Below are positions 1 through 64,000 of a stretch of 64,000 nt of DNA, one piece after another. Within the stretch, counting starts at the first letter, position 1; each line of letters starts with the position of its first letter. Location: positions 1-64,000 of IMG/VR virus record IMGVR_UViG_3300044630_002618; one strand, written 5' to 3'. Made by a program: the position numbers and the translations under genes. This stretch comes from a virus. The notes below the pieces were generated by a model. The model was not told where the DNA came from, did no database searches, and saw nothing but the letters and a program-made list of their open reading frames with translations.

Positions 1-99
1 TTGGGGTTGGGGTTGGGGTTGGGGTTGGGGTTGGGGTTGGGGTTGGGGTTGGGGTTGGGGTTGGGGTTGGGGTTGGGGTTGGGGTTGGGGTTGGGGTTG
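1..99. repeat. Perfect (TTGGGG)16.5 hexanucleotide tandem repeat
   Basis: Sixteen and a half uninterrupted copies of TTGGGG start at base 1 and end at base 99; the sequence then changes to unique DNA. On the minus strand it is in frame with the gene covering it and encodes Pro-Gln repeats with invariant codons. The unit equals a ciliate-type telomere repeat, but being in frame inside a coding sequence favours a slippage-expanded coding microsatellite. The true copy number cannot be known because the window begins inside the array. Confidence 0.95.
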
Positions 100-507
100 T
101 ACTGGTGGGTTGGGATTAATTGGTTGATTTGGTTGTGGTGCTGGGTTATTAGGGAGACCAGCATTTGAGGATGATGCCGCAGTAGAACCATCATCATCAT
201 CGTCGTCGTCGTCTTTTTGCGGTGAGAACAACCTAGCATTTGCCCAGCGATTAAGACCTTTTCCTAATTGATTAAGTGCCTTAAACTCGGGCAAGTTCAT
301 CTTTGATCCTGACCAGTCACGCGTTATTCCTGAGTTAACTGGTGTGAATTGGCTGAAACCTGTGGATTTAGGAAATTCTATGTTTCTTTGCCTGTAGGTA
401 GCAGGTAACAGATAGTTAGTGGTAGGCATTGAGCCTTGAAAGTTTTTACGCTGACTATTGTTATTAGTGGCAGTGTAGTTATTACTTTGGTTAAAGTAAT
501 CACTCAT
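1..507 (-). CDS. Unassigned protein with Pro-Gln repeat tail, partial at left edge
   Basis: The frame opens at an ATG at 507 and runs off the left edge without a stop, so the C-terminus is missing. About 135 residues of ordinary sequence (Asn/Gln-rich start, then an acidic run of seven Asp near 210-190) lead into a strictly repeated Pro-Gln dipeptide encoded by CCC-CAA codons. Its ATG overlaps the TGA of the upstream gene (ATGA), so it is translationally coupled and genuinely coding here. I recognise no family. The low-complexity PQ tail could be a flexible linker or extended stalk in a virion protein, but function is unknown. Confidence 0.7.
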   Translation of the reverse strand, partial: MSDYFNQSNNYTATNNNSQRKNFQGSMPTTNYLLPATYRQRNIEFPKSTGFSQFTPVNSGITRDWSGSKMNLPEFKALNQLGKGLNRWANARLFSPQKDDDDDDDDGSTAASSSNAGLPNNPAPQPNQPINPNPPVQPQPQPQPQPQPQPQPQPQPQPQPQPQPQPQPQ

Positions 508-794
508 CCTAATGACTCCATTGAATAGCGACCAGTTCCTGTCCATTCACCCGAGGCGAGTTCTGTGCGTCGTACGGGCATGCCTGAGAGCCACGAGCGG
601 TTACTCGCGGCGTAACGGTTAATAGATAGGATGTCGTTGATACCAGCGACCATCTTAATCATTCCTCGCGTCTCAGGAAACAGTACTTGTGGGTGTGCAG
701 GGCGAATCTCACGAATAGTCTTAGGGTCGCTAATCGCGGCTTCTAGAGCCTGATCAACGAGAAACTCTTCATGCGATTGCCAAGGTTTTCCCAT
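504..794 (-). CDS. Hypothetical phage protein, 96 aa
   Basis: I do not recognise this soluble 96-residue protein. It starts with MGKPWQSHEEF and is rich in charged and aromatic residues, with no membrane segment. Its stop overlaps the start of the next gene in an ATGA junction, so it sits in a tightly coupled chain of small genes. The chain lies beyond the replication block and upstream of the PQ-repeat protein. Coding status is supported by the junctions and by the absence of any competing minus-strand frame. Confidence 0.65.
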   Translation of the reverse strand: MGKPWQSHEEFLVDQALEAAISDPKTIREIRPAHPQVLFPETRGMIKMVAGINDILSINRYAASNRSWLSGMPVRRTELASGEWTGTGRYSMESLG

Positions 795-799
795 AAGGG

Positions 800-961
800 T
801 TACTTGTTTTGGTTCTTCTTATCGCTATCCCAGCGAACATTATCAAACCCATTCCGGAATAGTTGTTTTACATAACCAGCAAAGGGGTCTTCACTAGCGA
901 TGCGTTCTGCGTGTGCTTTACGATCTGTCTTACGCTTTGGGCTTCTTGCTTGTCCGTCCAT
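800..961 (-). CDS. Small basic hypothetical protein, 53 aa
   Basis: This short ORF (starting MDGQARSPKRKTDRKAH) fills the space between two small genes and has an ATG that lies next to the TAA of the upstream gene. The N-terminal third is Arg/Lys-rich; the rest contains GYVKQLFRNGFDNVRWD. Its opening resembles the opening of the 59-residue protein at 1139-1318 (NRKTDRYAHN), suggesting a shared RKTDR motif. No function can be assigned. Confidence 0.6.
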   Translation of the reverse strand: MDGQARSPKRKTDRKAHAERIASEDPFAGYVKQLFRNGFDNVRWDSDKKNQNK

Positions 962-963
962 GG

Positions 964-1134
964 TTACTTCTCCTTAATCTTAAGTGTAGGTCTTTGCTTA
1001 GGTTGATTATTAAACTTGTCATGTACAGCGCCTTTAATGGCTTCGCCTACGGCTTTGAAGTCATCGCTGATTTGATCAGCAGGTACTGACTTGAGCCGTG
1101 GTCGTTGAAATTGTGGTCCATTTAGTTGGGTCAT
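964..1134 (-). CDS. Hypothetical protein, 56 aa
   Basis: An ATG-to-TAA frame beginning MTQLNGPQFQRPRLKS and ending in a Lys-rich tail. It fits exactly between its neighbours, with only two bases separating its stop from the next ATG, which is the pattern of this coupled gene chain. The middle contains a short amphipathic stretch (SDDFKAVGEAIKGAV). No family is recognised. Confidence 0.6.
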   Translation of the reverse strand: MTQLNGPQFQRPRLKSVPADQISDDFKAVGEAIKGAVHDKFNNQPKQRPTLKIKEK

Positions 1135-1138
1135 TAAT

Positions 1139-1318
1139 TTAATAATCCTCTTCCAAATCTCGTCGGTTTGACATTCTGTTCATGGCGCTACGGCGTGTAT
1201 CGGGGTCCATGTCGTCGTCCCAGTCACCAGTACCGTAATACTCATCGTTTTTACTGGTACGCGTGTTATGTGCGTAACGGTCTGTCTTGCGGTTTGGGTT
1301 TAATGATTGTGGGTCCAT
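1139..1318 (-). CDS. Small acidic hypothetical protein, 59 aa
   Basis: The protein starts MDPQSLNPNRKTDRY, is rich in Asp, Arg and Asn, and ends DLEEDY. Its ATG overlaps the TAA of the upstream gene (TAATG), indicating translational coupling. The RKTDR stretch recurs in the 53-residue protein at 800-961. No known domain is visible. Confidence 0.6.
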   Translation of the reverse strand: MDPQSLNPNRKTDRYAHNTRTSKNDEYYGTGDWDDDMDPDTRRSAMNRMSNRRDLEEDY

Positions 1319-1566
1319 TAGTACAACCTACCTTGTTCGTAATAGTTATTTGCTGGTACCACACCTTTGGATTCAGCATGACCAGTGCGGAAATGAACTT
1401 GGCGTGGGTTTAAAGAACGCTCGTCCCACTGTCGTGGTTCACGCCAGTCACCACTTGAGTTATCGCGGTCGTTGGGAGTGGTCGGTGGCTTTTTACGACC
1501 ACCACCGCTACCCATACTTCCACCAGCAAGTGGCTGTAGTTCTGTGATGTCCTTAATGACCTGCAT
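1318..1566 (-). CDS. Hypothetical protein, 82 aa
   Basis: The N-terminus MQVIKDITELQPLAGG may form a short helix and is followed by a Gly/Ser-rich linker (GGSMGSGGGRKK) and an Arg-rich disordered tail. Its stop overlaps the next start (TAATG). It resembles a linker or scaffold-like accessory protein rather than an enzyme. I recognise no family. Confidence 0.6.
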   Translation of the reverse strand: MQVIKDITELQPLAGGSMGSGGGRKKPPTTPNDRDNSSGDWREPRQWDERSLNPRQVHFRTGHAESKGVVPANNYYEQGRLY

Positions 1567-1572
1567 GAGTTA

Positions 1573-1860
1573 TTACTTCTTACAATCGCAGTTGGGCTTA
1601 CCGCATTCACAGTCTTTTTTGCTGGTCATTGGGTATGACGGACCAGTGGGCGTTGGTGTGTCCATGTAGCCTTGCATAGCAATGGCTTCAGCCTGTGATT
1701 CAACGGGACCCCAAGCCTCATCGTACATACTGTCACCTTGTTCATAGTCATCGCCAAAGTAGGCTTGACTGCCACCGTAGGCAGGTGCGTTTACAGAGGT
1801 GCCCCATGCTTGTCCATGTTCACGATTACGGCGATGGACGCCACGCATTACTTTTGCCAT
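1573..1860 (-). CDS. Hypothetical protein with Cys-rich metal-binding-like tail, 95 aa
   Basis: A good AAGGAG ribosome site precedes the ATG. The first 30 residues are Arg/His-rich, the middle is acidic and Tyr/Gln-rich, and the last 13 residues form a dense Cys cluster (DCECGKPNCDCKK) with four cysteines that could bind zinc or another thiophilic metal. A similar C-x-C-G-K-P ending occurs in the DNA-binding-like protein at 43583-43849. Function is unknown. Confidence 0.7.
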   Translation of the reverse strand: MAKVMRGVHRRNREHGQAWGTSVNAPAYGGSQAYFGDDYEQGDSMYDEAWGPVESQAEAIAMQGYMDTPTPTGPSYPMTSKKDCECGKPNCDCKK

Positions 1861-1883
1861 GATAATTACTCCTTAGTATGTGT

Positions 1884-2372
1884 TTACTTCCACATTGGTG
1901 CAAGTGATTTTAGCATGCTTCTTCGTTGCATATCTATAATTTGCTTGTCGGGTCGCTCTAAACCACGCGGAATACCGCGAGGTCCTGCCTTACCGTCATT
2001 GGTTAATCGGACTGGTTCTGCTCCTGGGGGCGCAAACTTCTTACCCTTAGATTCAAGCATGATTCCAGTTAAAAGATTAAATTCTTGAGGCCAAATATAA
2101 TCTCCAGCATTAATCCGCTCTCCTTTATGAACTCCGCGGGAATATGCTCGCTGATTGGCACGAACCGCGGCGTTAGTCAGTTTGTCCTGACGGCGGTTGC
2201 TGGACATGGTCCCAAGATACCCATCGGGGTATTGGGTGTCAGGACCAACTCCAAATGCAGAGATGCGCTGATCTTTGGCGCTACGGAATACAGGCGTTGG
2301 ACCCGTTCCCGAGACCATGCCTGATTCAGGGCTAGATGATGGGGACTGCCAGTTGGCAAATGAGGTAGCCAC
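1884..2372 (-). CDS. Hypothetical protein, 162 aa, GTG start
   Basis: The frame starts at a GTG whose first base is shared with the TAG stop of the upstream gene. Residues 1-60 are Ser/Pro/Gly-rich; 70-110 are more ordered (ERINAGDYIWPQEFNLLTGIML), followed by a basic Gly/Pro segment (GPRGIPRGLERP). There are no membrane segments or catalytic motifs. The composition resembles structural accessory proteins found at 41508-46329 in this window, but no homologue is recognised. Confidence 0.65.
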   Translation of the reverse strand: MATSFANWQSPSSSPESGMVSGTGPTPVFRSAKDQRISAFGVGPDTQYPDGYLGTMSSNRRQDKLTNAAVRANQRAYSRGVHKGERINAGDYIWPQEFNLLTGIMLESKGKKFAPPGAEPVRLTNDGKAGPRGIPRGLERPDKQIIDMQRRSMLKSLAPMWK

Positions 2373-2509
2373 TAGCCACCAAATCCTGGAGATGTACCAG
2401 TAAACATGCCACCCTGACCGCCACCAAAAGGTTCTACGGGGCGTGGCTTTTTAATTCCTCGCTTGATGAACTCGTTGCGAGGGTCGGGTCGGTATGTTTT
2501 CTTTGCCAT
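2372..2509 (-). CDS. Small basic Gly-rich protein, 45 aa
   Basis: The ATG overlaps the TGA of the upstream gene and the TAG overlaps the GTG of the downstream one, so this short frame is locked into the chain at both ends. The N-terminus is basic (MAKKTYRPDPRNEFIKRGIKK) and the C-terminus Gly/Phe-rich. No function can be assigned. Confidence 0.6.
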   Translation of the reverse strand: MAKKTYRPDPRNEFIKRGIKKPRPVEPFGGGQGGMFTGTSPGFGG

Positions 2510-2670
2510 CAGTCGTAATCGTCCCATTCATAATCTTTAACTTTGGGTTTAACTTTGCTCTTATCTTTAGATGCTTTTCTTACATAGTAAAGATCGTCAT
2601 CTTCATCATCAGTTGAGTATCCCAAATTGTCCAGCATGTCATCCCATGAGGGTGGGTCTAGCGGTGCCAT
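2509..2670 (-). CDS. Small acidic hypothetical protein, 53 aa
   Basis: It begins MAPLDPPSWDDMLDNLGY, has a central run of acidic residues and a Lys-rich segment before an acidic end. It ends in a TGATG junction with the next gene. The charge pattern suggests a partner-binding or disordered small protein; nothing more can be said. Confidence 0.6.
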   Translation of the reverse strand: MAPLDPPSWDDMLDNLGYSTDDEDDDLYYVRKASKDKSKVKPKVKDYEWDDYD

Positions 2671-2686
2671 ATTGTTAGCCTTTTAT

Positions 2687-3478
2687 TTACTTATTTTTCT
2701 TTGGACGACCGACTGCCTTCTTAGGGGCAGTCTCTTTCTTGGGGCGACCAACAGCCTTTTTAGGTGCTGGGGTGGTGTCTTTCTTAGGACGACCACCCTT
2801 GTTTGGTCCTTTAGGTTTATCGTTGGCTTGAACCTTAGTCTTAGCCTTCATATCAATTACATTGCCCTCAGCATCTCGGACATCTCGCGTAAGTTCACTC
2901 TGTCGCCTTGATGCTTCTCTATCTCGTTGTGCCATTCCAGCGTCCATACCTTCAGAACGCTGGGGTGCACGGTAAATAGGTGCGCCAGTATCTGTCATCA
3001 TGTCTTCTATTGCCGCTCGGCTACGGAGTATTCCTTCATAAAGAGCCGCATCTTCCGAACGAGCCTGAACTGGGTCAACGCGTGGGCTGGTAATGATACG
3101 AGGAACACCAGGACCAACAAGACTTGTGCTTTCAGTTAGAGGTGATCTTGGTTCCGAACTTGGGGTTGGGGTTTTACGCAATGCTTTTGGAAACACTACA
3201 TTTCGTTCATCACCTTGTACGGGTATTGCTCCTGTTACAACATCTGTTGGCACTCCCCCAGTACTTACTGGAGTACCACTGCGACCTTCAGCAAGTCGGG
3301 CACGAACTTCTTCATCCGAACCTAACTGGGCTACGGGATCAGCACTGGGTACGGTTCCCCGTCCTAAGAAGAAGTGTGAGTTCCTATTGATTTGACCGCG
3401 AAGGCGTTCAAATTGAGCAGAACCAGTAGGGCGGCTGGAATCATTCTCAGAGGTATTAAAGTTAATGTTATCAGCCAT
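2687..3478 (-). CDS. Triple AT-hook protein, 263 aa
   Basis: The first two thirds are mostly disordered, rich in Arg, Ser, Thr and Pro. The last 45 residues carry three GRPKK cores (GGRPKKDTT, VGRPKKETA, VGRPKKNK) separated by Lys/Pro/Ala spacers. G-R-P is the core of the AT-hook, which inserts into the minor groove of AT-rich DNA, so this is very probably a DNA-binding protein. It lies immediately upstream (in transcription, downstream) of a SpoVS homologue. Whether it packages, organises or regulates phage or host DNA cannot be told from sequence. Confidence 0.8.
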   Translation of the reverse strand: MADNINFNTSENDSSRPTGSAQFERLRGQINRNSHFFLGRGTVPSADPVAQLGSDEEVRARLAEGRSGTPVSTGGVPTDVVTGAIPVQGDERNVVFPKALRKTPTPSSEPRSPLTESTSLVGPGVPRIITSPRVDPVQARSEDAALYEGILRSRAAIEDMMTDTGAPIYRAPQRSEGMDAGMAQRDREASRRQSELTRDVRDAEGNVIDMKAKTKVQANDKPKGPNKGGRPKKDTTPAPKKAVGRPKKETAPKKAVGRPKKNK

Positions 3479-3481
3479 TAT

Positions 3482-3772
3482 TTACCTTTCTACAGGTTTG
3501 AAGGACATAGCACTTATTGTAGTACCATTTTCGCCTTCAATGTCATCAAAACCTATGACAAAGGTAAGGTCAACACCGCGTGGTGCAACAAAACCACGGG
3601 CAATAGCGCAAGCCTTGACGGCTTGGTTAACGGCTGATGCTCCGATAGCGCGAATCTTAGGTTGCTGTTTAGCGATAACTGCACGAGCAACGATTGAGCC
3701 GACACTTTGGGGATTACTGCTACCTGACACTTTAATAATGTCCTCTAGCGGCGCATTTAATTCTTGAGACAT
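3482..3772 (-). CDS. spoVS: SpoVS-family (Alba-like) protein, 96 aa
   Basis: Length and sequence match the SpoVS family of Bacillus and relatives: residues ~12-20 IIKVSGSSN, and the family signature near 43-60 (GASAVNQAVKACAIARGF) followed by VAPRGVDL. SpoVS proteins adopt an Alba-like fold and bind nucleic acid; in sporulating bacteria spoVS affects sporulation and septation, with a role as a DNA-associated regulator inferred. A GGAGT ribosome site precedes the ATG. The neighbour is a triple AT-hook protein, so two nucleic-acid-binding proteins sit together. Family assignment is confident; the phage role is not known. Confidence 0.9.
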   Translation of the reverse strand: MSQELNAPLEDIIKVSGSSNPQSVGSIVARAVIAKQQPKIRAIGASAVNQAVKACAIARGFVAPRGVDLTFVIGFDDIEGENGTTISAMSFKPVER

Positions 3773-3812
3773 TTGTACTCCAATTTAAAAGGGTTTGTTT
3801 AACCCCCTTATC

Positions 3813-4178
3813 TTAGAAGTAATTAGCCTCTTTAAGCAGTTCTATAAGGTCATCAAGGCGTAAGACAGCATAAGTATCACCTAGTGAATTAACTCCCTTA
3901 TTTGGTCGTTTAACTACTAGAGCAGGAATTGCGTCACCCTTTTGCTTGGCTTGTTCTACTGTGGCATCAAGCCACTGGCTGAGTTGGAATTGCCGTTGGT
4001 TCTTACATTGAACAATAGCATTTCTACCAGTTACTCGGTTTTTAATACCGTTGATATCGCCAGTATCAGCACCACCCTTGAGTGGTGTGCGCTCTGCGTC
4101 GGGGAAGCCATGCTCATTGAGGTAGTTCTTAATCATCGTTTCAAACGATGTACCTTTTTGTTTGGATGGATTAGCCAC
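3813..4178 (-). CDS. PD-(D/E)XK nuclease, Holliday-junction-resolvase-like, 121 aa
   Basis: The layout fits small resolvase-type nucleases: SFE with Glu13, then GADTGDI with Asp41, then VQCKN with Gln57 and Lys59, giving the E...D...QxK metal-binding site. Such enzymes cleave branched or other structured DNA during recombination and before packaging. The start is a GTG just after the previous gene's TAA. It sits at the end of the recombination block, near the Cas4-like and RecA genes. Exact substrate is inferred from the family. Confidence 0.75.
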   Translation of the reverse strand: MANPSKQKGTSFETMIKNYLNEHGFPDAERTPLKGGADTGDINGIKNRVTGRNAIVQCKNQRQFQLSQWLDATVEQAKQKGDAIPALVVKRPNKGVNSLGDTYAVLRLDDLIELLKEANYF

Positions 4179-4180
4179 CG

Positions 4181-4390
4181 TTAGACCTTTTTGAAAGCCT
4201 TGAGGATGTCATCAGTGCTCTTGTCAGTCCATTTATACATTGATGCAATGATCTGCGCCAGTTTGTCACGGTCAGCCATAAGGGTCTCAATGAGATGAAC
4301 CGCCTCAGCAAACTTGGTGACATCATAAGAGACGCCTGAAGCCGTGTTGATGGTTTGCTTGTTCTTGAGCCATTCGTAGATGTCACTCAC
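4181..4390 (-). CDS. Hypothetical protein, 69 aa
   Basis: A mostly helical, soluble small protein starting MSDIYEWLKNKQT. Its ATG overlaps the stop of the upstream 166-residue gene (ATGA). A competing minus-strand frame over the same bases is Arg/Ser-rich and lacks this coupling, so I take this one as real. No family is recognised. Confidence 0.65.
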   Translation of the reverse strand: MSDIYEWLKNKQTINTASGVSYDVTKFAEAVHLIETLMADRDKLAQIIASMYKWTDKSTDDILKAFKKV

Positions 4391-4887
4391 GCTGTGTACC
4401 TTGCCATTCTGTTGTCCTTACTACCAAGACCGATACGCCGTGATAGTTCGCGGGATAATAGTTGCGCCCCGCGTTCGCAGGTATCAAACATAGTCTGTAC
4501 CAGTTTACGATATGCGCGAGCAACTTGGTATGCCTCCTGCTGTGCAACCACTGCTGGGTCTACATCGCGTCGTGCTTTAGCCAAGGTTACTCGGTCAGCC
4601 TTGTCGGCTGAGTTCCACTGGCTAATGAGGACCATGGACTCAGACAGTCGGCACTTGTGGGACTGCTTGTCTTCGTCAATCTCAGCCTTGACTAACTCAG
4701 CCTGTGAATACGAGACCCAACCCATGAACTCTCTATAGAGATTCATCAGATCGGCGTCTGACAACCCGTCTAGGTCCCTCGGTATCTCGGGTGGGGATTC
4801 CGCTGGTCTCGCTGGGAGACTGAACTTGTCCGTGAACCTCTCCAACGGATCGTTGGACGGTACTGATCTGATTATTCGTGTCATCAT
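4387..4887 (-). CDS. Hypothetical helical protein overlapping the Cas4-like gene, 166 aa
   Basis: The protein is helical and charged, with a central DADLMNLYREFMGWVSYSQ segment typical of small actinophage recombination-locus proteins and a basic C-terminus. A GGGGAG ribosome site lies just before the ATG pair at 4887, even though this is 155 bases inside the 3' end of the Cas4-like gene. A shorter start (Met at ~4740) is possible but has no better ribosome site. Function is unknown. Confidence 0.7.
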   Translation of the reverse strand: MMTRIIRSVPSNDPLERFTDKFSLPARPAESPPEIPRDLDGLSDADLMNLYREFMGWVSYSQAELVKAEIDEDKQSHKCRLSESMVLISQWNSADKADRVTLAKARRDVDPAVVAQQEAYQVARAYRKLVQTMFDTCERGAQLLSRELSRRIGLGSKDNRMARYTA

Positions 4888-5752
4888 CTTCTCCCCAGCA
4901 TTTGTTTTTGTATGGGCATTTCTTGCATGTTGCGTTGTCTATTCCTGACGCCCAAACTGGGCGCATTGGTGGTCTCTTGCCTTCAAGATGAGAGACCACA
5001 TCTTTACATCCTTCAAGGATACTCTCAATAATCTCAGGTTGGAACCTGACATTGAATTCTTTTACATCCTGCGTTGGCTTCCACTCGTATATAAATGCCA
5101 GTTCGTGAATACCCATACAGAACATGTACATGTTTGCTTGGCGGAGATGGGATGGGAATGGCTTACGAATGCGATTCCATAATTCATCTATGGTTATTTC
5201 ACCCTTAGAGTAAGGTACGAATAACTCAGGAGCCTCAAATCTAATAGTCCCAGTGCCGACACTCTTAATCTCAATCAAAAGTTGACCGTTTGCGTCTTCA
5301 ACGATTCCGTCTGCATGACCCGTGATGTTGTATTCCTCATTACGGATCGGGACTTCTGCGTAACGGATACTGTTGGAACCACAACTACATAATGAAAAGT
5401 CTTCTTCTGAGACAGTCCCACAGGCATTGCACTTGAATAGTCCCCGTAGAACTCCAGCGTTCCGTAACCACTGTTGCCACTTATGGTGGATGGCGTTACC
5501 TTCAGCAAAAATGTTAAGGCGACCAAAGGTGAGTGTCTCGGCTGGTTTAGGGAAACCCTTAATCGCATACCATGACGAGCGCGGACACCAATCCTTCTTG
5601 CAGATTTCGCTGGGGTGTAAGCCTAAGGTATCGCGTTTAGCCTGACCATTGACATTCTCTAATGACGCCTGGACTCGGACAATTGGTACGATCCGTCCAG
5701 TTGATTTGGCATTTTCTTTGAACTGGTCTAATAACCATTTACTGCTACTCAC
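4733..5752 (-). CDS. Cas4/RecB-like PD-(D/E)XK exonuclease with zinc-ribbon insert, 339 aa
   Basis: Cas4-like layout: Cys51/Cys56 near the start and a C-terminal CKKCPYKNKC cluster (Cys276, 279, 285) could together hold an iron-sulphur cluster. The nuclease core shows His89, GHAD (Asp148), IEIK (Glu161, Lys163) and a QANMYM motif with Gln205. An extra zinc ribbon (Cys108, 111, 122, 124) is inserted before the core. Such enzymes resect DNA ends for recombination, and the gene sits two genes from recA. The last ~50 residues, after the Cys cluster, are low-complexity and overlap the next gene in another frame. Confidence 0.85.
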   Translation of the reverse strand: MSSSKWLLDQFKENAKSTGRIVPIVRVQASLENVNGQAKRDTLGLHPSEICKKDWCPRSSWYAIKGFPKPAETLTFGRLNIFAEGNAIHHKWQQWLRNAGVLRGLFKCNACGTVSEEDFSLCSCGSNSIRYAEVPIRNEEYNITGHADGIVEDANGQLLIEIKSVGTGTIRFEAPELFVPYSKGEITIDELWNRIRKPFPSHLRQANMYMFCMGIHELAFIYEWKPTQDVKEFNVRFQPEIIESILEGCKDVVSHLEGKRPPMRPVWASGIDNATCKKCPYKNKCWGEDDDTNNQISTVQRSVGEVHGQVQSPSETSGIPTRDTEGPRRVVRRRSDESL

Positions 5753-6077
5753 TGATCATCTCCAAAAAGTCGTCTTCGCGCAGGATGACATACCTCTTGC
5801 CACCTAAGTCAAATTGTAATACTGGTGTTCGGTCTTCTTTGATAGCCACAGTTTCTAGATCACGGAGGTCCGTAAACTTGATTGAGTAAGACTTAAGGTT
5901 ATCTGTAAACTTATTCTCAATAAGAAAATGTTCTGATCTGACATCATTCTTACGCAACCAACCCGATCCTGACCCAGCGTTACGGCTCCCCTTATAGGCA
6001 GACGCTGTTCGGTCTTCTTGCTTGCGCGATTTCTTCTGAATGTATCGCTTTTCGCTACCGTCTGAGCCAATAATCAT
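5745..6077 (-). CDS. Phage PD-(D/E)XK endonuclease, 110 aa
   Basis: The segment RNAGSGSGW, then Asp45 (NDVRS), then Glu54-x-Lys56 (IENK) followed by Ser63 fits the small phage PD-(D/E)XK endonuclease family often found beside recombination genes. These are thought to cut branched DNA or to act as resolvases. It is coupled to the RecA-like gene by an ATGA overlap and overlaps the Cas4-like gene by 8 bases. The N-terminal 30 residues are basic and probably disordered. Confidence 0.75.
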   Translation of the reverse strand: MIIGSDGSEKRYIQKKSRKQEDRTASAYKGSRNAGSGSGWLRKNDVRSEHFLIENKFTDNLKSYSIKFTDLRDLETVAIKEDRTPVLQFDLGGKRYVILREDDFLEMISE

Positions 6078-7087
6078 TTGACAGCGAAATGGTTTCGTGC
6101 GACTTCAGTGAGGGCATCCCTAAGACCGAGGTCTTCACGAACTGACGCAAGGACGGCATCCTTGCCCTGCCATTTCTGACCGTTGAACGAGTAGAACGCA
6201 CCAGCGCGTGTGATGGCGTTAATAGCAATAGCAATATTAACGATATCTTTAATGGTGTCAAACTCTCCGAGTTTAAAACCACTGGCGCTACCGTCCGCGA
6301 AGTAAAAGTCAACTTGTGCTGTCTGTTGTGGGCGGTAAGTCTTATTCTTTAAAGTACGCGCTTTGATGACCTGACCAAAGGCTTCGTCTTTTTCTTTGAT
6401 CCACTCATCGCGTTTAACTTCCACACGAGTGAAGTAATGGTAGTTCTTAGCCTTACCCCCAGGGGTAGTTCGTGGGTCACCATACATAACACCAATCTTT
6501 TCGCGCCACTGGTTAATCATTAAACCTGTGCAACCACGGTCGGCATTAACCATTGAACGCTTCTGAGCCTTGGCGCTCTTCTTCATAAACTTGCTGGTGA
6601 GTCGGGCACCGAGACCTACGGTGAACTCTTCCATCATCTTTTCGTTCTCATCATTGGGGATAAGGGCTGGGAATGAGTCAACCACGATGCAGTCCACGGC
6701 TCGGTTATCTAGAGCCTTGGTGATGAGGTCATATGCCTGTTCCATAATGTTGGTCTCAACGATCCAAATGCGCTCTAAGTCAATGCCAATTGCTTGGGCA
6801 TACTCGGGAACGAACTCTTCAGCCGCGATCCATAGGACGACCCACTCAGGGTCTAAGGCTTGATTAGCCGCGATTGTCTTGAGAACAAGAGCAGTCTTAC
6901 CTGATGATTCATCTCCAATGATCTCAGACCATTGGTTGACAGGCCAACCGCCACCGAGCATGAGGTCAAATGCTAAGACTCCCGTAGTAATACGGGGAAG
7001 TTCTTGGCGCATCTCTGAACCCTTGATGATGGTATTAGCGCCATGCTTCTTATTGATGATGTCCTTGATTGATTCAAAAGTGTCCAT
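6074..7087 (-). CDS. recA: RecA/UvsX-like recombinase, 337 aa
   Basis: Walker A GDESSGKT (residues 58-65), Walker B DCIVVDS (~132-138) and the L2-region stretch NQWREKIGVMYGDP followed by TTPGGKAKNY (~192-215) identify a RecA-family strand-exchange ATPase. It would form filaments on ssDNA and drive recombination-dependent replication and repair with the phage SSB and nucleases encoded next to it. The length is close to bacterial RecA (about 350), with a shorter C-terminus. The downstream nuclease start overlaps its stop. Confidence 0.95.
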   Translation of the reverse strand: MDTFESIKDIINKKHGANTIIKGSEMRQELPRITTGVLAFDLMLGGGWPVNQWSEIIGDESSGKTALVLKTIAANQALDPEWVVLWIAAEEFVPEYAQAIGIDLERIWIVETNIMEQAYDLITKALDNRAVDCIVVDSFPALIPNDENEKMMEEFTVGLGARLTSKFMKKSAKAQKRSMVNADRGCTGLMINQWREKIGVMYGDPRTTPGGKAKNYHYFTRVEVKRDEWIKEKDEAFGQVIKARTLKNKTYRPQQTAQVDFYFADGSASGFKLGEFDTIKDIVNIAIAINAITRAGAFYSFNGQKWQGKDAVLASVREDLGLRDALTEVARNHFAVK

Positions 7088-7102
7088 CTTGTTTTCCGTT
7101 TG

Positions 7103-7474
7103 TTAGATAGACCAAGAAGATTGGTCTGCTTGTGAGTATTTACCATTCCATCCGCAACAGTAACAGCGAGGTGCAGGTGAATGACCATTGATCATTCCTT
7201 TTGATCGGCTGAAGACTAGGCTACTGCCACATTCAGGGCAATCATGTGTTTCGCGCCGAGCGGCTTCGCCACCCTTCCATGAACGAATTGCTTCGCCCAT
7301 GTTGATTTCACCGTTTGCGTCAACAGATGCTTGAACTTGTGAATGTGCCTGTGGTGCAGGTTGTTGAACCTGAGGAAACCTAATGTTGCTCGGGCTGGAC
7401 GGCATAGTTGACGGGGGCGTCCGAGGTGGGGGTGAGGGTTGATTACCTATTTTTCTTGACCACCAGTCACTCAT
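7103..7474 (-). CDS. Zinc-ribbon protein beginning MSDWWSRK, 123 aa
   Basis: I place the start at the ATG giving MSDWWSRKIG, which overlaps the stop of the upstream gene by eight bases; a longer frame would read through the acidic tail of that gene. Residues 10-60 are Pro/Gln-rich and disordered, and the C-terminus holds a CPECG ... CYCCGW zinc ribbon. Similar MSDWW zinc-ribbon proteins are a common feature of actinophage replication loci as I recall them. It probably binds nucleic acid or a replication partner; the role is not established. Confidence 0.75.
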   Translation of the reverse strand: MSDWWSRKIGNQPSPPPRTPPSTMPSSPSNIRFPQVQQPAPQAHSQVQASVDANGEINMGEAIRSWKGGEAARRETHDCPECGSSLVFSRSKGMINGHSPAPRCYCCGWNGKYSQADQSSWSI

Positions 7475-7958
7475 CGTCTTCGTCCTCCTGTTCTCCGTTG
7501 AAATATTCGTCCCATCCATCATCTTCGTCGTCGTCGTCAAAGTCAGGAGGGTCAATTGAGAACATACTAATCACTGAGATCATCTGGTTGAGTGCATCGG
7601 GTGGAATAACTAGTGGAATTTCTCCACATATTTTAATATCTTGGTTATCTAAGAGCATGGTTATAAGTGAGACACCAAACGAAGTGAAGAGGGCGACAGA
7701 AACATCAACCTCTTTTTCGTCAAGGTCATTTTGTAACTGGATGATATGGGACACCCATTCAGAGCACTTAGTTATGTCGTCAAGTAGTCCGAGAGCCTTT
7801 AGGGTAAACCACTTACCCATAACATCTGTGGTTTCTTGTTCCATGACTTCTTCTGAGGGAAGCGAGAAACCAGCCATCTCGGCAATCTCTTGACCGTCTT
7901 GTGGGGACATAGTCAGGAGAAATGTTCTGTGGTTCAGTGGTTCGTAATCTTCGTTCAT
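7467..7958 (-). CDS. Acidic hypothetical protein, 163 aa
   Basis: A soluble protein with a hydrophobic helical core (for example VALFTSFGVSLITMLL at ~90-105) and a very acidic tail of about 25 residues (DDDDEDD ... EQEDEDDE). It is coupled to the polymerase gene by an overlap at 7955-7958. The acidic end could mimic DNA or bind a basic partner such as SSB or a histone-like protein, which is inference only. No family is recognised. Confidence 0.65.
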   Translation of the reverse strand: MNEDYEPLNHRTFLLTMSPQDGQEIAEMAGFSLPSEEVMEQETTDVMGKWFTLKALGLLDDITKCSEWVSHIIQLQNDLDEKEVDVSVALFTSFGVSLITMLLDNQDIKICGEIPLVIPPDALNQMISVISMFSIDPPDFDDDDEDDGWDEYFNGEQEDEDDE

Positions 7959-10054
7959 TTTCCCTTAGCCTCCGACCATGAGTTTGCTGAATGACAGGAT
8001 ACCTTCAATGGGATACCAGCGATAACTCGGTCTTGACCCATGGCTTGAACCATTACTTTTTGTGCTTCTTCTATGTGCTTATTTGGGACTGCTACCACTA
8101 ACTCGTCATGCACCTGTACCAATATCTTGGCATTGAATGGTTTCAGTGCTTCGTGAACATCAATCATAGCGATCTTGCAGATATCAGCCGCGGAACCTTG
8201 AACAATAGCATTGATTGCTTGGCGTTCTGCTCGTGCTCGTAAACCCTCATCACGACTTGTAAGTTCAGGTAGCCGACGACGACGACCCGACAAAGTACTC
8301 ACATAACCGCGTTGTATTGCTTTTACAATCTCAGTGTTCTTCCACGCAGATATTCCACTAAATTGTTTGTAATAGTTATTAATTACTTCTCTTGCTTTTT
8401 TTTCAGTAATGCCTGTAGTGCGAGCAAGTTTCTGTGCACCACCGCCGTACGCTGTCAGGAAGTTAACTCCCTTACCCAACTGTCGTTCCTCGGAAGTTAC
8501 ATCAGCGACTGGTTTGTTTAGGACAAGGGCGGCAGCGCCAGCATGGATGTCCTGCTCTTCAAGGAAGAACTTACTCATATTCTTATCCTTAGAAAACATG
8601 CACATAACCCTTAGTTCAATCTGATCATAGTCAGCCACGAGCAATGTATGACCGGCTGGTGCTACGAACAAACTCCGGATGCTGGAATCTCTTGGAATGT
8701 TTTGAAGATTGGGGTTACTAGAAGACAGGCGACCAGTTGCAGTTCTGTGGAGATGGTATGAGGGGTGAAGGCTATTGTTGACCAACTTTAGAAGAAGGCT
8801 GTCAACATAGGTTGACTTCATCTTCTTTACTTCTTGCCACTCAAGTAGTAATGGGATGAGTGGGTGGGCGTTTTCAATGAAGCGCAATGCTTCTTCGTCA
8901 ACAGATGACGCACCCTTGGCAGTCTGCTTGTGGGACTTTAGACCAAGACCACCATCTGCTTTGCTTTTAAATAAGAACTCTTGCTTACTCTTGTTGCTAT
9001 CGGGATTGAACCCTAAGGGGGTGAACTGGGACATCTCATTTAAGAGATCGCGCATGCGACCATCCAGTTCCCGACCAAGGACAACCATGGCACTTTTTTT
9101 GACAGGAATACCAATGTCTTCCATGTCCATAATGACACGGAGTACAACCATGTCTTGATCAAGGGCGTTCCGTAGACCTTCTTTGTTCTTGATCTTGTTC
9201 CACAGTCGCTTGTAAAGCATCCATGTCCAGCGGACATCTAGGTGGACATATTTGGTAGCCGATGAGAACGCCACGGTATTGATGATCTTGCCGAGTTTGC
9301 CCTCTTTGTAATAGGCGTCGTGCCCGTCATAATTGTGGGCGATTAAATCTGTCAGGCTGTAGCCACGGAGATTCTCATTCACGATGTGTTGCATGAGCAT
9401 CGTGTCCATAAATCCTGACAAAGGTAACTCAACATTTAGATACTTGCGAATAGAGCGGGCGTCAAACTTGACATTGTGACCCACCTTGATGATATTTGGG
9501 TCAGAGAATAAGGGTTCTAATGCTGTAAACACATCAGAACGAGATAGTTGTTCGGGTGGTGCGCTGAATACAGCGGGGATACGGTAACGAATCTTTGCCT
9601 CGGACTCAGTCCCATCCTTTTTTAGTTTGCGGTAGCCAGTAGGGGGAACGGTTGAACCGTCGCCAACTTCTTCGGGGACAATGATCTCACCGCATAAATG
9701 TCCCATTGGTATAGCCCAGGAATGACCATCGGTGGCTATACCAATCCAAAAGACTTCGTTACGCAAGGGATCAAGGGCGATGATACCTCGCCACTTTTCC
9801 ATCAGTCGTTCTTGCGTGGCTTCTCTAACCGCTGGGGAAGTAGTTACCATGTCGGCTAGGTGTTGCTTGAGTTCAGTGTTAAATGCATTCATGGCGTCAG
9901 CATGACGCTCAACTATTCCGCGTGTCTCCACATCAAATGCAAAAGCACCTACGCTTTGCACGATCTTAACGATCTCATGGATTTCTTCAATCGTAGAAAC
10001 AACAAGGGGAGGGGCTGTTAGACCCCTCCCCTCGCTACGAATATCTACGCTCAT
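7955..10054 (-). CDS. polA: DNA polymerase I (family A) with 3'-5' exonuclease domain, 699 aa
   Basis: The N-terminal exonuclease shows FDVETRG (Asp41, Glu43) and VGHNVKFDARS. The polymerase domain has motif A LLVADYDQIELR, motif B with the R-K-F-Y helix (RQLGKGVNFLTAYGG) and motif C VQVHDELV. There is no 5' nuclease domain, as in T7-type and other phage enzymes. At the position equal to E. coli 762 the residue is Phe, which in surveys of virioplankton polymerases is often associated with virulent phages. It would copy the phage genome with the helicase, primase and SSB encoded upstream. Confidence 0.97.
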   Translation of the reverse strand: MSVDIRSEGRGLTAPPLVVSTIEEIHEIVKIVQSVGAFAFDVETRGIVERHADAMNAFNTELKQHLADMVTTSPAVREATQERLMEKWRGIIALDPLRNEVFWIGIATDGHSWAIPMGHLCGEIIVPEEVGDGSTVPPTGYRKLKKDGTESEAKIRYRIPAVFSAPPEQLSRSDVFTALEPLFSDPNIIKVGHNVKFDARSIRKYLNVELPLSGFMDTMLMQHIVNENLRGYSLTDLIAHNYDGHDAYYKEGKLGKIINTVAFSSATKYVHLDVRWTWMLYKRLWNKIKNKEGLRNALDQDMVVLRVIMDMEDIGIPVKKSAMVVLGRELDGRMRDLLNEMSQFTPLGFNPDSNKSKQEFLFKSKADGGLGLKSHKQTAKGASSVDEEALRFIENAHPLIPLLLEWQEVKKMKSTYVDSLLLKLVNNSLHPSYHLHRTATGRLSSSNPNLQNIPRDSSIRSLFVAPAGHTLLVADYDQIELRVMCMFSKDKNMSKFFLEEQDIHAGAAALVLNKPVADVTSEERQLGKGVNFLTAYGGGAQKLARTTGITEKKAREVINNYYKQFSGISAWKNTEIVKAIQRGYVSTLSGRRRRLPELTSRDEGLRARAERQAINAIVQGSAADICKIAMIDVHEALKPFNAKILVQVHDELVVAVPNKHIEEAQKVMVQAMGQDRVIAGIPLKVSCHSANSWSEAKGK

Positions 10055-10776
10055 TCTTCAGACGAAATGGCGAGTAATTCTTTGCGGTTGGGAATCGGGA
10101 TAATCTCTTCCGTATAAGCACTCCGAAGAAACTTGCCTAATTCATCATCGCTCAAGTCCTGAACGCCCCATTCCTCTTCAAGGTCACGAGCCTTTACCAA
10201 CTGATGGTTGGTAGCGGTGGTCGCACCCTTGCCTGAGCGTGAAACCGCCCAGTAGTGCTTGGGCAGAGGTCCTTGGCGAGGATCATCATTGAAGTTCTTC
10301 AACTGGTCAATGACGCGTGAGCCAACTTCGTATGAGCGAAGTACGGGTTCTTCATCTTGAGTCAACAGGACCACATTGAATGCGAACTTGTTGCTGGGCT
10401 TGTTACCTGATTCGCACAGTGGGCATCCACGATCATCAATATTGGCGATGCAAGTGAATGACTTCTGACCAGTGCGCTCCATCCAGTGTTGGCGATAGGC
10501 GGCGTATGGTGCGGCTTCAAGGAACTTGATAATGATTGGCTCTTCAGCAATCTTGAGGCGCTGTGCGTATGACGAGTCGGTAACGCTTGACTTCAACTGG
10601 GAGACGCCTTCCCAACCACCGCGAATTACTTTGCGGGGTGCGGGTTCCGCTTTTGCGGGCTTACGCACGGGGGCATCGTCGTCATCGTCATCCTCAATGG
10701 CTCGTGACTTTCGTGGGGCTTCATATGCGACTTCGTCTTTTTCAAAAGCGTCGTCGTCATCATCGTATCTGGGCAT
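10051..10776 (-). CDS. Phage ssDNA-binding protein with zinc knuckle, 241 aa
   Basis: After an acidic, disordered first 50 residues comes a basic linker and an OB-type core (IIIKFLEAAPYAAYRQHW), then FTCI and CPLCES (Cys109, 118, 121) that can hold zinc, as in gp32-like and actinophage SSBs. The C-terminus is acidic (SSEE), typical of SSB partner-binding tails. It overlaps the polymerase start by an ATGA-type junction, fitting a replisome role. The unusual point is that the strongest acidic region is at the N-terminus. Confidence 0.8.
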   Translation of the reverse strand: MPRYDDDDDAFEKDEVAYEAPRKSRAIEDDDDDDAPVRKPAKAEPAPRKVIRGGWEGVSQLKSSVTDSSYAQRLKIAEEPIIIKFLEAAPYAAYRQHWMERTGQKSFTCIANIDDRGCPLCESGNKPSNKFAFNVVLLTQDEEPVLRSYEVGSRVIDQLKNFNDDPRQGPLPKHYWAVSRSGKGATTATNHQLVKARDLEEEWGVQDLSDDELGKFLRSAYTEEIIPIPNRKELLAISSEE

Positions 10777-10911
10777 GATTTTTCTTTCTCGTGTGTGTGT
10801 TTGTGTTTGTTGGTTACTTGTCAGGCGCCTATTGGCGACCGATAAGTTCTTGGTGACCGAGCATATCTTGCGATTTGCTGTTCGGCGCGTTTTTCTTAAT
10901 AATTTCCCAAG
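10777..10911 (-). promoter_or_regulatory. Leader region upstream of ssb with small hairpins
   Basis: This is the only sizeable gap in the replication block. It contains a hairpin CCCAAG-TGA-CTTGGG whose loop is the stop codon of the upstream MerR-like gene (10906-10920), an imperfect inverted repeat around GGCGCC (10824-10842) and a purine/CA-rich leader before the ssb ATG. This could end or slow upstream transcription, or control ssb translation. No clear -35/-10 pair is visible. Confidence 0.35.
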
Positions 10912-11340
10912 TCACTTGGGCCAATTAGTTATTGCGTAATGTCTAAAGTCATTCCAGTGCTTGGAGTTTCTGTCGTCCAAGTTGAAGCGCTGTATACAGT
11001 CTTTCAGGAATTCTACTTGCTTGCGAGTATACAGGCGACGACCCTTGGGTACTTTGTTTGGTAACTGAGATTTCCGAGGTGCGGATGTCCTGTAGTTGGT
11101 CTTTGGTATCCACCCTTGATGCTCCCACATTCTTAGTGTACTTGCTGATCGGTTGATTGCTTTTCCTGCTTCGCCAATTGTGAACATTTCTACATCTACG
11201 CCATTAATGCGATAATTCTTAGATTGTGCGCCATTAATAGTATTGACTGCAATTGGTTTGTTTTTACCTCTATTTTTAGGTGGGCGGGAACCAGGCCAGT
11301 CAGGTAATCCTCCCATTAGTTCAATTGGGTCAATCCCCAT
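10912..11340 (-). CDS. MerR-like winged-helix DNA-binding protein, 142 aa
   Basis: Residues ~50-115 read EMFTIGEAGKAINRSASTLR-MWEHQGWIPK ... GRRLYTRKQVEFL, the helix-turn-helix plus wing of the MerR/excisionase type that recognises DNA and often ends with the RRLYT strand. The N-terminal 45 residues are basic and disordered. There is no effector domain, so it is a minimal regulator or recombination-directionality-type protein. It sits between zinc-ribbon genes and ssb, suggesting control of the replication block. Confidence 0.75.
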   Translation of the reverse strand: MGIDPIELMGGLPDWPGSRPPKNRGKNKPIAVNTINGAQSKNYRINGVDVEMFTIGEAGKAINRSASTLRMWEHQGWIPKTNYRTSAPRKSQLPNKVPKGRRLYTRKQVEFLKDCIQRFNLDDRNSKHWNDFRHYAITNWPK

Positions 11341-11342
11341 TG

Positions 11343-11507
11343 TTATTCCTCGTAACTAACAATACCGTCAGCCAAATTATCGCACCATGAGACTATTCGC
11401 TCTTGTTCATCTAATGAAACACCAGTTTCAGAATCACATAATGCATTTGCTAAATCTTCAGTTGGACATATAGAAATTACTCGTAAGAGACTAACGATTG
11501 CATCCAT
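11343..11507 (-). CDS. Small acidic hypothetical protein, 54 aa
   Basis: I take the ATG at 11507, two bases after the stop of the zinc-ribbon gene, giving a helical acidic protein MDAIVSLLRVISICP... A longer frame (to 11654, 103 aa) has a GGGAG box but would overlap the zinc-ribbon gene by 145 bases. The proposed start itself lacks a good ribosome site, so coupling with the upstream gene would be needed. No family is known. Confidence 0.5.
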   Translation of the reverse strand: MDAIVSLLRVISICPTEDLANALCDSETGVSLDEQERIVSWCDNLADGIVSYEE

Positions 11508-11509
11508 TG

Positions 11510-11692
11510 TCAGGATGAACTCGGAGTCTCCTTCGCGGGCTTCTTGGTTGTCATTATGAACGGGACGACGCCACCAGTGTGTCGGGAACACAGAGGTGGT
11601 CCGTTCGTTGGGATCATCGTCTCCAGTAGAGAGCCACATTTCGGACATTCCCATCTCCCGGGAGGTACTTGATCGGTTGTTGACTTAGACAT
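11510..11692 (-). CDS. Small zinc-ribbon protein, 60 aa
   Basis: The start at 11692 (MSKSTTDQ) is chosen because a strong AAAGGGAGG box precedes it; the upstream in-frame ATG has none. Residues ~15-40 carry CPKCGSLLETM ... PPLCSRHTGG, a C-x2-C ... C-x2-H zinc ribbon. Tiny ribbons like this are common in actinophage genomes. The C-terminus is Lys/Pro/Ser-rich. The role is unknown, possibly a nucleic-acid or polymerase-binding adaptor. Confidence 0.7.
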   Translation of the reverse strand: MSKSTTDQVPPGRWECPKCGSLLETMIPTNGPPLCSRHTGGVVPFIMTTKKPAKETPSSS

Positions 11693-11725
11693 GACTGCCT
11701 CCCTTTGTTTTAAGGTTATCATGTA

Positions 11726-12160
11726 TTACTTTTTAGGTTCAATGACCTTAAAAGCCCACGATTCCTTTTCGGAGTACAGTTCCTGGATTTCTGATTGCAA
11801 TTCGGGGTGTTCCCAAGCCACGGTAGCGAGGGCATCTTCATCCAACATCTGAACGGTGACGGATATCTGATCCCACAGGTCGTTCTTCTCAGCCCATTCG
11901 CGGGCTGACTCATGGTTCAAGGAAACTGAGACGCGACGCTCGCGCTTTAATTGAATACCACCCTTGGTCTCAATCCACTTGCTTCCCTTGTGGTCGGCAT
12001 ATCCATCAGTGTCAACTAGCGCCGACAACTCTTTTTTCAATTCGTCGGTACGGGCAGTGGCTAAATCACTGAAGGTCTTTGACTTGAGGTATTCCTCGGT
12101 AAGCCTTTGGATGTAGTTGTCCTCAGACGGTGATGGTTCTTGTCTAATAATTTTGGGCAT
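11726..12160 (-). CDS. Hypothetical replication-locus protein, 144 aa
   Basis: A strong CAGGAGG ribosome site precedes the ATG. The protein is helical at both ends, with a central beta-like, basic section (KGSKWIETKGGIQLKRERRVSVSLN) and a Lys tail. It lies between the primase and the zinc-ribbon genes. The helix-strand pattern resembles phage host-nuclease-inhibitor or recombination accessory proteins, but I see no diagnostic motif and do not assign a function. Confidence 0.65.
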   Translation of the reverse strand: MPKIIRQEPSPSEDNYIQRLTEEYLKSKTFSDLATARTDELKKELSALVDTDGYADHKGSKWIETKGGIQLKRERRVSVSLNHESAREWAEKNDLWDQISVTVQMLDEDALATVAWEHPELQSEIQELYSEKESWAFKVIEPKK

Positions 12161-12199
12161 TTGGTCCTCCTGGGTTGATTTGTAAATATAGCGCGCAGA

Positions 12200-13117
12200 T
12201 TACCAATTCGGCATTTGCGTTGAGTTTATTAATCCGAGTTCTATTTCATTATTGGTCATGTCACCAATATCTTTGGCGGTAGTTCCCGAATAATCCCACC
12301 ACCATACACCTTTGCGGAAGTATGGCAAGGATTTAAAGAACTTCTTTGATGATTGTTTTCCAGCATCATCATTATCCATTGCGATGATTACCTTGTCAGC
12401 AACTGATGCTAAGAGACCGATCTGCTTAGAACTAACAGCCGCCCCAAAAGTCGCTAAGGCTTGTGGCTTGTCAAAGACACTGGCAAAGCGCACAACATCA
12501 AGTGGGGATTCCACCAAGATTGCTGTACCGCCCTTGAAGCGTTCAATACCAAACAGGCTCTCAGATTTCTTGACACCAACTGGGAAGTTGCGGACCCAGT
12601 CCTTAGCCTTGGTCTGCCATCCCTGTAGGTCACCAAACTGGTTAACGATGGGGATAATCCAAGCGGCTCGCTCCGTATCCCATCGGATACCATGACTTCG
12701 GGCTTGGTCGGGGTCAATTGCTCGTTTCCTGAGTTCTATTTCGGGTGCGGCACCAAACTTTGAAAATGAAATCCAATCAACTTCGGGTTTCTTTTTAACA
12801 ACTTCTACCTCAGAAGTAAGTCTTTCTAAGTTGCGGTCAATCAGAAAATGATGGACAGCCATAATCGCGTCTGGTTCTCCAGTTAATTCTGAGACCAGCA
12901 TGCTCAATGTTCCGCGGGCACCGCATGAGAAACAAATCCATAGACCAGTCTCTGCGCTCATGCTCCATGATGGGGAACCATCATCGCGTCCCGTGACGCG
13001 CTTATGCACGGGACAGCGTCCTGAGATTTCCTTGCCCTCGGCACGGCGAATATCTACGCCGAGTGACTTGAGGACATTCCCAAGATCAGTCAAATGCGTC
13101 TCCGACACCATAGCCAT
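12200..13117 (-). CDS. DnaG-type primase (CHC2 zinc finger + TOPRIM), 305 aa
   Basis: Zinc-binding residues C35-x2-H38 (GRCPVHK) and C62-x2-C65 (ICFSCGARG) form the CHC2 finger; the TOPRIM domain follows with ILVESPLDVVRF (~206-217) and VIIAMDNDDAG (~240-250). These parts recognise template and coordinate the metals for primer synthesis. It lacks the long C-terminal helicase-binding domain of bacterial DnaG and is about half its length. It overlaps the end of the helicase gene by 32 bases, so the two are likely made together. Confidence 0.9.
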   Translation of the reverse strand: MAMVSETHLTDLGNVLKSLGVDIRRAEGKEISGRCPVHKRVTGRDDGSPSWSMSAETGLWICFSCGARGTLSMLVSELTGEPDAIMAVHHFLIDRNLERLTSEVEVVKKKPEVDWISFSKFGAAPEIELRKRAIDPDQARSHGIRWDTERAAWIIPIVNQFGDLQGWQTKAKDWVRNFPVGVKKSESLFGIERFKGGTAILVESPLDVVRFASVFDKPQALATFGAAVSSKQIGLLASVADKVIIAMDNDDAGKQSSKKFFKSLPYFRKGVWWWDYSGTTAKDIGDMTNNEIELGLINSTQMPNW

Positions 13118-14339
13118 CCGCAGTCACCTCCGAGAAGTCCATGTTCTCCCAGTCCCACTTGATGTGTACTTCACCTGTGGGTGCGGAACGAGCCGCGACT
13201 ACGCGAATGATTGCTTGATCGTCTAAGTCAGGGTTACGCTCAACGCCGAGTACTAGGTCTGCGTCTTGCACGAACGACGATGAGTAACCAATTGCGTCGG
13301 TAGTAATTGCTCGCGTCTTCTTGTTACCAAGTTTCCAACCAAGAGCCTGCGTCGTTGCCACAACAGGAATGTCAAGTTTCTGAGACATACGCTTTAGACC
13401 ACGGGTGATATTGGTTAATGCCTGCGGGCTTCCTTTGGCTTCACCTTCCTCATCGTCCATGAGATACACACCGTCAACGATCAATAGGTCAGGTGAGTAC
13501 TCCTTGACCTTGCCCGTAAGGGCTGAGATAGTCGTGAGTGACGAGGTGTCTTCACTGAAGATAAACGGTTGCATGTTCTTGCGTTGCATGAGGGAGCGAC
13601 GAATGCGTTCCATTTCTTTGTTATCTAACTCACCACGAAGAATCTTGTTGAATGGGGTCTTGGAGATGATTGCGTCGTAACGCGCTTCTTGTTCCTCAAT
13701 GCTCATTTCAAACGAAACGAACATGGGAATCTTGCCATGGATGTGGCAAGAGTTAGCAATAATAAGAGCAAACAAAGACTTACCACGCTTTGGCTCACCC
13801 ACGAATACAACGAACTGTTGCGGTCTGAGACCTGAAGTAATTCTGTCTAAACCAAAGAACCCTGTTGGGATACCGCGCAGGGAGTTTGGTGTGCTACGCA
13901 TTTCTTCGTAGCGCATAACGCGAGTTTCCCAGTTTTGGATGATGTCAATATCCCGCATGCGGGACACTTCAACCGCGGCTGTTTGAATACCAACCGTCAG
14001 TGTGTCTAGGGCATCTTTGGTACGACCAACATTCAACAATGGCATTGTTGTTGAGATGACCTCAATCAAACGGTGCTGAGTATGCGCCTGAAAGATTTCC
14101 TCAATGAGTCGTGAGAATGTTTCAGCCTCGGCGTCATACAACTGGATGTCGGCGTACTGTGACTTGAATACACGCGCTGTCGGTACGGCATTGTGTTCTC
14201 GGTAAAAGCCCGTAAGCCAATGCCACACGCCCTGCCATGTATCTGAAAAGTGTTCTTCCTTAACTCCGGATTTTAACGGCGTTGCAATGTCAGCAGTTTG
14301 GATGATCTTTGAAACTAGGAGATGTTCGGGGGACGACAT
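13086..14339 (-). CDS. dnaB: DnaB-like replicative helicase, 417 aa
   Basis: An N-terminal helical domain (residues 1-120) is followed by a RecA-fold motor: Walker A GEPKRGKS (181-188), Walker B LLIVDG and the sensor-like VVATTQALG. This is the hexameric fork helicase, loaded by the DnaC-like ATPase encoded two genes upstream and joined by the primase encoded just downstream. I use the ATG at 14339 rather than an in-frame GTG at 14348, because the upstream stop lies between them. Confidence 0.9.
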   Translation of the reverse strand: MSSPEHLLVSKIIQTADIATPLKSGVKEEHFSDTWQGVWHWLTGFYREHNAVPTARVFKSQYADIQLYDAEAETFSRLIEEIFQAHTQHRLIEVISTTMPLLNVGRTKDALDTLTVGIQTAAVEVSRMRDIDIIQNWETRVMRYEEMRSTPNSLRGIPTGFFGLDRITSGLRPQQFVVFVGEPKRGKSLFALIIANSCHIHGKIPMFVSFEMSIEEQEARYDAIISKTPFNKILRGELDNKEMERIRRSLMQRKNMQPFIFSEDTSSLTTISALTGKVKEYSPDLLIVDGVYLMDDEEGEAKGSPQALTNITRGLKRMSQKLDIPVVATTQALGWKLGNKKTRAITTDAIGYSSSFVQDADLVLGVERNPDLDDQAIIRVVAARSAPTGEVHIKWDWENMDFSEVTADGYGVGDAFD

Positions 14340-14341
14340 GA

Positions 14342-14776
14342 TTACCACGCTCTTTCGGAACCAAGCACTGTAGCGCGTATCCCAATGATTGCTTGCTGTT
14401 CTTGGGTGGCAACATAAATAACATGAATACTTCTGTTGAAGCGTAGGTCTTCTGCCAATGTTTCAATGTCAGGGTAAGCCTCTACCGAAGTAGAAACACC
14501 TTTGCGGATTAACCAATGCTCAATTTCGGGAACTGCCTCAACTGGCATGAGCGTGTAAATCAATGTACCAATACCACGGCGGTTCACTGAATCAATTAGA
14601 GACTTCAGTGGTAGTTCGTTTGGCTTCATGGTGTTAACCAGTGTGGGCATGTCTTTGACTTTTGATGCAAACCAGTTGCGTACTGACTTTGCACCTTTTG
14701 GGTAACTTGCTAAGACTCCCTCAAACAAAACTGCTTGCTGGATTGGTGCGTATGGGGCTAGGTCATTGCCCTGCAT
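14342..14776 (-). CDS. Hypothetical protein between helicase and loader, 144 aa
   Basis: Alternating helices and strands (RRGIGTLIYTLMPVEAV, SIHVIYVATQEQQAIIGIRATVL) suggest a compact alpha/beta fold, perhaps HAD- or PIN-like in outline, but catalytic motifs are not evident. Its start overlaps the loader's stop (TGATG) and its stop sits three bases from the helicase ATG. The position inside the replisome operon implies a replication accessory role; that is inference. Confidence 0.65.
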   Translation of the reverse strand: MQGNDLAPYAPIQQAVLFEGVLASYPKGAKSVRNWFASKVKDMPTLVNTMKPNELPLKSLIDSVNRRGIGTLIYTLMPVEAVPEIEHWLIRKGVSTSVEAYPDIETLAEDLRFNRSIHVIYVATQEQQAIIGIRATVLGSERAW

Positions 14777-15369
14777 CAGGACACCGTGCTGATCGTCATG
14801 TCCTCTAGAACAGTTGCAACACGATCACCGTAGCGCCGAACAAATTCGGTTGGGGACAGGCATGTTGTAATGATTGTTTTACGAAGGTCCTCATTGCGTC
14901 GGCGCAATAAACTCCCGATTTCATGTTGTGAGAATTCAGTTGATCGTTCATCCCCAACTGCATCAAGCACGACAATGTCAAAAACACCCTTGAGGTACTT
15001 GACGATGTGTGGCATGGAGTACATCTCGGGAAGTTCGTTATCGTTGTCAAACTGGTCCTTGAGCATCTCAACATAGCGATCTGCCGTAATGAACCGACCT
15101 GAAGCAGATTTGTTTGTGAGGATGTCCCGCAAGATAGATACTGCGATTGGGGTCTTGCCAGCACCGCTTGGTCCATGCAAAAACAAACCGTTGGATTCAC
15201 CGCTGATGAACTTAGCGATGGCGTTAAAGGTCTTGTCTGAAATCAGAGATTCTTCGTACTGGGCGTCTTTCCAACGCGGTGGGAAGTTGGCCCATGCAAG
15301 TCGCTCCTCAAGAGGTCGGTTCTGCCACCATCGTGCTGATTTCCATTCGGTCGGCGGTGCTGAGGTCAT
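14776..15369 (-). CDS. DnaC/DnaA-like helicase-loader ATPase, 197 aa
   Basis: Walker A GPSGAGKT (66-73) and Walker B VVLDAVGDE, then an arginine-rich RYGDRV near the end fit the AAA+ loader family (DnaC/IstB type). The N-terminal 50 residues, with Trp and Arg, would contact the helicase. Position between the initiator and the DnaB-like helicase agrees. It is somewhat shorter than E. coli DnaC (245). The start overlaps the initiator stop (ATGA). Confidence 0.85.
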   Translation of the reverse strand: MTSAPPTEWKSARWWQNRPLEERLAWANFPPRWKDAQYEESLISDKTFNAIAKFISGESNGLFLHGPSGAGKTPIAVSILRDILTNKSASGRFITADRYVEMLKDQFDNDNELPEMYSMPHIVKYLKGVFDIVVLDAVGDERSTEFSQHEIGSLLRRRNEDLRKTIITTCLSPTEFVRRYGDRVATVLEDMTISTVS

Positions 15370-16616
15370 GTTGTGGTTCTCCTTGTGAGTTGATAATTAA
15401 CTACGGCTTGCTTGAGTGATGGTGCTAACTCACGCAAGTTTTTGCGGGCAAGAATATCTTCGGGGATGGCAATCCCTGCGTCGGTCAAGATACTACGCAC
15501 AGGAGCCAGTTCGTTGTCAAGCACTGTCGTGCAGTTTGTGATGAGGAAGGATGCTGACTGGATTAAAGTATCAAAAAACGAGATGTCTTCAAATGCCACT
15601 TCTGCGATACCCACCAGCAACTCGGGGTATCTGTACGCGACATCCATCCCTCGCCTCCAAATAATCTTTTGCATTTTTTGATTAATGTCTTCGTCCCATG
15701 GGAGATCGGAGCCATGCTGAAAATCGTCGGATACCCACCCCAGTATCGGGGAGTTCTGCGAGACCCCCGTCATTTTGGACATCATCCCTGTTTGGACTTC
15801 TCGGGAACAAAAGACTCGCCATGGCGCTGGGGATTCAATGTTCCGTGATAGGGCAAAGAATTCCTCGGTCATCTTGGTCAGGTCGGGGACCTTGACCCCA
15901 GCATTGATTAGGCGCTTGATCTGAGCGCGGAATGCTGGGCGCTCACCCGTGGGGGTTATCTTCCCACCAACCCTGCGGGCGGTGAGTTCAAAATGGTCTA
16001 GGACTTGTGAGACTTCACTGGTGGTTTTCTTCAGGGCGATGGTCTCATCCCATGGTCGGTCGTTGTCAGGGTCAGCACCAAAAGTGGGCATAGGTTCTCC
16101 TTGTTGTTTTTTCGGGCGAAGCCCACAAAGGAAAATGTCGTTAGACATTTTCCTTTGTACTATATCTAAAGTACTATCTATAGAGACGCGTTCCCCCTGG
16201 TCACAGCCTCGTGGGGGGTTCACTGGTGACCCCCCTGGTAGGTCACTGGTGACCCCCCCTTTGGGGGTAGGCAGGTCACTGGTGACCCCACCTTTGCGTA
16301 GGGCTAGGTCACTGGTGAACCCCCCTTTGGGCTTGCGGTAATTGACAATTATGCTCTTCCCACGGTTCGCTGAAAGTATGGTTGATGTTACTACTTTGTG
16401 TAACTCTAACCACTTAATTGATCGTTTAACCGTAGAAGGTGACAGTCCTGAGATTCCTGAGATGTCGTCAATTGTCATAATCGGATTGCCGTCAAAGGGT
16501 GTCAAGCGGATGATGCACATGAGGATATGGGAGTGGGTCGGATTGCCCTTTTTGGTGATCAAATCAATCGCCCATATTGGGACCGCGGCAAACGGTCCGT
16601 TAAGTTTTCTAGACAT
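15366..16616 (-). CDS. Replication initiator with winged-helix N-terminus and embedded iterons, 416 aa
   Basis: Residues 1-90 read like a helix-turn-helix domain (ILMCIIRLT ... MTIDDISGISGLSPSTVKRS-IKWLELHKVV), the type found in phage and plasmid initiators. Residues ~95-130 are an 11-residue repeat (KGGVTSDL-) that is the translation of DNA iterons. The C-terminal 240 residues start after a good internal ribosome site and probably form the partner-binding domain. It is the first gene of the replication operon, read from GAGGAG-ACC-ATG. A second product from the internal ATG at 16091 is possible. Confidence 0.75.
   Translation of the reverse strand: MSRKLNGPFAAVPIWAIDLITKKGNPTHSHILMCIIRLTPFDGNPIMTIDDISGISGLSPSTVKRSIKWLELHKVVTSTILSANRGKSIIVNYRKPKGGFTSDLALRKGGVTSDLPTPKGGVTSDLPGGSPVNPPRGCDQGERVSIDSTLDIVQRKMSNDIFLCGLRPKKQQGEPMPTFGADPDNDRPWDETIALKKTTSEVSQVLDHFELTARRVGGKITPTGERPAFRAQIKRLINAGVKVPDLTKMTEEFFALSRNIESPAPWRVFCSREVQTGMMSKMTGVSQNSPILGWVSDDFQHGSDLPWDEDINQKMQKIIWRRGMDVAYRYPELLVGIAEVAFEDISFFDTLIQSASFLITNCTTVLDNELAPVRSILTDAGIAIPEDILARKNLRELAPSLKQAVVNYQLTRRTTT
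16125..16158. other. Perfect 15-bp hairpin beside iterons (origin element)
   Basis: ACAAAGGAAAATGTC and its exact complement are separated by a GTTA loop. No T-tract follows on either strand, so it is not a simple terminator. It lies inside the initiator gene next to an AT-rich stretch (16157-16186) with a repeated AGTACTAT element and the iterons, which is the order expected for a lambda-like origin. Primase or initiator recognition is an inference. Confidence 0.6.
16219..16331. repeat. Four iterons GGTCACTGGTGACC within initiator gene (putative origin)
   Basis: Copies begin near 16219, 16241, 16274 and 16307; the last three are spaced exactly 33 bp. Each has the inverted repeat GGTCAC-TG-GTGACC followed by a C-run and TTT, with minor changes in copies 1 and 4. 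Binding-site arrays inside the initiator's own gene are the layout of the lambda origin, so this is a strong candidate replication origin for this phage. Confidence 0.7.
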
Positions 16617-16824
16617 GGTGGCTCCTCGTGGTGTCGGAAAGCATACACAAGAAAAGGGGGAGAAGGTGTTGCGTACACTGATTTCTTTCTGTATGATCTA
16701 AACACCGAGTTGGTGGTTCTCCTCGGGTGTCGCTGATCTCCTTGCTCAGCGTGGTGGTTATGGATGGGGCGCTATAGTGTAGAGTTATGCTATAAGCGCC
16801 CCATTCCATACAAGGAGTCCACAC
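16617..16824. promoter_or_regulatory. Divergent control region with inverted repeat
   Basis: This 208-base gap drives the initiator operon leftward and the Dps operon rightward. For the minus strand an extended -10-like TGTGTATGCT lies at 16649-16640. For the plus strand a TATAGT lies at 16773-16778, inside an inverted repeat GGGGCGCT-ATAG ... CTAT-AAGCGCCCC (16766-16802, one bulged base) directly before the AAGGAG of dps. The repeat could be an operator or a 5' leader hairpin. No confident -35 boxes are seen. Confidence 0.45.
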
Positions 16825-17268
16825 ATGGCGACAGCCCCAGCCCTTACCAAATCCCTCAAAACCCTATTATCTGACACCGTCACTTTCTACTTCATGGCGC
16901 ACGGATTTCACTGGAATGTTGAGGGTTCTGACTTCAGCCAGTACCACGGTCTCTTCGCAGAAATCTATGAAGATGCCTACACAATGATTGACCCAGTCGC
17001 TGAGAACATCCGCAAACTGGATGATTACGCACCGTTCAATCTTCAGAAGTTTATTGATCTTCGGACACTTGAATTCAAAGAAGTAAGTCCGAATCCTAAG
17101 GCAATGTCAACGGCATTGTTGAAGGCTAACGAGGCACTGATCACTCAGTTAAATGCCTCATTCAAAGAAGCAACCAAAGCCGACCAGCAGGGTATTGCAA
17201 ACTTCTTATCCGAGAGGGTTGACAGTCAAATGAAATGGTCATGGCAACTACGAGCATCGGTTAAGTGA
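16825..17268 (+). CDS. dps: Dps-type ferritin-like DNA-protection protein, 147 aa
   Basis: The conserved ferroxidase stretch is present: HGFHWNVEGSDFSQYH followed by F-E-Y-D spacing and a VAE(N) segment, which together form the inter-subunit iron site of Dps. Dps dodecamers oxidise and store iron and shield DNA from peroxide. The start has a clear AAGGAG. It is the first gene of a plus-strand island. The Lys-rich N-terminal tail used for DNA binding in E. coli is short here, so iron detoxification may be the main role. Confidence 0.85.
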   Translation: MATAPALTKSLKTLLSDTVTFYFMAHGFHWNVEGSDFSQYHGLFAEIYEDAYTMIDPVAENIRKLDDYAPFNLQKFIDLRTLEFKEVSPNPKAMSTALLKANEALITQLNASFKEATKADQQGIANFLSERVDSQMKWSWQLRASVK

Positions 17269-17278
17269 GGTAACCATC

Positions 17279-17569
17279 ATGGTTGAAAAGAATAAATACA
17301 CACGCAGTGGAGAAACCTTCTCGGGTTATAACAAGCCGAAGGCGACACCTGATCATCCCACCAAATCACATGCGGTTCTTGCAAAACAAGGAGAGACCGT
17401 CAAGTTGATTAGGTTTGGTGAACAGGGCGCCGAGACAGCAGGTAAGCCCAAAGAGGGAGAGTCTGAGCGCATGAAGGATAAGCGCGCATCGTTTAAGGCT
17501 CGCCACGGTAAAAATATTGCTAAGGGTAAGATGAGCGCGGCTTATTGGGCCGACAAGGTGAAATGGTAA
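17279..17569 (+). CDS. Conserved small basic phage protein, 96 aa
   Basis: The pattern SGYNKPKATPDHPTKSHAV, AKQGETVKLIRFGEQG and the basic ending KARHGKNIAKGKMSAAYWADKVKW matches, from memory, a conserved hypothetical protein of T4-like cyanophages and other marine myoviruses. It has two parts: a beta-like first half and a basic second half. It lies 11 bases after dps and is coupled to the next gene by TAATG. Function is unknown; DNA or RNA contact is possible from its charge. Confidence 0.7.
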   Translation: MVEKNKYTRSGETFSGYNKPKATPDHPTKSHAVLAKQGETVKLIRFGEQGAETAGKPKEGESERMKDKRASFKARHGKNIAKGKMSAAYWADKVKW

Positions 17570-17832
17570 TGGCTCCCCGTAAAACAGAAAACCCAAAGAG
17601 AACAGCAAAGTATTACCGAGATCATCCTGAGGCTCGGGAGAAGAAGGCTGAAACAGATAAGAAATTTAACGCTAAGCCCGAACAGAAAGAGAAGCGCCGC
17701 GAACTCTCAGAAGAGCGTCGTAAGCGTGGCATCATGGGTAAGGGTGGAGATGATCTGTCCCATACCAAAGATGGTAAATTAGTTAAGGAAGACCCATCCA
17801 AGAACCGCGCCCGTAACCGAGGAAAGAAGTAA
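17569..17832 (+). CDS. Conserved small basic phage protein, 87 aa
   Basis: The start is the ATG overlapping the upstream TAA (TAATG); a longer frame upstream reads through the previous gene and is rejected. The sequence RTAKYYRDHPEAREKKAETD followed by KFNAKPEQKEKRREL is highly charged and helical, and ends in SKNRARNRGKK. It resembles conserved T4-like cyanophage proteins of unknown function. It is probably a nucleic-acid-associated protein. Confidence 0.7.
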   Translation: MAPRKTENPKRTAKYYRDHPEAREKKAETDKKFNAKPEQKEKRRELSEERRKRGIMGKGGDDLSHTKDGKLVKEDPSKNRARNRGKK

Positions 17833-17834
17833 TC

Positions 17835-18005
17835 ATGGCTGAGAAGAAAAAGAAAGTTTGGGAAACTAAAGACCCAACTAAGTCTGATAAGAAACTAACC
17901 CCCGATCAGAAGGCTAAGGCAAAAGCCGCCGCCAAAGCCGCAGGCCGGCCTTACCCTAATCTTGTTGACAATATGAATGCATCTAAGAAAAAAAGTGGTA
18001 AGTAG
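17835..18005 (+). CDS. Small Lys/Ala-rich conserved phage protein, 56 aa
   Basis: The frame begins MAEKKKKVWETKDPTKSDKK, runs through an Ala/Lys helix and a GRPYPNLVDNM motif and ends with KKKSGK. The G-R-P after a basic helix is AT-hook-like but lacks the flanking arrangement. Its stop TAG overlaps the GTG start of the next gene. Similar small proteins ending in PYPNLVDNM are found in other phages as I recall. Role unknown. Confidence 0.65.
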   Translation: MAEKKKKVWETKDPTKSDKKLTPDQKAKAKAAAKAAGRPYPNLVDNMNASKKKSGK

Positions 18006-18637
18006 TGCCCGAATTAAATGCAAACATTCCTGTTATTGAATGTTTTGTCCGTGGTAATTATTTGCGCGATCAGCGTGATAGCCATGATCTCAAGTTTCCA
18101 TGCATGATCTTTGGGGTAACTTCAATACAAGGAAGAAGCCCACTGTTTCATTTTCTTATGGAAGATGGTGGCGTGTGGTGGCGTATGCCAATTTCAGCCT
18201 TTTGTTCTCGTGAAGATTCTCCTGAGGTTGATATTCACGAACTTGTCCTTTGGAACTCTTTTTCGGCAAACATTGCTGTCACTGAATTTCAGGCTATGCG
18301 AAATATGCGTATGACATATGTTGCCCGTTCAGGAGAATTTGTCAACGGCAAATACCTTTTCACGCTTGATTGGCACTCTCCAGACGACAATGTGCTTAAC
18401 GGTGGTTTTTCTTTGAACCCTGGTCAGCACAAATGTGGTCATGTCATTGAAAGAGATGATGGCAACTTTGCAATCCAACCAAACAACAGAGTGCGTTTGT
18501 TTGACCCGTCATTTACCACTAAAACTGGCACCCTTATTGAGCGTCTTGTGAATACAAGAAAATGGGATACCGAAGATGCTCACAAGTGGGTAACTTCTGA
18601 TGATGACCGCTACGAATACGAAGTTAAAAAGAAGTAG
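18005..18637 (+). CDS. Conserved phage protein, 210 aa, GTG start
   Basis: The start is the GTG that overlaps the upstream TAG. The core segments PVIECFVRGNYLRDQ, HFLMEDGGVWWRMPISAFC, LFTLDWHSPDD and HKCGHVIERDDGNFAIQPNNRVRLFDPSF resemble a conserved hypothetical of T4-like cyanophages. The fold looks beta-rich and soluble. No catalytic motif is obvious. It ends just before the intrinsic terminator that closes the plus-strand island. Confidence 0.75.
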   Translation: MPELNANIPVIECFVRGNYLRDQRDSHDLKFPCMIFGVTSIQGRSPLFHFLMEDGGVWWRMPISAFCSREDSPEVDIHELVLWNSFSANIAVTEFQAMRNMRMTYVARSGEFVNGKYLFTLDWHSPDDNVLNGGFSLNPGQHKCGHVIERDDGNFAIQPNNRVRLFDPSFTTKTGTLIERLVNTRKWDTEDAHKWVTSDDDRYEYEVKKK

Positions 18638-18643
18638 ATAACA

Positions 18644-18667
18644 AAACACCCCCGTTAGGGGGTGTTT
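18644..18667. terminator. Intrinsic terminator between convergent genes
   Basis: A ten-pair stem AAACACCCCC-GTTA-GGGGGTGTTT with a four-base loop lies between the end of the plus-strand island and the minus-strand gene at 18707. T-rich bases follow on both strands (CTTATT on plus, TGTTATCT on minus), so it can act in both directions. Confidence 0.85.
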
Positions 18668-18706
18668 CTTATTGTGGCTACATTTGGATGTAACTGTGGC
18701 TACATT

Positions 18707-19585
18707 TTAAAATGAATGTACATTGTCATCTTCTGGTGCAATCATTTGTAGAGCGCCCAATATTTGTTCAACATGGGGAATATTTTCACTAGAAAACATG
18801 TAATGCGCCAATTCATACTCAGACCTGTGCACGGTGACCTTCAAAGCAGTTACTGGCAGTTTAGTTACTGGCTCAACCAAACCAATGTCATCAAGACCAT
18901 TCAGCAGGATGCCAATGAGTTGTTCCTTGGTCGTAGTCTTTTCAATTTCAATACCAAGCAACTTAGCCTGACGGCGCAATGCAGAAATTGGTTGCATACG
19001 CAATTCTTCTTCAGTAAATGCCTCCGGTCTATATTCCTCAGCAATTTGTTTCTCTTTAATTTCATTAAGGACTTTCTCAAGTGCTTCTTCTCGGTCCGTT
19101 TTAACTGCGGGCACTTCGGGCACTTCGGGCACTTCGGGCACTTCGGGCACTTCTTTAATTTCCTGCACATCAACGACATCAATTGGCGCAAGTGCATTTG
19201 TGAGGTCAAGTAGACGGATACCAATGGCGTGAGCCTTCAGCAATGTGTCTTCAGTTTCAGGAGCGTCATCCCACAAAACGAGTAATGACTTTTCACCCGC
19301 TAGGCGTTGGACATAATTGAGTACGGCTGAGTTTGCATCTTCAGTATCTTCCCAATCTTTGGCATCTTTTAAGACTGAGCGCGGAATGCGGTTACCGACC
19401 ATGATGTACTCATGACCGAAGTCAATGATTGCGGTGTAGACGCGGTCAAGACTTTCGTCAGGCTTACCGCCATACCATGGCAGGACAAAGATACTGTCAT
19501 TGACCAGTTCGGACAATGAGTCTTCAATGATGTTGAGGCTGGCGTTACCTTTTCCGATAACACCAATAACTTTCTTGGTGGGCAT
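18707..19585 (-). CDS. Rossmann-like protein with EVP repeat, 292 aa
   Basis: The N-terminal ~150 residues (MPTKKVIGVIGKGNAS ... SIFVLPWYGGKPDESLDRV) resemble an alpha/beta nucleotide- or sugar-type fold of a kind conserved in large actinophages. Residues ~147-158 are a proline-rich EVPEVPEVPEVP linker encoded by 9-bp DNA repeats. A helical C-terminal part (LRRQAKLLGIEI ... TKEQLIGIL) looks like a SAP- or Rho-N-like helix pair. It lies at the end of the tail operon. No enzyme activity can be assigned. Confidence 0.65.
   Translation of the reverse strand: MPTKKVIGVIGKGNASLNIIEDSLSELVNDSIFVLPWYGGKPDESLDRVYTAIIDFGHEYIMVGNRIPRSVLKDAKDWEDTEDANSAVLNYVQRLAGEKSLLVLWDDAPETEDTLLKAHAIGIRLLDLTNALAPIDVVDVQEIKEVPEVPEVPEVPEVPAVKTDREEALEKVLNEIKEKQIAEEYRPEAFTEEELRMQPISALRRQAKLLGIEIEKTTTKEQLIGILLNGLDDIGLVEPVTKLPVTALKVTVHRSEYELAHYMFSSENIPHVEQILGALQMIAPEDDNVHSF
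19111..19153. repeat. Tandem 9-bp repeat (GCACTTCGG)4+
   Basis: Four exact copies and a partial fifth of GCACTTCGG sit within the 292-residue protein gene and encode the Glu-Val-Pro linker. The repeat is in frame, so length changes by slippage would keep the gene intact. Confidence 0.9.
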
Positions 19586-19594
19586 GTTGTTCTC

Positions 19595-19849
19595 CTATTG
19601 GAAGGACTGGCGTATTGATGAGTCACCTACGAGAGTGATCAATCGCAACACCGAGTGAGTGGCACTGGCAATTGTAGCCATAGCCAACCCACTAAACACA
19701 ACATCCTCGGAAGATATAAAGACGGAAATAATGATTCCCAGAATTGCCCCAGACAAAACAATGACCCAACCATTAAGTTTCTTTGGCAAGGCACTTGTAA
19801 TGATATGAATAACTTTATAAACGGCTAAGCCGCCTATTAGTAAGGTCAC
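19595..19849 (-). CDS. Small membrane protein, 84 aa, GTG start
   Basis: Two hydrophobic segments are clear (~1-20 and ~28-45: VIVLSGAILGIIISVFI), followed by an amphipathic third (GLAMATIASATHSVLRLITLV). It starts at a GTG that overlaps the stop of the baseplate gene (GTGA), with a GGAGA box upstream. Size and topology allow a holin or other small inner-membrane protein, but it is remote from the endolysin, so I leave it as an unassigned membrane protein. Confidence 0.6.
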   Translation of the reverse strand: MTLLIGGLAVYKVIHIITSALPKKLNGWVIVLSGAILGIIISVFISSEDVVFSGLAMATIASATHSVLRLITLVGDSSIRQSFQ

Positions 19850-22113
19850 AATGTTGTTTCTCCTGTGTATCCTGGGATTCGGTTAAATCTCAGGTTAGCA
19901 AGAGCATAGGTTGTTTCAGTTACGGGAACTATATGTTCAATCATTCTTTTGGTTGCCTCAACTACACGACGATAATCTGCTGTGTAGTACGAAAGATTAG
20001 TATGGGCAGAACTTGCACCCCAACGGTAATCGGATGCCCCAGCAGTTGCTGTACCACCAATCCATCCACCATTATCACTGTTACCATCAAAGTATTCACC
20101 AGGAGATGATGGTTCAAGCATTGGGCGACGAACAACTAGTGGTGATGTTGCTGTAGCCGTGGCAGTGATTTCTACATGGTACAAATATGAATTACTTGGG
20201 TACCAAGGGTAGTTATCAATAAACTCTAATTTCCACCATTTACGCTTTGAAGTACCTGAGATCGTTTTTTCAATATAAGGGGTTGTGGCTGATGCAAGGG
20301 TAATTAAACCATCCAAGTTCTTTACACTTACTTGAACAATATTATTGTTGTAATCATCAATTGATAAGAAGTAATCAGTACCACTATTAATTGGGGTGTA
20401 CTGCATACCAAAACTCGTGTTATTTACATCTGTGGATAATGTGACAGATGCCGAAAGACTTGGTGTTGCGGTAAATTGTTTAGTTCCGTTATCAACAGCG
20501 GATGTAACTGTACCAGAAGTAGTGCTTACTCTCCAATAAGCAGGTGTACTTGTTGCCTGTACTGTAGTACTTGGAGAGGCGACTGCGAATTGAGGATCAC
20601 GGAAAAGATTTAATCTACGCGAGTATACATCTATGTAATAAGGGTATTTATTTAAAGTTGTTACTCTATTAGGAATCAGATATAAAGTCCCAGTATCAGA
20701 TGACTGAGATGCAATCCAAATGTGCAGATACATATCTGTGGTACCTAACGAACCATCACCACATACACCAAGTTCTACGGGCCACTCAAAAACACTCGTA
20801 GAACCAGTCGTAGTGGTTTCAATAAAGTTAGGTAATGATGTAGAAGCACCCGTTATCGGAGCAAAAGTCACAGACGCTCCTGGAACCACAGATGCACCCA
20901 TCCAGCAACCTACAACACTTGCGCCCAAACCAGTGTATGTGGCACCAAAGTCCATGTATAAACGACTTGCTTGGCTTACACTTTGTACTTTTGCTTTCAA
21001 GCAAGCCATTTGAACACTGGCTCCGCTTGAATGGGTGATAGCCAAAGCCTTGGTCGTTTTGAACATATTGGAGTATGCATAAACACTCGCGGATGTCATG
21101 GTATGCGCCGAACTTTCCAGTAACCATTGGTTAGTAGCAGGTGCTACGGATGCAGAGGTAGTCACCGACGCCGAAGTCATAGCATGGTGAGTGCTGGTTA
21201 AAAGGTCAGGCTGGGTAGTGTTAATACGAGTGTTACATCCAGTAATAGCCGTAATGTATTCTTCCACACCAGTTAGTAGTCCCTCATTCTGGGTTAAGTA
21301 TGTAAAAGAAGAAATCAAATCACGAAGTTTTGCAGTACCTAAATCAGCCACAGTTAGAGGAAGACCAACCTCCACAGCCAGTTTTTCAATCATCTCACTG
21401 TTGGCAACAAACGGGTCTTTTTGTACCATCACATAATCAATGATTGTTTTAATAACATTAATTTCCCAACCAAAAACATCAAGCATTCGCTGTAGTGGTC
21501 CGGCTACCGTAAGTGCTTCAGGAAGGTCAGCCAGATAAGGGCTACCTAGGTTGGTTATGCCGATCTGCTCATCCTGAATTCGGTAGTGCAGGGGTATTCT
21601 TCGGAAAAGATTATCGGAGTAGCCATAATCCTTAGGTACAAGTACTTCAGTTGAGACAACTGGTTCATACCATGAGCGAGTTACAGTTGATTCATATTTT
21701 GAAAATAGTGTGTAATAAACCCATTTGCCACTAGGTAAGTTCGTATGCGTAAATGACGAAGCACTATTCTCTGCTTTTATTTCAATAAGTTCTATACCTT
21801 CAGCACGAGTTTGGGGAGGTCCAATAAGTGAATAGCACAACGATAGGCCAGTAATACTAGGTGTTTCACCTTTTGTTTCATTCAGTGCTGTTGTAATAAC
21901 CCATGATAGGTCAACCTGATCATAATCAGTTGGTGATGCTGACAAGGATGATGTAGACCCAGGAACACTTGTTGGTGTAGTGACATAACCATCACCTCGT
22001 AAGGCTGATGAGTTGTCAGCACCAATATTAGCGGAAGCGGCTTGAAGGAATGAACCAGTAGTGCTTGCCGCACTACCAACATTACTTTTTAGTGTAAAAG
22101 ATATACGGGCCAT
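19846..22113 (-). CDS. Baseplate wedge/tail protein, gpI-like with fibre domain, 755 aa
   Basis: Residues ~50-160 look like a fibronectin-III-type module. Residues ~170-300 (LFRRIPLHYRIQDEQIG ... LQRMLDVFGWEINVIKTI) resemble the P2 gpI/tail-protein-I domain that links baseplate to fibres. The remainder is beta-rich, Ser/Thr/Ala repeats (TSASV) and a carbohydrate-binding-like jelly roll, probably a distal fibre. It follows baseplate J with a TAATG overlap, as in other contractile phages where gpI comes after gpJ. Confidence 0.7.
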   Translation of the reverse strand: MARISFTLKSNVGSAASTTGSFLQAASANIGADNSSALRGDGYVTTPTSVPGSTSSLSASPTDYDQVDLSWVITTALNETKGETPSITGLSLCYSLIGPPQTRAEGIELIEIKAENSASSFTHTNLPSGKWVYYTLFSKYESTVTRSWYEPVVSTEVLVPKDYGYSDNLFRRIPLHYRIQDEQIGITNLGSPYLADLPEALTVAGPLQRMLDVFGWEINVIKTIIDYVMVQKDPFVANSEMIEKLAVEVGLPLTVADLGTAKLRDLISSFTYLTQNEGLLTGVEEYITAITGCNTRINTTQPDLLTSTHHAMTSASVTTSASVAPATNQWLLESSAHTMTSASVYAYSNMFKTTKALAITHSSGASVQMACLKAKVQSVSQASRLYMDFGATYTGLGASVVGCWMGASVVPGASVTFAPITGASTSLPNFIETTTTGSTSVFEWPVELGVCGDGSLGTTDMYLHIWIASQSSDTGTLYLIPNRVTTLNKYPYYIDVYSRRLNLFRDPQFAVASPSTTVQATSTPAYWRVSTTSGTVTSAVDNGTKQFTATPSLSASVTLSTDVNNTSFGMQYTPINSGTDYFLSIDDYNNNIVQVSVKNLDGLITLASATTPYIEKTISGTSKRKWWKLEFIDNYPWYPSNSYLYHVEITATATATSPLVVRRPMLEPSSPGEYFDGNSDNGGWIGGTATAGASDYRWGASSAHTNLSYYTADYRRVVEATKRMIEHIVPVTETTYALANLRFNRIPGYTGETTL

Positions 22114-23612
22114 TAGACTGCCGTTACCCCTCCGTTAGGCGTTATACTAACAATACCTAATTTTGGAAGTTGATTATTGGCTACAGTAATTTTTCCACTG
22201 TTGTCAATAGTAGTAGCAGGGGTTCCTGCTGTGCTGGTTGTAAATCCTTTAATGATTACATAATCAACACCTGTAATAGCCATGGCTGTTCGGTATACCT
22301 CACCCACAGTTACTGTGTCGCCAAAGGCTACATCTTCAAAAGAAAATAGAGACTCTAATGCGCTTTGTACTTCTGCTTTAACAACCGACTGAATGTAGTT
22401 AGATGTAACATATAAATCTAGATATATATAAATTTTAGTAAAACTAACTGATGAAGGAACATTAATAAGAGTTACGCCAAGCATTGCGCTATCTAGTAGT
22501 TCTCGTGAAACACGGTCACGGAGTGCCTGTGGGATACTCACAGATGCGGCACCATCCGTAAGGTATTCCGTTTGTTTGTCAATAACCGTCGCTGTAATAG
22601 AAGCACCAGTGGAAGATGACCCAAGGTAAGAAACAGTAGCCTTGGAAACACCCTGAGTTACTAGGGCAATATCGCCAAAATCCGACAAAGTTACAGCGCC
22701 ATTACGGGTACGCACGATGCTAGGAATAACTTGTTTAATAGAGTCAATTGTTTCAAAATCTAAACCACCACCAGCCGCAAAGAGGTTAGTAACATCAGTG
22801 ATTGTTGGGTACAAACTGTTACCAATAGTAGTGATTGTCTCAGCCGCGACATTACCAATAGACCCAGCGGATTGAATGTAGGTAACTGTGATTGGTGAGT
22901 TGATTGGCGGAATGCGCCCGTTGATCCCATTACCAAATACAACCTGAGTAACTCCCGAGGAGGTGACCGTTACTGAGAACACTGAATCGTCAGGACCATA
23001 CGGAATAAGACTATTAACTCGTGTCCAAGTTTTAATTTCTCCAAATGAACCCTCAGCAACATTAACAACTATAGACTCAGCATCTACACTTTGGCGATAG
23101 ATATTAAATCTTTGACTAGCGTTACCATCACTCTTAGTTGAGTTACTATTACCATCTGAAGTAACAGATTCATTTGAATACCTGACACCCTGTCGCACAA
23201 CAATAGTACTTGTTGAAGATGCTGGAATAATTGTTGATGTTTCGTTAAAGAAGTAAAGACCGTTTGTTGATACAAATGGGGTATTTTCTAAGATAGTCAC
23301 GGATGCCGCACCACTGTTGGTAAGCGTCAAAGTAGCGGTTGATGAACTCATATAATTAGGGGTATAACCATAAAGGTTTGCCATTGCCAAGACGCTTTCG
23401 CGCTGTGTAGCAGTTGACAAAAATGCTTCAGTAGATGCCCTGTCAATATAATAATGCATAATGTCTGCGTTGTACGCCCATAGGTCAATTAGCGATGACA
23501 TAAAATCTGAGGCGGCAACTCCCGACCATTCGGGAATAGAATTAGAGGCTCGTGCCTGAAGAGACGAACGAATAGCGTTGTAGTCTCGCGCTGTGTAGTC
23601 AAAATTAGGCAT
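22113..23612 (-). CDS. Baseplate J-like protein, 499 aa
   Basis: The opening FDYTARDYNAIRSSLQARAS ... WSGVAASDFMSSLIDLWAYN, and the middle GGGLDFETIDSIKQVIP followed by TLSDFGDIA are characteristic of the baseplate J family (P2 gpJ / T4 gp6). These form the ring that holds the sheath and changes shape during contraction. The gene is coupled to the gp25-like protein upstream and to gpI-like downstream. Length is usual for the larger members. Confidence 0.9.
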   Translation of the reverse strand: MPNFDYTARDYNAIRSSLQARASNSIPEWSGVAASDFMSSLIDLWAYNADIMHYYIDRASTEAFLSTATQRESVLAMANLYGYTPNYMSSSTATLTLTNSGAASVTILENTPFVSTNGLYFFNETSTIIPASSTSTIVVRQGVRYSNESVTSDGNSNSTKSDGNASQRFNIYRQSVDAESIVVNVAEGSFGEIKTWTRVNSLIPYGPDDSVFSVTVTSSGVTQVVFGNGINGRIPPINSPITVTYIQSAGSIGNVAAETITTIGNSLYPTITDVTNLFAAGGGLDFETIDSIKQVIPSIVRTRNGAVTLSDFGDIALVTQGVSKATVSYLGSSSTGASITATVIDKQTEYLTDGAASVSIPQALRDRVSRELLDSAMLGVTLINVPSSVSFTKIYIYLDLYVTSNYIQSVVKAEVQSALESLFSFEDVAFGDTVTVGEVYRTAMAITGVDYVIIKGFTTSTAGTPATTIDNSGKITVANNQLPKLGIVSITPNGGVTAV

Positions 23613-24006
23613 AAATATCCTCGCTCAAGAAGTCGCTCACACTTAGTGTAACACTAGATTTTTGTGATGGTGATATTTCGTAAAATACAGATATATAAAC
23701 AGATGTTTGTTCGCTCCCCATTTGTTCTGGATCATTGCTTGAAATAACAATATCCATAATATTTACACCACGAACATTGTTAGAGATTTCTCGCATAGCA
23801 ACCTCTTTAAAATCTTCCCAAATAAGGGGATCAATTAATTCATAAATCATGGAGTATGCCCCAACACCATAATCAGGGTTCATGACGCGCTCTTCATTAG
23901 ACACCGATAGGACATCTAAAATTTGTTGTTTAATAATAGAATCAAAATCACCTACAGTAGCAACTGATCCATTTTTAAATTGAAATGGTAAATATATTGC
24001 TTTCAT
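23605..24006 (-). CDS. gp25-like baseplate wedge protein (lysozyme-fold), 133 aa
   Basis: The pattern SIIKQQILDVLSVSNEERVMNPDYG and the downstream YELIDPLIWEDFKEVAMREISN matches gp25/W, the wedge subunit that starts sheath assembly in T4 and P2. The E-E-R-V-M segment holds the conserved Glu-x-Arg that contacts neighbouring subunits. It overlaps the baseplate J start. Length (133) matches T4 gp25. Confidence 0.85.
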   Translation of the reverse strand: MKAIYLPFQFKNGSVATVGDFDSIIKQQILDVLSVSNEERVMNPDYGVGAYSMIYELIDPLIWEDFKEVAMREISNNVRGVNIMDIVISSNDPEQMGSEQTSVYISVFYEISPSQKSSVTLSVSDFLSEDIYA

Positions 24007-24122
24007 TTAATATCACCTTGTGAATTCTTATATAAAGCATAGACGCACCATGAGATATAACTGCTCGTAATAAATGCTCCAATAAGTATTACTGAAAATC
24101 CTCTAAGGATTACCTTAAACAT
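24003..24122 (-). CDS. Micro membrane protein between hub and wedge genes, 39 aa
   Basis: The frame reads MFKVILRGFSVILIGAFITS then SYISWCVYALYKNSQGDIK: one transmembrane helix flanked by basic ends. A GGAGG box sits six bases before the ATG. The ATG overlaps the end of the hub gene and its TGA overlaps the gp25-like ATG (ATGA), so it is locked in the coupled chain. A pinholin-like or membrane-anchoring role is possible; nothing proves it. Confidence 0.6.
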   Translation of the reverse strand: MFKVILRGFSVILIGAFITSSYISWCVYALYKNSQGDIK

Positions 24123-25278
24123 AAATATCCTCCATTTGCCTAGATGCTCGCCAGGTGCTATCCACAAACGCCGATTCTGGCACCTCGGGCATAGTTGATT
24201 GCATGGTCATATACGCATTGATATCATTAGTGTCTTTTCGTGACACTGTTATTTGAGTAAAGAATTCATCACGAGTAACTGTATGTGTAACTTCTTTTAC
24301 ATACCAAAAACCTTCAAAATTAGATTCAAAATTAGATATGCTGACAATCCCACCTGGGAGAACTCCAGCAGTCCCAGTAAGTGATAACTGTGCGGTAAGG
24401 GTATTAATGCCACGATTGTGTGCGGACACGAGAGTGTCTGCCATAGTGGTGGAAGTTGCGTTAACACTGACGCTGTCAGTAATACCTAAATCAATCTGTT
24501 TACCAAATCCCGTGGTCTCGTTAAACTTATTTGATGTATAAGTTTTACCTTGATTATCTAATACAGTTGCTGATACTGAATGTGTGCTTAATGGCTTAAT
24601 AGAATCACCAAAAATACCCTGCATTGATAAAATTACTGCGGGGTATGTTCTAGTATCACCATTACGCGCTTTAATATTCTTGAGTTGGTGATACGAGATT
24701 TGTCGGCCCAGTGAGTTCATAGGGTTCCATACATGTATATGAGTACCATGCATTGATACAGACAATCCGTACATACTGGCAACTTTGTTTAAAAACTCCC
24801 AATCTGATTCTTCCGACTGAATGATACGGGGGTATGCGAATGGTTCAGTCACAGAAGAAACACTGAACTTATATTCGTCTGCCAAGGTTGTCGCAATATT
24901 TTGAATAGATGCGTTTTCCCACAGCCGTGTTTTCTTAGCGCGCATTTTGTATGATGCGCCCATACACACAAGTTCAACTAGTTGAAAAGTGCTTCCATTA
25001 ATCACACCATCAGAGTTTCTAAATGAAGGTTCAACCGAAGCAACATACCCACAGAATTCATGCTTGTCTATACCAAAACCCCAGTAACAAAGGACGGGCT
25101 TAGATAGGTATTCTGTGAGTAGTTGTGGTGGCACACCAGCCACACGCACACGCAGGATATCATGCTGATTTTCAGCAAGACCTAATTCAATTTGAACAAT
25201 AGACATATATCGCATAGGGGCGTTGTCTATCACAAAGTTGATGTTTGGTGATATGCGGCTATGCGATGTAAAAATCAT
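24115..25278 (-). CDS. Baseplate hub protein, late control gene D (gp27-like), 387 aa
   Basis: The fold pattern (SRISPNINFVIDN, ... DILRVRVAGVPPQLLTEYLS, GYVASVEPSFRN, ... YPRIIQSEESDWEFLNKVASMYGL) matches the P2 gpD / T4 gp27 hub family. The trimer sits at the tail tip and joins tube to spike. The N-terminus is shared with VgrG-type proteins. It is coupled to the LysM gene upstream (ATGA). Confidence 0.85.
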   Translation of the reverse strand: MIFTSHSRISPNINFVIDNAPMRYMSIVQIELGLAENQHDILRVRVAGVPPQLLTEYLSKPVLCYWGFGIDKHEFCGYVASVEPSFRNSDGVINGSTFQLVELVCMGASYKMRAKKTRLWENASIQNIATTLADEYKFSVSSVTEPFAYPRIIQSEESDWEFLNKVASMYGLSVSMHGTHIHVWNPMNSLGRQISYHQLKNIKARNGDTRTYPAVILSMQGIFGDSIKPLSTHSVSATVLDNQGKTYTSNKFNETTGFGKQIDLGITDSVSVNATSTTMADTLVSAHNRGINTLTAQLSLTGTAGVLPGGIVSISNFESNFEGFWYVKEVTHTVTRDEFFTQITVSRKDTNDINAYMTMQSTMPEVPESAFVDSTWRASRQMEDIYV

Positions 25279-25535
25279 TTAAGTGGAATCCGAACTAGTG
25301 TTCCCACGGGGATTTCATCAGGGAAAGGAACATGAGAGTTTATGTCTGCAATCTCCCAGTAGCGTTCTGAGTCATGAAGGGCACGGAAGGCAATGCGATC
25401 AAAGGTATCACCTTCTACTGAGGTGTATGTGTAGTACCTTGAGTTACCCCCATATCTACGGGTAGATATGTATGCCCCACTACCATCAGGCGATGATTGT
25501 GTGGAATATCGTGATATTGATTGTACAAACGCCAT
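25275..25535 (-). CDS. LysM-containing tail protein (P2 gpX-like), 86 aa
   Basis: Residues ~35-86 (YTYTSVEGDTFDRIAFRAL ... WEIADINSHVPFPDEIPVGTLVRIP) are a LysM domain, the peptidoglycan-binding fold used by P2 gpX and T4 gp53 at the baseplate. The domain holds hub and wedges together rather than binding the wall in many phages. It sits directly before the hub gene, as expected. Confidence 0.85.
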   Translation of the reverse strand: MAFVQSISRYSTQSSPDGSGAYISTRRYGGNSRYYTYTSVEGDTFDRIAFRALHDSERYWEIADINSHVPFPDEIPVGTLVRIPLK

Positions 25536-25622
25536 ATTAGAGAGTCCAATCCCAGCATCTAGGTGTTAGTGTTTTTTTCTTTAAAATGTCGCTCATGTTT
25601 AACTTAACTGACCAATCATGAC

Positions 25623-27452
25623 TCAGATTGCGTTGAAATTGAAATGTCTGTGACATATATTGTCTGCGGTTGTTTCCGTATAAAACTTAATTATCTTTGA
25701 AAATGTTGATTTATCAGAACTACCTGGTTTAGAAATAGTTGCAGAAAAATGTACTTCAAAGTCCATAAGTATTTTTGTAGTCCTATAATTATCAGCATGA
25801 GAACCTTCTAAATATAATTTGTTGGCAAATATTTCTGACGCACCTGAATCTTTAAACACATTGTTAGGTATATTATCGTGACTCGGTATTTTATTTGTAT
25901 CATCACTTCCATACCTAGCCCATTTTTTCCATTCTTCAATAGTTGTTGCAGTTGCCTTTACTCCCTCAACATTTAATAAAAGAACATCACGAGATACACT
26001 GTACTTTTTAGTCCCTGGCCCTATTTTCTGACCTGATGTTGTTTTCTTTTCAGGGTCAGCATTTGCAAATTCTTTTTCTGTTCCTACAAATTGTCGCCAT
26101 ATTTTAACTTTTGGAGTATGCTCAATTGTTACATCGTATTGCCGGTCAAAGAACAATTTAGAAATACCCTTGTATGGTGCATTTGTTGATCCTGTTCTCA
26201 TATTTACAAACCCAGCAACTAGCAAAAAGGTACCATAATGTAATATTTCCCAAACATCCTTGTAACCTTTCCACTGTTCCCATGGTTTTAATGTGTTGAA
26301 TTCTTTGTGCTCATCGGGGTCCCCAAAAGATGCACCTGCAACTAGTTCCCCAAATGCAGGGTGATCTGGATCGCTAGTACCACCAAGTGCTATTTGGTAC
26401 ATTCCCGAATCTTTAATTGCCTTTACAAGTACATCATAATCAGCACCTTTTTTATCTTTAGGTAATGTGTCACCACCACCACCACCACCACCACCAGAGG
26501 TTGGCGGTGCGGCTTTTATTTTACCTAGTGCTTGTGTTAGATATGTATCTTTTTTAGCAAAACCAATATACTTTGCTTCAACTGTCACATTAATGGTACA
26601 CATAGTAGGAACCATTTGAGTACTAAATTTAGTGAAGTTAACAGATGATGATTGAATAAAACCATCAACCATGAACATGGCTGAGAAAACAATACGAACA
26701 GGCGTACTAACTAGAAAAGCACTGTTACCCTTAATTGATTTAAACGCATCAGATGCTACTTGTTCTGAAATATAATTAGTATTACCAGATGCACCTGATG
26801 AAGAGTCCGCAGGTTCCCAGGTACTAGAAACACTGGTAATTTTAGACAGGGCAGAAATAATATCTTCAGATATACCTTGACCAATAACACTGTCCATAAC
26901 CATTAGGTCTGCAAGCACACCAATTTGCCCTACATCCTGGGGGCCTGGTGGTTTACCTACATTCTTATCCGCTGGCCTGTCTCTGTAGTTTTTCTTATGA
27001 TTATTAACTTCCATTTCTCGGTTAAGCATGATATCAAAAGAGAAAGTGGCATTACCAGGAGTTGCTACTGAGAACTGTCCCGGGTCTTGAAATAGTATGT
27101 TTGTCATACCACTAGAAAGTGAGACACTACGCATAATACGCTCAGGGTTAAACTGAAAAAAGAAGCGTCGGTTAGGGAGACCTTTTGCTGCACTAGTTGG
27201 TACTTCATTTAATAAGCACCGCATAAACCCACGCTGTATTTTACTTGCATTTGGGGGAAATATAAATTCATCTCCGTCAAGACCAATATTTCTACGCCTA
27301 TCCTGCGCTCCAGGTACGACCGAACCCGGGAACATAAACCTAGGGTTGTCGGAAGTAGTGCGACTGAAACTATTGTGATTTCCAGGGCCAGTAACTCCAT
27401 TTTCTAAGTTGTACCACTGGTTTGTTGTATAAGACTCATTTGCCCGTGCCAT
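25623..27452 (-). CDS. Tail tube-initiator/CIS-tube-like protein, 609 aa
   Basis: Residues ~85-130 include RRFFFQFNPERIMRSVSLSS, the FQFNPE signature of the contractile-injection-system tube/inner-baseplate (Afp7-like) family. A polyglycine run of eight (GGC-type codons near 26475-26500) links the N-terminal half to a second large domain. The gene lies between the tape measure and the LysM gene and is joined to the tape measure by TAATG. The role as baseplate hub-to-tube adaptor is inferred from family and order. Confidence 0.65.
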   Translation of the reverse strand: MARANESYTTNQWYNLENGVTGPGNHNSFSRTTSDNPRFMFPGSVVPGAQDRRRNIGLDGDEFIFPPNASKIQRGFMRCLLNEVPTSAAKGLPNRRFFFQFNPERIMRSVSLSSGMTNILFQDPGQFSVATPGNATFSFDIMLNREMEVNNHKKNYRDRPADKNVGKPPGPQDVGQIGVLADLMVMDSVIGQGISEDIISALSKITSVSSTWEPADSSSGASGNTNYISEQVASDAFKSIKGNSAFLVSTPVRIVFSAMFMVDGFIQSSSVNFTKFSTQMVPTMCTINVTVEAKYIGFAKKDTYLTQALGKIKAAPPTSGGGGGGGGDTLPKDKKGADYDVLVKAIKDSGMYQIALGGTSDPDHPAFGELVAGASFGDPDEHKEFNTLKPWEQWKGYKDVWEILHYGTFLLVAGFVNMRTGSTNAPYKGISKLFFDRQYDVTIEHTPKVKIWRQFVGTEKEFANADPEKKTTSGQKIGPGTKKYSVSRDVLLLNVEGVKATATTIEEWKKWARYGSDDTNKIPSHDNIPNNVFKDSGASEIFANKLYLEGSHADNYRTTKILMDFEVHFSATISKPGSSDKSTFSKIIKFYTETTADNICHRHFNFNAI

Positions 27453-30151
27453 TATGCGTTCCTCATATTCCTTAATCGCATTTCGCGCTCAATAATCATT
27501 GTTACCTCACGAGCAATAATCTGTGCGTCAGCCTGCGGATTATCACTTCCGTTTACATTAATAACTGGGGCAATATTAAAAGTTGCACCAGTTGTTAAAG
27601 TAGAAACACTCATACCACTACCTCGTGATGAGGTGCGGAGGTCAGGGTCACCTGTATCACTAAATCCTGCATTTATAACTGCCTGACGAGCCGCCTCAGG
27701 GTTAGTGCTATATAAAGCGTCTTTACCCTTATATGGACCCCACGCATAGAAGTCTTTACCGCCAGACATTTGGAAGGCGGCTTTCATGTTTATCGCTGGG
27801 TCATATAATTCTTCATTACTAGAAAGACCAAATTGCTTAAGTCGTGATGGTCCAAGAGCGCCGATCATGTTGATCTGCATGAGGCCGTACGACAAATCTT
27901 TAGTAGAGGCATTAGGGTTATACGACCCCGCATTCCACCTACTCTCACGGTAAGCAATAGCCACTGCTTTAACTAGGTTTTCACCACGGAAACCAGCGTT
28001 GTATGCATATCGTGCTACATCTTCACCAGTTAGTTGACCACCAGACTTAGTAGGCATAGTGGATGAACCAACACCACCTCGGCGCCGCGGGCTACCTTTT
28101 CCACCACTTAAACCAGTAGAACCAAGAAATCCACTTGCTCGGAACGCAGAGATAGCATCAGCCATGCTCATACCCGCAAAAGATGCAGTAGTTACGCCTG
28201 CGTTAGTGGTACCACCACCTCCGTAAGCATCATCAGTGTGTTCAGTTCTTCCAGATGAGACACCTCCTGATGACATTGGCTCACCACCCCAAGGGCGGCC
28301 CTGCTTTTCGTATTCAGTACGACCATTAGGAAGTTCCGATGGCTGGACATGCCAAGGCTCCCCCATACTTTCAAAGTGCTTCAAACCAAAGCGGGCGGCA
28401 TTAGCGGTAACCCAACTCATGTCACCAGTTAAGTCAGCCGCAAGACCAATTTCGTGCATTGAGCGACCAGGAGGAGCGGCTTGAGCACCACTCACATGCT
28501 CCCAGTAAGAGCCATCCCATTCCCAGTTCTTTTTACCTTCAGCATCCACAGGGCTAGAGGTCTTACGATAACGCGAGCGGAACATAGTTTCTTGGGCGGC
28601 TTTACTACGGTAACCTGTACCCAATCCAACTTTTCCACCAGATGCGGCAATTAGTTGATCCACACGCTGTTGCATGGTGGGGTGCATTTTCCCTGTGACA
28701 CCTGATGTATTTGGATCACCAGTTTTACCCATTGAGGGTAGATTACGACCAGGACCTGGGTCACCAGCAGGACCATCCATAGCACCACCGAATGCAGTTG
28801 CAAGACCACCAAGTATCATTAATGGCACACCAACAGCGGCGCCAACACCAGTGGTAGAAATAGCCGCACCAGCCATCATTGCGGCTGGACCTAATGCCTT
28901 AAGTACACCACCAGTCGCCTTTCGCTGAGGCTTGGTTTCAATAGCCTTACCAACAATTCCTGAAAGCCTATCCTCAAGGTCCCCAAATGCCCGTTCAAGG
29001 CTTTGAGTTGTCTTTTCAAGTTTGGCAAAGTTGTCCTGTTGACGACCATAGAAATCTTCTTCGCGCCCAGTTTTGACGCGCGTGGTTTCTTCAATCTGTG
29101 TAGCGAAGTTGTCTTCAATACCTACAAACTCCCTCTGAGACTTGCTAGAAGGGTCATACATACCCTTGCCACCCTTAGCAGCATACTGCTGGTTTGCCAT
29201 TGCATATTGGATAACTATGTCTTGAGTGGCAGAGTCAATACCCATATCTGCTAAGCGGGAACGCGTATTACTACCTTGCTGTAAGGCACCGCCAGGGTTT
29301 CTGAGATTAGTTAAACCTGATGCTCGCGCTAGGTTTTGGATAACTTCAGTACCACTACGCTGACCACCCCCAGGCATATATAGACTTTGACCAGTCATCA
29401 TGAACATGCGGTTAGTAGTTTGGGCGCTACCTAAACTAGTAAGCATATTAGTAACACCCTCAGCACCGAGGCTGTATCCCGATAGAGCATTTAAGCCCTC
29501 AACAGTGGATGCATTACCAAGAGCACTAATACCAGTAGATGCCTGCATTCCCATTAGGGCATTAATACCGTTAGTACCGAGGCGGTAGTTAGTTAATGGT
29601 TGGCGGTAAGCATTACGGACACCAGCATTACTGAGACCAGTAATTTGTTGATACATAACTGACATCTTGTCGGCTGATGATGAATATTCATAACCTCGCG
29701 CAATACGCGAATCCATTGCCGCAACACCAGCACCAACCACATTACCAATAGCCATTGCCGCACTCGTGAATGCTCCACCACGACTTTGTTGCATTATCTC
29801 CATTGCAGACATGCGGCGATTACCACCACTTGCGGCTGGATCAAGACTGTAGTTAGTGTTACTACTAGTGGTGGATGCTGGACCACTATTAACTAGTACT
29901 GGATGACCTTGGCTACCCTGAGCAACACCAGTGGTGACACCCCCAATAGCGCCAACATTAATCCCCTTTAGAGCGGCGGCGGCTTTAGTTCCTTTGGCAG
30001 TAATGGCATCTAATGATCTAGCAACACCAGCAAGAGCAACCGACAATGAAGTTGCCTCCCGTGTCATCTTTGCAAGACGACTTCCTCCGCCAGTGATTGG
30101 GGTAGGGGTAGCGCCATTTCCTGCTATGTTTGGTTCATTTGGCGGTGCCAT
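27452..30151 (-). CDS. Tape-measure protein with two peptidoglycan hydrolase domains, 899 aa
   Basis: The N-terminal half is helical and Ala/Gly-rich with hydrophobic segments (~400-440), as in tape measures. Residues ~530-650 contain a VanY-type M15 peptidase (SMHEIGLAAD ... EPWHVQ). Residues ~745-850 contain an SLT/goose-lysozyme-like domain (AVAIAYRESRWNAGSYNP, then SYGLMQINM). Both would open the cell wall during injection. At 899 residues the usual 0.15 nm per residue gives a rough tail of up to about 135 nm, less if the enzyme domains are outside the measure. Confidence 0.85.
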   Translation of the reverse strand: MAPPNEPNIAGNGATPTPITGGGSRLAKMTREATSLSVALAGVARSLDAITAKGTKAAAALKGINVGAIGGVTTGVAQGSQGHPVLVNSGPASTTSSNTNYSLDPAASGGNRRMSAMEIMQQSRGGAFTSAAMAIGNVVGAGVAAMDSRIARGYEYSSSADKMSVMYQQITGLSNAGVRNAYRQPLTNYRLGTNGINALMGMQASTGISALGNASTVEGLNALSGYSLGAEGVTNMLTSLGSAQTTNRMFMMTGQSLYMPGGGQRSGTEVIQNLARASGLTNLRNPGGALQQGSNTRSRLADMGIDSATQDIVIQYAMANQQYAAKGGKGMYDPSSKSQREFVGIEDNFATQIEETTRVKTGREEDFYGRQQDNFAKLEKTTQSLERAFGDLEDRLSGIVGKAIETKPQRKATGGVLKALGPAAMMAGAAISTTGVGAAVGVPLMILGGLATAFGGAMDGPAGDPGPGRNLPSMGKTGDPNTSGVTGKMHPTMQQRVDQLIAASGGKVGLGTGYRSKAAQETMFRSRYRKTSSPVDAEGKKNWEWDGSYWEHVSGAQAAPPGRSMHEIGLAADLTGDMSWVTANAARFGLKHFESMGEPWHVQPSELPNGRTEYEKQGRPWGGEPMSSGGVSSGRTEHTDDAYGGGGTTNAGVTTASFAGMSMADAISAFRASGFLGSTGLSGGKGSPRRRGGVGSSTMPTKSGGQLTGEDVARYAYNAGFRGENLVKAVAIAYRESRWNAGSYNPNASTKDLSYGLMQINMIGALGPSRLKQFGLSSNEELYDPAINMKAAFQMSGGKDFYAWGPYKGKDALYSTNPEAARQAVINAGFSDTGDPDLRTSSRGSGMSVSTLTTGATFNIAPVINVNGSDNPQADAQIIAREVTMIIEREMRLRNMRNA

Positions 30152-30153
30152 GA

Positions 30154-30321
30154 CTACCCTCCATTACTTTGCCACCGTGCTAACTTTCCCCAGAACAGCC
30201 GTTCTCTGACGGGCATGTTCTTTACCTCATTTAAAGAAAATCCTTTGTAGACAGTGGCTATGGAGTTGTATTCCCAGTATATATTATCAATATTAACCGA
30301 ATAAAAGTGAGACCCAGTCAA
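30154..30321 (-). CDS. Tail-chaperone-type downstream frame, possibly made by frameshift, 55 aa
   Basis: In the frame +1 (or -2) to the 257-residue gene an open stretch runs from 30324 to a TAG at 30154 and reads HFYSVNIDNIYWEYNSIATV then YKGFSLNEVKNMPVRERLFW. It ends immediately before the tape measure's ribosome site. This is where tail assembly chaperone extensions lie in phages. A CUU-UUA run near the zero-frame stop could allow +1 slippage, but a TTG start at 30321 after GAGGAG or an ATG at 30216 could serve instead. Confidence 0.55.
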   Translation of the reverse strand: MTGSHFYSVNIDNIYWEYNSIATVYKGFSLNEVKNMPVRERLFWGKLARWQSNGG

Positions 30322-31066
30322 ACATCAATGTAATCTCCTCATTACAGTGTCCGCACGGGGCATTCACCTCCCGAGGACTCGGGCCTACTTTGGCGTTGAA
30401 TACTGCACTGATAATGGTAGAACGATCTGCAATGCTTAGATTTCGTGCCCATTGTTCTTTATTAGTAACATCAATCTGAGCGCAACGGGCGATCATCATG
30501 GTGTTTTGTTGCGCTGTATTTTTACCTGAACGACCAATCTTGGCGCTGTCATCTGAGTTGGGGTGATTCAAGTTAAGTGTTGAACCATCCCTGAGGATAA
30601 CTTTGATTTGCTTGCGGACTGACTCTTGATCTCCCTCAATTGGGAAGTCAGAGTTCAGGTCAATAAGTAAATCGTTTGATTGATTGCAATGTGGGCACGA
30701 AACTTTGAATTCTCGCGTTTCGCCGTATGTAGCGCGAATAACTGCCAAGAATAGTAAGTCACGATCTCCAATAATCAACTCGTTAAGAACTACTGGAGTT
30801 TGCTTAATTGAGATATCACCAATTGATACAACAACGCGCTTCAACAAGGCAAGTACATACTCACCATAGTTAGAAGTTGTTCGGGCTTCCATGCTGGAAA
30901 GGAATTCTTCATCCTCACCAGTCATCTCCCGGACGATTGCATTTGTAACCCAATCACTTCCTATTTTAATTCCACGAATAAGTTCAACACCCGTATTGGG
31001 TGGCTTAGGCATGGTTGGCGCGCTCTCCATAGAGATAGCGTCAAAACTCTGGACATTTGTTGTCAT
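30293..31066 (-). CDS. Tail assembly protein with zinc fingers, 257 aa
   Basis: Residues ~120-130 hold CPHCNQS and the C-terminal part CGHCNEE, giving a possible C4 zinc site. Position between tail tube and tape measure is that of the tail assembly chaperone in contractile phages; T4-like phages have a similar baseplate-hub protein. A strong AAGGAG precedes the ATG. An overlapping downstream frame begins near its stop, so it may be extended by frameshift. Confidence 0.65.
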   Translation of the reverse strand: MTTNVQSFDAISMESAPTMPKPPNTGVELIRGIKIGSDWVTNAIVREMTGEDEEFLSSMEARTTSNYGEYVLALLKRVVVSIGDISIKQTPVVLNELIIGDRDLLFLAVIRATYGETREFKVSCPHCNQSNDLLIDLNSDFPIEGDQESVRKQIKVILRDGSTLNLNHPNSDDSAKIGRSGKNTAQQNTMMIARCAQIDVTNKEQWARNLSIADRSTIISAVFNAKVGPSPREVNAPCGHCNEEITLMFDWVSLLFG

Positions 31067-31118
31067 GTAATGCTCCTTGTTAGGTACTCATAATATACAC
31101 CCTAATGAGTGTTATGTA

Positions 31119-31769
31119 TCAGACTGCGACTGGGGTTGTGGTTGGGGTTGAAGTTGCGGGTTCGTTAGTTGGATTCCAGTTAATTTCAAAACCTTCATGG
31201 TTAACCGTCATCTGCTGGATCATGATTGAACTATTACCAGCGTTGAGGTCACCTAATGCATAGCCAGCGGGCCATGCATTATAGATTGTGAATTCAAGTT
31301 TCTTATTACCAGGAGAGATAACACGACCCAATGACCCTGGGTCCTGTGAATAACCCGCATTACCAGAACTATCTGCTGCTGCTGCTGTGAATGGGTGGTC
31401 ATAAACAGTAACAATAATGTTACAACGGTAATCATTACGGCTACCAGTACTACCAGCATCATCAGCAAGAGCACCTTGAGTCCAAGAATGCATGAATTGC
31501 TGCCAGCGCCACAATTGGTCTTGTCCTTCAAACACGCCACGACTGAAGGTAATGGGGTTAAAGTCTGACTGACCAATCATCTTGTGTGGATGGGTATTCA
31601 TACCACCTTCACGATAAGGGATCATTTCGTTAGTAACGCTTAGTCCAGTAACAACGGCAAAACCAAGATTACCAATGTTCGGGGTAGCATCTTCCAAAAT
31701 CCCCGTTGGGACAATCTTTACCGTGAACTTAAAGTCACGCAATGGATCGGTACGAGTTAATACTGCCAT
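31119..31769 (-). CDS. Tail tube protein, 216 aa
   Basis: The opening DPLRDFKFTVKIVPTG and the central TGLSVTNEMIPYREGGMNTH-P segment match the T4 gp19-like tail tube family, including the FKFTV strand and the GG(M/N) loop. It polymerises as hexameric rings inside the sheath. It follows the sheath gene by nine bases. The C-terminal ~15 residues are Thr/Pro-rich and may be disordered. Confidence 0.9.
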   Translation of the reverse strand: MAVLTRTDPLRDFKFTVKIVPTGILEDATPNIGNLGFAVVTGLSVTNEMIPYREGGMNTHPHKMIGQSDFNPITFSRGVFEGQDQLWRWQQFMHSWTQGALADDAGSTGSRNDYRCNIIVTVYDHPFTAAAADSSGNAGYSQDPGSLGRVISPGNKKLEFTIYNAWPAGYALGDLNAGNSSIMIQQMTVNHEGFEINWNPTNEPATSTPTTTPVAV

Positions 31770-31777
31770 GTTTCTCC

Positions 31778-33343
31778 TTAGATAGTTTCAATGGTGGTAC
31801 TTCCACCAAGCCATTGACTTACATTAATAACAATAAATTCCGCTGGGTACAACAACGATACACCAATTTGTACATTCACTTGTCCGTTACTAATAGATGT
31901 TGCTGTGTTGTTTGTGGAGTTACATACAACAAAGAATGCCTCGCTCGGGGTACGACCCTTAAGTCCACCCGATCCCCACAAATCAGCCAAAAACTTGTTA
32001 AGTTTTACAGTAATGCTTGACCACAAACGCGAATCGTTGGGTTCAAAGAGAGCAAACTGAGTGAGTTCTTTTGAACCGTTCTTAACATAGTTTAAAGTAC
32101 GACGAACAGGGATGTATTTGTCAGCCTTATTCAAGTTCAAAGTACGAGCACCTTGGATAATAATTCCAGCGCCAGGAACTGCCTTAAAAGTATTAACACC
32201 TGATTCGTACAACAATCCGACTGTTACTTCTGTGAACGGAGTAACAAGTCCGAGAGCATTACGAACCTCAAGGCTGTAACCTGCGGGAGCCTTAGCAACT
32301 GTGCGCTCTACCTCAGTACGAGCAAACATACCAGCAACTGCACCACCTGGGAATGTGTCACGGATTGCGCCAACACCAGTCTTAGTGGGATCGGTCATCT
32401 TCAACATTGGGTAATACACTGCGCCATAACCCTGATCAGAGTTATAGGTGTTAGCCACTGCTGAGATACCAACCTGCGTGGTAAGTGACGGGTCTGGGTC
32501 AATAATCACAAATGAATCACCGCGAGTAGCGGCAACTGCGAGTGCTGACTTGACAATTTCAGAACGGAATTGACCAACTGCGTTAATAATAAGAGGTTCA
32601 GGAATACTAATCAAATCATTAAAAGCCGTAGAGAATGGGGTGTCCCAATCTGCTGGTGCGGCTGATCCGACAGCGGCAGTACCAGCAGTACCACCAGTAA
32701 ATGCTTTATTTAAAGCAAATCCAGCAACGCTCGCTCCTGTGTAAGTAAACCCAGCGGATGCCGATGTCTGTGCGGCAAAATTAGTAAGATTTACATATGC
32801 AGAGTAGTTGTTAACAATAATTGGAGCATAACGGCTACTGTTTGGTGATGGACTGAGTTCATTCCATAATTCAACTTCTACACCATTTAGTTTAACCGAC
32901 AAGTTAAATGTTGGGAAGTTATTTGAAGCCACATCTAATGTGGTGGTGCCAGCAGTTGTGGTTAGCGTGATGTCATTACCAAAAGTACCTGGATCAAGCG
33001 CCGTGGCACTAAACAATGAGGCTGACGCAGTAGTGCTATTTGGCTGGTAGTACATAACTGAAGCAGCGGTGGCTTTGACTGCGTTAGCGTAAGTAACGCG
33101 AGATACATAACAACTACGACCACCATTGGCAAAGAATTGATATACGGCATAACCCAAATCATATAAGGTGTTAAGGTCACCAAATTGATTGGTATATGCG
33201 GACCATGAGGTAATCAGGGTTGGAGTAAGTGGTCCACGAGGGTTAATACCAACAAAAGCCGCAGTAGCGGTTCCGTTGTCTGCTCGTGCAATTGTCTTTA
33301 ACGGAGATTCTGTTACATAGACTCCGGGGCGGGTATAAGCCAT
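31778..33343 (-). CDS. Tail sheath protein, 521 aa
   Basis: MAYTRPGVYVTE at the start and the C-terminal NPAEFIVINVSQWLGGS-type ending are typical of contractile sheath proteins; the ATRGDSFVIIDPD and VERTVAKAPAGYSLEVRN segments fit the domain that carries the inter-subunit beta-strand mesh. The gene follows the small connector and is followed by the tube. Length is in the usual 450-660 range. Confidence 0.93.
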   Translation of the reverse strand: MAYTRPGVYVTESPLKTIARADNGTATAAFVGINPRGPLTPTLITSWSAYTNQFGDLNTLYDLGYAVYQFFANGGRSCYVSRVTYANAVKATAASVMYYQPNSTTASASLFSATALDPGTFGNDITLTTTAGTTTLDVASNNFPTFNLSVKLNGVEVELWNELSPSPNSSRYAPIIVNNYSAYVNLTNFAAQTSASAGFTYTGASVAGFALNKAFTGGTAGTAAVGSAAPADWDTPFSTAFNDLISIPEPLIINAVGQFRSEIVKSALAVAATRGDSFVIIDPDPSLTTQVGISAVANTYNSDQGYGAVYYPMLKMTDPTKTGVGAIRDTFPGGAVAGMFARTEVERTVAKAPAGYSLEVRNALGLVTPFTEVTVGLLYESGVNTFKAVPGAGIIIQGARTLNLNKADKYIPVRRTLNYVKNGSKELTQFALFEPNDSRLWSSITVKLNKFLADLWGSGGLKGRTPSEAFFVVCNSTNNTATSISNGQVNVQIGVSLLYPAEFIVINVSQWLGGSTTIETI

Positions 33344-33365
33344 GAGTAATCCTCCAGTGGATTAT

Positions 33366-34046
33366 TTAATAGGTTTCGGTCAGGTTGGAGTTCGTATCAG
33401 AAATACTACTACTAATTGTGGCAACTCGCTTAGAGGCTACCATACTTGTAGTTGTCATTTCTGCGGACATTTTTAAAGTATACACTTTTCTAAATATCCT
33501 CTTTCGGTAGCCAGCCTCAGGGTCAAGGAGGTCGGCTGTAACCCAATCAAGGAGATCAAATCTGCGGATGGTTCCATCCTCAGGTACATCTATAAAGCCA
33601 TAACGCAAACGAGCGCGACTATGGAGCATTTGAGAACTAAGTTGGCGGTCATGCAATGCAGAGCGGGTGTAAGTAGACACCTGATATAGGATATCTACTG
33701 GTACAAATTCATTGGTGGCAACCATAGAAGCAGACGCAGCAAATTGTGTAAAATTATAGTGCTCGCTAGGCCAGTATTGAAGAGCGTTTGGCCCCGTATA
33801 TTGCAAAGAAGCGGCTCCGCTAGTGGAAGCATATAACTGTACTTCTGAATGCTGACGATCCAAGGCATGAACAATGTCAATCATTTCAATGGTAATAAAT
33901 GGGTAGGTTCGCTCTGTGTCACCCTCAGGGTAACGGAAGAACACCTGTACGGGTCGTGCGGCATTCTTATCATCTGTTACGGTCATACCCGAGAAACGGG
34001 CCTTTACAGCGGCATCTTCTGCTAAAAGGAATCCGGGGTTAGTCAT
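33366..34046 (-). CDS. Tail terminator/connector-region protein, 226 aa
   Basis: A beta-rich protein (RYPEGDTERTYPFITIEMIDI, ... VPVDILYQVSTYTRSALHD) lying just upstream of the sheath gene, the position of tail completion proteins in contractile phages. I see no decisive motif. The start overlaps the upstream stop (TAATG). Assignment rests on position and fold pattern. Confidence 0.6.
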   Translation of the reverse strand: MTNPGFLLAEDAAVKARFSGMTVTDDKNAARPVQVFFRYPEGDTERTYPFITIEMIDIVHALDRQHSEVQLYASTSGAASLQYTGPNALQYWPSEHYNFTQFAASASMVATNEFVPVDILYQVSTYTRSALHDRQLSSQMLHSRARLRYGFIDVPEDGTIRRFDLLDWVTADLLDPEAGYRKRIFRKVYTLKMSAEMTTTSMVASKRVATISSSISDTNSNLTETY

Positions 34047-34453
34047 TACATAACCTCTTCTAGGGCATTGTCTAGGATTTTAGCCAGAATGTCTCCGCTA
34101 TTTGCCATTGAACGAACACGCCCACCAGCACCATTATTAGGACCACCATACTCAAGTTCCATGTACTTTTGCTCAATATCAGAGCCACCCTGTACGGAAT
34201 ATGAAAGTGATTGACCATCCGTAGAGAGTTCAACCGTGAGGTGGGAAGCAATATCAGCCCACTCGGGGTACATACTTAGATTAGAGCGCGCCTCTTTTTC
34301 GTACTTTTTAATACCGTCCATGACAGCCTTATTAAACTTATTGTTCTTACCATTAAAGAATTCAAACATCTGAACAATTGGATCATCATCAGAGATAGGT
34401 ATTAAAGAATCTCTATAAGCCATAGATTTGATGCCAAAGGTATAGAAAGACAT
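34046..34453 (-). CDS. Neck/tail-completion-type protein, 135 aa
   Basis: I begin at the ATG giving MSFYTFGIKS because AAAGGAGG lies just before it; the longer frame starts at no ribosome site. The protein has a helical middle (NKFNKAVMDGIKKYEKEARSN) and a glycine-rich EYGGPNNGAGG segment, resembling HK97 gp10-type head-tail proteins. It is coupled to the next gene. Function is by position. Confidence 0.6.
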   Translation of the reverse strand: MSFYTFGIKSMAYRDSLIPISDDDPIVQMFEFFNGKNNKFNKAVMDGIKKYEKEARSNLSMYPEWADIASHLTVELSTDGQSLSYSVQGGSDIEQKYMELEYGGPNNGAGGRVRSMANSGDILAKILDNALEEVM

Positions 34454-34516
34454 AACTACCTCCTTTGAGAATCTAGGCAATGTGCATTGAAGACGCGCAT
34501 CTCCAATACATGTATT

Positions 34517-35056
34517 TTATCCTAAATTTGCTATTGATGTGGGCCAAGGAAGGTCAGAAATTGAATAAGCCGCGGGACCAGGATCATTAACCATTTCCTG
34601 AGAGATGTAGGTCTCAATACCCTCAACAACGAGCATGACATCATCTCGGGCGCGACCACGGACTCGGTAGGACACCACGCTGAAATAGCGCCCGTCATAC
34701 TGGAACATGTCGTTAAGGCGGTTTTGATATTCCCAAGGGGCAGAAATACCAGCGGCTCGGAAGTCATCAATAGATGCCACAAAGTTAGTTAATTGAGTGG
34801 GTTGACGACCCTCAGGAATAGCGCGCTTCTGATCCTCAGATTCCGTAATCATCAAGACAGGAACGACTACACCAGTCTTGTAGCGACGACCGCCATTACC
34901 ATAGGTACCTTCGTCGTAAACATCATCGTAGAGGCTGGATGCTGAGGCGCTAGTGCCCAGTGGTACAAACTCATACCATACGATGGCTTCGCCAGCCTGA
35001 GAATGATATGAGCGGTAATGCTTCCTGATAACGGATAACTCTCTGCGGACATCCAT
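34517..35056 (-). CDS. Neck/head-tail connector-type protein, 179 aa
   Basis: The N-terminus is basic (DVRRELSVIRKHYRSYHS), followed by a beta-rich body. In contractile phages this position, between the head-side connector and the tail-side genes, holds neck proteins. There is no catalytic motif. The spacing to its neighbours is short. I assign it only as a neck-region protein. Confidence 0.55.
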   Translation of the reverse strand: MDVRRELSVIRKHYRSYHSQAGEAIVWYEFVPLGTSASASSLYDDVYDEGTYGNGGRRYKTGVVVPVLMITESEDQKRAIPEGRQPTQLTNFVASIDDFRAAGISAPWEYQNRLNDMFQYDGRYFSVVSYRVRGRARDDVMLVVEGIETYISQEMVNDPGPAAYSISDLPWPTSIANLG

Positions 35057-35061
35057 GGCTA

Positions 35062-35862
35062 TCAGTAATACGCGATGTTAGAGAATGATCCAGTAGGAAT
35101 TGCGCCGTCAATAAGAACATCCGTACGGAGGTCCTCTTCCTTAGTCTCAGTTTCCACAATACCTGCATCAATGGTGGGCCATAGGCGTTCAGGCATTGTG
35201 TAATCACCAAGTTCGCGCGGGCGGTACAAGGGAACAAGGTAGTTCGTGGTACGCGAGTTACGGCGAAGGGTGAACACTTCAATACGGTCAAAGCCGATAT
35301 TAAGAGCGGCGGCATGTCGCTTGTATTCGCCTTCCCACTGCGCCAGTAATGCTTGCACCATACGGAAACGCTGGCTGGCTGGGATGTGGATTGATTCTGA
35401 GGTCATAACATCAATGTCACGACTGAACTCAGTCATTAGCGCCCAAAGTGCTTCGCAGATCGTGGCAATGCCGATGGCGTTAATAACAACATCAGACATT
35501 TCTTCAAGTTTATATTTTAGGTTAACCGTGTGTTTTTCAACGGCGCGCTGGGCGTAAAAAGAAAGATCATCTGGGGTAACCCATTCATAATAGTAACCCT
35601 CAACTAACAATGTGGTGCTTGACGACAGGGTGTTAGACAGACGAACAACACCATTACGGGAGTCAATCGTGTATTCGCTGGGAGCCAATGTTGAGGCTGA
35701 TCCTGAGCCTGAGTACTTGGCAACCCAAATAGTGCTGGTGTCAATGTTGATATGACCCAACTCATATGTACGCCCTACTACGGGAAAAGATACCTGAAAG
35801 AACTTCGGGAAATCTCGTAGATAGGTTCTTGCAATTGTTTCAACATCTGTGATGGTTGCCAT
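35062..35862 (-). CDS. Head-tail connector-region protein, 266 aa
   Basis: I start at the ATG (MATITDVETIAR) rather than an upstream GTG. The first half is beta-rich (GRTYELGHINIDTSTIWVAK), the second helical (ALWALMTEFSRDIDVMTSES). It lies head-side in the neck cluster, like the adaptor proteins that bind the portal ring. No exact family is recognised. Confidence 0.55.
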   Translation of the reverse strand: MATITDVETIARTYLRDFPKFFQVSFPVVGRTYELGHINIDTSTIWVAKYSGSGSASTLAPSEYTIDSRNGVVRLSNTLSSSTTLLVEGYYYEWVTPDDLSFYAQRAVEKHTVNLKYKLEEMSDVVINAIGIATICEALWALMTEFSRDIDVMTSESIHIPASQRFRMVQALLAQWEGEYKRHAAALNIGFDRIEVFTLRRNSRTTNYLVPLYRPRELGDYTMPERLWPTIDAGIVETETKEEDLRTDVLIDGAIPTGSFSNIAYY

Positions 35863-35876
35863 GAACACCTATCTTA

Positions 35877-36032
35877 CTATTGATCGCCGGAACCTGCTCC
35901 CGGAATTGAGTCTTGGGCGGCCTGATTAACGCCAGGTTGGGTATCACGCAGTCGGTGGACCATAAAACCGCGCTTCAGAATGATCTGCTCCGCGGCAACA
36001 TTTTCAATTGGTTCAATAGGCGTATCACTCAT
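35877..36032 (-). CDS. Small hypothetical protein, 51 aa
   Basis: The frame reads MSDTPIEPIENVAAEQIILK then a short basic-amphipathic middle and a Gly/Gln end. Its start overlaps the stop of the collar-type fibre gene (ATGA), so it is in the chain. It may be an accessory peptide of the neck; no function can be assigned. Confidence 0.6.
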   Translation of the reverse strand: MSDTPIEPIENVAAEQIILKRGFMVHRLRDTQPGVNQAAQDSIPGAGSGDQ

Positions 36033-37474
36033 GTGTGGCGAATAAACCAGCGAACGCGAATGCTTTTAGAAAGGATACTGAATGCACTAGTAGAACCATT
36101 AGGGGCCGTAGTACCTGCAACAGTACCCACATCAATAGTAGTAGTTGTACTACCAACAGGAACAGTAATATTAACTGATGTTGGTAGTGTAACTGTGGGG
36201 GTGCCACCAGAACTAGTAGTGCCAGTTGTAATGTCCGTAGGTGAATCTGATGTAAGAACCATTCCAGTACCACCGTAATTACCAGGATAATAATCCGCTT
36301 CATAGTGGGGTGTATTTAGCGGAATTGATGATCTGATAGCAAAATACTTAGTACCACCTGGTACACCACCATAGGTATAGTGAGCATGTCCAGTACCAGA
36401 CATACTCCCAGTTAAAGAGTAGTTAGTTGCAGGGTTACCAGTAATATTACCAAAACTCGTTGTTCCAGATTTGTTACCAACAACGGTGCTGTATGTATGG
36501 TCGTGGGCGGGAAGTTTAGCGAGGTCTAGGGTAGCCGTATTTGCTGAACTGGCTACCTTACCGTTAGTACTGATTTCTGCTGAGGTTGCCCCAACTACAC
36601 CAGTTTCACCAGTTAAGTTTGGTAAGTAAAAAGTATCTCCACTAGTTGGGAATAAACCAGTAGATGGATTAGGAAAAGAATAACCAATAGCATTAAATAA
36701 TGATAGATATTTATTAGATTCGCCACTCTTAGATAATCCCTGACCGTTACACTCAAGATAAAAAGCGGCGTTTGGGGAGGCGGTGGTGTTATGCGTACCA
36801 GCAAAGGCAAAAATGCCACCAATGGGAATCTTTGCTCCTTCAACATCAACCGTTGTTGACAATGCCGACCAGCCACCCGAGGTCGTTCTAACATAAGTAA
36901 CGCCACCAGAGATAACAGTATCTCCAATGACATCCTTAGCATTAGTTGTAGGAGCAGACGCAGATGCATAGGTAACGGGCGCTGAGTTTATGATGCGCTT
37001 GTCCACAATATTTGCGTCAGTTAAGGAACCCGATGGGATACGATATACAGTCGCAATCAGAGCATCAGTACTTGGGTAATAATTAGAACCAACTAAAGGA
37101 CTAGTTCCACTAGCAAGAGTGTTAGTACTCTGTGGGAGCGTAGGGTTAGTATCGTTCTCAACGCCCGCTACCACCGTAAGTGCGGCGGTACTTCCTGCTA
37201 GACGAACCACAACAAGGTCAAACCGTGTCTGAGTGGCTTGGGTGGAGAGAAAATTGTCCGCCGCAAAAGAGTAGGGCACTCCATTAATAATGGCTACACC
37301 AGCGGCAACATTTACTGTGTTGCCATCTGCAACCGTAACCCCACCGCCACTACGGATATAGTTCAGAGTGTTCCCAAGTGCTTCAAAGTCAACCGAGTCG
37401 GGTTCGGCTTGGTTAATGTTTGAATACTTGTTAGAAGACCCTGTCGCAGTAGCGTTGGGGACGATCAGTGCCAT
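36029..37474 (-). CDS. Tail fibre with phage tail-collar domain, 481 aa
   Basis: The N-terminal part is a beta-helix-like repeat of Ala/Ser/Thr strands. Residues ~220-360 hold IPIGGIFAFAGT ... FYLECNGQGLSK ... FYLPNLTGETG followed by KLPAHDH, which is the tail-collar (microcystin-dependent-like) motif of fibre tips. It probably contributes to host recognition. The location between capsid and neck genes is unusual, since fibres mostly lie at 50-57 kb in this genome. Confidence 0.75.
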   Translation of the reverse strand: MALIVPNATATGSSNKYSNINQAEPDSVDFEALGNTLNYIRSGGGVTVADGNTVNVAAGVAIINGVPYSFAADNFLSTQATQTRFDLVVVRLAGSTAALTVVAGVENDTNPTLPQSTNTLASGTSPLVGSNYYPSTDALIATVYRIPSGSLTDANIVDKRIINSAPVTYASASAPTTNAKDVIGDTVISGGVTYVRTTSGGWSALSTTVDVEGAKIPIGGIFAFAGTHNTTASPNAAFYLECNGQGLSKSGESNKYLSLFNAIGYSFPNPSTGLFPTSGDTFYLPNLTGETGVVGATSAEISTNGKVASSANTATLDLAKLPAHDHTYSTVVGNKSGTTSFGNITGNPATNYSLTGSMSGTGHAHYTYGGVPGGTKYFAIRSSIPLNTPHYEADYYPGNYGGTGMVLTSDSPTDITTGTTSSGGTPTVTLPTSVNITVPVGSTTTTIDVGTVAGTTAPNGSTSAFSILSKSIRVRWFIRHT

Positions 37475-37482
37475 TAGTTACC

Positions 37483-37752
37483 TCAAACGGTGTCGTAGAT
37501 GTTGGAGTGACGAACGAGGTAGTCGTACAAGTCACGGGGGAGTTTGTAGCGCTTACCATCTACAAAATCAAAAGTAGTGCGACCCCAATACATCTTCCAT
37601 GTTCCCTTAACGCGGGCAACAACGAAGTTGTCATCAGAGTTACTTGCAGTGGCTGGTGCTACTGCCTTAGGTGTTTGTTCCAAGACTTCCACTGCTTCAT
37701 CAATGTCATCTTGTTGTTCTGCAAAAGCCATCGTATTTTTACGCGATGTCAT
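37483..37752 (-). CDS. Small head-associated-type protein, 89 aa
   Basis: The first 35 residues are acidic and disordered (EQQDDIDEAVEVLEQTP), then a compact basic-aromatic domain (VKGTWKMYWGRTTFDFVDGKRYK) that resembles small head-completion or tail-adaptor proteins. A TAGGAGA ribosome site precedes the ATG. It directly follows the capsid gene and a hairpin. No named family. Confidence 0.6.
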   Translation of the reverse strand: MTSRKNTMAFAEQQDDIDEAVEVLEQTPKAVAPATASNSDDNFVVARVKGTWKMYWGRTTFDFVDGKRYKLPRDLYDYLVRHSNIYDTV

Positions 37753-37789
37753 GGGTTTCTCCTATTGTTTGTTTTATGAAATTATTAAT

Positions 37790-37811
37790 GGTGGGGGATT
37801 TCTCCCCCACC
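37790..37811 (-). terminator. Hairpin terminator downstream of the capsid gene
   Basis: A nine-pair stem GGTGGGGGA/TCCCCCACC with a four-base loop lies right after the major capsid stop. On the minus strand it is followed by ATTAATAATTTC, A/T-rich but without a clean T-run, so it may be a partial attenuator that lets some transcripts continue while boosting capsid messages. Confidence 0.55.
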
Positions 37812-37836
37812 ACCAACATTAGTTTGATTCTAAGAA

Positions 37837-38946
37837 TCAGGAAATTGAACCACCGAGGGTGTTGATAACAACGCGGGATTCGTGAGTAATAACTCCGAAG
37901 CCCCAAATTGCGTACCAAGCCAAACCGTGTTCACGACCGAAGTCAATGACACCACCGTCACGGAGTTCCACTGGCAATGCAATGGCGTGACCAAATGCGT
38001 TGTCACCGATCATGATGGCGTTGTAAGCGTCAGCGTTCTCTTGGAAGCCCGCCGAAGCGTTGCTGTCAAGGGTTGCGCCAAGTTCGTACAACGGGGCGCC
38101 AGACGCAGTTGCGTCCAAGCCCTTCTTGACCTGCGTGGTTTCAATGAACACGACATCGTAGATACGACCGATTTCACCGAGCATGAAGTTGCCAGGTGCG
38201 GCGTACTTCGTGACTTCAATGAATTCGGGCCAGTCGCGGAGCGAACGAGCCTGTGCGGGGTGAACGAAGCAGACATAGGTGTCGCCCAAACGCGGGATGT
38301 TCTGACCAGCAAGAACTTCAACTGCGTCCTTGATGGAAGCAGGCGAGAGGTAGCCAGGTGCAGAAGCCGAGCCGAGGGTACCAGCGTCGTACGGGCTGAG
38401 TGCGCCACGAGCCGAAGCGGCGGTGCGACCGAAGACAACTGACGGAGCGACAGCAGAGCCGCCACCGAAAGGAACGCCAGCCTTGTACAGCGTGTTACGG
38501 GCCTGGATGTCCATGCTCTGTGCCATGTGGCGACCGAGCAAGCGTGAAGACGAAGCCATGACATCGTCAAATGCCGCATTAAGCAAGAGTTCCGTAACGG
38601 CAACTGCCTGACCATGTTCGGTCACTGTGATCTGAATCTGGCTTGCTGACAATGCGACAGGCTCCATACGCACACCTTCAGTGAGCGTGGCGCCTGCTGA
38701 TTCGTCAACGCTGAGGTTGTTGTATCGCATGAAGTTGATGGTCAAACCAGGCTGAACGCCCAATTCGGTCTTCTTTACTGCGAACTGCTCAAAGCGCAGA
38801 ACTGGCATGGCTTGGAACAAGATTTCCTTGGACCAAATTTGTTGAATTGCGGGTGAAAGAGTTGCGTCACTGGAATAACCGGTCGTGGTAATTGAACCAA
38901 GACCTGCTCCGGTAATCGCACCTCCTACTGGGGCGGGAAGGGCCAT
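37837..38946 (-). CDS. Major capsid protein, 369 aa
   Basis: HK97-fold major capsid pattern: a Gly/Ala N-terminus, a long helical segment (AVTELLLNAAFDDVMASSSRL), the P-domain motif FVHPAQARSLRDWPEF and a C-terminal AFGHAIALPVELRDGGVIDFG followed by LAWYAIWGFGVITHESRV. It is preceded by a GGAGG site and followed by a hairpin, consistent with high expression. It is the shell subunit; length fits the family. Confidence 0.92.
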   Translation of the reverse strand: MALPAPVGGAITGAGLGSITTTGYSSDATLSPAIQQIWSKEILFQAMPVLRFEQFAVKKTELGVQPGLTINFMRYNNLSVDESAGATLTEGVRMEPVALSASQIQITVTEHGQAVAVTELLLNAAFDDVMASSSRLLGRHMAQSMDIQARNTLYKAGVPFGGGSAVAPSVVFGRTAASARGALSPYDAGTLGSASAPGYLSPASIKDAVEVLAGQNIPRLGDTYVCFVHPAQARSLRDWPEFIEVTKYAAPGNFMLGEIGRIYDVVFIETTQVKKGLDATASGAPLYELGATLDSNASAGFQENADAYNAIMIGDNAFGHAIALPVELRDGGVIDFGREHGLAWYAIWGFGVITHESRVVINTLGGSIS

Positions 38947-38989
38947 TTTAATATCCTCCGTGGATAGTTAGTTGTTGGGTTATTTGGTT

Positions 38990-39775
38990 TTAGAAACGGC
39001 CTCGGGAGTTCCGAGTCGCTTGCATGAGCCGTTCGCGCATTTTCGTGTACTGATCCATCGGCATATTACGGATATCATCCGCAGACATCGTTTGGTATTC
39101 CTGTTGGTTGTCCATTGGCCCAGTCGGGGGCGCAGTTACCTGCGGTCCCCGCAGACGACCACTTTGTGAGGTTGCCTGTTGGATTGATTCAATTATAGCA
39201 CTACTACGATCACGAAGTACTGCAATACTGTTTTCAATATCTTCTTCACTATTACCCGCAATGAGGTCAATCAATTCCGGGATAATTGTTTCTTGTTCTT
39301 CCGTCAAACGACGCTGACGATAAGACTCAATTTGCTGGATGCGGCGTTCTTTTTCAAGAAGCGCTTCCTGCACCTGGCGCTGTTGTTCCATGTCTTCAAA
39401 CTTGGAACGCCATTCCTGCTCAACCTGGTTAATGCGTTGGTTGAACTCATCTTCGCGCTTGGCGAGGAGTTCTTTTGCGCTGAGTTCTTGGATTTCGCGC
39501 TGGCGGAGGATTTCAGCCTCAGTCTTGGCGCGCTCATCGGCTTCTTTGCGAGCGGCTTCGCGCTCCTGAGCGATGATGCTCAATTGCTCCTCAAGGGTCT
39601 TGACACGACCGTCAGCGTCTTCAACGCGTCGGTACAACTTGTCCTTCTCCTGACGGCGAATTGCTTCAACCTCAGTCTCAGAGAACACGCGACCCTCAGT
39701 CTTGGGGGTTTGCTGTTCTTGGGGTGTGCTTTCAACGGGGATCATAATCCCGTCACCATTAAAGGCGTTACTCAT
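38990..39775 (-). CDS. Capsid scaffold protein, 261 aa
   Basis: A long coiled-coil (residues ~35-165, rich in Glu, Gln, Lys, Arg, Ala) with a Pro/Thr-rich tail is the usual shape of the internal scaffold used to build the procapsid. It sits directly upstream of the capsid gene. The last residues (YTKMRERLMQATRNSRGRF) are basic and may contact the shell. No protease motif is seen, so maturation may use a separate or missing enzyme. Confidence 0.75.
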   Translation of the reverse strand: MSNAFNGDGIMIPVESTPQEQQTPKTEGRVFSETEVEAIRRQEKDKLYRRVEDADGRVKTLEEQLSIIAQEREAARKEADERAKTEAEILRQREIQELSAKELLAKREDEFNQRINQVEQEWRSKFEDMEQQRQVQEALLEKERRIQQIESYRQRRLTEEQETIIPELIDLIAGNSEEDIENSIAVLRDRSSAIIESIQQATSQSGRLRGPQVTAPPTGPMDNQQEYQTMSADDIRNMPMDQYTKMRERLMQATRNSRGRF

Positions 39776-39828
39776 TTTCCTTACCTCTTTGTTGTTGGGC
39801 TTTTATTAGCAATTGTTAAATAACGGTT

Positions 39829-41502
39829 TTATTCTTCGTCGGGCACACGACGCTGGGCAAGCCTTGCTCCGTATGCTCGTTGGATTATGTTGTTAATCAT
39901 CTGTCCTTCGGCGTCACCGATCTCTCCCATAGGAGGACCTGCTTGTCCTTCGGCTGTGTTTTCACCACCAGATACTACACTATTCTCTCCACCTTGTCCG
40001 GGGAAAATACCAGTAGTAATCATTACTGCCTGTTGTATTTGAGCGCGCACCATATCTAGTGCACCTTGGTCCAATGCGTCGTCACGCAATTCCTCAAAGA
40101 TTTCAAGCAATTTCTCTCGTGGGAACTCTTCACCAAGAGCGCGCAATGCACCTTCCTTGGATTCTAAACCAAGAGCCATCTTGGCTTGAACTTCGTTAAG
40201 TTTGATAAGAACATCAACAGGCAATGGCTCAGGCCAGTGGACTTGAGTCTGGTAGGTAACGGGGTCGGCGGGGTCAAGTTCGTATGCCTGGTCAGGTTCG
40301 GGCATTGCCGCAAGGCTTGGGTTGTACTGAAGCATTTGCGATTCAAAGACAGCCGCAGTACGGATGATTACTTCATTGATCTTTTCTAGACCCTTAGTGA
40401 AGTGAATCTTCTTTTGGTTGTACTTATTCATCATTGGCTGGTATTGGATAGCCAATGCCACGCCTGATGTATTAGAGACTGGTTGGAACTGACCTAAGGC
40501 TGTTTCAGGTACGCCAGTAATTTCATGCATGGCGCGCTTAATGAACTGAATGTATTCCAGTGCACCAGCCATGTTTCCGCTGGATTCAAGGTTGAACACA
40601 CTGGCTTCCTTAGGAAGACCAGCCCAGACCTTCTTAGGTCCACGCTCCAACTGGCTTGCCTTGGCGCCAGTGATGATAGTGACTGGTGCGGCGTGGTAGT
40701 TGATGATGTCCGATACTTCGGTCATCTTTTCGTTTAGTTCGCGGTTCAGAGAGATGATGTCCCAAATGTCTGACTGACCCCATGGTGATGACGAGATAGT
40801 CATGTTAGGGATATGGACAATCGGGATAACACCAATTGCATTGTCGTACTGATCAATCAGTTCATCATTAATGTACTGCTCTACGGAATCCTCAGTCAGG
40901 ATTTCGGTAAAGGTGTACACCTGACGGGTGCCCTCAGGGCTGGTGCCCCAAAAGCGGTACTTCAACTTGAACCGCAGGATGCGATCACGGTCGTGTGGGT
41001 GATACTCGGGGAAACAATGCGCTGGGTTCAGCGGGATAATACGGATACGACCAGCATGGGTAATACCAGCAGAGTCAATAAAGGGTTCTTCGTAGGCGAC
41101 TTTGACGAAGCAGTCACCAGTTACACCAGCCAATTGACCCATTTCCCATAAGACATAGTGCTTAGAGTTATGTTGTTCCCATACTGTTTGTAGCAAATGC
41201 GGAATAATGGCTGCGTTCTGTTCTGGCGTTTTGAACTGGATACCCTTACCAAAGCAGAAGTTAGTGATGTAGTCCGACATGGTGCGGACATAGTTCATCG
41301 TGATGTTCTGTTCGCCCATCTCACGACGGTAAGACCAGTGGTGACCGAGGTACCATGCCCAGCACGATGAATAGCGGTTTAGGCGCGGTCCATGTACTTC
41401 AAATTCCTCATCGGCTAATTCCACCAAGCCCAAAGGCGAGATAGAAACCGTGAGGTCACTGGATGATGCTCTATAGGATGGTGACCAAAAGTCAACGGGC
41501 AT
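39829..41502 (-). CDS. Portal protein, 557 aa
   Basis: The order is right (terminase, portal, scaffold, capsid) and the pattern fits an SPP1-type portal: WDIISLNRELNEKMTEVSDI, HAAPVTIITGA, SGNMAGALEYIQFIKRAMHE, ITGVPETALGQFQPVSNTSG and ALAIQYQPM. Twelve copies would form the ring through which DNA enters. A Gly/Glu-rich C-terminal tail probably is disordered. An AAGGA site precedes the start. Confidence 0.9.
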   Translation of the reverse strand: MPVDFWSPSYRASSSDLTVSISPLGLVELADEEFEVHGPRLNRYSSCWAWYLGHHWSYRREMGEQNITMNYVRTMSDYITNFCFGKGIQFKTPEQNAAIIPHLLQTVWEQHNSKHYVLWEMGQLAGVTGDCFVKVAYEEPFIDSAGITHAGRIRIIPLNPAHCFPEYHPHDRDRILRFKLKYRFWGTSPEGTRQVYTFTEILTEDSVEQYINDELIDQYDNAIGVIPIVHIPNMTISSSPWGQSDIWDIISLNRELNEKMTEVSDIINYHAAPVTIITGAKASQLERGPKKVWAGLPKEASVFNLESSGNMAGALEYIQFIKRAMHEITGVPETALGQFQPVSNTSGVALAIQYQPMMNKYNQKKIHFTKGLEKINEVIIRTAAVFESQMLQYNPSLAAMPEPDQAYELDPADPVTYQTQVHWPEPLPVDVLIKLNEVQAKMALGLESKEGALRALGEEFPREKLLEIFEELRDDALDQGALDMVRAQIQQAVMITTGIFPGQGGENSVVSGGENTAEGQAGPPMGEIGDAEGQMINNIIQRAYGARLAQRRVPDEE

Positions 41503-41507
41503 TGGGG

Positions 41508-42155
41508 TTAATCCTTAGGTAATCCGAGTTGTTCGGCTAAAATTGATGCTTCTACGCCGACCATTTCTTGACGAGGTGGAAGAATGCTTACACGGCGTCG
41601 TCCCGATGTGGGGTCAATGCCCTTGTCTGTCACAAGGGGTGAAGTTCCCTCATGCCAAAATTGCTCTGGATGTAGGTGCGTAGGGATTTTTATGTCACCG
41701 ATATATGGGGTTTTGGCATTAGGGCCAACATTCCCTATGGAATCTTGACGACCCAATGCCCCAATTTGCATAGCGGCTTCAAGACCACCAGCAGTTTTTG
41801 GTAGTGCTACAGAGGTATCTTGCTGGACAATGCCAGTTGACGGGTCATGCCAGCCACCTTGAATCATATTTGCGCCTGGGGAACCCAGTACATCTGCGTT
41901 TCGTCGGTTAAAGTCAAGAAGTTGGGTAGTTGCAGGTTCAGAGGGGTCTACTGGAACTTCAGCCCCGCGACCTGATTCGGGTGCATAACCAACAGAAAGA
42001 ACATTACGAGCAGGACCACCTGCACCACGACCAGATGTGCGTATAGAAAACCCATCATCAGGCTTTTGTGGTCCATGCTTTGCAATTTCAGCGGGTGACA
42101 ATTCACCACGACGAGTATCAGCGCGTGATCCTCTATTCCTACGGCGTAGACCCAT
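41508..42155 (-). CDS. Hypothetical protein, 215 aa
   Basis: The first 20 residues are Arg-rich (MGLRRRNRGSRADTRRGE), followed by a Gly/Pro-rich body with few ordered segments. The start is the ATG that shares a base with the upstream TGA; the frame begins earlier only at a TTG. It lies between portal and terminase, so it may be a virion-packaged or head-assembly protein, but no motif shows this. Confidence 0.6.
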   Translation of the reverse strand: MGLRRRNRGSRADTRRGELSPAEIAKHGPQKPDDGFSIRTSGRGAGGPARNVLSVGYAPESGRGAEVPVDPSEPATTQLLDFNRRNADVLGSPGANMIQGGWHDPSTGIVQQDTSVALPKTAGGLEAAMQIGALGRQDSIGNVGPNAKTPYIGDIKIPTHLHPEQFWHEGTSPLVTDKGIDPTSGRRRVSILPPRQEMVGVEASILAEQLGLPKD

Positions 42156-42436
42156 CAACTGTCCCCTGACTTCTTTATCTTTACGGGAGTAATAGACCTA
42201 ATCATACCACGAGGAATATGCATAGGATTTGAACAAATAAGTATACCATCATCGTCATAATAGAAGGACGAGTACAAGGTCAGGTACTTCTCGGCATATT
42301 CATCTATAACCCAGCCAATAGTAATGGGGTCAATAATGCGTGGTTCGTATTTGGCTGGGTCAATCCAACCACCAGGTCCGTCAAAGGCGTCATCCCAAAC
42401 GACAACAACTGCCTTAAGGTTTTCCTTGTCAGACAT
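42155..42436 (-). CDS. Small acidic hypothetical protein, 93 aa
   Basis: The ATG MSDKENLKAV at 42436 follows a GGTGGGGG box; an in-frame ATG at 42454 overlaps the upstream stop and is an alternative. The protein is a compact acidic alpha/beta domain (VVVVWDDAFDGPGGWI, VIDEYAEKYLTLYSSFYYD). Actinophage genomes carry similar small proteins near terminase; role unknown. Confidence 0.6.
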   Translation of the reverse strand: MSDKENLKAVVVVWDDAFDGPGGWIDPAKYEPRIIDPITIGWVIDEYAEKYLTLYSSFYYDDDGILICSNPMHIPRGMIRSITPVKIKKSGDS

Positions 42437-42450
42437 ACGACCCCCACCAA

Positions 42451-43596
42451 TCATTCCGGAGAGTAAACCTTACCACGGAAAAAAGCGGTCTTATTATGGA
42501 TAGGTATCTGTTCATACCAAAAGGCGCCTTCACCATCCTCATAAGATACAACCGCTAGACCCTGTTGCCAGTCCTCCACAATGGTCATTGGGCGACCGTC
42601 TAGGTCAATACCGCCCTTAGTGCTGGGTACGGCACCGTCACAGCGGGCTAGTGTCCCTGGGGACGCCGCCATGATGGTCTTTGCCCCATCCCAGTCTTCT
42701 CGTGACCGTTCAGCCCATTCCCTACGGTGAATGTGCCCGTAGATGACGGATACCTTGCTGTCGTTGAGGTAGGCGTGGGCGGTTGAACCGTTAGACCTGA
42801 CCTTGTTTCCGTGGATGACTTTGAGCCTTTGATTAATCCATACTTGTCCAGCAGGGTAGCCAGCCACATAATTAACCCCGTAATCATTGAAACGGCATAG
42901 GTAAGGCACACTAAGGCAAGGCCAAGAATCCGGAGTGTTCCCCCGACGCAAGCCGAACGAAACCTTTGCATTGTCCAAGATGAAGTTGACGAGGCGTTCT
43001 TCATGGTTACCTGAAATCCAATCTATGACGGCGTTTGGTGCGACGGCTCGTAACTCAGCGCACAGAGTCGTAGCGCGGTCAATAGACGCCTGAGTGGTAA
43101 TTGCATATGCTGGGCTGAGACGGTACTTACCGAACTCAGGAAAGTCAAGGTTGTCACCGACCATGATGATTCGGTCAGGGTTCAACTTCTTGATAATCGC
43201 CATGGAGATAGAGAGAGCCTCTTCGTCATGGGTGGGTTCAAGACTCCCGTCAGCATTTCGGTAGTAACCGATCTGCATGTCAGGGAGGATAACCGCTACT
43301 TTGTATCCCTCTGTATTACTTTGTATTACTTTGCGTACTGGGAGTTTGATTGACGGCCCTGGTTGTACCACGGGCCAATCAGGTCCTTCAGCCCACTTGG
43401 GATTGAATTGGATACCCATGAGGTCGTGAACCTCAGCCTGACCTTGGTCATTCTTAGTGAGTGACTGGTAGAGGGATACGCGCTTGATTGATCCCACTTC
43501 TTCAACATCAATGTTATTGCGGTTTAATAACTCCGCAATCTTTCCCAATGTTGCTTTTGCTGGGGGTGTTCCTAGATCATCACTAAGGCTTGCCAC
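42451..43596 (-). CDS. Calcineurin-like metallophosphoesterase, 381 aa, GTG start
   Basis: Motifs appear in order: PDMQIG (D-x-Q variant of D-x-H), VGDNLD (GDxx), SGNHEERL (GNHE), HGNK and YGHIHRRE (GHxH), forming the two-metal phosphoesterase site. The first 90 residues are an unrelated helical part (EIAELLNRNNIDVEEVGSIK), perhaps DNA- or partner-binding. Possible substrates include nucleotides, phosphoprotein or DNA ends. It lies between terminase and portal. Confidence 0.85.
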   Translation of the reverse strand: MASLSDDLGTPPAKATLGKIAELLNRNNIDVEEVGSIKRVSLYQSLTKNDQGQAEVHDLMGIQFNPKWAEGPDWPVVQPGPSIKLPVRKVIQSNTEGYKVAVILPDMQIGYYRNADGSLEPTHDEEALSISMAIIKKLNPDRIIMVGDNLDFPEFGKYRLSPAYAITTQASIDRATTLCAELRAVAPNAVIDWISGNHEERLVNFILDNAKVSFGLRRGNTPDSWPCLSVPYLCRFNDYGVNYVAGYPAGQVWINQRLKVIHGNKVRSNGSTAHAYLNDSKVSVIYGHIHRREWAERSREDWDGAKTIMAASPGTLARCDGAVPSTKGGIDLDGRPMTIVEDWQQGLAVVSYEDGEGAFWYEQIPIHNKTAFFRGKVYSPE

Positions 43597-43849
43597 AACT
43601 GCACTTCCCCTTTATATGTCGTTCTATGGTGCTTCGGCTAATTTGATGTCCGTGCTTAACTAGCACATTCGCTAACCACATAGAAGAATATACCTTAGAC
43701 CTACCCTTACCGGGGTCAGTCATAATTCTTTCTAATGCAGTATTTAGTGCGGTTAGTTCATCTCCGTGAAGTTCGTCCCTGAGAGTGGCAATACCACACC
43801 CCCAATTAATTGGACCACGCGAGAGCAATTCATTACTTAACTCGCTCAA
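43583..43849 (-). CDS. Small helix-turn-helix-like protein, 88 aa, TTG start
   Basis: I choose the TTG after an AAGGAG box (spacing seven), giving MSELSNELLSRG; longer frames lack a ribosome site. The pattern SSMWLANVLVKHGHQISRSTIERHIKGKC reads like a helix-turn-helix of the kind used in small terminase subunits and regulators. A Cys pair CSCGKP ends the protein. It lies upstream of terminase, so a small-terminase or DNA-recognition role is plausible; not proven. Confidence 0.6.
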   Translation of the reverse strand: MSELSNELLSRGPINWGCGIATLRDELHGDELTALNTALERIMTDPGKGRSKVYSSMWLANVLVKHGHQISRSTIERHIKGKCSCGKP

Positions 43850-43991
43850 CTTTCTGCTCCTTATTGTGTGACATTTTCTGGATTCCTCCAAGAACTGATA
43901 TCAACCGTAGCACCTCTTGCTCCTCTGTGTGACCACGAGGCGCAAGTCTCGTAAGATATTGTGTAATTAATGCGGCATCTGACGGGCGCAT
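43833..43991 (-). CDS. Small helical protein, 52 aa
   Basis: An AAGGAGAG site precedes the ATG, reading MRPSDAALITQYLTRLAPRG then an acidic helix and a basic end. Its 3' end overlaps the start of the helix-turn-helix gene by 17 bases, indicating coupling. The first helix resembles short DNA-packaging accessory proteins. No family is recognised. Confidence 0.65.
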   Translation of the reverse strand: MRPSDAALITQYLTRLAPRGHTEEQEVLRLISVLGGIQKMSHNKEQKVERVK

Positions 43992-44057
43992 ACTCTCTCC
44001 TTCTACTGGGAAGGAAAGGTTATCAGAGCCTAGAAAGTACTGTTATTGCGATAACAA

Positions 44058-45452
44058 TTAGAACAATGTAAGTTGTCCTCTTTCTTCAGGAGTAGGTGGT
44101 GCTTTGACTTCTGCTACTGGTGACTTACTTGCTTCTTTGGCTGCTTTTTTGGCGTCCTTAGCAAGTTGTTTTTGGGCTGCGTTGTACTCTTCATCTTCGC
44201 CAAGTACATGTCGCCGCTCTTCCACCCATGCAATGGCTTGGGCGGCTCGGGGAGTAATATGCTCATCATCAAAACTAAAATGCTCGGCGGATTGGCGGGT
44301 GGCTTCTTCATTGTAGGCATGCCTAATCTCTTCAGTTTTAACTGACGGATCAAAGGTCTTTGTACCTTTTGCAGGCTGTACAATATTTTGTGCTTCTCTT
44401 GAGGTTGCCCCTGTAGTACCCTGTCGGGCGGCTTCTTTAGCACTTAGGTGATTCATTGCGTAATCTTCAACTGCCTCGTCAGACTTTGATGGATCAAATC
44501 CAGTTTCTTCAGCCGCGGACCATAAATGACTCTGATGAAATGTTCTTGTTCTACCTTTTCCATTGCCTTCTACAAATGTGGGTGCTTGTGCCCTTCTTCG
44601 GAATATTTCATTATTAAAAGCATTTTCTTCTGGACTAGCGAGTTGGATTGCTCGTGAGAAATTACGAGTCTTAGGGACTGCTCCTACTTGATTTACTTCA
44701 TCAAATGTTTTTCCGCGAACAACAGCAACAGCCTTAGTTGCAATCTTACGGCCCGCTGAATTTAAAGTTACTCCAGTAACTTCTCTTGAAAGGTGTCTTT
44801 CATCAAGAGGTACAGGATTATTTTGCGGTATACCGTGCTTGTCTCTAATCGCTTGACTCTCAGCATAACCAAGGTGAGCAACACCTTCATCTGATAAATC
44901 ACCAATGCGTTGTTCCCCTGCGGCAATGTCGGGATTACCCATGTGGGGAACCATCCCAGGTGTAATTTCTACCATACGATCTGGGTTTCCAGCAATACGG
45001 CCCGCCGATTCAGTGGCTATTCTTTCTTGTTTTGGTGTATTCTTGACACTTAGTACACCAGCGGCATCAACGATGCTACCAATGCGTGTGCCAGTTCTGT
45101 TAGCAACATCACGATAGCCAGATTGGTGATCTGTGTACCAATCATAACCTTCAGGAGTATATGAACCCGCGGGTAGACGCCCAATTGCGGCTTGAATGGC
45201 GTTCACACGACTTGCTACAGAATCAGCCATGAGTATTGGATGACCATACGCCTTCATACCAGCATCTGCCATTGAACGATCAATATGTTCTCTGTCTTCA
45301 ACAGGAAAATCTCTATATGATACGGCTTTTTTTGGGACAATATACCCTGGATCAACTAAACTTTCTGTATTGGTAGTATCACGCTTTGGCGTTGCCAGAC
45401 GCTTCTTTGGTGCTGCTGGTGCTGGTGCTGATGTTTCTTTTTTCTTAGCCAT
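44058..45452 (-). CDS. Hypothetical protein ending in QLTLF clamp-binding-like motif, 464 aa
   Basis: A basic Lys/Pro/Ala N-terminus (MAKKKETSAPAPAAPKKR) leads to a mostly disordered and helical body with no enzyme motif. The very end is RGQLTLF, which equals the bacterial beta-sliding-clamp-binding consensus QL(S/D)LF at the usual extreme C-terminus. The start shares bases with the upstream stop (TGATG). It lies between the head genes and terminase. The function is unknown; the C-terminal peptide suggests recruitment of host DnaN. Confidence 0.65.
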   Translation of the reverse strand: MAKKKETSAPAPAAPKKRLATPKRDTTNTESLVDPGYIVPKKAVSYRDFPVEDREHIDRSMADAGMKAYGHPILMADSVASRVNAIQAAIGRLPAGSYTPEGYDWYTDHQSGYRDVANRTGTRIGSIVDAAGVLSVKNTPKQERIATESAGRIAGNPDRMVEITPGMVPHMGNPDIAAGEQRIGDLSDEGVAHLGYAESQAIRDKHGIPQNNPVPLDERHLSREVTGVTLNSAGRKIATKAVAVVRGKTFDEVNQVGAVPKTRNFSRAIQLASPEENAFNNEIFRRRAQAPTFVEGNGKGRTRTFHQSHLWSAAEETGFDPSKSDEAVEDYAMNHLSAKEAARQGTTGATSREAQNIVQPAKGTKTFDPSVKTEEIRHAYNEEATRQSAEHFSFDDEHITPRAAQAIAWVEERRHVLGEDEEYNAAQKQLAKDAKKAAKEASKSPVAEVKAPPTPEERGQLTLF

Positions 45453-45925
45453 CACAGAACCTTAAACTTTCCTGGGGTATACAAAGCATGACCAAACTGA
45501 CCAGCAATATAAGAAGGCTTATTAGACTTATAGCGGTTGTAGGAAGTCACGCCCTTACGGCGCATTTTATTAGAATCAAACTTCTGACCTGGATTAGTGA
45601 TCATAGATTTACCGTACTTACGGCCCTCTAGGTCTAACTTTTCAGACTTGAAGTTTTGCATTGGGTCAATAATGAATTCACCAATACCTGATGCATAACG
45701 GGGCATATTTAATGACCGCTTACCACCCAAGGGGCTAGGCACAAACGGGTTAGAGACCTTGGTGGCAACACCAAAGTTCTCAGCGCGCGCCGTAACTAGT
45801 TCATTACTTTTTTGGACGCGACGAAACATCCCCGCAACTGCCTCATAAGTAGACAATTCCGGAGATGACCCAATCGTGCTACTCGGTACTGGGCCAGTTA
45901 CCGAGAAACCCTCGGCAGTGCCCAT
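45452..45925 (-). CDS. Hypothetical basic protein, 157 aa
   Basis: Mostly basic with Ser/Pro/Gly stretches; the second half contains YGKSMITNPGQKFDSNKMRR then SYNRYKSNKPSYIAGQFGHA. It resembles structural proteins that decorate or sit inside the head, but no motif identifies it. It is coupled to the 464-residue gene. Confidence 0.6.
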   Translation of the reverse strand: MGTAEGFSVTGPVPSSTIGSSPELSTYEAVAGMFRRVQKSNELVTARAENFGVATKVSNPFVPSPLGGKRSLNMPRYASGIGEFIIDPMQNFKSEKLDLEGRKYGKSMITNPGQKFDSNKMRRKGVTSYNRYKSNKPSYIAGQFGHALYTPGKFKVL

Positions 45926-45927
45926 GA

Positions 45928-46329
45928 TCAGTCGTAAACGACTGTTGGGTTCGGGCGGTTCATGTGACCACCCGTGTTGTACGAGTATTCAAATTGCGGG
46001 ATGTGATCTCCAGCCATTGAACCCTGTACGAACTCACCGAGCACGGTCGGGGCCTCAATCCACGAAGCAGACCCAACATGGGCGCGCTCGCGCATTGTTT
46101 CCTCAGCGTACTTGTAGAACATCTCAGGGTTGTTATGGTTCTGTCGCATGGGCGACGGAGCGGTGTCCTCGTAAGCACCAACGCCGAAGTCATAAGGGAC
46201 ATCGGTATCGGTGGCTACGCCTTCTTCAAAGCGGAGCGGGCCACGGTTACCCGGGATGCTTGGGGCGTACGAACGCTCAAACACTGGGGTGCCTTTTTCT
46301 GGAAACATGGGAACAGGTGCAACTGCCAT
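45928..46329 (-). CDS. Hypothetical acidic protein, 133 aa
   Basis: An AGGAGG site precedes the ATG. The body is Pro/Gly/Tyr-rich with a helical MFYKYAEETMRERAHVG segment. It is coupled with the next protein at a two-base gap. No catalytic or membrane motif. Placement next to terminase suggests a packaging- or virion-related role. Confidence 0.6.
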   Translation of the reverse strand: MAVAPVPMFPEKGTPVFERSYAPSIPGNRGPLRFEEGVATDTDVPYDFGVGAYEDTAPSPMRQNHNNPEMFYKYAEETMRERAHVGSASWIEAPTVLGEFVQGSMAGDHIPQFEYSYNTGGHMNRPNPTVVYD

Positions 46330-46378
46330 CTATGGATTCCTCCTAGTAGGGGTTTATCTCCACTTATCGTAGCATAGT

Positions 46379-47953
46379 TTACCTGTAAAAGGGAGAGTTA
46401 AATGACTCTACCATTGGCATTACCTCTAGTGCTGTCATACTGCAAGCAATTGCTAGTGAATCGGGGTAGTCGTCAAACGCACCCTTCTCATCAGGGGCGG
46501 CTGCTAATAGGTACGGACCGCGGTAAATCTTTTCAAGGTCACACATCTGTTGGTTGAACTTCTTCCATGATCGGGTGCGCCGAGCCTTGGAGTGTCCAGG
46601 AATAATCAACTGTTCCCGTTGCATTAACTCGGTTAGATGGACCCATCGCTCGTTCTGAGTCTTGGCATCAGACGAAACAGCCAACACCTCAATCTCAGGG
46701 AGCAAGAGTTGTAGACGCTCGGTGACAGCGCCGCCCACACCTTGGGAGTCCACACCAATGCGGTAGACATCAAAGTTACGGATGAAGTCAATCATCTCAA
46801 AGTACTGCTGTTCCCACTCAACATTGTTAATTTCTAACCAGTCAAGGACGCGGTGCTCAAAGAAACCAAACCCATCAGGGTGGTCCCAATCAACCCATAC
46901 TGCGGTAGCCACGGTGGAGTCATTGGTTCGCGCCACATCTATACCCATGACAATGGGGCTACGCCACCACTTTTTCACAATAGCCATAGATGGGTCGTAC
47001 AGGCGCTCTAGGCGCTCCTCGGTAACAAACATACCCTTTTCCAAAATCCACTTGTTGCAGTAGGACATTTGGAACTCGTCAGAATCTTCACCAATACGGG
47101 TCTTTTCCTTAGCAATGAACTTGCCGTAGTTATCGTTGTATTTAGCGGCAACTCGCCAGTCGTACTCAAAGTGTGCCTGTCTGTGGCCCCGTCTGGCGTT
47201 TGTGTCACGGCGCTTATTAAACTGGATCATCTTATAAAAGTAAGACTTATTCCTAGTAGCCGTGCCCGTAAGAACAATAGAACCGTTGTTGAACGCCAAC
47301 ATTGGCTTAATTGACTTAGAAATCATGAACTCGTCAGCCTCTTGGGCTTCGTCAATCATGACGAAGTGGTAGGTCTTAGATTCAATCTTTGCCTTAGGGT
47401 TACAGGTCTGCATACGGCAGAGTGACCCTGACTTCTTCAGGCTGATAATGCGACCCTTACCTCGGGCGCCACCTGATGCTGCTTTGTCGTCAATCTCGGG
47501 ATCAAGCAGGAAGTTCATGGCGTGTTCGCTGGTCAACTTACTGACGATACGACCGAACACGGTGTCAGCCTGATCCTCAACGGGGGCAAACACACCGCAC
47601 CAAAAGCCCCTCTCAAACTTACCCAGCCATGTGGGATAGACCTTGGACAGGCGCGGGAGAATGACCATCATGGATGCCATGACATTAGAAAGAACCTCAG
47701 ACTTACCCGATTGGCGGGTAGCAACGAGGGTTATTTCTTCACCGTCGCCAAGGACAATTGATTCAATGATCCGATAAGCAATTGGGACCTGATAAGGGAA
47801 CAAGGTGACATTAGTGAACTCTTCGGTAAAGACGATTAACTTCATGACCAGTTGGTCAACGAATTCCGTAGATGTTTCGTCTAGTTCTTCCTCTTGGTAG
47901 TCACCAATATCTTCGTTGTATTCCGTATCTTCAATATCTGATTCTTCACTCAT
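46379..47953 (-). CDS. terL: Terminase large subunit, 524 aa
   Basis: The ATPase domain shows an adenine-binding YQVPIAYRI, Walker A VATRQSGKSE and Walker B FVMIDEAQEAD. The RNase-H-like nuclease shows GIDVARTNDSTV (first acidic residue) and IGVDSQGVGGAV (second), with a third acidic near the end. It cuts concatemers and powers packaging into the portal. Length is typical. No small terminase is certain; the helix-turn-helix protein at 43583 is a candidate. Confidence 0.95.
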   Translation of the reverse strand: MSEESDIEDTEYNEDIGDYQEEELDETSTEFVDQLVMKLIVFTEEFTNVTLFPYQVPIAYRIIESIVLGDGEEITLVATRQSGKSEVLSNVMASMMVILPRLSKVYPTWLGKFERGFWCGVFAPVEDQADTVFGRIVSKLTSEHAMNFLLDPEIDDKAASGGARGKGRIISLKKSGSLCRMQTCNPKAKIESKTYHFVMIDEAQEADEFMISKSIKPMLAFNNGSIVLTGTATRNKSYFYKMIQFNKRRDTNARRGHRQAHFEYDWRVAAKYNDNYGKFIAKEKTRIGEDSDEFQMSYCNKWILEKGMFVTEERLERLYDPSMAIVKKWWRSPIVMGIDVARTNDSTVATAVWVDWDHPDGFGFFEHRVLDWLEINNVEWEQQYFEMIDFIRNFDVYRIGVDSQGVGGAVTERLQLLLPEIEVLAVSSDAKTQNERWVHLTELMQREQLIIPGHSKARRTRSWKKFNQQMCDLEKIYRGPYLLAAAPDEKGAFDDYPDSLAIACSMTALEVMPMVESFNSPFYR

Positions 47954-47986
47954 AAGAGTAAGTATAAAACAAAAAGCAACATAGGG

Positions 47987-48208
47987 TTACTTACTGATAT
48001 CTCTGGAGGCGATTTCTTTTAATATCTCGTGGAATACTTCAGCGGCCTGGAGTACCTCATCGTTAGTACCATCTCGGTAGCGCCAGTTATCAAATGACTG
48101 ACAAGTGTAGATAAGGCACTGCTCTCCCCATGTGGCTAATTCTGACTTAGTCATCTTTTGGAGTCGGGCAATCTTTGGGAGATCAGACTTAGGCTTGCGT
48201 CGCATCAT
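47987..48208 (-). CDS. Small hypothetical protein, 73 aa
   Basis: A basic start (MMRRKPKSDLPKIARLQKMT) is followed by an acidic helical end. Its ATG overlaps the upstream TGA (ATGA). It resembles small regulatory or adaptor proteins; no family is recognised. Confidence 0.6.
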   Translation of the reverse strand: MMRRKPKSDLPKIARLQKMTKSELATWGEQCLIYTCQSFDNWRYRDGTNDEVLQAAEVFHEILKEIASRDISK

Positions 48209-48612
48209 TTCCAGTCCCTGATTTCTTTTGCTTTGTCTTTAAGGAAGCGCCCCTGAACAGCGGTCATCAGACCATCATCGTCAGACATGTCAGAACCTAC
48301 CTTAGAAATACCAATTTGGAAGGTATGTTTCCGAACTTTTATTTGGATGCCCTTACCGATGCGCCACGGCGCAGATGTTTGGCGCATAAAACCAAATGCA
48401 ATAAATGGTGTACCCACAGGTACCACATCTCTACAAATCCAATACACAGGACCTACCGCCTGGACGGCATTCATGGTGTCCTTGAATATTAGGAACGATA
48501 TGAAACAACTAATCAGTAGGGCGATTCCTGTCATGGGGGACATAAGGATAACGCTTACTATTACCCAAACGATTGACGCCAACCATGCTGACATGGCTAG
48601 AAATGCTCTCAT
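48205..48612 (-). CDS. Inner-membrane protein with two N-terminal helices, 135 aa
   Basis: Residues ~5-27 (FLAMSAWLASIVWVIVSVIL) and ~28-45 (ALLISCFISFLIF) are two transmembrane segments; the rest is a soluble beta-like domain of about 80 residues. An AAGGAA site precedes the ATG. It could be a membrane-anchored exclusion or lysis-timing protein, lying one gene away from the endolysin region. Inference only. Confidence 0.65.
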   Translation of the reverse strand: MRAFLAMSAWLASIVWVIVSVILMSPMTGIALLISCFISFLIFKDTMNAVQAVGPVYWICRDVVPVGTPFIAFGFMRQTSAPWRIGKGIQIKVRKHTFQIGISKVGSDMSDDDGLMTAVQGRFLKDKAKEIRDWK

Positions 48613-48627
48613 TGTAATTCCTTGTTG

Positions 48628-49200
48628 TTAAACGGGCCAATTGCTCTTAGTGTATCCAAATGGTTCAAGAATCTGCCTAATACCCTTACCCTTAGAACTG
48701 TACTCACGATAATTGCGGTAGATGTCTAACGGCATGGGTCCATATTTGTAAACGCCACTGGTGACTCCAGCGCGGTTACGAAACATCACATACACATAGC
48801 CAAGGATGTTATATGACGATCCGCCCTTAGAGCGGTCAGTTTTTTTAATCCTAGAGAACTGCTTAGAAAGGATACTTAACCCCTCATCAACGCTGTCCCC
48901 AATGCCCATGTCTTCAGTTATTTCATCCTTAGTGGCGACAGGTACGAACACATGGGCCACGACGCAAGAACTCTTGGTCGGACCCATGTAGTACTGATCT
49001 ACTGGTTGTACCCAGTAGACACCAAAGTCATCACCGCTAGGTATGAGTTCATTCATACCTGCGTAGAGGTTTGTGGGTGGCAGACGGGCGCCCGTAGATG
49101 GATCTACACGACCAGTGGAACCGCCGTCCCGTTTTCCTTCTTCTAACCTGTCCCAGACGCTTTGAGCGCCTGGACCTAATCCTCGTTTTTTAGTCGCCAC
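48628..49200 (-). CDS. Hypothetical protein, 190 aa, GTG start
   Basis: It starts at GTG (translated MATKKRGLGPGAQSV) with a weak ribosome site. Residues 50-110 contain a beta-rich, aromatic segment (FGVYWVQPVDQYYMGPTKSS) and the end is basic. It lies between the endolysin and the membrane protein, upstream of terminase. No family or motif is recognised. Confidence 0.55.
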   Translation of the reverse strand: MATKKRGLGPGAQSVWDRLEEGKRDGGSTGRVDPSTGARLPPTNLYAGMNELIPSGDDFGVYWVQPVDQYYMGPTKSSCVVAHVFVPVATKDEITEDMGIGDSVDEGLSILSKQFSRIKKTDRSKGGSSYNILGYVYVMFRNRAGVTSGVYKYGPMPLDIYRNYREYSSKGKGIRQILEPFGYTKSNWPV

Positions 49201-49206
49201 TGTTTA

Positions 49207-50004
49207 TCAGCCGAACATGGCTTTCCATGTCGTCGGACCAACAACGCCATCATAAGTAAGACCCTTAGCCTTCTGCCAGTTACGGACAAGTTCATGGGTC
49301 TTGGCACCAAAGTCACCATCGGGCTTTGCGCCAACGATTGCCTGAACCAACTTGACGGAGTCACCCTTTGAACCCTGCTTAACGGGTGTTCCTGGGTAAG
49401 TAAAAGTAAGTGCGGGTGCGCCTGCAGGAGCGGCGGCTGGTGCTACGGGAGCGGGTGCGCCATTAGGGGTGGCATCACCGAGGCAGTACTGCCAGTGCCA
49501 TGCCTCAAACTCTTTTGACTTTGGGTCTGAACCCTGCAAGTAGAAACCGTATGAGGGTGCATTAGTGCACATCCACTCAAAACACTTGCCACCCATTGAG
49601 GTAAGTTTGCCGTTGACATCATAACCAAGGTCAATTGCTAGCCCCCAACCGTGGTTAGAACCTTTTAGCCCTGTTGGGTCTGGAGCGGCTGAAGGGGCTT
49701 TGCCCTTCTTGAGGTACCAAGTCTTACCGTCATACTTGCGAGTAACGCCAGTACCAGTGTCTGTCGTGACATAGCGATCCATGAACATATTCAACTGACC
49801 TTCAAATGAGCGGTAGTCGCCCACATTTTTCAATTTAAAGCCAGCGGCGAGAGCGGCGTCGTACAACTTATTGAATTGCTCTGCGACTGGTGCGTACATC
49901 TTTCCGCCAGTCTTAACGGAAGCCAAAACGCTTGGTGCTAACTGACCGTTCTTAAACTGCTTAAGTGCGGTAGGCACTACCAGTTTGATGCAGGGGTAAT
50001 TCAT
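49207..50004 (-). CDS. Endolysin: M15 peptidase with peptidoglycan-binding domain, 265 aa
   Basis: Residues ~55-160 show the VanY-type metal site: YRSFEGQ, SNHGWGLAID (S-x-H-x2-G-x-A-x-D) and EAWHWQ. Residues ~200-265 are a peptidoglycan-binding domain 1 (DSVKLVQAIVGAKPDGDFGA and the final DGVVGPTTWKAMFG). It would cleave stem peptides of host wall at lysis. A Pro/Ala linker joins the parts. No signal peptide is visible, so a holin is needed; candidates lie at 59191-59632 and 61576-61821. Confidence 0.92.
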   Translation of the reverse strand: MNYPCIKLVVPTALKQFKNGQLAPSVLASVKTGGKMYAPVAEQFNKLYDAALAAGFKLKNVGDYRSFEGQLNMFMDRYVTTDTGTGVTRKYDGKTWYLKKGKAPSAAPDPTGLKGSNHGWGLAIDLGYDVNGKLTSMGGKCFEWMCTNAPSYGFYLQGSDPKSKEFEAWHWQYCLGDATPNGAPAPVAPAAAPAGAPALTFTYPGTPVKQGSKGDSVKLVQAIVGAKPDGDFGAKTHELVRNWQKAKGLTYDGVVGPTTWKAMFG

Positions 50005-50015
50005 AGATGTCTCCT

Positions 50016-50276
50016 TTAGGCTGAACCGCCGTCGGTTCCAGTAGTTGTCTTTAACCAGAATACATTAGAAAACTGGTCGTCGTCGCTTGCAACAATGATC
50101 ATATCACCCGGAGTAGGTACGGACCAGACACCACCAATTGCCTCCCTATCCACATAGGACAGGGGTAGATAACTATTTTCACCCATAACATGGGGCAAAG
50201 ACACATAGATTTCACCCGTGGTGCTGTCGGACGACTTAACGAGCGCCCTATAAATCTTGCCACCTGGGTTAAACAT
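50016..50276 (-). CDS. OB-fold-type tail-spike/hub protein, 86 aa
   Basis: The pattern YRALVKSSDSTTGEIYVSLP and the later GVWSVPTPGDMIIVASDDDQFSNVFWL is an OB-fold like the N-terminal domain of gp5/VgrG spikes. It would sit between hub and membrane-piercing tip. The residues after the fold are short, so the tip itself must be elsewhere. It lies beside the endolysin and before the fibre genes. Confidence 0.55.
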   Translation of the reverse strand: MFNPGGKIYRALVKSSDSTTGEIYVSLPHVMGENSYLPLSYVDREAIGGVWSVPTPGDMIIVASDDDQFSNVFWLKTTTGTDGGSA

Positions 50277-50278
50277 AG

Positions 50279-50419
50279 TTACTCAGTAACTTCCTCGTTA
50301 TTGGCTTTCTGTATAGCATCAATCGTAGCCTCTAGGACAGCGATACGCTGGGCCTGCTGTGAAATCTGGTTTACCAGTGATTCAACAATCTTGTTGACAT
50401 CTAGTTGTACATTGGACAT
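50279..50419 (-). CDS. Small coiled-coil protein, 46 aa
   Basis: MSNVQLDVNKIVESLVNQIS then QQAQRIAVLEATIDAIQKAN forms an amphipathic heptad-like helix. Proteins starting in this way are conserved in marine phages as I recall. It is coupled tightly with its neighbours and has an AGGAG-like upstream site. A chaperone or trimerisation role for fibres is plausible. Confidence 0.6.
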   Translation of the reverse strand: MSNVQLDVNKIVESLVNQISQQAQRIAVLEATIDAIQKANNEEVTE

Positions 50420-50421
50420 TA

Positions 50422-50835
50422 TTATTCTCCTGTTGTTGGGGGTAACGCTTCATTTTCTAGTACTGGAATATCTATAATAACCCATTCTTGAGTTTCTTCG
50501 TTCCATCCCCAAGGTTCATCACCTTCTGGTCGTGGAATAGGGTAAGTCCATAATCCTGTTTCGGGGTCAACGACAAATGAGGGAAATTCTGTTGGCTTAG
50601 GTGGGATAAAAGCATCTAGTGCTTCGTCGTAAGTGTAACCAATTCCAGCATAGTTTTTCCGTACTGGTTCTTTGCCATTCTTATGAATACCACCAATAGT
50701 ATTAACTGATGTTTGAATCCATCTTCCACCAAGATTGTCAACAAACCAATCATAACCCTCATTAGGCATATTGTTATCCCCGACAAGCACATTGATAACA
50801 ATATTGTTATCGTCTATTTGTGCAAAGTGACTCAT
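50422..50835 (-). CDS. Conserved phage protein in the tail-fibre locus, 137 aa
   Basis: The true start is MSHFAQIDDNN, coupled to the upstream stop (ATGA). MSHFAEID-type openings occur in cyanophage-like proteins of unknown function. The middle, VGDNNMPNEGYDWFVDNLGG and WIQTSVNTIGGIHKNGKEP, looks beta-rich, and the end carries Pro/Trp-rich repeats. It is a candidate fibre-assembly or fibre-attached protein. Confidence 0.65.
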   Translation of the reverse strand: MSHFAQIDDNNIVINVLVGDNNMPNEGYDWFVDNLGGRWIQTSVNTIGGIHKNGKEPVRKNYAGIGYTYDEALDAFIPPKPTEFPSFVVDPETGLWTYPIPRPEGDEPWGWNEETQEWVIIDIPVLENEALPPTTGE

Positions 50836-51635
50836 TTCAGCCACCTTAAATAAACTATTCCGCCTGTACCTACAGAGCCAGGGCCAAAACTTGCGTCGTT
50901 TGCTCCTGAACCGCCTGCGCCACCTGAACCTTGATAACCTGAAGTGGCGTTCCTACTGTTCCAGTTACCGCCATCTCCACCTTTTCCAAATGTATTCATA
51001 ACTGTTGTTGTATTTCCACCAAGTGCGCCTACATAGTAAGTTACTAGTGCTGATGCGTTAGAGCCAGCACCTGCGCCACCTCCACCACCATTAGCAGCAC
51101 TTCCGTTATACCCATTTGTCCCTGAATATGTACCATTCCCACTGCCAGTACCACCAGAGAAGCCATATGGATAGTAAACAAAACCACCACCACCACCAGC
51201 AGGGCCAGTTCTTGAAATAGTAACTGCTGCTGGTGTCAGTATGGAAGAGGTGTTACCAGTACCACCTTGGTTACCCTGTATGAATGTACCAAAACCACCA
51301 TTAACTGCCCTAGCACCACCTGCTCCACCACCACCAACAGTTATGGTGTAGTTACCAAGTGGGGCATTTACGATGGTTGTATTATTTGCTAGTGCTCCGG
51401 CTCCACCACCGCCAGCAGAGTTATATCCATAAGTAAAATTATGGGCACCTCCTCCGCCTCCTCCTCCGCCAGCAACTACAAGAACTTCAATGTCTCTAAC
51501 ACCATTGATAATAGTAAATGTTCCACTTGACAAAAAATACACGCCATTATAGTTGCCTTGAGTGTAGGCAGTTCCTCCAGTAGTATACAAACTACTTCTA
51601 CTGCTCCCAATTAAACCAGAAACTGCACCAGCCAT
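50832..51635 (-). CDS. Glycine-rich adhesin tip (polyglycine-sandwich-like), 267 aa
   Basis: Residues 45-260 contain many GGGGG-containing turns (VLVVAGGGGGGGGAHNF, SAGGGGAGA, GGAGGARAVNGG, ANGGGGGAGAG) spaced by short strands, the pattern of the T4-like S16 gp38 adhesin, in which polyglycine-II helices pack into a sandwich and loops bind the receptor. It lies next to several fibre genes. If so, this is the main host-range determinant. Confidence 0.7.
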   Translation of the reverse strand: MAGAVSGLIGSSRSSLYTTGGTAYTQGNYNGVYFLSSGTFTIINGVRDIEVLVVAGGGGGGGGAHNFTYGYNSAGGGGAGALANNTTIVNAPLGNYTITVGGGGAGGARAVNGGFGTFIQGNQGGTGNTSSILTPAAVTISRTGPAGGGGGFVYYPYGFSGGTGSGNGTYSGTNGYNGSAANGGGGGAGAGSNASALVTYYVGALGGNTTTVMNTFGKGGDGGNWNSRNATSGYQGSGGAGGSGANDASFGPGSVGTGGIVYLRWLK

Positions 51636-52180
51636 CAGGTCAAGCCGTTTCCGCTAATCATCCATGTTGTTGCAGTAACTTTAACAGCAGTTGCCATACC
51701 AAATGGGGCAAGAGTTCTAGAACCAGTTGACCCACTACTAACCAAAAGTAAAGTGTCAGATGTGATTGCAATAGTTGCGGTTGCGCCTGTAGCGTTAGCA
51801 AAAGTAATAGTTGTACCAATAGGCATGGCAACGCTTGCATTAGAGGGAATGGTTATTGTGCGAGTCGCAGTGGAATAAATGTGTTTCCCAGCATCAGCCG
51901 CAACTATCGTATAAGAACCTGTGGTCGTAGCGTTTTGAGGCAGACCCATGTAACCGACACCACTCGCACCAGTTGTGGTTGTCCCATTAATAACAGTTCC
52001 AGTAATTTCAGAAGCGTCCGTAGCATACAGCAAAGATGTCCATGCCGTAGAACCAGTACCAATTTTAAGTTTTCCTGTGTCTGTCTCAAATCCCATCTCA
52101 CCTGAAGCAAGAGTTGGGTTTGTAGATGTCCAGTTAGCGGCGGTATCACGCCGTACTTGTATGAGTGCGTTACGAGCCAT
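51635..52180 (-). CDS. Tail fibre protein with major-tropism-determinant-like N-terminus, 181 aa
   Basis: The opening IQVRRDTAANWTSTNPTLAS and GEMGFETDTGKLKIGTGSTA is a common module at the N-terminus of phage fibres that links a fibre to the preceding one. The rest is a Thr/Ala/Ser beta-helix-like repeat. It lies directly upstream of the glycine-rich tip, as fibres and their adhesins often do. Confidence 0.75.
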   Translation of the reverse strand: MARNALIQVRRDTAANWTSTNPTLASGEMGFETDTGKLKIGTGSTAWTSLLYATDASEITGTVINGTTTTGASGVGYMGLPQNATTTGSYTIVAADAGKHIYSTATRTITIPSNASVAMPIGTTITFANATGATATIAITSDTLLLVSSGSTGSRTLAPFGMATAVKVTATTWMISGNGLT

Positions 52181-52341
52181 TATTCAGCCGTCCATTCTTC
52201 GGGGGTGTTACCTTCAGCGAGCCAAGCAAGATACTTTTCATATTCAGGGTGTTCATTATGTTCAGATGTGAACGAGATTCTAAATCCGTTTTCTTCGTAC
52301 CATATCACAGTTGCATTGTTTGTTGTTTGAATGTTATACAT
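52180..52341 (-). CDS. Small hypothetical protein, 53 aa
   Basis: MYNIQTTNNATVIWYEENGF then an acidic helix (HNEHPEYEKYLAWLAEG) and PEEWTAE end. Both ends overlap neighbours (TGATG and TAATG). A small acidic helper such as a fibre chaperone is plausible; no family is recognised. Confidence 0.65.
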   Translation of the reverse strand: MYNIQTTNNATVIWYEENGFRISFTSEHNEHPEYEKYLAWLAEGNTPEEWTAE

Positions 52342-53579
52342 CACAACTCCGAGTTAAAAGCGACAGATGCCGATGCGTTGTTGGTTATCAAAACTGAACC
52401 TTGCAAAGCGGTTCCAGAGGTTTCAGTGCTGTTGTAAAAATAAGCCGAGTTAGTGGATGAATACTGCAATGTGAATGAGTTAAATGTGTCTGTGGTCAAT
52501 CCATAAACAGAAGCATAATAATCTGTTCCTGATGAAGCAACAAGTGCGGGTGCAATTCTCATCGTTACAGGGAAAGGAACAACTGTAGCGACAAGTGTAG
52601 AAAAAGAATAAAACGCCATGCCTATTGGCAAGTTTGTTGCACCACGCACCAAAGAATAATAATACCGTTGACATAACGCTAGTTCTGTGCCGATAGGTCG
52701 CTGTTCAAACGGTGTAGCAACACTGCCACGCTCAACCTGAACACCCCAAATATCAAAAGTATTATTTTGAATACCAAGAGTGTTTAATCGCGCATTAAAT
52801 GAAGAACCAGCAGAAGTCCACAAGTTTACATTTAATGCTGAGTCTGAATTAGTCCCCATTGTTTTACCATTAATATTAGGAACATTTATTGTCACCGAAT
52901 ATCTTGCCCACGATGTAGACAAAGTTACTTGATCAACATAATTATTAACATCTGCCGATGGAGAACCACCCGTACCAAAAATTTGAGACAATTCAACAGT
53001 TACTTTAGGTGTGCCACTAGCGGCTTTAGCAAAAAAAGAAACAGTAACTGTACTGTTAGCAAAAGTGCGTACATCTTCAATCCGTTGTTGAAGAACAGCA
53101 AAATCTCCTGAAGCGGATTGGCTCGCAGATACTAGACGAGCAAACTTTACTGCTTCATATCCAGTTGCAGCAGGAGAACCAACAGTGAAAGATTGCGTTG
53201 AATATGTAACAGTACCGCCACCAGCAAAAAAAAGCCATCTATCAAATCCATATGTACCCGATGTTGTACTGCTAGTAAAAACTCTTTGGTTAATACCAAA
53301 GTCACCGTTAATTATCTTGTTACGGAAACCCTGATACGGACTCAAGTAATCCGTATCCTGCAAAAACTGCGTGCCCTCAATAGTACCGTTAACATCCAAC
53401 GCATACGCAGGAGACTGATTGTTGATACCAACCCTAGCGTTAGTAGCGTCAACTTTTAACACAGATGGCGAAATGTTGGCAGCATAAGAAATCCATGTTG
53501 TGCCATCCCACTGCCATGACTTACTGCCTGAGGTAAAGACCTGACCGTTAGTTGGTGATGCTGGAAAAGTAATAGCCAT
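52341..53579 (-). CDS. Tail fibre protein, 412 aa
   Basis: The N-terminal module FPASPTNGQVFTSGSKSWQW followed by DGTTWISY is shared with the 291-residue fibre at 53728. A peptidase-like LDVNGTI hinge is followed by a jelly-roll domain from ~90 (GFRNKIINGDFGINQR ... GYEAVKFARLVSASQSASG) that looks like a carbohydrate-binding module. The two overlapping ends keep it in the fibre chain. Confidence 0.75.
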   Translation of the reverse strand: MAITFPASPTNGQVFTSGSKSWQWDGTTWISYAANISPSVLKVDATNARVGINNQSPAYALDVNGTIEGTQFLQDTDYLSPYQGFRNKIINGDFGINQRVFTSSTTSGTYGFDRWLFFAGGGTVTYSTQSFTVGSPAATGYEAVKFARLVSASQSASGDFAVLQQRIEDVRTFANSTVTVSFFAKAASGTPKVTVELSQIFGTGGSPSADVNNYVDQVTLSTSWARYSVTINVPNINGKTMGTNSDSALNVNLWTSAGSSFNARLNTLGIQNNTFDIWGVQVERGSVATPFEQRPIGTELALCQRYYYSLVRGATNLPIGMAFYSFSTLVATVVPFPVTMRIAPALVASSGTDYYASVYGLTTDTFNSFTLQYSSTNSAYFYNSTETSGTALQGSVLITNNASASVAFNSEL

Positions 53580-53725
53580 TATTCATCCACCTTGGGCAGT
53601 GCAAAGCCACCTTCGCTTAAAGGGGTTTGAGACAATTCTTGTAGTTTTAATAAGTTAGCGTACTCTTCATCCGTCATGGGGCGCACAAGGTCATCAATTT
53701 GAATGTTTGGTCGTTCAGTTTTCAT
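53579..53725 (-). CDS. Small hypothetical protein, 48 aa
   Basis: MKTERPNIQIDDLVRPMTDE then EYANLLKLQELSQTPLSEGG is a helical acidic protein in the fibre chain, TAATG-coupled to the next. Nearby small acidic proteins (52180-52341) look similar in size and charge; both could be fibre-assembly factors. Role unknown. Confidence 0.65.
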   Translation of the reverse strand: MKTERPNIQIDDLVRPMTDEEYANLLKLQELSQTPLSEGGFALPKVDE

Positions 53726-53727
53726 TA

Positions 53728-54603
53728 CTAGTTCCTATATCCATAGACGCGAATTGTTCCGCCTGTAAAAGTCCCAGCAGTACTAGCCAAAGTAAACGCA
53801 GTAAACGATGTATTTGCTGAATGTACACCCGAAGCATGTCCAAAAGCAGCATCGGGATGTGCAAGGTATGCTGATGTTTCCATACGAGTGTGACGAGTTA
53901 AAAATGGGTTAAATAACTTAAAATGAGCATATGCATCGTTGCTTGAACCGCCACCAACCCAAGTAAAGGCAGACTGCACAGTACTTGCCGCTAAAGGCGT
54001 TGAATTATTGGAAACATAGACAAGAGTAGTTCTATAGTTTGCATTTGCTGAACCAAGTTGACAAGTAAATTGAGCATCAATTGTTGCTAACGATGTACCT
54101 GTATAAATAATCTCATAATTATCATATGCCGAACTAAATGCATCAGAAACAACAACAGAACTAGCCGTACCTGTTACTGCTTGACTTTTTACTAACACCA
54201 TTCCTGGTGCAAGACTAGATGACATGTTAGTAACAAGGTTGCCGTAAGTAATCTTACTAGAAGCCGTAGCACTAGCAGGATTATCAACCACAGGAAACAC
54301 ATCATCCGAAGTCAACGAAGTAACCGCACTCAAAGCAGTCACCTGACTAGGTTGCAACGCCCCAGCAATATCCGTAGCGTTACCCACCTCAACCCATGCT
54401 GTTCCAACATAGGCAAATAGGCGACCAGTGTCTGTTTCATACCAAAGATCGTTTGCGTTAGGCGAAGATGGGGGCGCATCAGATGCGCGTAAAACTGGGC
54501 TAGTACCATAAGCAGACCAATAGGTACTATTCCACTGCCAGGTCTTACCACCAGCGGTGTAGAGGTCACCTGCGGTAGGGCTATTTGGGAAGTCAATTGC
54601 CAT
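53728..54603 (-). CDS. Tail fibre protein, 291 aa
   Basis: The start FPNSPTAGDLYTAGGKTWQW and NSTYWSAYGTSP is the same attachment module as in the fibre at 52341, then a short linker repeat NDLWYETDTGRLFAYVGTAW. The body is a Thr/Ser/Ala beta-repeat. Duplication of this module suggests gene duplication followed by divergence of the receptor-binding ends. Confidence 0.75.
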   Translation of the reverse strand: MAIDFPNSPTAGDLYTAGGKTWQWNSTYWSAYGTSPVLRASDAPPSSPNANDLWYETDTGRLFAYVGTAWVEVGNATDIAGALQPSQVTALSAVTSLTSDDVFPVVDNPASATASSKITYGNLVTNMSSSLAPGMVLVKSQAVTGTASSVVVSDAFSSAYDNYEIIYTGTSLATIDAQFTCQLGSANANYRTTLVYVSNNSTPLAASTVQSAFTWVGGGSSNDAYAHFKLFNPFLTRHTRMETSAYLAHPDAAFGHASGVHSANTSFTAFTLASTAGTFTGGTIRVYGYRN

Positions 54604-55298
54604 TATGCGCTACCTCCATCTAAAGTTGCGTAGTTTGGCGCGCTTGTGTCAATCCAGTATGAGTCATAATACACAAGAAGGTTGCCAGTATCAGATTTAA
54701 ACCACAAGTTTCCTGATGATGGCGAACCTGGCGCAGTGTCAGATACTGCCATAACTCCAGAGGCACCCGTTTCGCCTGCTAAATGGACACTAAAAGATGG
54801 GTCAAAGTCTGGTGTCCCAACAGTTACATCAGGGGCAACAGACATATAGTAAGAACCAGAAAAGAAAGAAATAGCGTAACAAGTACCAAGTATGTAATTA
54901 CTTGAATCCTCTTCCACCCGTACATAATCGCCAGACGCAAATGCTCCGACGCTACTAACCTTAAAACTCCAATCGCCAGATTCAGGGTCTTCTTCTGCTA
55001 ATTCTGCCGTGCCAATAACATAACCAAGACCTTGTGCACCAGTTGGGCCAGTTGCTCCTGTAGGGCCAACAGGACCAGTTGTATTTACCCAATTAGTCCC
55101 GTTGTACACCAATAATTGGTCTGTAGCAACAGAGGTAATAACAACATCTGTAAGGTCGTTTAATGCCGCTACTGCTGATCCACCGACAGAAGCCGCCCCA
55201 AACTTAGTTCCGTTATATACAAGGGCATCACCATTAGAGGCTCCTGCTGTATCAATTTCAACCCCCTTAACAAAGAGGGACTTTAGAAAGTTAGCCAC
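54603..55298 (-). CDS. Tail fibre with short collagen-like segment, 231 aa
   Basis: The N-terminus (MANFLKSLFVKGVEIDTAGA) attaches to the next fibre; residues ~75-92 (GPVGPTGATGPTGAQG) are a short collagen-like Gly-x-y triplet run. Then a beta-rich domain and an NLWFKSDTGNLLVYYDSYWI end repeat. Trimeric collagen-like parts stiffen fibres. It is TAATG-type coupled to the next gene. Confidence 0.75.
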   Translation of the reverse strand: MANFLKSLFVKGVEIDTAGASNGDALVYNGTKFGAASVGGSAVAALNDLTDVVITSVATDQLLVYNGTNWVNTTGPVGPTGATGPTGAQGLGYVIGTAELAEEDPESGDWSFKVSSVGAFASGDYVRVEEDSSNYILGTCYAISFFSGSYYMSVAPDVTVGTPDFDPSFSVHLAGETGASGVMAVSDTAPGSPSSGNLWFKSDTGNLLVYYDSYWIDTSAPNYATLDGGSA

Positions 55299-55318
55299 TG
55301 TTGTCCTTTAATGACAGA

Positions 55319-56560
55319 TTAAGCAAGAATGACGACTCGGTACTGGTTTGAAGTGGGGGCAGTGGCAAAATATACAGTTGTTGTAGAACTGGTATTAACA
55401 ATATCAGCGTACACAACTTCTCCTGTGGAAACTTCATATACCGATACGGAAATGTCTGCGGTGCCAAGCCCATGGGTAAGTGCATAAGAAGTGGCGCTAG
55501 TGGCTAAGGTTTCAGCATGCTTCTTCTTTGTCCAAACTGGTGCGCTTGCTCCTGCGGTAAGTACATGTCCTGAAGTTCCTAACCCAAGGGTGCTTGTTGT
55601 TGCAGAACCAGTCTGATAAACAATTGAACCAGCGGCACCACCAGTAACATTGGTGGCAGTTGTAGCAGTTGAGGCATTGCCCGTGTACTCAGTTGCTGAT
55701 AATACCTGGGTACCAGCAATTTTAAGTACTTTGCCTGCCGCAAGATCAAGGTTCTCAGAAGAAGTCCATGAACTGGTTGCAGACACCCAGTTCCAGGTTT
55801 TGTCTCCATCTACACCACCTGCAACAGTGATACCTCCACCATTTGCGGTGCTGTTGGTTGGAGTAGTTACTGAACCCAGGACAATGTTTAGATCGTCTAC
55901 GGTGACAGTAGTGCTATTAATAGTAGTGGTAGTACCGTTGACCACCAAGTCACCAGCGATTGTGGTGGTGCTATTGGAAGCACCAATATTGACCGCAGTA
56001 GCCGCACCAGCAAAGTTGACAGTAGCAACTGTGGTGTTAAGCAAGTCAAAGGAAGAAGAGCCAGTTGTCAAACTGGTGGTAATGGCTGGTGAGGTGCCAA
56101 AAACAAGAGCACCAGAACCAGTCTCATCTGAAATGACACCAGCAAGGGCAGATGAGGTAGTAGCCGCAAACTGCCCAAGGGTTCCAGAAGTTACAGCCAC
56201 TCCCGTGACTGCACCAACGCTTGCGTTGACACTACTAACACCAGTACTTGAAGTTAGGTAGGTAGCGGTGTCAACTGACCAATTACTAGCACCATCGGTT
56301 TTAAGGAAGCCTGCGGTACCCGTGAGGGCGGCAATAGCCGTGAGGTCAGCATCTGCTGGTTGCCAAGTTCCTGATGCACCAGATGAGAGTTCTACCCAGG
56401 CGCTACCGTTGTAGTACTTAAGTTTATTTAACCCGCTGGCGGTATCAAAATATAAGCCACCTAGTTTTGCACTAGCGGCTGGGGCGGTACCAGTGTTATG
56501 AATTACAATATTCTGTAGTTCATTACCAGTTAGATCAATATTTGTAAGAAACTTAGACAT
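55319..56560 (-). CDS. Tail fibre protein, 413 aa
   Basis: It opens with MSKFLTNIDLTGNELQNIVI and a NGSAWVELSSGA strand, then a long Thr/Ser/Ala-rich region (~100-330) resembling phage fibre triple-beta-helix, ending in a compact knob (KHAETLATSATSYALTHGLG). It follows a small gap from the next fibre, in the same chain. Large plus-strand frames over it are shadow frames. Confidence 0.75.
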   Translation of the reverse strand: MSKFLTNIDLTGNELQNIVIHNTGTAPAASAKLGGLYFDTASGLNKLKYYNGSAWVELSSGASGTWQPADADLTAIAALTGTAGFLKTDGASNWSVDTATYLTSSTGVSSVNASVGAVTGVAVTSGTLGQFAATTSSALAGVISDETGSGALVFGTSPAITTSLTTGSSSFDLLNTTVATVNFAGAATAVNIGASNSTTTIAGDLVVNGTTTTINSTTVTVDDLNIVLGSVTTPTNSTANGGGITVAGGVDGDKTWNWVSATSSWTSSENLDLAAGKVLKIAGTQVLSATEYTGNASTATTATNVTGGAAGSIVYQTGSATTSTLGLGTSGHVLTAGASAPVWTKKKHAETLATSATSYALTHGLGTADISVSVYEVSTGEVVYADIVNTSSTTTVYFATAPTSNQYRVVILA

Positions 56561-56566
56561 GATACC

Positions 56567-56992
56567 TCACGATAAATAGGCTTTTCCACCAAAGGAAGCG
56601 TTGAATGATACGGTTACAATGTTTTGTGATACATAGTTTACATCACCTATTACATAGTTGCCCCCGCTATCCACTACGGATACGGCAGGGAAAAACCCAA
56701 GGTTATGTGTAATTGTCCAAGTTGTAGACGAAGTTATTTGGTTATGCGTGTAATTACCACCAACTGGTAGAACAAAATTAAGAGTTTGAGACGGCGCTGT
56801 ACCAGTAAGTGTTACCGCAGGAGCAGGTCCAGAAACGACTGTACCAACCGTTAGAACATTAGGTGGCCCAGCCACACCAGGGTCGTGTATCTCCAGCAGA
56901 CGATCAGCGGGTTCTGAGACCACTGAGTCTGTCTTAGTGCGGGTAACCGTAATAAATGTGCCCGCGGGCTTGGATACCTCTACAGTGCTCAT
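56567..56992 (-). CDS. Tail fibre/baseplate-attached protein, 141 aa
   Basis: I take the ATG overlapping the upstream TGA (MSTVEVSKPAG); a longer frame would run into the upstream gene. The body is beta-rich with EIHDPGVAGPPNVLTVGTVV and a C-terminal TWTITHNLGFFPAVSVVDSG and VNYVSQNIVTVSFNASFGG knob, the usual fibre-end pattern. Probably a fibre head or baseplate-attached domain. Confidence 0.65.
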   Translation of the reverse strand: MSTVEVSKPAGTFITVTRTKTDSVVSEPADRLLEIHDPGVAGPPNVLTVGTVVSGPAPAVTLTGTAPSQTLNFVLPVGGNYTHNQITSSTTWTITHNLGFFPAVSVVDSGGNYVIGDVNYVSQNIVTVSFNASFGGKAYLS

Positions 56993-57726
56993 GCTGGGGG
57001 CGTAGACACCGCTTGCTGGACAAATAGCGTTCCCGATGCGAGGTTGTCCCAATCTCCAGCGGAGTCCTTAACGAACAGGTCAAATGAGTGATTACCAGCG
57101 GGAATGCTGTTCTTATCAGAAATATGAATTTCTAAGGTAGCGCCAGCCTTGGGTGCAATGTAACCACGACGATTAGCCGTTAGCGCAAGAATGGTAGCCT
57201 CATTGGGAGCGGTGGCATACCAGCGTAGGTCTAGGACCGTAGTACCTGCGGCGTCTTTTGCCTGCATATATGCGTCTGTGACTGCAATAATGACACCATC
57301 TGCATCGCGCCAAGTAAAATTACGGCGGAAGTCCACATACTGTTTGAATCTGATCTCCATTTTTTGTGAGTCCTCCGAAGGCGTAATGTCATCCGATTCT
57401 GATACTGAGATAATCCCGCGGATAACTGGTTGGGTAGTTGTGGATGATTGACCAGTGTAATAAACCAAGCGGTTACAGGTAGCAATAACATCAAATTCAA
57501 GATCACCAACTGGTAATTCTCGTGTCTGTTCGGCAGTCAGGCAGATGAATATTTCACCCTTATTTGTAAGGTTTATGTCAAACTCAACAATGCTGGCGTC
57601 ACTGGTTTTGATTGACCCACGGGCCTCCTGTACCTTTACGAGTCGTCGCGTACGGCGGTCTTTGACGACAACGAGCCGTTCCCACGGCAAACCTTTAGTA
57701 AGTGTATATGCGGCCCGATTCGTCAT
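56989..57726 (-). CDS. Baseplate upper-protein-like (BppU), 245 aa
   Basis: Two similar beta-sandwich halves are visible: the first has IKTSDASIVEFDINLT, the second FTWRDADGVIIAVTDAYMQA and LRWYATAPNEATILALTANR. This duplicated build resembles baseplate proteins that hold the receptor-binding fibres on phages of Gram-positive hosts. It overlaps the next gene (ATGA). The assignment is by fold pattern and position. Confidence 0.6.
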   Translation of the reverse strand: MTNRAAYTLTKGLPWERLVVVKDRRTRRLVKVQEARGSIKTSDASIVEFDINLTNKGEIFICLTAEQTRELPVGDLEFDVIATCNRLVYYTGQSSTTTQPVIRGIISVSESDDITPSEDSQKMEIRFKQYVDFRRNFTWRDADGVIIAVTDAYMQAKDAAGTTVLDLRWYATAPNEATILALTANRRGYIAPKAGATLEIHISDKNSIPAGNHSFDLFVKDSAGDWDNLASGTLFVQQAVSTPPA

Positions 57727-57740
57727 GGTCTAATGATACC

Positions 57741-57911
57741 TCATTCATCATCATCAGGGGTAAGTACTCCTGCCATATGAAACAACAATGATACTACTGA
57801 AATAACTACACCAAGGTCACGAGTTGACCCTGAGAGGGTAATAAGAACTAATCCAGTACCTCCAAGGGTCCAGGCCAATCCTGATGATTCTTTCCATAAT
57901 TTCTTAAACAT
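57741..57911 (-). CDS. Small two-helix membrane protein, 56 aa
   Basis: MFKKLWKESSGLAWTLGGTG and VVISVVSLLFHMAGVLT give two hydrophobic segments with an acidic tail DDDE. It sits between the fibre block and the mucin-like surface protein. It could be an anchor or holin-related protein; no proof. Confidence 0.6.
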   Translation of the reverse strand: MFKKLWKESSGLAWTLGGTGLVLITLSGSTRDLGVVISVVSLLFHMAGVLTPDDDE

Positions 57912-57913
57912 GG

Positions 57914-59194
57914 TTACTGCTTTCGGGTCACTGGGGCGGGCATTGCGAATATGACTGCTGTTGCCGCGACTATTGCTCGTCGTGCCCCTACTGAGACTGC
58001 TGATCCCGTTGGCACATAATTATCAAATTGTCCTCCGAACACATTAATCTGATCCTGGAATTCTTCTTTTACATCGTCAGGGGCATCTGTTAGTGCTTCT
58101 GAGAGAGCCGAAGCCTGTTCATCAGATAGTTCACTCGGGACGATGGCATCAATAAGTTGCGTTACTTGCTCATCGGATAGTTCGCTAAGTACTTCTTCGC
58201 TAAAGACAGCGGAGATTGATTCCTCGGTTAATTCACCTATATCAATAGATTCTACTAGATTAGTGATTTCTTCATCAGATAATTCGTCAATTGACGAAAC
58301 TAGTTCATCTGCTAATTGGTTAATTTCTTCAGTTGTGGGGTTATCAGGTATAACTGTTTCTTCTTCAGGTACGGTCGTTATAGGTGGCTCTGTACTCTCT
58401 GGAATCTCTGGAATCGTCGTAGGTGCAGATGTAACAGTCGGGGGCACACTCGTGCTTGATGTTGTCAGGGGTGTCGGGAAAAAGGGACTTAAAGTGGTTG
58501 TAGGAGTCAGAGAAGTTTGAGGGACCTCCACAGTACCAACAGATTGGCTCGTCGTAGGCATTGTAGAAGGAGCCACAGTAACCGCAACAGTAGTGCTCGT
58601 AATCTCCGTAGTAGTTGGGGAGTTTGTTGTCGTTGAGACTTCCGTAGTTGTCGTTGCCTCGGTGGTCGGAACTTCCGTTACAGGCACAGTCGTTGTTGGG
58701 GCAATAGTAGTACTCGTCGTCGTCGTTGAAGTTGTGGATGTTGTAGTTGGGACCCATGTTGTAGTCGTCTCCGGAATAGTGGTCGTTGTATTTACGGGAT
58801 TGCCATTAAATGATAACTCATATTGAATGTTCCAAACAACGCCGTCACGCCAAACATCTGGTTCCCAGCAACAAGTACCTGCTCGTAAGCGGTAGTTACC
58901 TGCTGGTACTTCTAAGTCAATATTAGATTGAAGACCAATGTAATCATCATTAGAAATGATTAATTCCCCAGTATCGTCGTTGTACAACCAAAGTTGGGGG
59001 TCTGACTCAAATCCAGGTGACTGATATGTTTGTGCCAAGAACTGGGTTGGTTCTGAGTATGAAAACCAGAAGTCGGTAATTTCCGTAATTATTGGGTTCG
59101 TATCAGCCTTAGCCGATGGTACCGGAAATATTGCGATGGCTATTAAAGCCCACTGTAGTGATTGTGTGATGCGCCGAAATACGGCGCGCTTCAC
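57914..59194 (-). CDS. Secreted mucin-like, Thr-rich surface protein, 426 aa, GTG start
   Basis: A signal peptide with basic start and hydrophobic core (LQWALIAIAIFPVPSAKA) is followed by a domain ~35-130 (SYSEPTQFLAQTYQSPGFES and LWLYNDDTGELIISNDDYIG) resembling secreted pre-peptidase-type domains. Residues ~135-280 are a Thr/Ser/Pro stalk, and 290-380 hold acidic helical repeats (LSDEEITNLV-type). The C-terminus has a hydrophobic segment and a basic end, consistent with membrane anchoring. It may act on the host surface, for instance in superinfection exclusion, or be virion-attached; unknown. Confidence 0.8.
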   Translation of the reverse strand: MKRAVFRRITQSLQWALIAIAIFPVPSAKADTNPIITEITDFWFSYSEPTQFLAQTYQSPGFESDPQLWLYNDDTGELIISNDDYIGLQSNIDLEVPAGNYRLRAGTCCWEPDVWRDGVVWNIQYELSFNGNPVNTTTTIPETTTTWVPTTTSTTSTTTTSTTIAPTTTVPVTEVPTTEATTTTEVSTTTNSPTTTEITSTTVAVTVAPSTMPTTSQSVGTVEVPQTSLTPTTTLSPFFPTPLTTSSTSVPPTVTSAPTTIPEIPESTEPPITTVPEEETVIPDNPTTEEINQLADELVSSIDELSDEEITNLVESIDIGELTEESISAVFSEEVLSELSDEQVTQLIDAIVPSELSDEQASALSEALTDAPDDVKEEFQDQINVFGGQFDNYVPTGSAVSVGARRAIVAATAVIFAMPAPVTRKQ

Positions 59195-59373
59195 TTCTTC
59201 TTTTCTAAGAAGGATGCAATGTTGGGGTTACCGATAAGGGTAGACGCCCATGCCATTACAGCAGATAATGCAGGCATAAGGATAACGGCGAATTCAGGAT
59301 TATTGCGGAAGCAATATGCGATAAGTCCTAGGACTGCGCCCTTACCTGTCTGGTCAGCGATTTGGTTTTTCAT
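59191..59373 (-). CDS. Small holin-like membrane protein, 60 aa
   Basis: One or two hydrophobic segments (GAVLGLIAYCF; FAVILMPALSAVMAWASTLI) and a Lys-rich tail fit a small holin. Its stop overlaps the GTG start of the surface-protein gene (GTGA). Holins permit endolysin escape; the endolysin lies 9 kb away, so the pairing is inferred. Confidence 0.6.
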   Translation of the reverse strand: MKNQIADQTGKGAVLGLIAYCFRNNPEFAVILMPALSAVMAWASTLIGNPNIASFLEKKK

Positions 59374-59632
59374 TCCTGTCCTCCAAGTGTGTGTTAAAGC
59401 GGTTCTCTAAACGGTTTTGATCCTCACGAAGATACTTTACATCTACTTTTACTTCAGTAACGCTCGTGTGGGTATCAACAATCTTATCAGACAACTGATC
59501 TAACTTATGTTGAACGATGGCGTGATCCTTGGCATTACTCCTAGTAAATTGAGTAATCAAAGCAATTAAGATGCCACCAACTGCGGTAACTACTGAGGCT
59601 TGTACAACTTCTGATACGCCGAATGCAAACAT
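59354..59632 (-). CDS. Holin-like protein with coiled-coil tail (DUF2746-like), 92 aa
   Basis: An N-terminal transmembrane helix (VVQASVVTAVGGILIALITQ) is followed by a long amphipathic, charged helix (HAIVQHKLDQLSDKIVDTHT and VTEVKVDVKYLREDQNRLEN). This plan matches the DUF2746 holin-type proteins of mycobacteriophages and relatives. It overlaps the previous holin candidate by 20 bases, suggesting a two-part lysis system. Confidence 0.7.
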   Translation of the reverse strand: MFAFGVSEVVQASVVTAVGGILIALITQFTRSNAKDHAIVQHKLDQLSDKIVDTHTSVTEVKVDVKYLREDQNRLENRFNTHLEDRNEKPNR

Positions 59633-59635
59633 GAC

Positions 59636-59794
59636 TTAACGGGAAACGGTGAGTGTCACAGACCACGAGTTGGGTCCAACTGGGTAGGTACTCATCACTA
59701 CGACATTCCGCCAACCCTCAGCCTTGGCTCGGCGCATCGCAATAGAGCGCACATCGCCAATATATGGGGTATTAATGTCGTAGGTGATGATCAT
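59636..59794 (-). CDS. Small hypothetical protein, 52 aa
   Basis: MIITYDINTPYIGDVRSIAM then RRAKAEGWRNVVVMSTYPVG shows a strand-helix-strand pattern that could be a tiny alpha/beta domain. The frame lies between the holin-like pair and a small Arg-rich protein. No family is recognised. Confidence 0.55.
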   Translation of the reverse strand: MIITYDINTPYIGDVRSIAMRRAKAEGWRNVVVMSTYPVGPNSWSVTLTVSR

Positions 59795-59827
59795 AAGTTA
59801 TAGCAGGTCAGTATAACCTGTTATAAA

Positions 59828-60067
59828 TCAGTAAGACCGATGATCCCGCAACCATTGATCAGCAGCATCTCCGTAACCCTCAGGGTCACCGTCTACTACT
59901 GGTACGGCTCCGTACTGGTCCTGCATTTCAACGGCTTCCTGTTCGGTAACATTGCGACCAGTGAATGCCTTACGAGCCGATCCGCGACGAGCAGATGAAC
60001 GCATGTCTTCAACGCCGTGCATCCATACGCGGGCTGTAGTGTCTTGTCCTCTATGATTCATTACCAT
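59828..60067 (-). CDS. Small hypothetical protein, 79 aa
   Basis: The first half is Arg/Ser-rich (EDMRSSARRGSARKAFTGRN), the second acidic with Trp/Tyr at the end. Its ribosome site GGAGG lies at the edge of a hairpin (60069-60099), so translation may depend on opening that stem. No function can be assigned. Confidence 0.6.
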   Translation of the reverse strand: MVMNHRGQDTTARVWMHGVEDMRSSARRGSARKAFTGRNVTEQEAVEMQDQYGAVPVVDGDPEGYGDAADQWLRDHRSY

Positions 60068-60068
60068 T

Positions 60069-60099
60069 ATAAAACCTCCGTGTTTCGGTATGGTTTTAT
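60069..60099 (-). promoter_or_regulatory. Hairpin at ribosome site upstream of the 79-aa gene
   Basis: ATAAAACC and GGTTTTAT form an eight-pair stem enclosing a 15-base loop; the GGAGG ribosome site straddles the loop and stem, three to seven bases before the ATG. Opening this stem could set translation. Low confidence without folding energy. Confidence 0.4.
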
Positions 60100-60115
60100 T
60101 TTACACGATATATCA

Positions 60116-60679
60116 CTACCGTGGGTTAAACATAAATGAACCAGTATCGCCAATACCCGCTCGTTCAGCAAATACTGGTGAAGTTCGCCGTATGCCTGGT
60201 ACAGGTACTAATCCTTGTATTGGTTTTGATGTTTGCCTTGGTCGGGGTGTCCAAAGACCTGGCTGGCTTGGGGTGTGGATAATAGAAGTTGGATCATCCT
60301 CAGTACCAGCCTGCCCTGCTCTTAGGATAAGACGATGTGCCCGTGACATTTCTGTAGATGAGGGCATAGCAATTGGGTGACCCATAAGAAATGTATTTCG
60401 TGATTTTTGTCCAGTAGTGGAGTTCCAATGATCCGCTAACTGAGTTGCATCTATCCTAATACGGGGAAACTCAACAGAAGAACGAGAAACTGATCCAAAA
60501 TACCGATGCTCACCTGTATCGTCTTTGGCTAATACTGAGAATAATGGCGAACCATGTTCCTTCATGTATTTAACTCCAGATGAGCCAGAGTCTTTATGAA
60601 CTTGAACCTCAGAACCAGCGTGAGTATTGACTACTTCATCCCAATCAATAATACGCTTTGGTATTTTTCTCTTAGCCAT
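60116..60679 (-). CDS. Hypothetical protein, 187 aa
   Basis: The N-terminus is basic (MAKRKIPKRIIDWDEVVNTH), followed by a beta/alpha body (SVLAKDDTGEHRYFGSVSRS, RIRIDATQLADHWNS) and a Pro-rich end (HTPSQPGLWTPRPRQTSKPI). A central MGHPIAMPSSTEMSRAHRLI stretch shows the His/Ser-rich style of the nearby paralogues. No family is recognised. Its ribosome site lies in a perfect hairpin. Confidence 0.6.
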   Translation of the reverse strand: MAKRKIPKRIIDWDEVVNTHAGSEVQVHKDSGSSGVKYMKEHGSPLFSVLAKDDTGEHRYFGSVSRSSVEFPRIRIDATQLADHWNSTTGQKSRNTFLMGHPIAMPSSTEMSRAHRLILRAGQAGTEDDPTSIIHTPSQPGLWTPRPRQTSKPIQGLVPVPGIRRTSPVFAERAGIGDTGSFMFNPR

Positions 60680-60683
60680 ATAG

Positions 60684-60701
60684 CCTCCAATACTTTGGAG
60701 G
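60684..60701 (-). promoter_or_regulatory. Perfect hairpin sequestering ribosome site of the 187-aa gene
   Basis: CCTCCAA-TACT-TTGGAGG gives a seven-pair stem whose 3' arm on the minus strand is the GGAGG ribosome site just before the ATG at 60679. Its 5' arm is a perfect anti-ribosome-site. It has no T-tract. A translational switch is plausible. Confidence 0.5.
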
Positions 60702-60706
60702 TTATT

Positions 60707-60973
60707 CTACCAGTCAAGAGGCATAACGACAATTGGAGTATTTTCTCCGACCCAAGCGCCAAGGATATTAAATTCAACGAACTCCACGGCGTCTTCAAAG
60801 TCCATATTGTCACGCTCTGTCAGGATTGCAATAATCTTTTCCCAACTATAAACAGCGAGCACAGGCTCATTGATTCTTTGTGATGTGCCAATAATGGCAT
60901 CATCCAGACCATCCAGTAATAGCAGGTCGTCATGGATACTTGCGAGATGTTCGCGGATAAGGTTAGAACTCAT
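60707..60973 (-). CDS. Conserved phage protein, 88 aa
   Basis: The central YSWEKIIAILTERDNMDFED then AVEFVEFNILGAWVGENTP and the acidic opening resemble a conserved small protein found across many tailed phages, in my memory with the motif MxxEEAxEFFEFNxxGAWVGE. It is soluble, with no membrane segment. Function unknown. An AGGAG site precedes its start. Confidence 0.7.
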   Translation of the reverse strand: MSSNLIREHLASIHDDLLLLDGLDDAIIGTSQRINEPVLAVYSWEKIIAILTERDNMDFEDAVEFVEFNILGAWVGENTPIVVMPLDW

Positions 60974-61024
60974 GTGATTCTCCTAATTGTGTAGTTTTTT
61001 CTTATATTACTTTTTAGTTACTTT

Positions 61025-61576
61025 TTATATAAAAGATGGACCGTTAATTCCAGTCACTTTTAAGTGTTCCTCCGGATTGTAGATGGTGACATCTGCGTCT
61101 GGACTCCACGCGGCGATACTATCGCGGTTGCCATGATAACCCCAACTTGAGAGTGTGTCAGCAACATTTTCAGTGTTCTTATTAGATTTTGCCCAGTTAT
61201 GGACTGCCTGATGACCCTTACCATAATGGCTCATGTCAAAGTGACCACCGTGGTCATCTAACCATTCTTCAGGATCAGATTTACCATAGTCATGGTAATC
61301 ATTCAGCGCCTGAGTAACTTGACGCTGACTCTCTAGGTGTGGGTCGTCATTAATGTCCCCATAAATACGCAATGCACGAGTTGGCTGTGTCGTGACAACA
61401 TGATCACCCCATGCACGGGCATCAACCTCACGGGTAGTCATGTATGCGCCAGGAATACCTGCGATTACATCATCACCTGAGGGTGATATACCGTGCTGAA
61501 GGATGCTCTTTACATTGTGTCCGCTGGTTCCATGGAATAGCGTTTGGTCTTTATTAATGTACTCGTGAGCAGGCAT
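61025..61576 (-). CDS. ADP-ribosyltransferase-like protein, 183 aa
   Basis: The opening TLFHGTSGHNVKSILQHGIS has the H-G-T-S NAD-pocket motif (His15) with an amphipathic helix and GIS-P; then IAGIPGAYMTTRE (Tyr45) and AWGDHVV; the last third has DADVTIYNPEEHL that could supply the acidic residue. This order fits H-Y-(E) type ART/PARP-fold enzymes such as Arr or KptA-like proteins. Possible targets are host proteins, antibiotics or RNA 2'-phosphates. Activity is inferred. Confidence 0.6.
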   Translation of the reverse strand: MPAHEYINKDQTLFHGTSGHNVKSILQHGISPSGDDVIAGIPGAYMTTREVDARAWGDHVVTTQPTRALRIYGDINDDPHLESQRQVTQALNDYHDYGKSDPEEWLDDHGGHFDMSHYGKGHQAVHNWAKSNKNTENVADTLSSWGYHGNRDSIAAWSPDADVTIYNPEEHLKVTGINGPSFI

Positions 61577-61821
61577 TACTCCGTCTTTTCAATTTTGTCA
61601 AACACTGAGTTGATCTCTCCAGCGTCTAACTTACCATCATCAATGTATGCCCGCGCAAGTCCTTCAATAACTGTGGACATACCACCGATACCAGCCATGA
61701 GGCAGGCTTTCCATAATGGTACACCTGCGATAGCGCCCGCTCCAACCACACCAAGTGCTGAGGCGGCAAATACTGCCAGAATCCGCATGCTGATGGCTTT
61801 AATGTTTGTAATATCGTTCAT
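61576..61821 (-). CDS. Actinophage-type holin/membrane protein, 81 aa
   Basis: Two helices (ISMRILAVFAASALGVVGAG and LWKACLMAGIGGMSTVIEGL) are followed by ARAYIDDGKLDAGEINSVFD, which closely resembles holin-type proteins in actinophages, where the DGKLxxxEIN tail is conserved. It is coupled to the ART-like gene (TAATG). Holin candidate number two in this window. Confidence 0.7.
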   Translation of the reverse strand: MNDITNIKAISMRILAVFAASALGVVGAGAIAGVPLWKACLMAGIGGMSTVIEGLARAYIDDGKLDAGEINSVFDKIEKTE

Positions 61822-62501
61822 TATTGGTCCTCTCCAAACAATGATTGCTGTCCCTCAATCGGTTGACCGCGCTTAGTCTTAGGCGCTTTCTCTTCCTTAC
61901 CGCGTCGTACACGACCCACCAATGTGTTACGCGCCTCACGAACAACATCGGGGTGAATTGCTTCTACCCCTTCGTTTCCGTCATACTCGTGCATGTAGTT
62001 GCTAAAAAGAGGCATGACTCGCCCTGGTGGTACCGTTGCTCGCTTTGGCACATCGCGTTTGTCAACAACACCAAACTTTGCAAGATGGCGGACAACTCTG
62101 TGGCTGTCCCGTGTCAGAGAATGGTCAGGGATTAACGGCAAACCAGCCTCAGTGGCATCCTGGTGGGCAAGAGCCATGAGACTCATTGCCGTGGTGTTAT
62201 TACCACCCATAGTTCCAGCCATCATGGACAATTTACGGTGTGCTGGTTTACCATAGTTAGCGAATAGACGACCTTGACGGACAGTCTCTGCATTTCTATT
62301 TTTATTGTAATCCTTGGGGTAGTAAATTTTGTCTGTTGATTCTTCTTTAGTCCACTGGGTGTCATCGTGGTGTTCTACTTGAACTAACCCCAAATCTCGC
62401 TTACTATGTGGGTCAAACGCAAAATAGGTAGTTTTTGCGGGTGAACGCCTACCACCTGAATCTTGGGCTGGTGTATGGAATCTACGGTATTCAATCGGCA
62501 T
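61821..62501 (-). CDS. Hypothetical protein with QQSLF C-terminal motif, 226 aa
   Basis: The N-terminal third is beta-rich (MPIEYRRFHTPAQDSGG, TTYFAFDPHSKRDLGLVQVE), and the middle, TTAMSLMALAHQDATEAGLP then LIPDHSLTRDSHRVVRHLAK, matches the same region of the protein at 63307 (TSAMNLIGIANNASTEAIGK, VVPDKNLSAHSGALVDRLHA). The two are paralogous. The end EGQQSLFGEDQ looks like a sliding-clamp-binding pentapeptide. No enzyme motif. Confidence 0.65.
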   Translation of the reverse strand: MPIEYRRFHTPAQDSGGRRSPAKTTYFAFDPHSKRDLGLVQVEHHDDTQWTKEESTDKIYYPKDYNKNRNAETVRQGRLFANYGKPAHRKLSMMAGTMGGNNTTAMSLMALAHQDATEAGLPLIPDHSLTRDSHRVVRHLAKFGVVDKRDVPKRATVPPGRVMPLFSNYMHEYDGNEGVEAIHPDVVREARNTLVGRVRRGKEEKAPKTKRGQPIEGQQSLFGEDQ

Positions 62502-62531
62502 ACGCCTAATTGTACTATATGTAGATACTTC

Positions 62532-63290
62532 CTATTTTTTAAGGATTACCCAAAACTCAAATGTATGCGGTGTAGTTGGGTACATTGTCTCAATAGAAAA
62601 GTTAATTAATCCAAGATCGCGCAAATCATGAATAATGTCGGTAAAACTTTCTGGAGTAAAATACCACGCATGGTCGTTACGGAGTTCACCGTTTAAAGCC
62701 TCATATTCTTCCATTGCCTGCTTTAAGCGTTCAATACGACCTACACCAGGAAAAATAGGATTATCAGTAAATAACCCATGGTTACCAGTCCAATGTGACC
62801 CAGGATCGTTGTGAGTCATGTATAGGCGGGATTCCAGCAGGGATGACGGTGAATGCCATTTACGCTTCTCTAGGTGGGCAGAAAGGATATCAGTAATGCG
62901 AGACTGATTCATAAAGTGATCAAAGCAGTAGCGATAGTCGGGGACTAATGCAAAGTACCTACCGCCGTCATTAAGTAACTTTTCTACCTGCTGTAGGTGA
63001 CTAACGAAGTCAGGCTGGTGCTCAATCACATGACTACTCAAGACGCTATCAAATGTCTCGTTTACAACCGATAAATCAGTTGGTTCAGCGACCCAATGAA
63101 TGTGGGGGATACCCTGCGTAGTAATACCCACCAACCCAGCCTGTTCATGTAACTCTTCTGTAGAGTACACATCCACATACTTGACATGTGCTCCATGTAA
63201 CAGCGGGCTGTTGAATGGGCCAATCTCCAAAGCGCTTTGTTGTGGGACTAGTGCGGCGAATTCACCGCGGTGAGTAACTTGTTGTGTCAT
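62532..63290 (-). CDS. SAM-dependent class I methyltransferase, 252 aa
   Basis: LEIGPFNSPLLHGAHVKYVD at ~19-38 is motif I (E/DxGxG-like, here EIGPF), then FDSVLSSHVIEHQPDFVSHL is the class I acidic-pocket region and LNDGGRYFALVPDYRYCFDH the motif III/ post-region. The pattern fits the methyltransferase type 11 family of small-molecule or sugar methylases, not DNA methylases, so it may modify a fibre sugar or a host metabolite. I use the ATG (MTQQ) inside the frame, since no ribosome site is visible upstream. Confidence 0.75.
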   Translation of the reverse strand: MTQQVTHRGEFAALVPQQSALEIGPFNSPLLHGAHVKYVDVYSTEELHEQAGLVGITTQGIPHIHWVAEPTDLSVVNETFDSVLSSHVIEHQPDFVSHLQQVEKLLNDGGRYFALVPDYRYCFDHFMNQSRITDILSAHLEKRKWHSPSSLLESRLYMTHNDPGSHWTGNHGLFTDNPIFPGVGRIERLKQAMEEYEALNGELRNDHAWYFTPESFTDIIHDLRDLGLINFSIETMYPTTPHTFEFWVILKK

Positions 63291-63306
63291 ACACAAACAA
63301 TAGCAG

Positions 63307-64000
63307 TTATTCGTCCCACAGGCTCAGTTGTGTATGTTGTTTACCCTTTTTAGAACTTCCGAGTAGGTCTCGTATACGGGTACGAGCGGCGGGTACTCGG
63401 GAAGATAAATCCTCTAAAGCATCCGATCCATGTGTATAAGCACCCATATGTCTATTAGCCAATACTGATCCACTGTTCCAAAATGTGTGACTATTCATCA
63501 CATCTCCTGCGGTTCTACCTTTTGGCATATCCTCAGAAGGAATATGACCCTCTGCGTGTAAACGGTCAACTAGGGCACCGCTATGGGCAGACAGGTTTTT
63601 ATCTGGTACCACATTTTTACCAATAGCCTCAGTAGAAGCATTATTAGCAATACCAATTAAATTCATAGCAGAAGTCTTACCAGCAAGGCTGTTCTCTGAA
63701 TACAGTCCAGTTACTACTCTTTTTGCAGGAACATTCCTGTGACCAAACATAACTAACTGCTCACCAGGCTCTGCATAACGAGTGTAAGGAGTGATATCCA
63801 AATTACTTTCATTAACTGGAGTGTCCGTATGCGTCATTTCATCATCCACCACAGGTTTTCCTGTGTGGAAGTTGCTTTCTTGGGTGGCACTAACCTCTGG
63901 ATGATGTTGTACAACTAATCTTGAGATAGCATCACCATCTTTATTGTGTGCTAAGTACTCCAAATATGCATCATCAGGATTACTTTCTTTATCTGATACA
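63307..64000 (-). CDS. Hypothetical protein with QLSLW C-terminal motif, partial at right edge
   Basis: The frame runs off the right edge of the window with no in-frame stop, so the N-terminus is missing; a TTG at 63963 is unlikely to be the true start. The part seen holds EPGEQLVMFGHRNVPAKR and the paralogous TSAMNLIGIANNASTEAIGK and VVPDKNLSAHSGALVDRLHA. The end GKQHTQLSLWDE contains QLSLW, close to the clamp-binding consensus QL(S/D)LF. Function unknown. Confidence 0.65.
   Translation of the reverse strand, partial: VSDKESNPDDAYLEYLAHNKDGDAISRLVVQHHPEVSATQESNFHTGKPVVDDEMTHTDTPVNESNLDITPYTRYAEPGEQLVMFGHRNVPAKRVVTGLYSENSLAGKTSAMNLIGIANNASTEAIGKNVVPDKNLSAHSGALVDRLHAEGHIPSEDMPKGRTAGDVMNSHTFWNSGSVLANRHMGAYTHGSDALEDLSSRVPAARTRIRDLLGSSKKGKQHTQLSLWDE

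Follow-up and report, generated by a model that had tools for sequence, protein, structure and literature searches.

What is a gene of the SpoVS family doing in a phage genome, and with which of its neighbours does it act? The window analyzed here comprises positions 1 to 64,000 of the 91,403-base virus record IMGVR_UViG_3300044630_002618. A sequence-only reading of it had taken the gene at 3482-3772 for a phage-borne SpoVS homologue and proposed that, lying beside a DNA-binding gene, its product could reprogramme host DNA organisation or cell division during infection.

The identification itself held up well. The open reading frame runs on the minus strand from an ATG at 3772 to 3482, stop included, and encodes 96 aa, while the plus strand is interrupted by stops over the same interval. 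The protein contains the SpoVS signature quoted for it (GASAVNQAVKACAIARGF) and matches the Pfam SpoVS family PF04232 with an E of 2.8e-21 and 75.5 bits, three-fold above the curated cut-off of 24. It also matches PHROG 35646 ('sporulation protein', E 1.3e-15) and the Thermus SpoVS structure PDB 2eh1 (E 1.8e-13). No unrelated family matched better in the Pfam scan of the 96-aa protein, the next match having an E of only 0.11. The typical SpoVS length is kept only roughly (96 vs. 89-90 aa for the solved Thermus protein), the surplus residues forming a low-confidence N-terminus. This is the only SpoVS gene in the whole record. Purifying selection on it is strong: across the 59 window-clade pairs whose synonymous differences fall between 0.1 and 0.6, median dN/dS is 0.068.

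An AlphaFold2 model of the single chain, built from 24 relatives, had a pLDDT of 88.8. The closest structure was the SpoVS of the YunD complex 9a7h (Z 15.1), followed by Thermus SpoVS 2eh1 (Z 14.4, rmsd 2.0, 86 residues aligned); known members of the family (PF04232; Thermus 2eh1/2ek0 and B. subtilis SpoVS) resemble the window protein at 38-46% identity over 86 aligned residues, with Z of 14-15. Archaeal Alba entries matched at Z 9.5-10.1 (Foldseek E about 1e-3, TM 0.52-0.60). In the model, the window protein has the alpha/beta fold of archaeal Alba 1h0x (Z 10.0 over 82 residues), the two differing in sequence (13% identity). RNase P proteins and IF3-C also match the fold, and a likeness to the cell division protein SepF (Z about 6) was treated as a common structural arrangement. 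Six basic residues (K14, R30, R41, K53, R59 and R65) are invariant across 24 SpoVS rows. The window gene is thus a true SpoVS with an Alba fold, as the sequence-only reading had supposed. Its surroundings are as follows:

2687..3478, minus strand: lysine-rich protein with three AT-hook-like GRPKK repeats, downstream of SpoVS
3482..3772, minus strand: SpoVS-family protein with an Alba fold (96 aa), from Pfam, PDB profile and model
3773..3812, minus strand: 40-nt leader from the resolvase stop to the SpoVS ATG, from sequence and folding
3813..4178, minus strand: predicted Hjc-like PD-(D/E)XK Holliday-junction resolvase (121 aa from a GTG start), next to SpoVS on its upstream side
4181..4390, minus strand: small variable ORF, in 28/80 relatives
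4387..4887, minus strand: conserved module protein, in 79/80 relatives
4733..5752, minus strand: Cas4/RecB-like exonuclease (phrog_2506, 4.8e-32)
5745..6077, minus strand: second Holliday-junction-resolvase-like protein, HJR2002 (phrog_2002, 8e-21)
6074..7087, minus strand: RecA/UvsX-type recombinase (PF00154, 3e-53)
7955..10054, minus strand: family A DNA polymerase with 3'-5' exonuclease (PF00476, 8e-111; PF01612, 2.5e-16)

The carrier is a tailed phage. Its terminase and RecA are nearest to those of the Streptomyces phages BRock, LuckySocke, Alone3, GiJojo and pSt2308 (46-48% and 42-45%, respectively), and these five phages account for all six Streptomyces records found with SpoVS, BRock being entered twice. 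The HJR2002 protein is shared with BRock-type phages (51% to BRock gp69), and no DNA-level match of SpoVS plus resolvase was found in named phages. Two WhiB genes lie on the minus strand of the record outside the window (85452-85649 and 87644-87844, E 4e-21 and 4e-18), and WhiB was found within the module in 52/52 of the relatives (L170-L249) in which both HJR2002 and the exonuclease were found, of 80 loci. Taking WhiB as a host marker, the host is probably actinobacterial. There are no tRNA genes in the 64-kb window, and a promoter scan returned 12 sites against 12.2 expected. Elsewhere in the window, an ORF at 16825-17268, which we take to be Dps/ferritin-like, lies on the plus strand, opposite to its neighbours, and a long (PQ)n stretch (1-168) forms the C-terminus of an ORF running off the window start.

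The claim that SpoVS sits beside a DNA-binding gene was true only in a loose sense. The AT-hook-like repeats of the lysine-rich protein fall below the Pfam cut-off (E 0.26) and the gene is kept in only 11/80 relatives, and we reject it as a SpoVS partner. The neighbour that is conserved lies on the other side, upstream, and is the Holliday-junction resolvase.

We asked how constant this arrangement is. The order PolA, x, RecA, HJR2002, exonuclease, conserved protein, resolvase, SpoVS recurs among 80 SpoVS-selected contigs (each set of related loci consisting of the best 80 rows). Since this first set had been chosen by SpoVS, the count was repeated with RecA as bait. SpoVS was present in 41/41 RecA-selected contigs that extend 4.5 kb or more beyond RecA, of the best 80, and in 13 of the 39 shorter ones. 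In a second, more distant set, found with an alignment of RecA from across the wider group, it was present in 43/43 of the contigs reaching at least 5 kb (of the best 80), each time with a resolvase within 200 nt. SpoVS is also the best conserved of all the proteins measured. Among 35 contigs with RecA below 95% identity, median identity to the window was 79.2% for SpoVS, compared to 70.6% for RecA, 61.3% for PolA, 61.2% for the resolvase and 48.6% for the exonuclease, and SpoVS identity exceeded that of RecA in 35/35. SpoVS thus belongs to the core of the replication and recombination module; its presence in 41/41 and 43/43 contigs, inside the recombination module, rules out an auxiliary metabolic or sporulation gene of the accessory kind, patchy and outside the core.

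A resolvase lies within 200 nt of SpoVS in 251/251 clade loci whose upstream sequence is 700 nt or longer (four others were too short), and SpoVS is directly 3′ of it in every one. These 251 loci come from both the SpoVS- and the RecA-selected sets, and many share contigs, so that they represent 197 distinct segments. It should be noted that the resolvase HMMs were made from upstream neighbours in SpoVS-selected sets, which makes the RecA-selected sets the fairer test. The gap between resolvase and SpoVS is short (36-180 nt, n=254) compared to that between exonuclease and resolvase (311-4780 nt), and in BRock and LuckySocke extra genes lie between exonuclease and resolvase, with none between resolvase and SpoVS.

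The resolvase, on the other hand, is not always the same protein. The 3813-4178 product is predicted to be an Hjc-like Holliday-junction resolvase: it matches PDDEXK_15 (4.8e-8) and phrog_244 (6e-28), its profile matches archaeal Hjc in PDB (1hh1, E 1.1e-4), and the four top Foldseek matches of its model are Hjc chains (1gef, 4.7e-4; Hjc Z 8.8). D41 and K59 are invariant in 89/89 of these Hjc-like resolvases. The middle residue of the PD-(D/E)XK motif appears to set the window protein apart from archaeal Hjc, being Q (QxK rather than ExK), whereas it is E in three relatives (L176, L223 and L224). In BRock and LuckySocke the equivalent place is taken by a RuvC-like resolvase (phrog_159, 6e-33 and 7e-29), and in a third group by endonuclease VII (PF02945, E 3e-27; phrog_307). 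BRock gp51 (phrog_35646) thus occupies the same module position behind a resolvase as the window SpoVS, to which it is 41% identical, but its resolvase is RuvC-like where that of the window is Hjc-like. Among 163 SpoVS loci, 89 have a PD-(D/E)XK, 64 a RuvC and 8 an endonuclease VII neighbour, with 2 cut by the contig end; the adjoining resolvase is one of three unrelated families. Misannotation does not account for the swap, given that the RuvC-like protein of LuckySocke and the Hjc-like protein of the window have no similarity (E 24) and that endonuclease VII scores far above its cut-off. No match to endonuclease VII was found elsewhere in the window's own record, in a search where no positive control matched either. 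In an Actinomadura atramentaria isolate, HJR2002, exonuclease, endonuclease VII and SpoVS are consecutive; this module, in an isolate genome, is prophage-like.

How often the resolvase changed can be estimated from the RecA tree, a quick tree of 51 rows dereplicated from 220. By parsimony the resolvase label changes at least 4 times, the minimum possible being two, although only 2 changes of the PD-(D/E)XK label are required by the well-supported branches, and L176 sits on a long one. In the SpoVS tree (61 rows, only 90 columns), all 34 resolvase-coupled rows, with the three kinds of resolvase together, fall on one branch (SH-aLRT 99), the other side of which holds 27 chromosomal, Bacillus-type phage and Riflebacteria/Wallbacteria rows. 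The resolvase-coupled phage proteins are thus a separate subfamily within the SpoVS family. Since a single SpoVS branch carries all three resolvase kinds, we infer that the resolvase was exchanged next to a SpoVS that remained in place.

The chromosomal relatives are tied to other neighbours. SpoVS occurs in 65/198 genomes of the phylum of Actinomadura and in 32/36 of that of the Riflebacteria genome, and the actinobacterial cluster reads recA-recX-rny-GHKL-spoVS-miaB. We compared 40 loci, 38 from the matches of the first phylum (Actinomadura included), one from Riflebacteria and one from Wallbacteria. Upstream of spoVS, RNase Y was found in 36 loci, a GHKL ATPase in 34 and RecA in 31, and MiaB followed downstream in 36. 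The RecA count misses some genes, since the first 20 windows spanned about 10 kb. In these first 20 loci 133 neighbours were called; among the 93 of them scanned, Pfam confirmed families of the RecA, RecX, RNase Y, GHKL and MiaB type. In the 34 loci that have it, the GHKL-type ATPase has about 370 aa and separates RNase Y from spoVS. None of the recA-rny-GHKL-miaB neighbourhood was found at the Riflebacteria, Wallbacteria and Actinomadura loci or at a second copy in one genome (L475), and the lack of recA at the Riflebacteria and Wallbacteria spoVS loci counts against the recombination reading proposed below. A profile scan of the genome contigs with the phage alignment recovered only 5 loci, owing to phage-specific patterns. 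Thus, chromosomal SpoVS has rny and miaB as neighbours while the phage SpoVS, apart from it at SH-aLRT 99, is tied to a resolvase; the recA linkage of the chromosomal genes nonetheless points in the same direction as the recombination context of the phage genes. In line with this, the B. subtilis group listing of a co-evolution survey, as far as its available excerpt goes, holds spoVS together with recA, recU and recX (PMC3814617).

In other phages the picture is mixed. The profiles used detected no RecA, exonuclease or resolvase at 39 Lysinibacillus/Bacillus-type loci with SpoVS, and there was no resolvase neighbour of SpoVS in phages TS-12 and LysYB1. Pairing with a resolvase is therefore a trait of the actinophage group that does not extend to every phage SpoVS. 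At three unrelated phage loci (L351, L353 and L354), SpoVS lies between DUF1351 and RecT, which is a second link of SpoVS with recombination; further Bacillus-type loci adjoin terminase or other genes (46 neighbours, from a subset of loci).

We propose that the Alba-fold SpoVS is a core accessory of recombination in a large group of actinobacterial tailed phages, a nucleic-acid-binding component of the replication and recombination module that would act with the adjacent resolvase. It would bind or shape branched DNA arising from the RecA pathway of the phage, and would help, direct or hold back the adjoining Holliday-junction resolvase, so that phage DNA would be freed of junctions ahead of packaging. 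The context is strong and the mechanism is what we infer from here on; we put the probability of this reading at about 0.5. Nucleic-acid binding, dimerisation and a physical or functional coupling to the resolvase would all be expected of the protein. Alba is a basic protein, unlike the nearly neutral window SpoVS (net +1, pI 7.9), and this charge counts against the proposal, in which DNA binding is putative. A model of a B. subtilis complex (9a7h) does so as well, pairing SpoVS with YunD, which is not a recombination protein. A precedent for the coupling exists in the archaea, where the available excerpt of one study describes a viral archaeal Hjr co-purified with Alba, its authors noting that nucleic acid may bridge the two (PMC3157427).

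The rival with the best claim, although we think it improbable, is that the adjacency could be inherited gene order, SpoVS being a core protein of phage DNA metabolism whose gene merely comes next behind the recombination module, with the resolvases replaced independently, in place. The remaining genes of the module hold their order as well, and the leader in front of SpoVS fits this idea. In the window, a hairpin at about 3809..3787 is followed by TTTT and by a Shine-Dalgarno GGAG at 3781..3778. In BRock-type phages, a terminator-like hairpin with T runs precedes a -10-like sequence, and terminator-like hairpins and a -10-like sequence in BRock-type and endonuclease VII-type phages fit a transcription-unit boundary. 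With a hairpin and a -10-like sequence between the genes, resolvase and SpoVS may not share a transcript, and a transcription-unit boundary would count against direct coupling of the two. Inherited order fits less well with the frequency of insertions elsewhere, both in the exonuclease-resolvase interval described above and in front of the downstream gene 1884-2372 (at 147-6223 nt), compared to zero in 251/251 loci between resolvase and SpoVS. In addition, the gap of about 40-50 nt in the window clade leaves scant room for a promoter.

The leader could alternatively be a target of SpoVS itself, which would then be an RNA-binding regulator of phage or host mRNA, possibly of its own structured leader, adjusting late-gene expression. 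SpoVS leaders are indeed structured (median z -1.79, with z < -1.5 in 28/44 distinct leaders), including those of the RuvC and endonuclease VII groups, while fewer control leaders reach z < -1.5 (exonuclease 1/33, RecA 2/41, resolvase 8/26, HJR2002 2/15). ACAA occurs in 44/61 SpoVS leaders vs. a shuffled mean of 12, though the rows are related. The fold is near IF3-C and Alba and matches RNase P proteins, and as RNase Y adjoins spoVS in the chromosomal cluster too, a role with RNA is equally well placed there. In the hairpin, 12 pairs of 6 rows gave no two-sided change, a count that decides neither way. Against this reading, an RNA regulator would leave the repeated pairing with resolvases unexplained. 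We consider this regulator unlikely; the leader may serve attenuation, translational control or as a transcription-unit boundary.

A still less probable explanation is the one offered by the sequence-only reading and by the published auxiliary-gene view, in which SpoVS alters host sporulation, division or the nucleoid. According to the available text of one study, B. thuringiensis SpoVS mutants show delayed polar septation and lowered pro-sigE and spoIIE expression (PMC8510167). Phage spoVS genes are in print as sporulation auxiliary genes from peat soil and an oxygen minimum zone (PMC6172770, PMC8940887), and the former cites a WhiB-family member of phage TM4 that affects septation, the record having two WhiB genes of its own. 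These genes are phage-borne like that of the window, but are read there as sporulation genes, and the available excerpts of the two accounts make no mention of a recombination context. Takeover is not our preferred reading, given a core gene that lies in the recombination module: it is universal there, in phages from freshwater as in those of Streptomyces, its conservation exceeds that of RecA, and the lysine-rich gene downstream, the proposed DNA-binding companion, is kept in so few relatives. The proposed reprogramming of the host is thus unsupported. Finally, a decoy that competes with the chromosomal protein and diverts host recombination to the phage, as the recA-recX-rny setting of actinobacterial spoVS might suggest, is very improbable, the phage branch being distinct from the chromosomal one and many possible hosts lacking SpoVS (65/198 genomes with it).

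Returning to SpoVS as a recombination accessory, a broader version can be entertained tentatively, although we would not bet on it: at root, SpoVS may be a bacterial accessory protein of Alba fold that serves RecA-dependent recombination and the resolution of junctions. The phage subfamily would then be a general cofactor for any Holliday-junction resolvase fold (PD-(D/E)XK, RuvC-like or endonuclease VII), and the 'sporulation' name would come from an effect in Bacillus that is secondary to recombination or chromosome handling.

Phage spoVS is itself already published, and a 2024 survey places SpoVS within the Alba superfamily, phage being unmentioned in its available text (PMC11621453). No link between SpoVS and a resolvase was found in the literature searched, in titles and the openings of abstracts on SpoVS. 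SpoVS is widespread and, in the literature found, has no assigned molecular function. Three resolvase folds swapped beside one unchanged SpoVS provide a direct, testable lead to that function, and BRock and LuckySocke propagate on laboratory Streptomyces, which puts the test within reach. Globally, our data suggest that SpoVS serves recombination and not sporulation or cell division. The argument that viruses steer dormancy has drawn on phage spoVS copies taken as sporulation genes; should the phage SpoVS indeed be a recombination accessory, those ecological readings would need correction.

Follow-up and report, generated by a model that had tools for sequence, protein, structure and literature searches.

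Bacterial partners of the sliding clamp bind it through short peptides of the form Q-aliphatic-x-[LM]-[FL], some of them C-terminal, and these motifs are mostly flanked by negative charge or a free carboxyl group (PMC11139829). Pol IV, Pol II, ImuB and IS transposases have a QLxLF-type peptide on a flexible tail, often at the C-terminus or close to it. In mycobacteria the ImuB version, QLPLWG, is indispensable to mutasome function and to clamp foci (PMC10421592), and IS transposases exploit the host clamp through such C-terminal motifs (PMC4549789). In E. coli Pol III alpha, tryptophan at position 5 of the motif lowered binding (PMC11139829). Among phage proteins, the C-terminal clamp epitopes of T4 gp55 and gp33 are hydrophobic and acidic, that of gp55 sitting on a flexible linker (PMC2988020), and Twort gp168 binds the DNA channel of the clamp, not the motif pocket (PMC11139829).

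Here we describe three phage proteins whose tails resemble those of the polymerases and transposases, although their bodies are unrelated to either and one of the tails reads QQSLF. With T4 gp55 and gp33 they share a C-terminal hydrophobic-acidic epitope on a non-polymerase phage protein; T4, however, has its own PCNA-like clamp, whereas here neither a phage clamp nor a transcription domain was found. The likeness to Twort gp168 lies in having the host clamp as target, which in the present case is predicted.

Three C-terminal motifs in a contractile-tail phage

The window, that is, the whole 64,000-nt stretch analysed, corresponds to bases 1-64000 of a 91,403-bp record, and coordinates below refer to it unless the record is named. 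The phage carries contractile-tail phage genes, including those for a large terminase, portal, major head protein, tail sheath, family A DNA polymerase and DnaB-like helicase; a tRNA search of the record found none. The nearest named relatives of its capsid protein are those of the Streptomyces phages BRock and LuckySocke (about 58% identity), and an actinobacterial host is therefore likely. The features discussed are as follows.

44058..45455, minus strand: orphan protein, 465 aa, with a disordered tail, between the terminase and portal genes; start GTG at 45455 or ATG at 45452, the latter overlapping the stop of the preceding gene
44061..44075, minus strand: its C-terminal motif QLTLF, the end of PTPEERGQLTLF, identical except T/S in all homologues
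61821..62501, minus strand: distant tandem-family member, 226 aa, GNAT-like
61836..61850, minus strand: its C-terminal QQSLF, followed by GEDQ; the codons hold GGAGAGGA, ahead of the overlapping next start
62262..62276, minus strand: its internal QGRLF, which aligns with the QLVMF of the paralogues
63307..64000, minus strand: GNAT-like member, 243 aa, last of a four-gene tandem array; the ORF starts outside the window, at record position 64038
63316..63330, minus strand: its C-terminal QLSLW, followed by DE; QMSLWDD or QLSLWDD in relatives
63745..63759, minus strand: its internal QLVMF, in a low-confidence loop
46379..47953, minus strand (context): large terminase (phrog_2, E 1.7e-26)
7955..10054, minus strand (context): family A DNA polymerase without a clamp motif (PF00476, E 8e-111)
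62532..63296, minus strand (context): SAM-dependent methyltransferase between two tandem-family members (PF13489, E 7.7e-7)
61025..61576, minus strand (context): 183-aa protein with a KptA/PARP-like N-terminus (sub-threshold PF00644, E 0.0032, and PF01885, E 0.036)

The C-termini given in the original prediction (QLTLF for 44058, QQSLFGEDQ for 61821 and QLSLWDE for 63307) were all read back from the ORFs, as was the second, internal QLVMF of the 63307 protein, which occurs as GEQLVMFG. In each of the three proteins the terminal motif lies no more than nine residues from the end. QLTLF fits Q-aliphatic-x-[LM]-[FL] fully; QLSLW fits the consensus with tryptophan in last place and so resembles the QLPLWG of ImuB; QQSLF departs from the strict motif, with glutamine instead of an aliphatic residue at position 2.

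These are the only ORFs of the record with Q..[LM][FW] within the last 12 residues: 3 of 133 predicted ORFs, a total that is approximate because ORFs were chosen by greedy prediction, against 0.19 expected from composition. Only 2 of 3000 shuffles reached three motif-bearing C-termini, and the stricter pattern Q[LM]x[LM][FW] was seen twice against an expectation of 0.0095. In LuckySocke, the nearest named relative examined whole, none of 172 ORFs carries the motif. The earlier remark that no clamp gene was visible extends to the entire record, in which a PF02767 profile search for a DnaN-like clamp gave no match while positive controls did; a phage-encoded clamp was accordingly rejected as an explanation.

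Conservation of the tails in two unrelated families

Homologues of the 44058 protein at 93%, about 60% and about 60% identity end in QLSLF or QLTLF. Across six aligned members of this family, mean pairwise identity is 0.27 in the linker (residues 436-453) and 0.92 in the last twelve residues (454-465, PTPEE[RK]GQL[ST]LF), where nothing varies but R/K and, in the free third position of the motif, T/S. Because the linker has diverged while the last 12 residues are kept, the tail looks like a short linear motif under selection. The rest of the protein offered few clues: Pfam/NCBIfam searches gave no match, and the AlphaFold model of the family was unusable (pLDDT 37). Assignment to phrog_3842 was rejected, since the weak match of residues 372-415 (E 0.0063; best relative 3.1e-4) covers the last ~35 of 206 profile positions, is found in two of six members and is not significant over the family; looking for phrog_3842 in named relatives gained nothing. 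A resemblance to a DUF7178-type phage protein was likewise dropped, as Pfam at E 10 gave no support.

The other two proteins are paralogues, as had been anticipated for at least two of the three (28% identity over 152 aa, E 6e-8). Three more copies lie directly upstream of 63307 (record 64035-66474, minus strand; L022:6036-8475), and the 61821 protein is a fifth, distant member. The original prediction had suggested a possible single undescribed clamp-targeting family; instead, two unrelated families bear the tail, the 44058 protein having no visible relation to the tandem family.

Relatives of the 63307 protein at 66%, 57% and 38% identity end in QMSLWDD, QLSLWDD and QLSLWDD, respectively, and QQSLFGEDQ is kept in all relatives of 61821, which at 89-92% identity are too alike for a strong test. 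The motif was thus retained in every relative found, as its proposed function would demand, the relatives being few and all of one phage lineage. Conservation of the motif beyond that of its surroundings is clear in the 44058 and 63307 families.

The three outside copies end in EQLQLEGFE, encoded by GAGGGNTTTGAATGA. Their QLQLEGFE does not fit Q-aliphatic-x-[LM]-[FL], and the EQLQLEGFE codons also write the next gene's ribosome-binding site and ATGA stop/start overlap; at least the EGFE part therefore has a second reason for conservation, and these doubly constrained tails were not counted as clamp motifs. The last array copy has no overlapping next gene and ends in QLSLWD[DE] or QMSLWDD in every lineage seen. 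In one relative (G003), the QLSLWDD tail sits on the body of the neighbouring, QLQLEGFE-type paralogue, so that the tail is modular and swapped between bodies.

All members of the tandem family also carry an internal QxxΦF (QLVMF, QMVMF, QMAMF, QLVLF or QLAMF, and QGRLF in the 61821 group), whose Q and F are invariant in 16/16 sequences, while the preceding residues 66-98 have a mean identity of 0.18. It falls in a loop with AlphaFold pLDDT about 50 and is compatible with a second docking motif.

The fold of the family was modelled from 16 sequences (mean pLDDT 72, pTM 0.69) on the paralogue neighbouring 63307 and not on 63307 itself (model m5a383b45124c); in this model, pLDDT falls below 50 over residues 236-250, which are disordered. 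The leading PDB matches in Foldseek were GNAT acetyltransferases (best E 0.0098, probability 0.96, target TM 0.51), none of them below E 0.001, and the best BFVD match was an unnamed phage protein (E 1.2e-5). By eye, the acetyl-CoA motif [QR]-x-x-G-x-[GA] is not preserved in the alignments: the stretch taken as its equivalent reads SLAGKTAAM and similar, with Gly alone kept, and GGNNTTAM in the 61821 group. Catalysis by the family is therefore doubtful. The GNAT superfamily includes the Eco1/ESCO cohesin acetyltransferases, and Eco1 is an acetyltransferase that binds the sliding clamp PCNA directly (PMC7571713). By the weak match given above, the tandem family may have a fold of this kind, but the clamp and the type of motif differ, in addition to the missing acetyl-CoA signature.

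Searches for wider relatives returned little. Among GenBank phages, megablast and tblastn up to E 10 gave no homologues and spurious 30-residue matches alone; homologues were not found in GTDB genomes; and Pfam/NCBIfam searches found no family for the window's tail proteins. Weak sequence matches in the PDB, to a helicase and to MecI, were judged to be chance.

The same tail in other viral contigs

Two codon-restricted pattern scans for GQLxLF followed by a stop, run over 2.9 million viral contigs with some codon choices sampled, returned 17 distinct ORFs of at least 100 aa outside this lineage. Eleven of the 17 are DNA methyltransferases (ten N6, one C5); the remainder comprise one PcfK-like protein, three without assignment and two that are Mor-like in look, one lying below the curated cut-off and the other placed by resemblance only. 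The methyltransferase loci L057, L058, L064, L070, L073, L074, L078, L079, L101 and L115 end in GQL[ST]LF or GQLCLF. At least seven of the tail-bearing methyltransferases match phrog_5696 and are not independent events. That phrog is annotated as 'unknown function', and many tail-bearing methyltransferases belong there.

The phage N6 and C5 enzymes thus share the GQL[ST]LF hexapeptide with the 44058 protein, several of them on proline-, alanine- or charge-rich linkers; they differ in having a catalytic methyltransferase domain, whereas none was found in the window's three proteins. The GQLxLF tail is concentrated on DNA-acting enzymes, and its presence on these methyltransferases suggests that clamp docking is common among their kind in phages. 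Since two unrelated families and the methyltransferases share it, the C-terminal tail is a portable module. A search of the open-access literature yielded no description of such a tail on a phage methyltransferase or on any other protein of a phage. A scan for QLSLWD[DE/N] tails returned this lineage and a single unrelated protein of 171 aa (L089:5103-5615, minus strand), which comes from an unrelated viral contig, has no Pfam match and ends in PQQLSLWDD like the tandem family.

Proposed docking on the host clamp and its alternatives

Clamp binding is the best reading of the tails, because the motif is kept in homologues. We lean modestly towards the view that the C-terminal peptides are short linear motifs docking two unrelated kinds of phage protein on host DnaN. 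The orphan beside the terminase and the GNAT-like tandem family would grip the host sliding clamp by their tails, and, once tethered to it, would work on DNA that has just been replicated, as would the phage DNA methyltransferases with the same tail. The conservation of the motif, its disordered setting and the lack of a phage clamp gene in the record are observed; the binding to DnaN, the recruitment to DNA and any enzymatic role of the GNAT-like or 44058 proteins are what we infer.

Several observations count against docking. The phage encodes a family A polymerase of its own, in which neither the penta- nor the hexapeptide form of the clamp motif is present; its helicase has none; and the only motif-like stretch in the terminase is a degenerate internal QLVMKL. 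Host clamps may for these reasons have no part in phage replication. The tryptophan at position 5 of QLSLW, the glutamine at position 2 of QQSLF and the three non-canonical QLQLEGFE ends also weigh against it.

The tails could have been kept for some other reason, such as virion-assembly contacts or a fold-terminal strand, with the internal QLVMF forming part of the fold core. The late-gene neighbourhood would suit this, there are few diverged lineages besides the window's own, and part of QLQLEGFE is imposed by the ribosome-binding site and start codon that overlap it. We nonetheless regard it as unlikely, given that two unrelated families converged on one pattern at one place, that the variation obeys clamp-motif rules, and that the internal motif lies in a low-confidence loop with unconserved surroundings.

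Alternatively, the tails might capture the host clamp and block or take over the host replisome through competition with the host's polymerase at the pocket of DnaN; a family copy that has two motifs might fill both pockets of the dimer. An internal and a terminal motif on one protein, the multicopy array, and a phage polymerase and helicase without the motif, so that host replication would be hit selectively, all agree with such capture, which we nevertheless hold to be quite unlikely: the genes lie among those for terminase, portal, capsid and tail, a late-type location, and host shut-off is usually early. Phage clamp inhibition has a precedent in Twort gp168 (PMC11139829), although that protein binds the DNA channel instead of the motif pocket.

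A T4-like coupling of late transcription to the clamp, in which the tails would attach a transcription factor to clamps in the manner of gp55 and gp33 with gp45, would suit QLSLWDE and QQSLFGEDQ, which are hydrophobic and then acidic, like the gp55/gp33 epitopes; but searches of the proteins turned up no domain that is sigma-like or binds RNA polymerase, and the GNAT-like model suggests none, which makes this reading very unlikely. Chance resemblance without function was rejected as scarcely credible, for although pentapeptides are short, three were seen against 0.19 expected and they are kept across diverged homologues.

Returning to docking, a more elaborate and, as a whole, doubtful proposal joins these strands: the lineage would have evolved a GNAT-like tandem family, some members with two clamp motifs, and an unrelated terminase neighbour with the same tail, as a set docked on the host clamp like PCNA-bound Eco1 and marking or modifying new phage DNA or bridging clamps, the last copy of the array alone keeping a canonical terminal motif, its codons being free of any overlapping gene downstream. 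If docking holds, phages, like transposases, give orphan proteins other than polymerases the tag by which host proteins dock on the clamp. In a phage, a GNAT-like family docked on the clamp would be a novelty; the two orphan protein families are new, with a motif of known kind. The last few residues could also hint at DNA-related roles for uncharacterised phage proteins, because most database proteins with the same tail are DNA methyltransferases.

Some neighbouring genes merit separate mention. The 61025-61576 gene (minus strand) adjoins the clamp-tail genes, and the N-terminus of its product resembles KptA/PARP ADP-ribosyl enzymes: LFHGTSGHNVKSILQHGI. At the site of the 62532-63296 methyltransferase, four relatives (L009, L017, L018 and L020) have another ORF, of 215 aa. 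The product of 49207-50004 (minus strand) combines a VanY-type peptidase with a peptidoglycan-binding domain and is a probable endolysin; the QLNMF inside it is probably due to chance. The phage also encodes a pyrimidine dimer DNA glycosylase at record positions 84600-85022, plus strand (L023:9600-10019; PF03013, E 1.4e-23).
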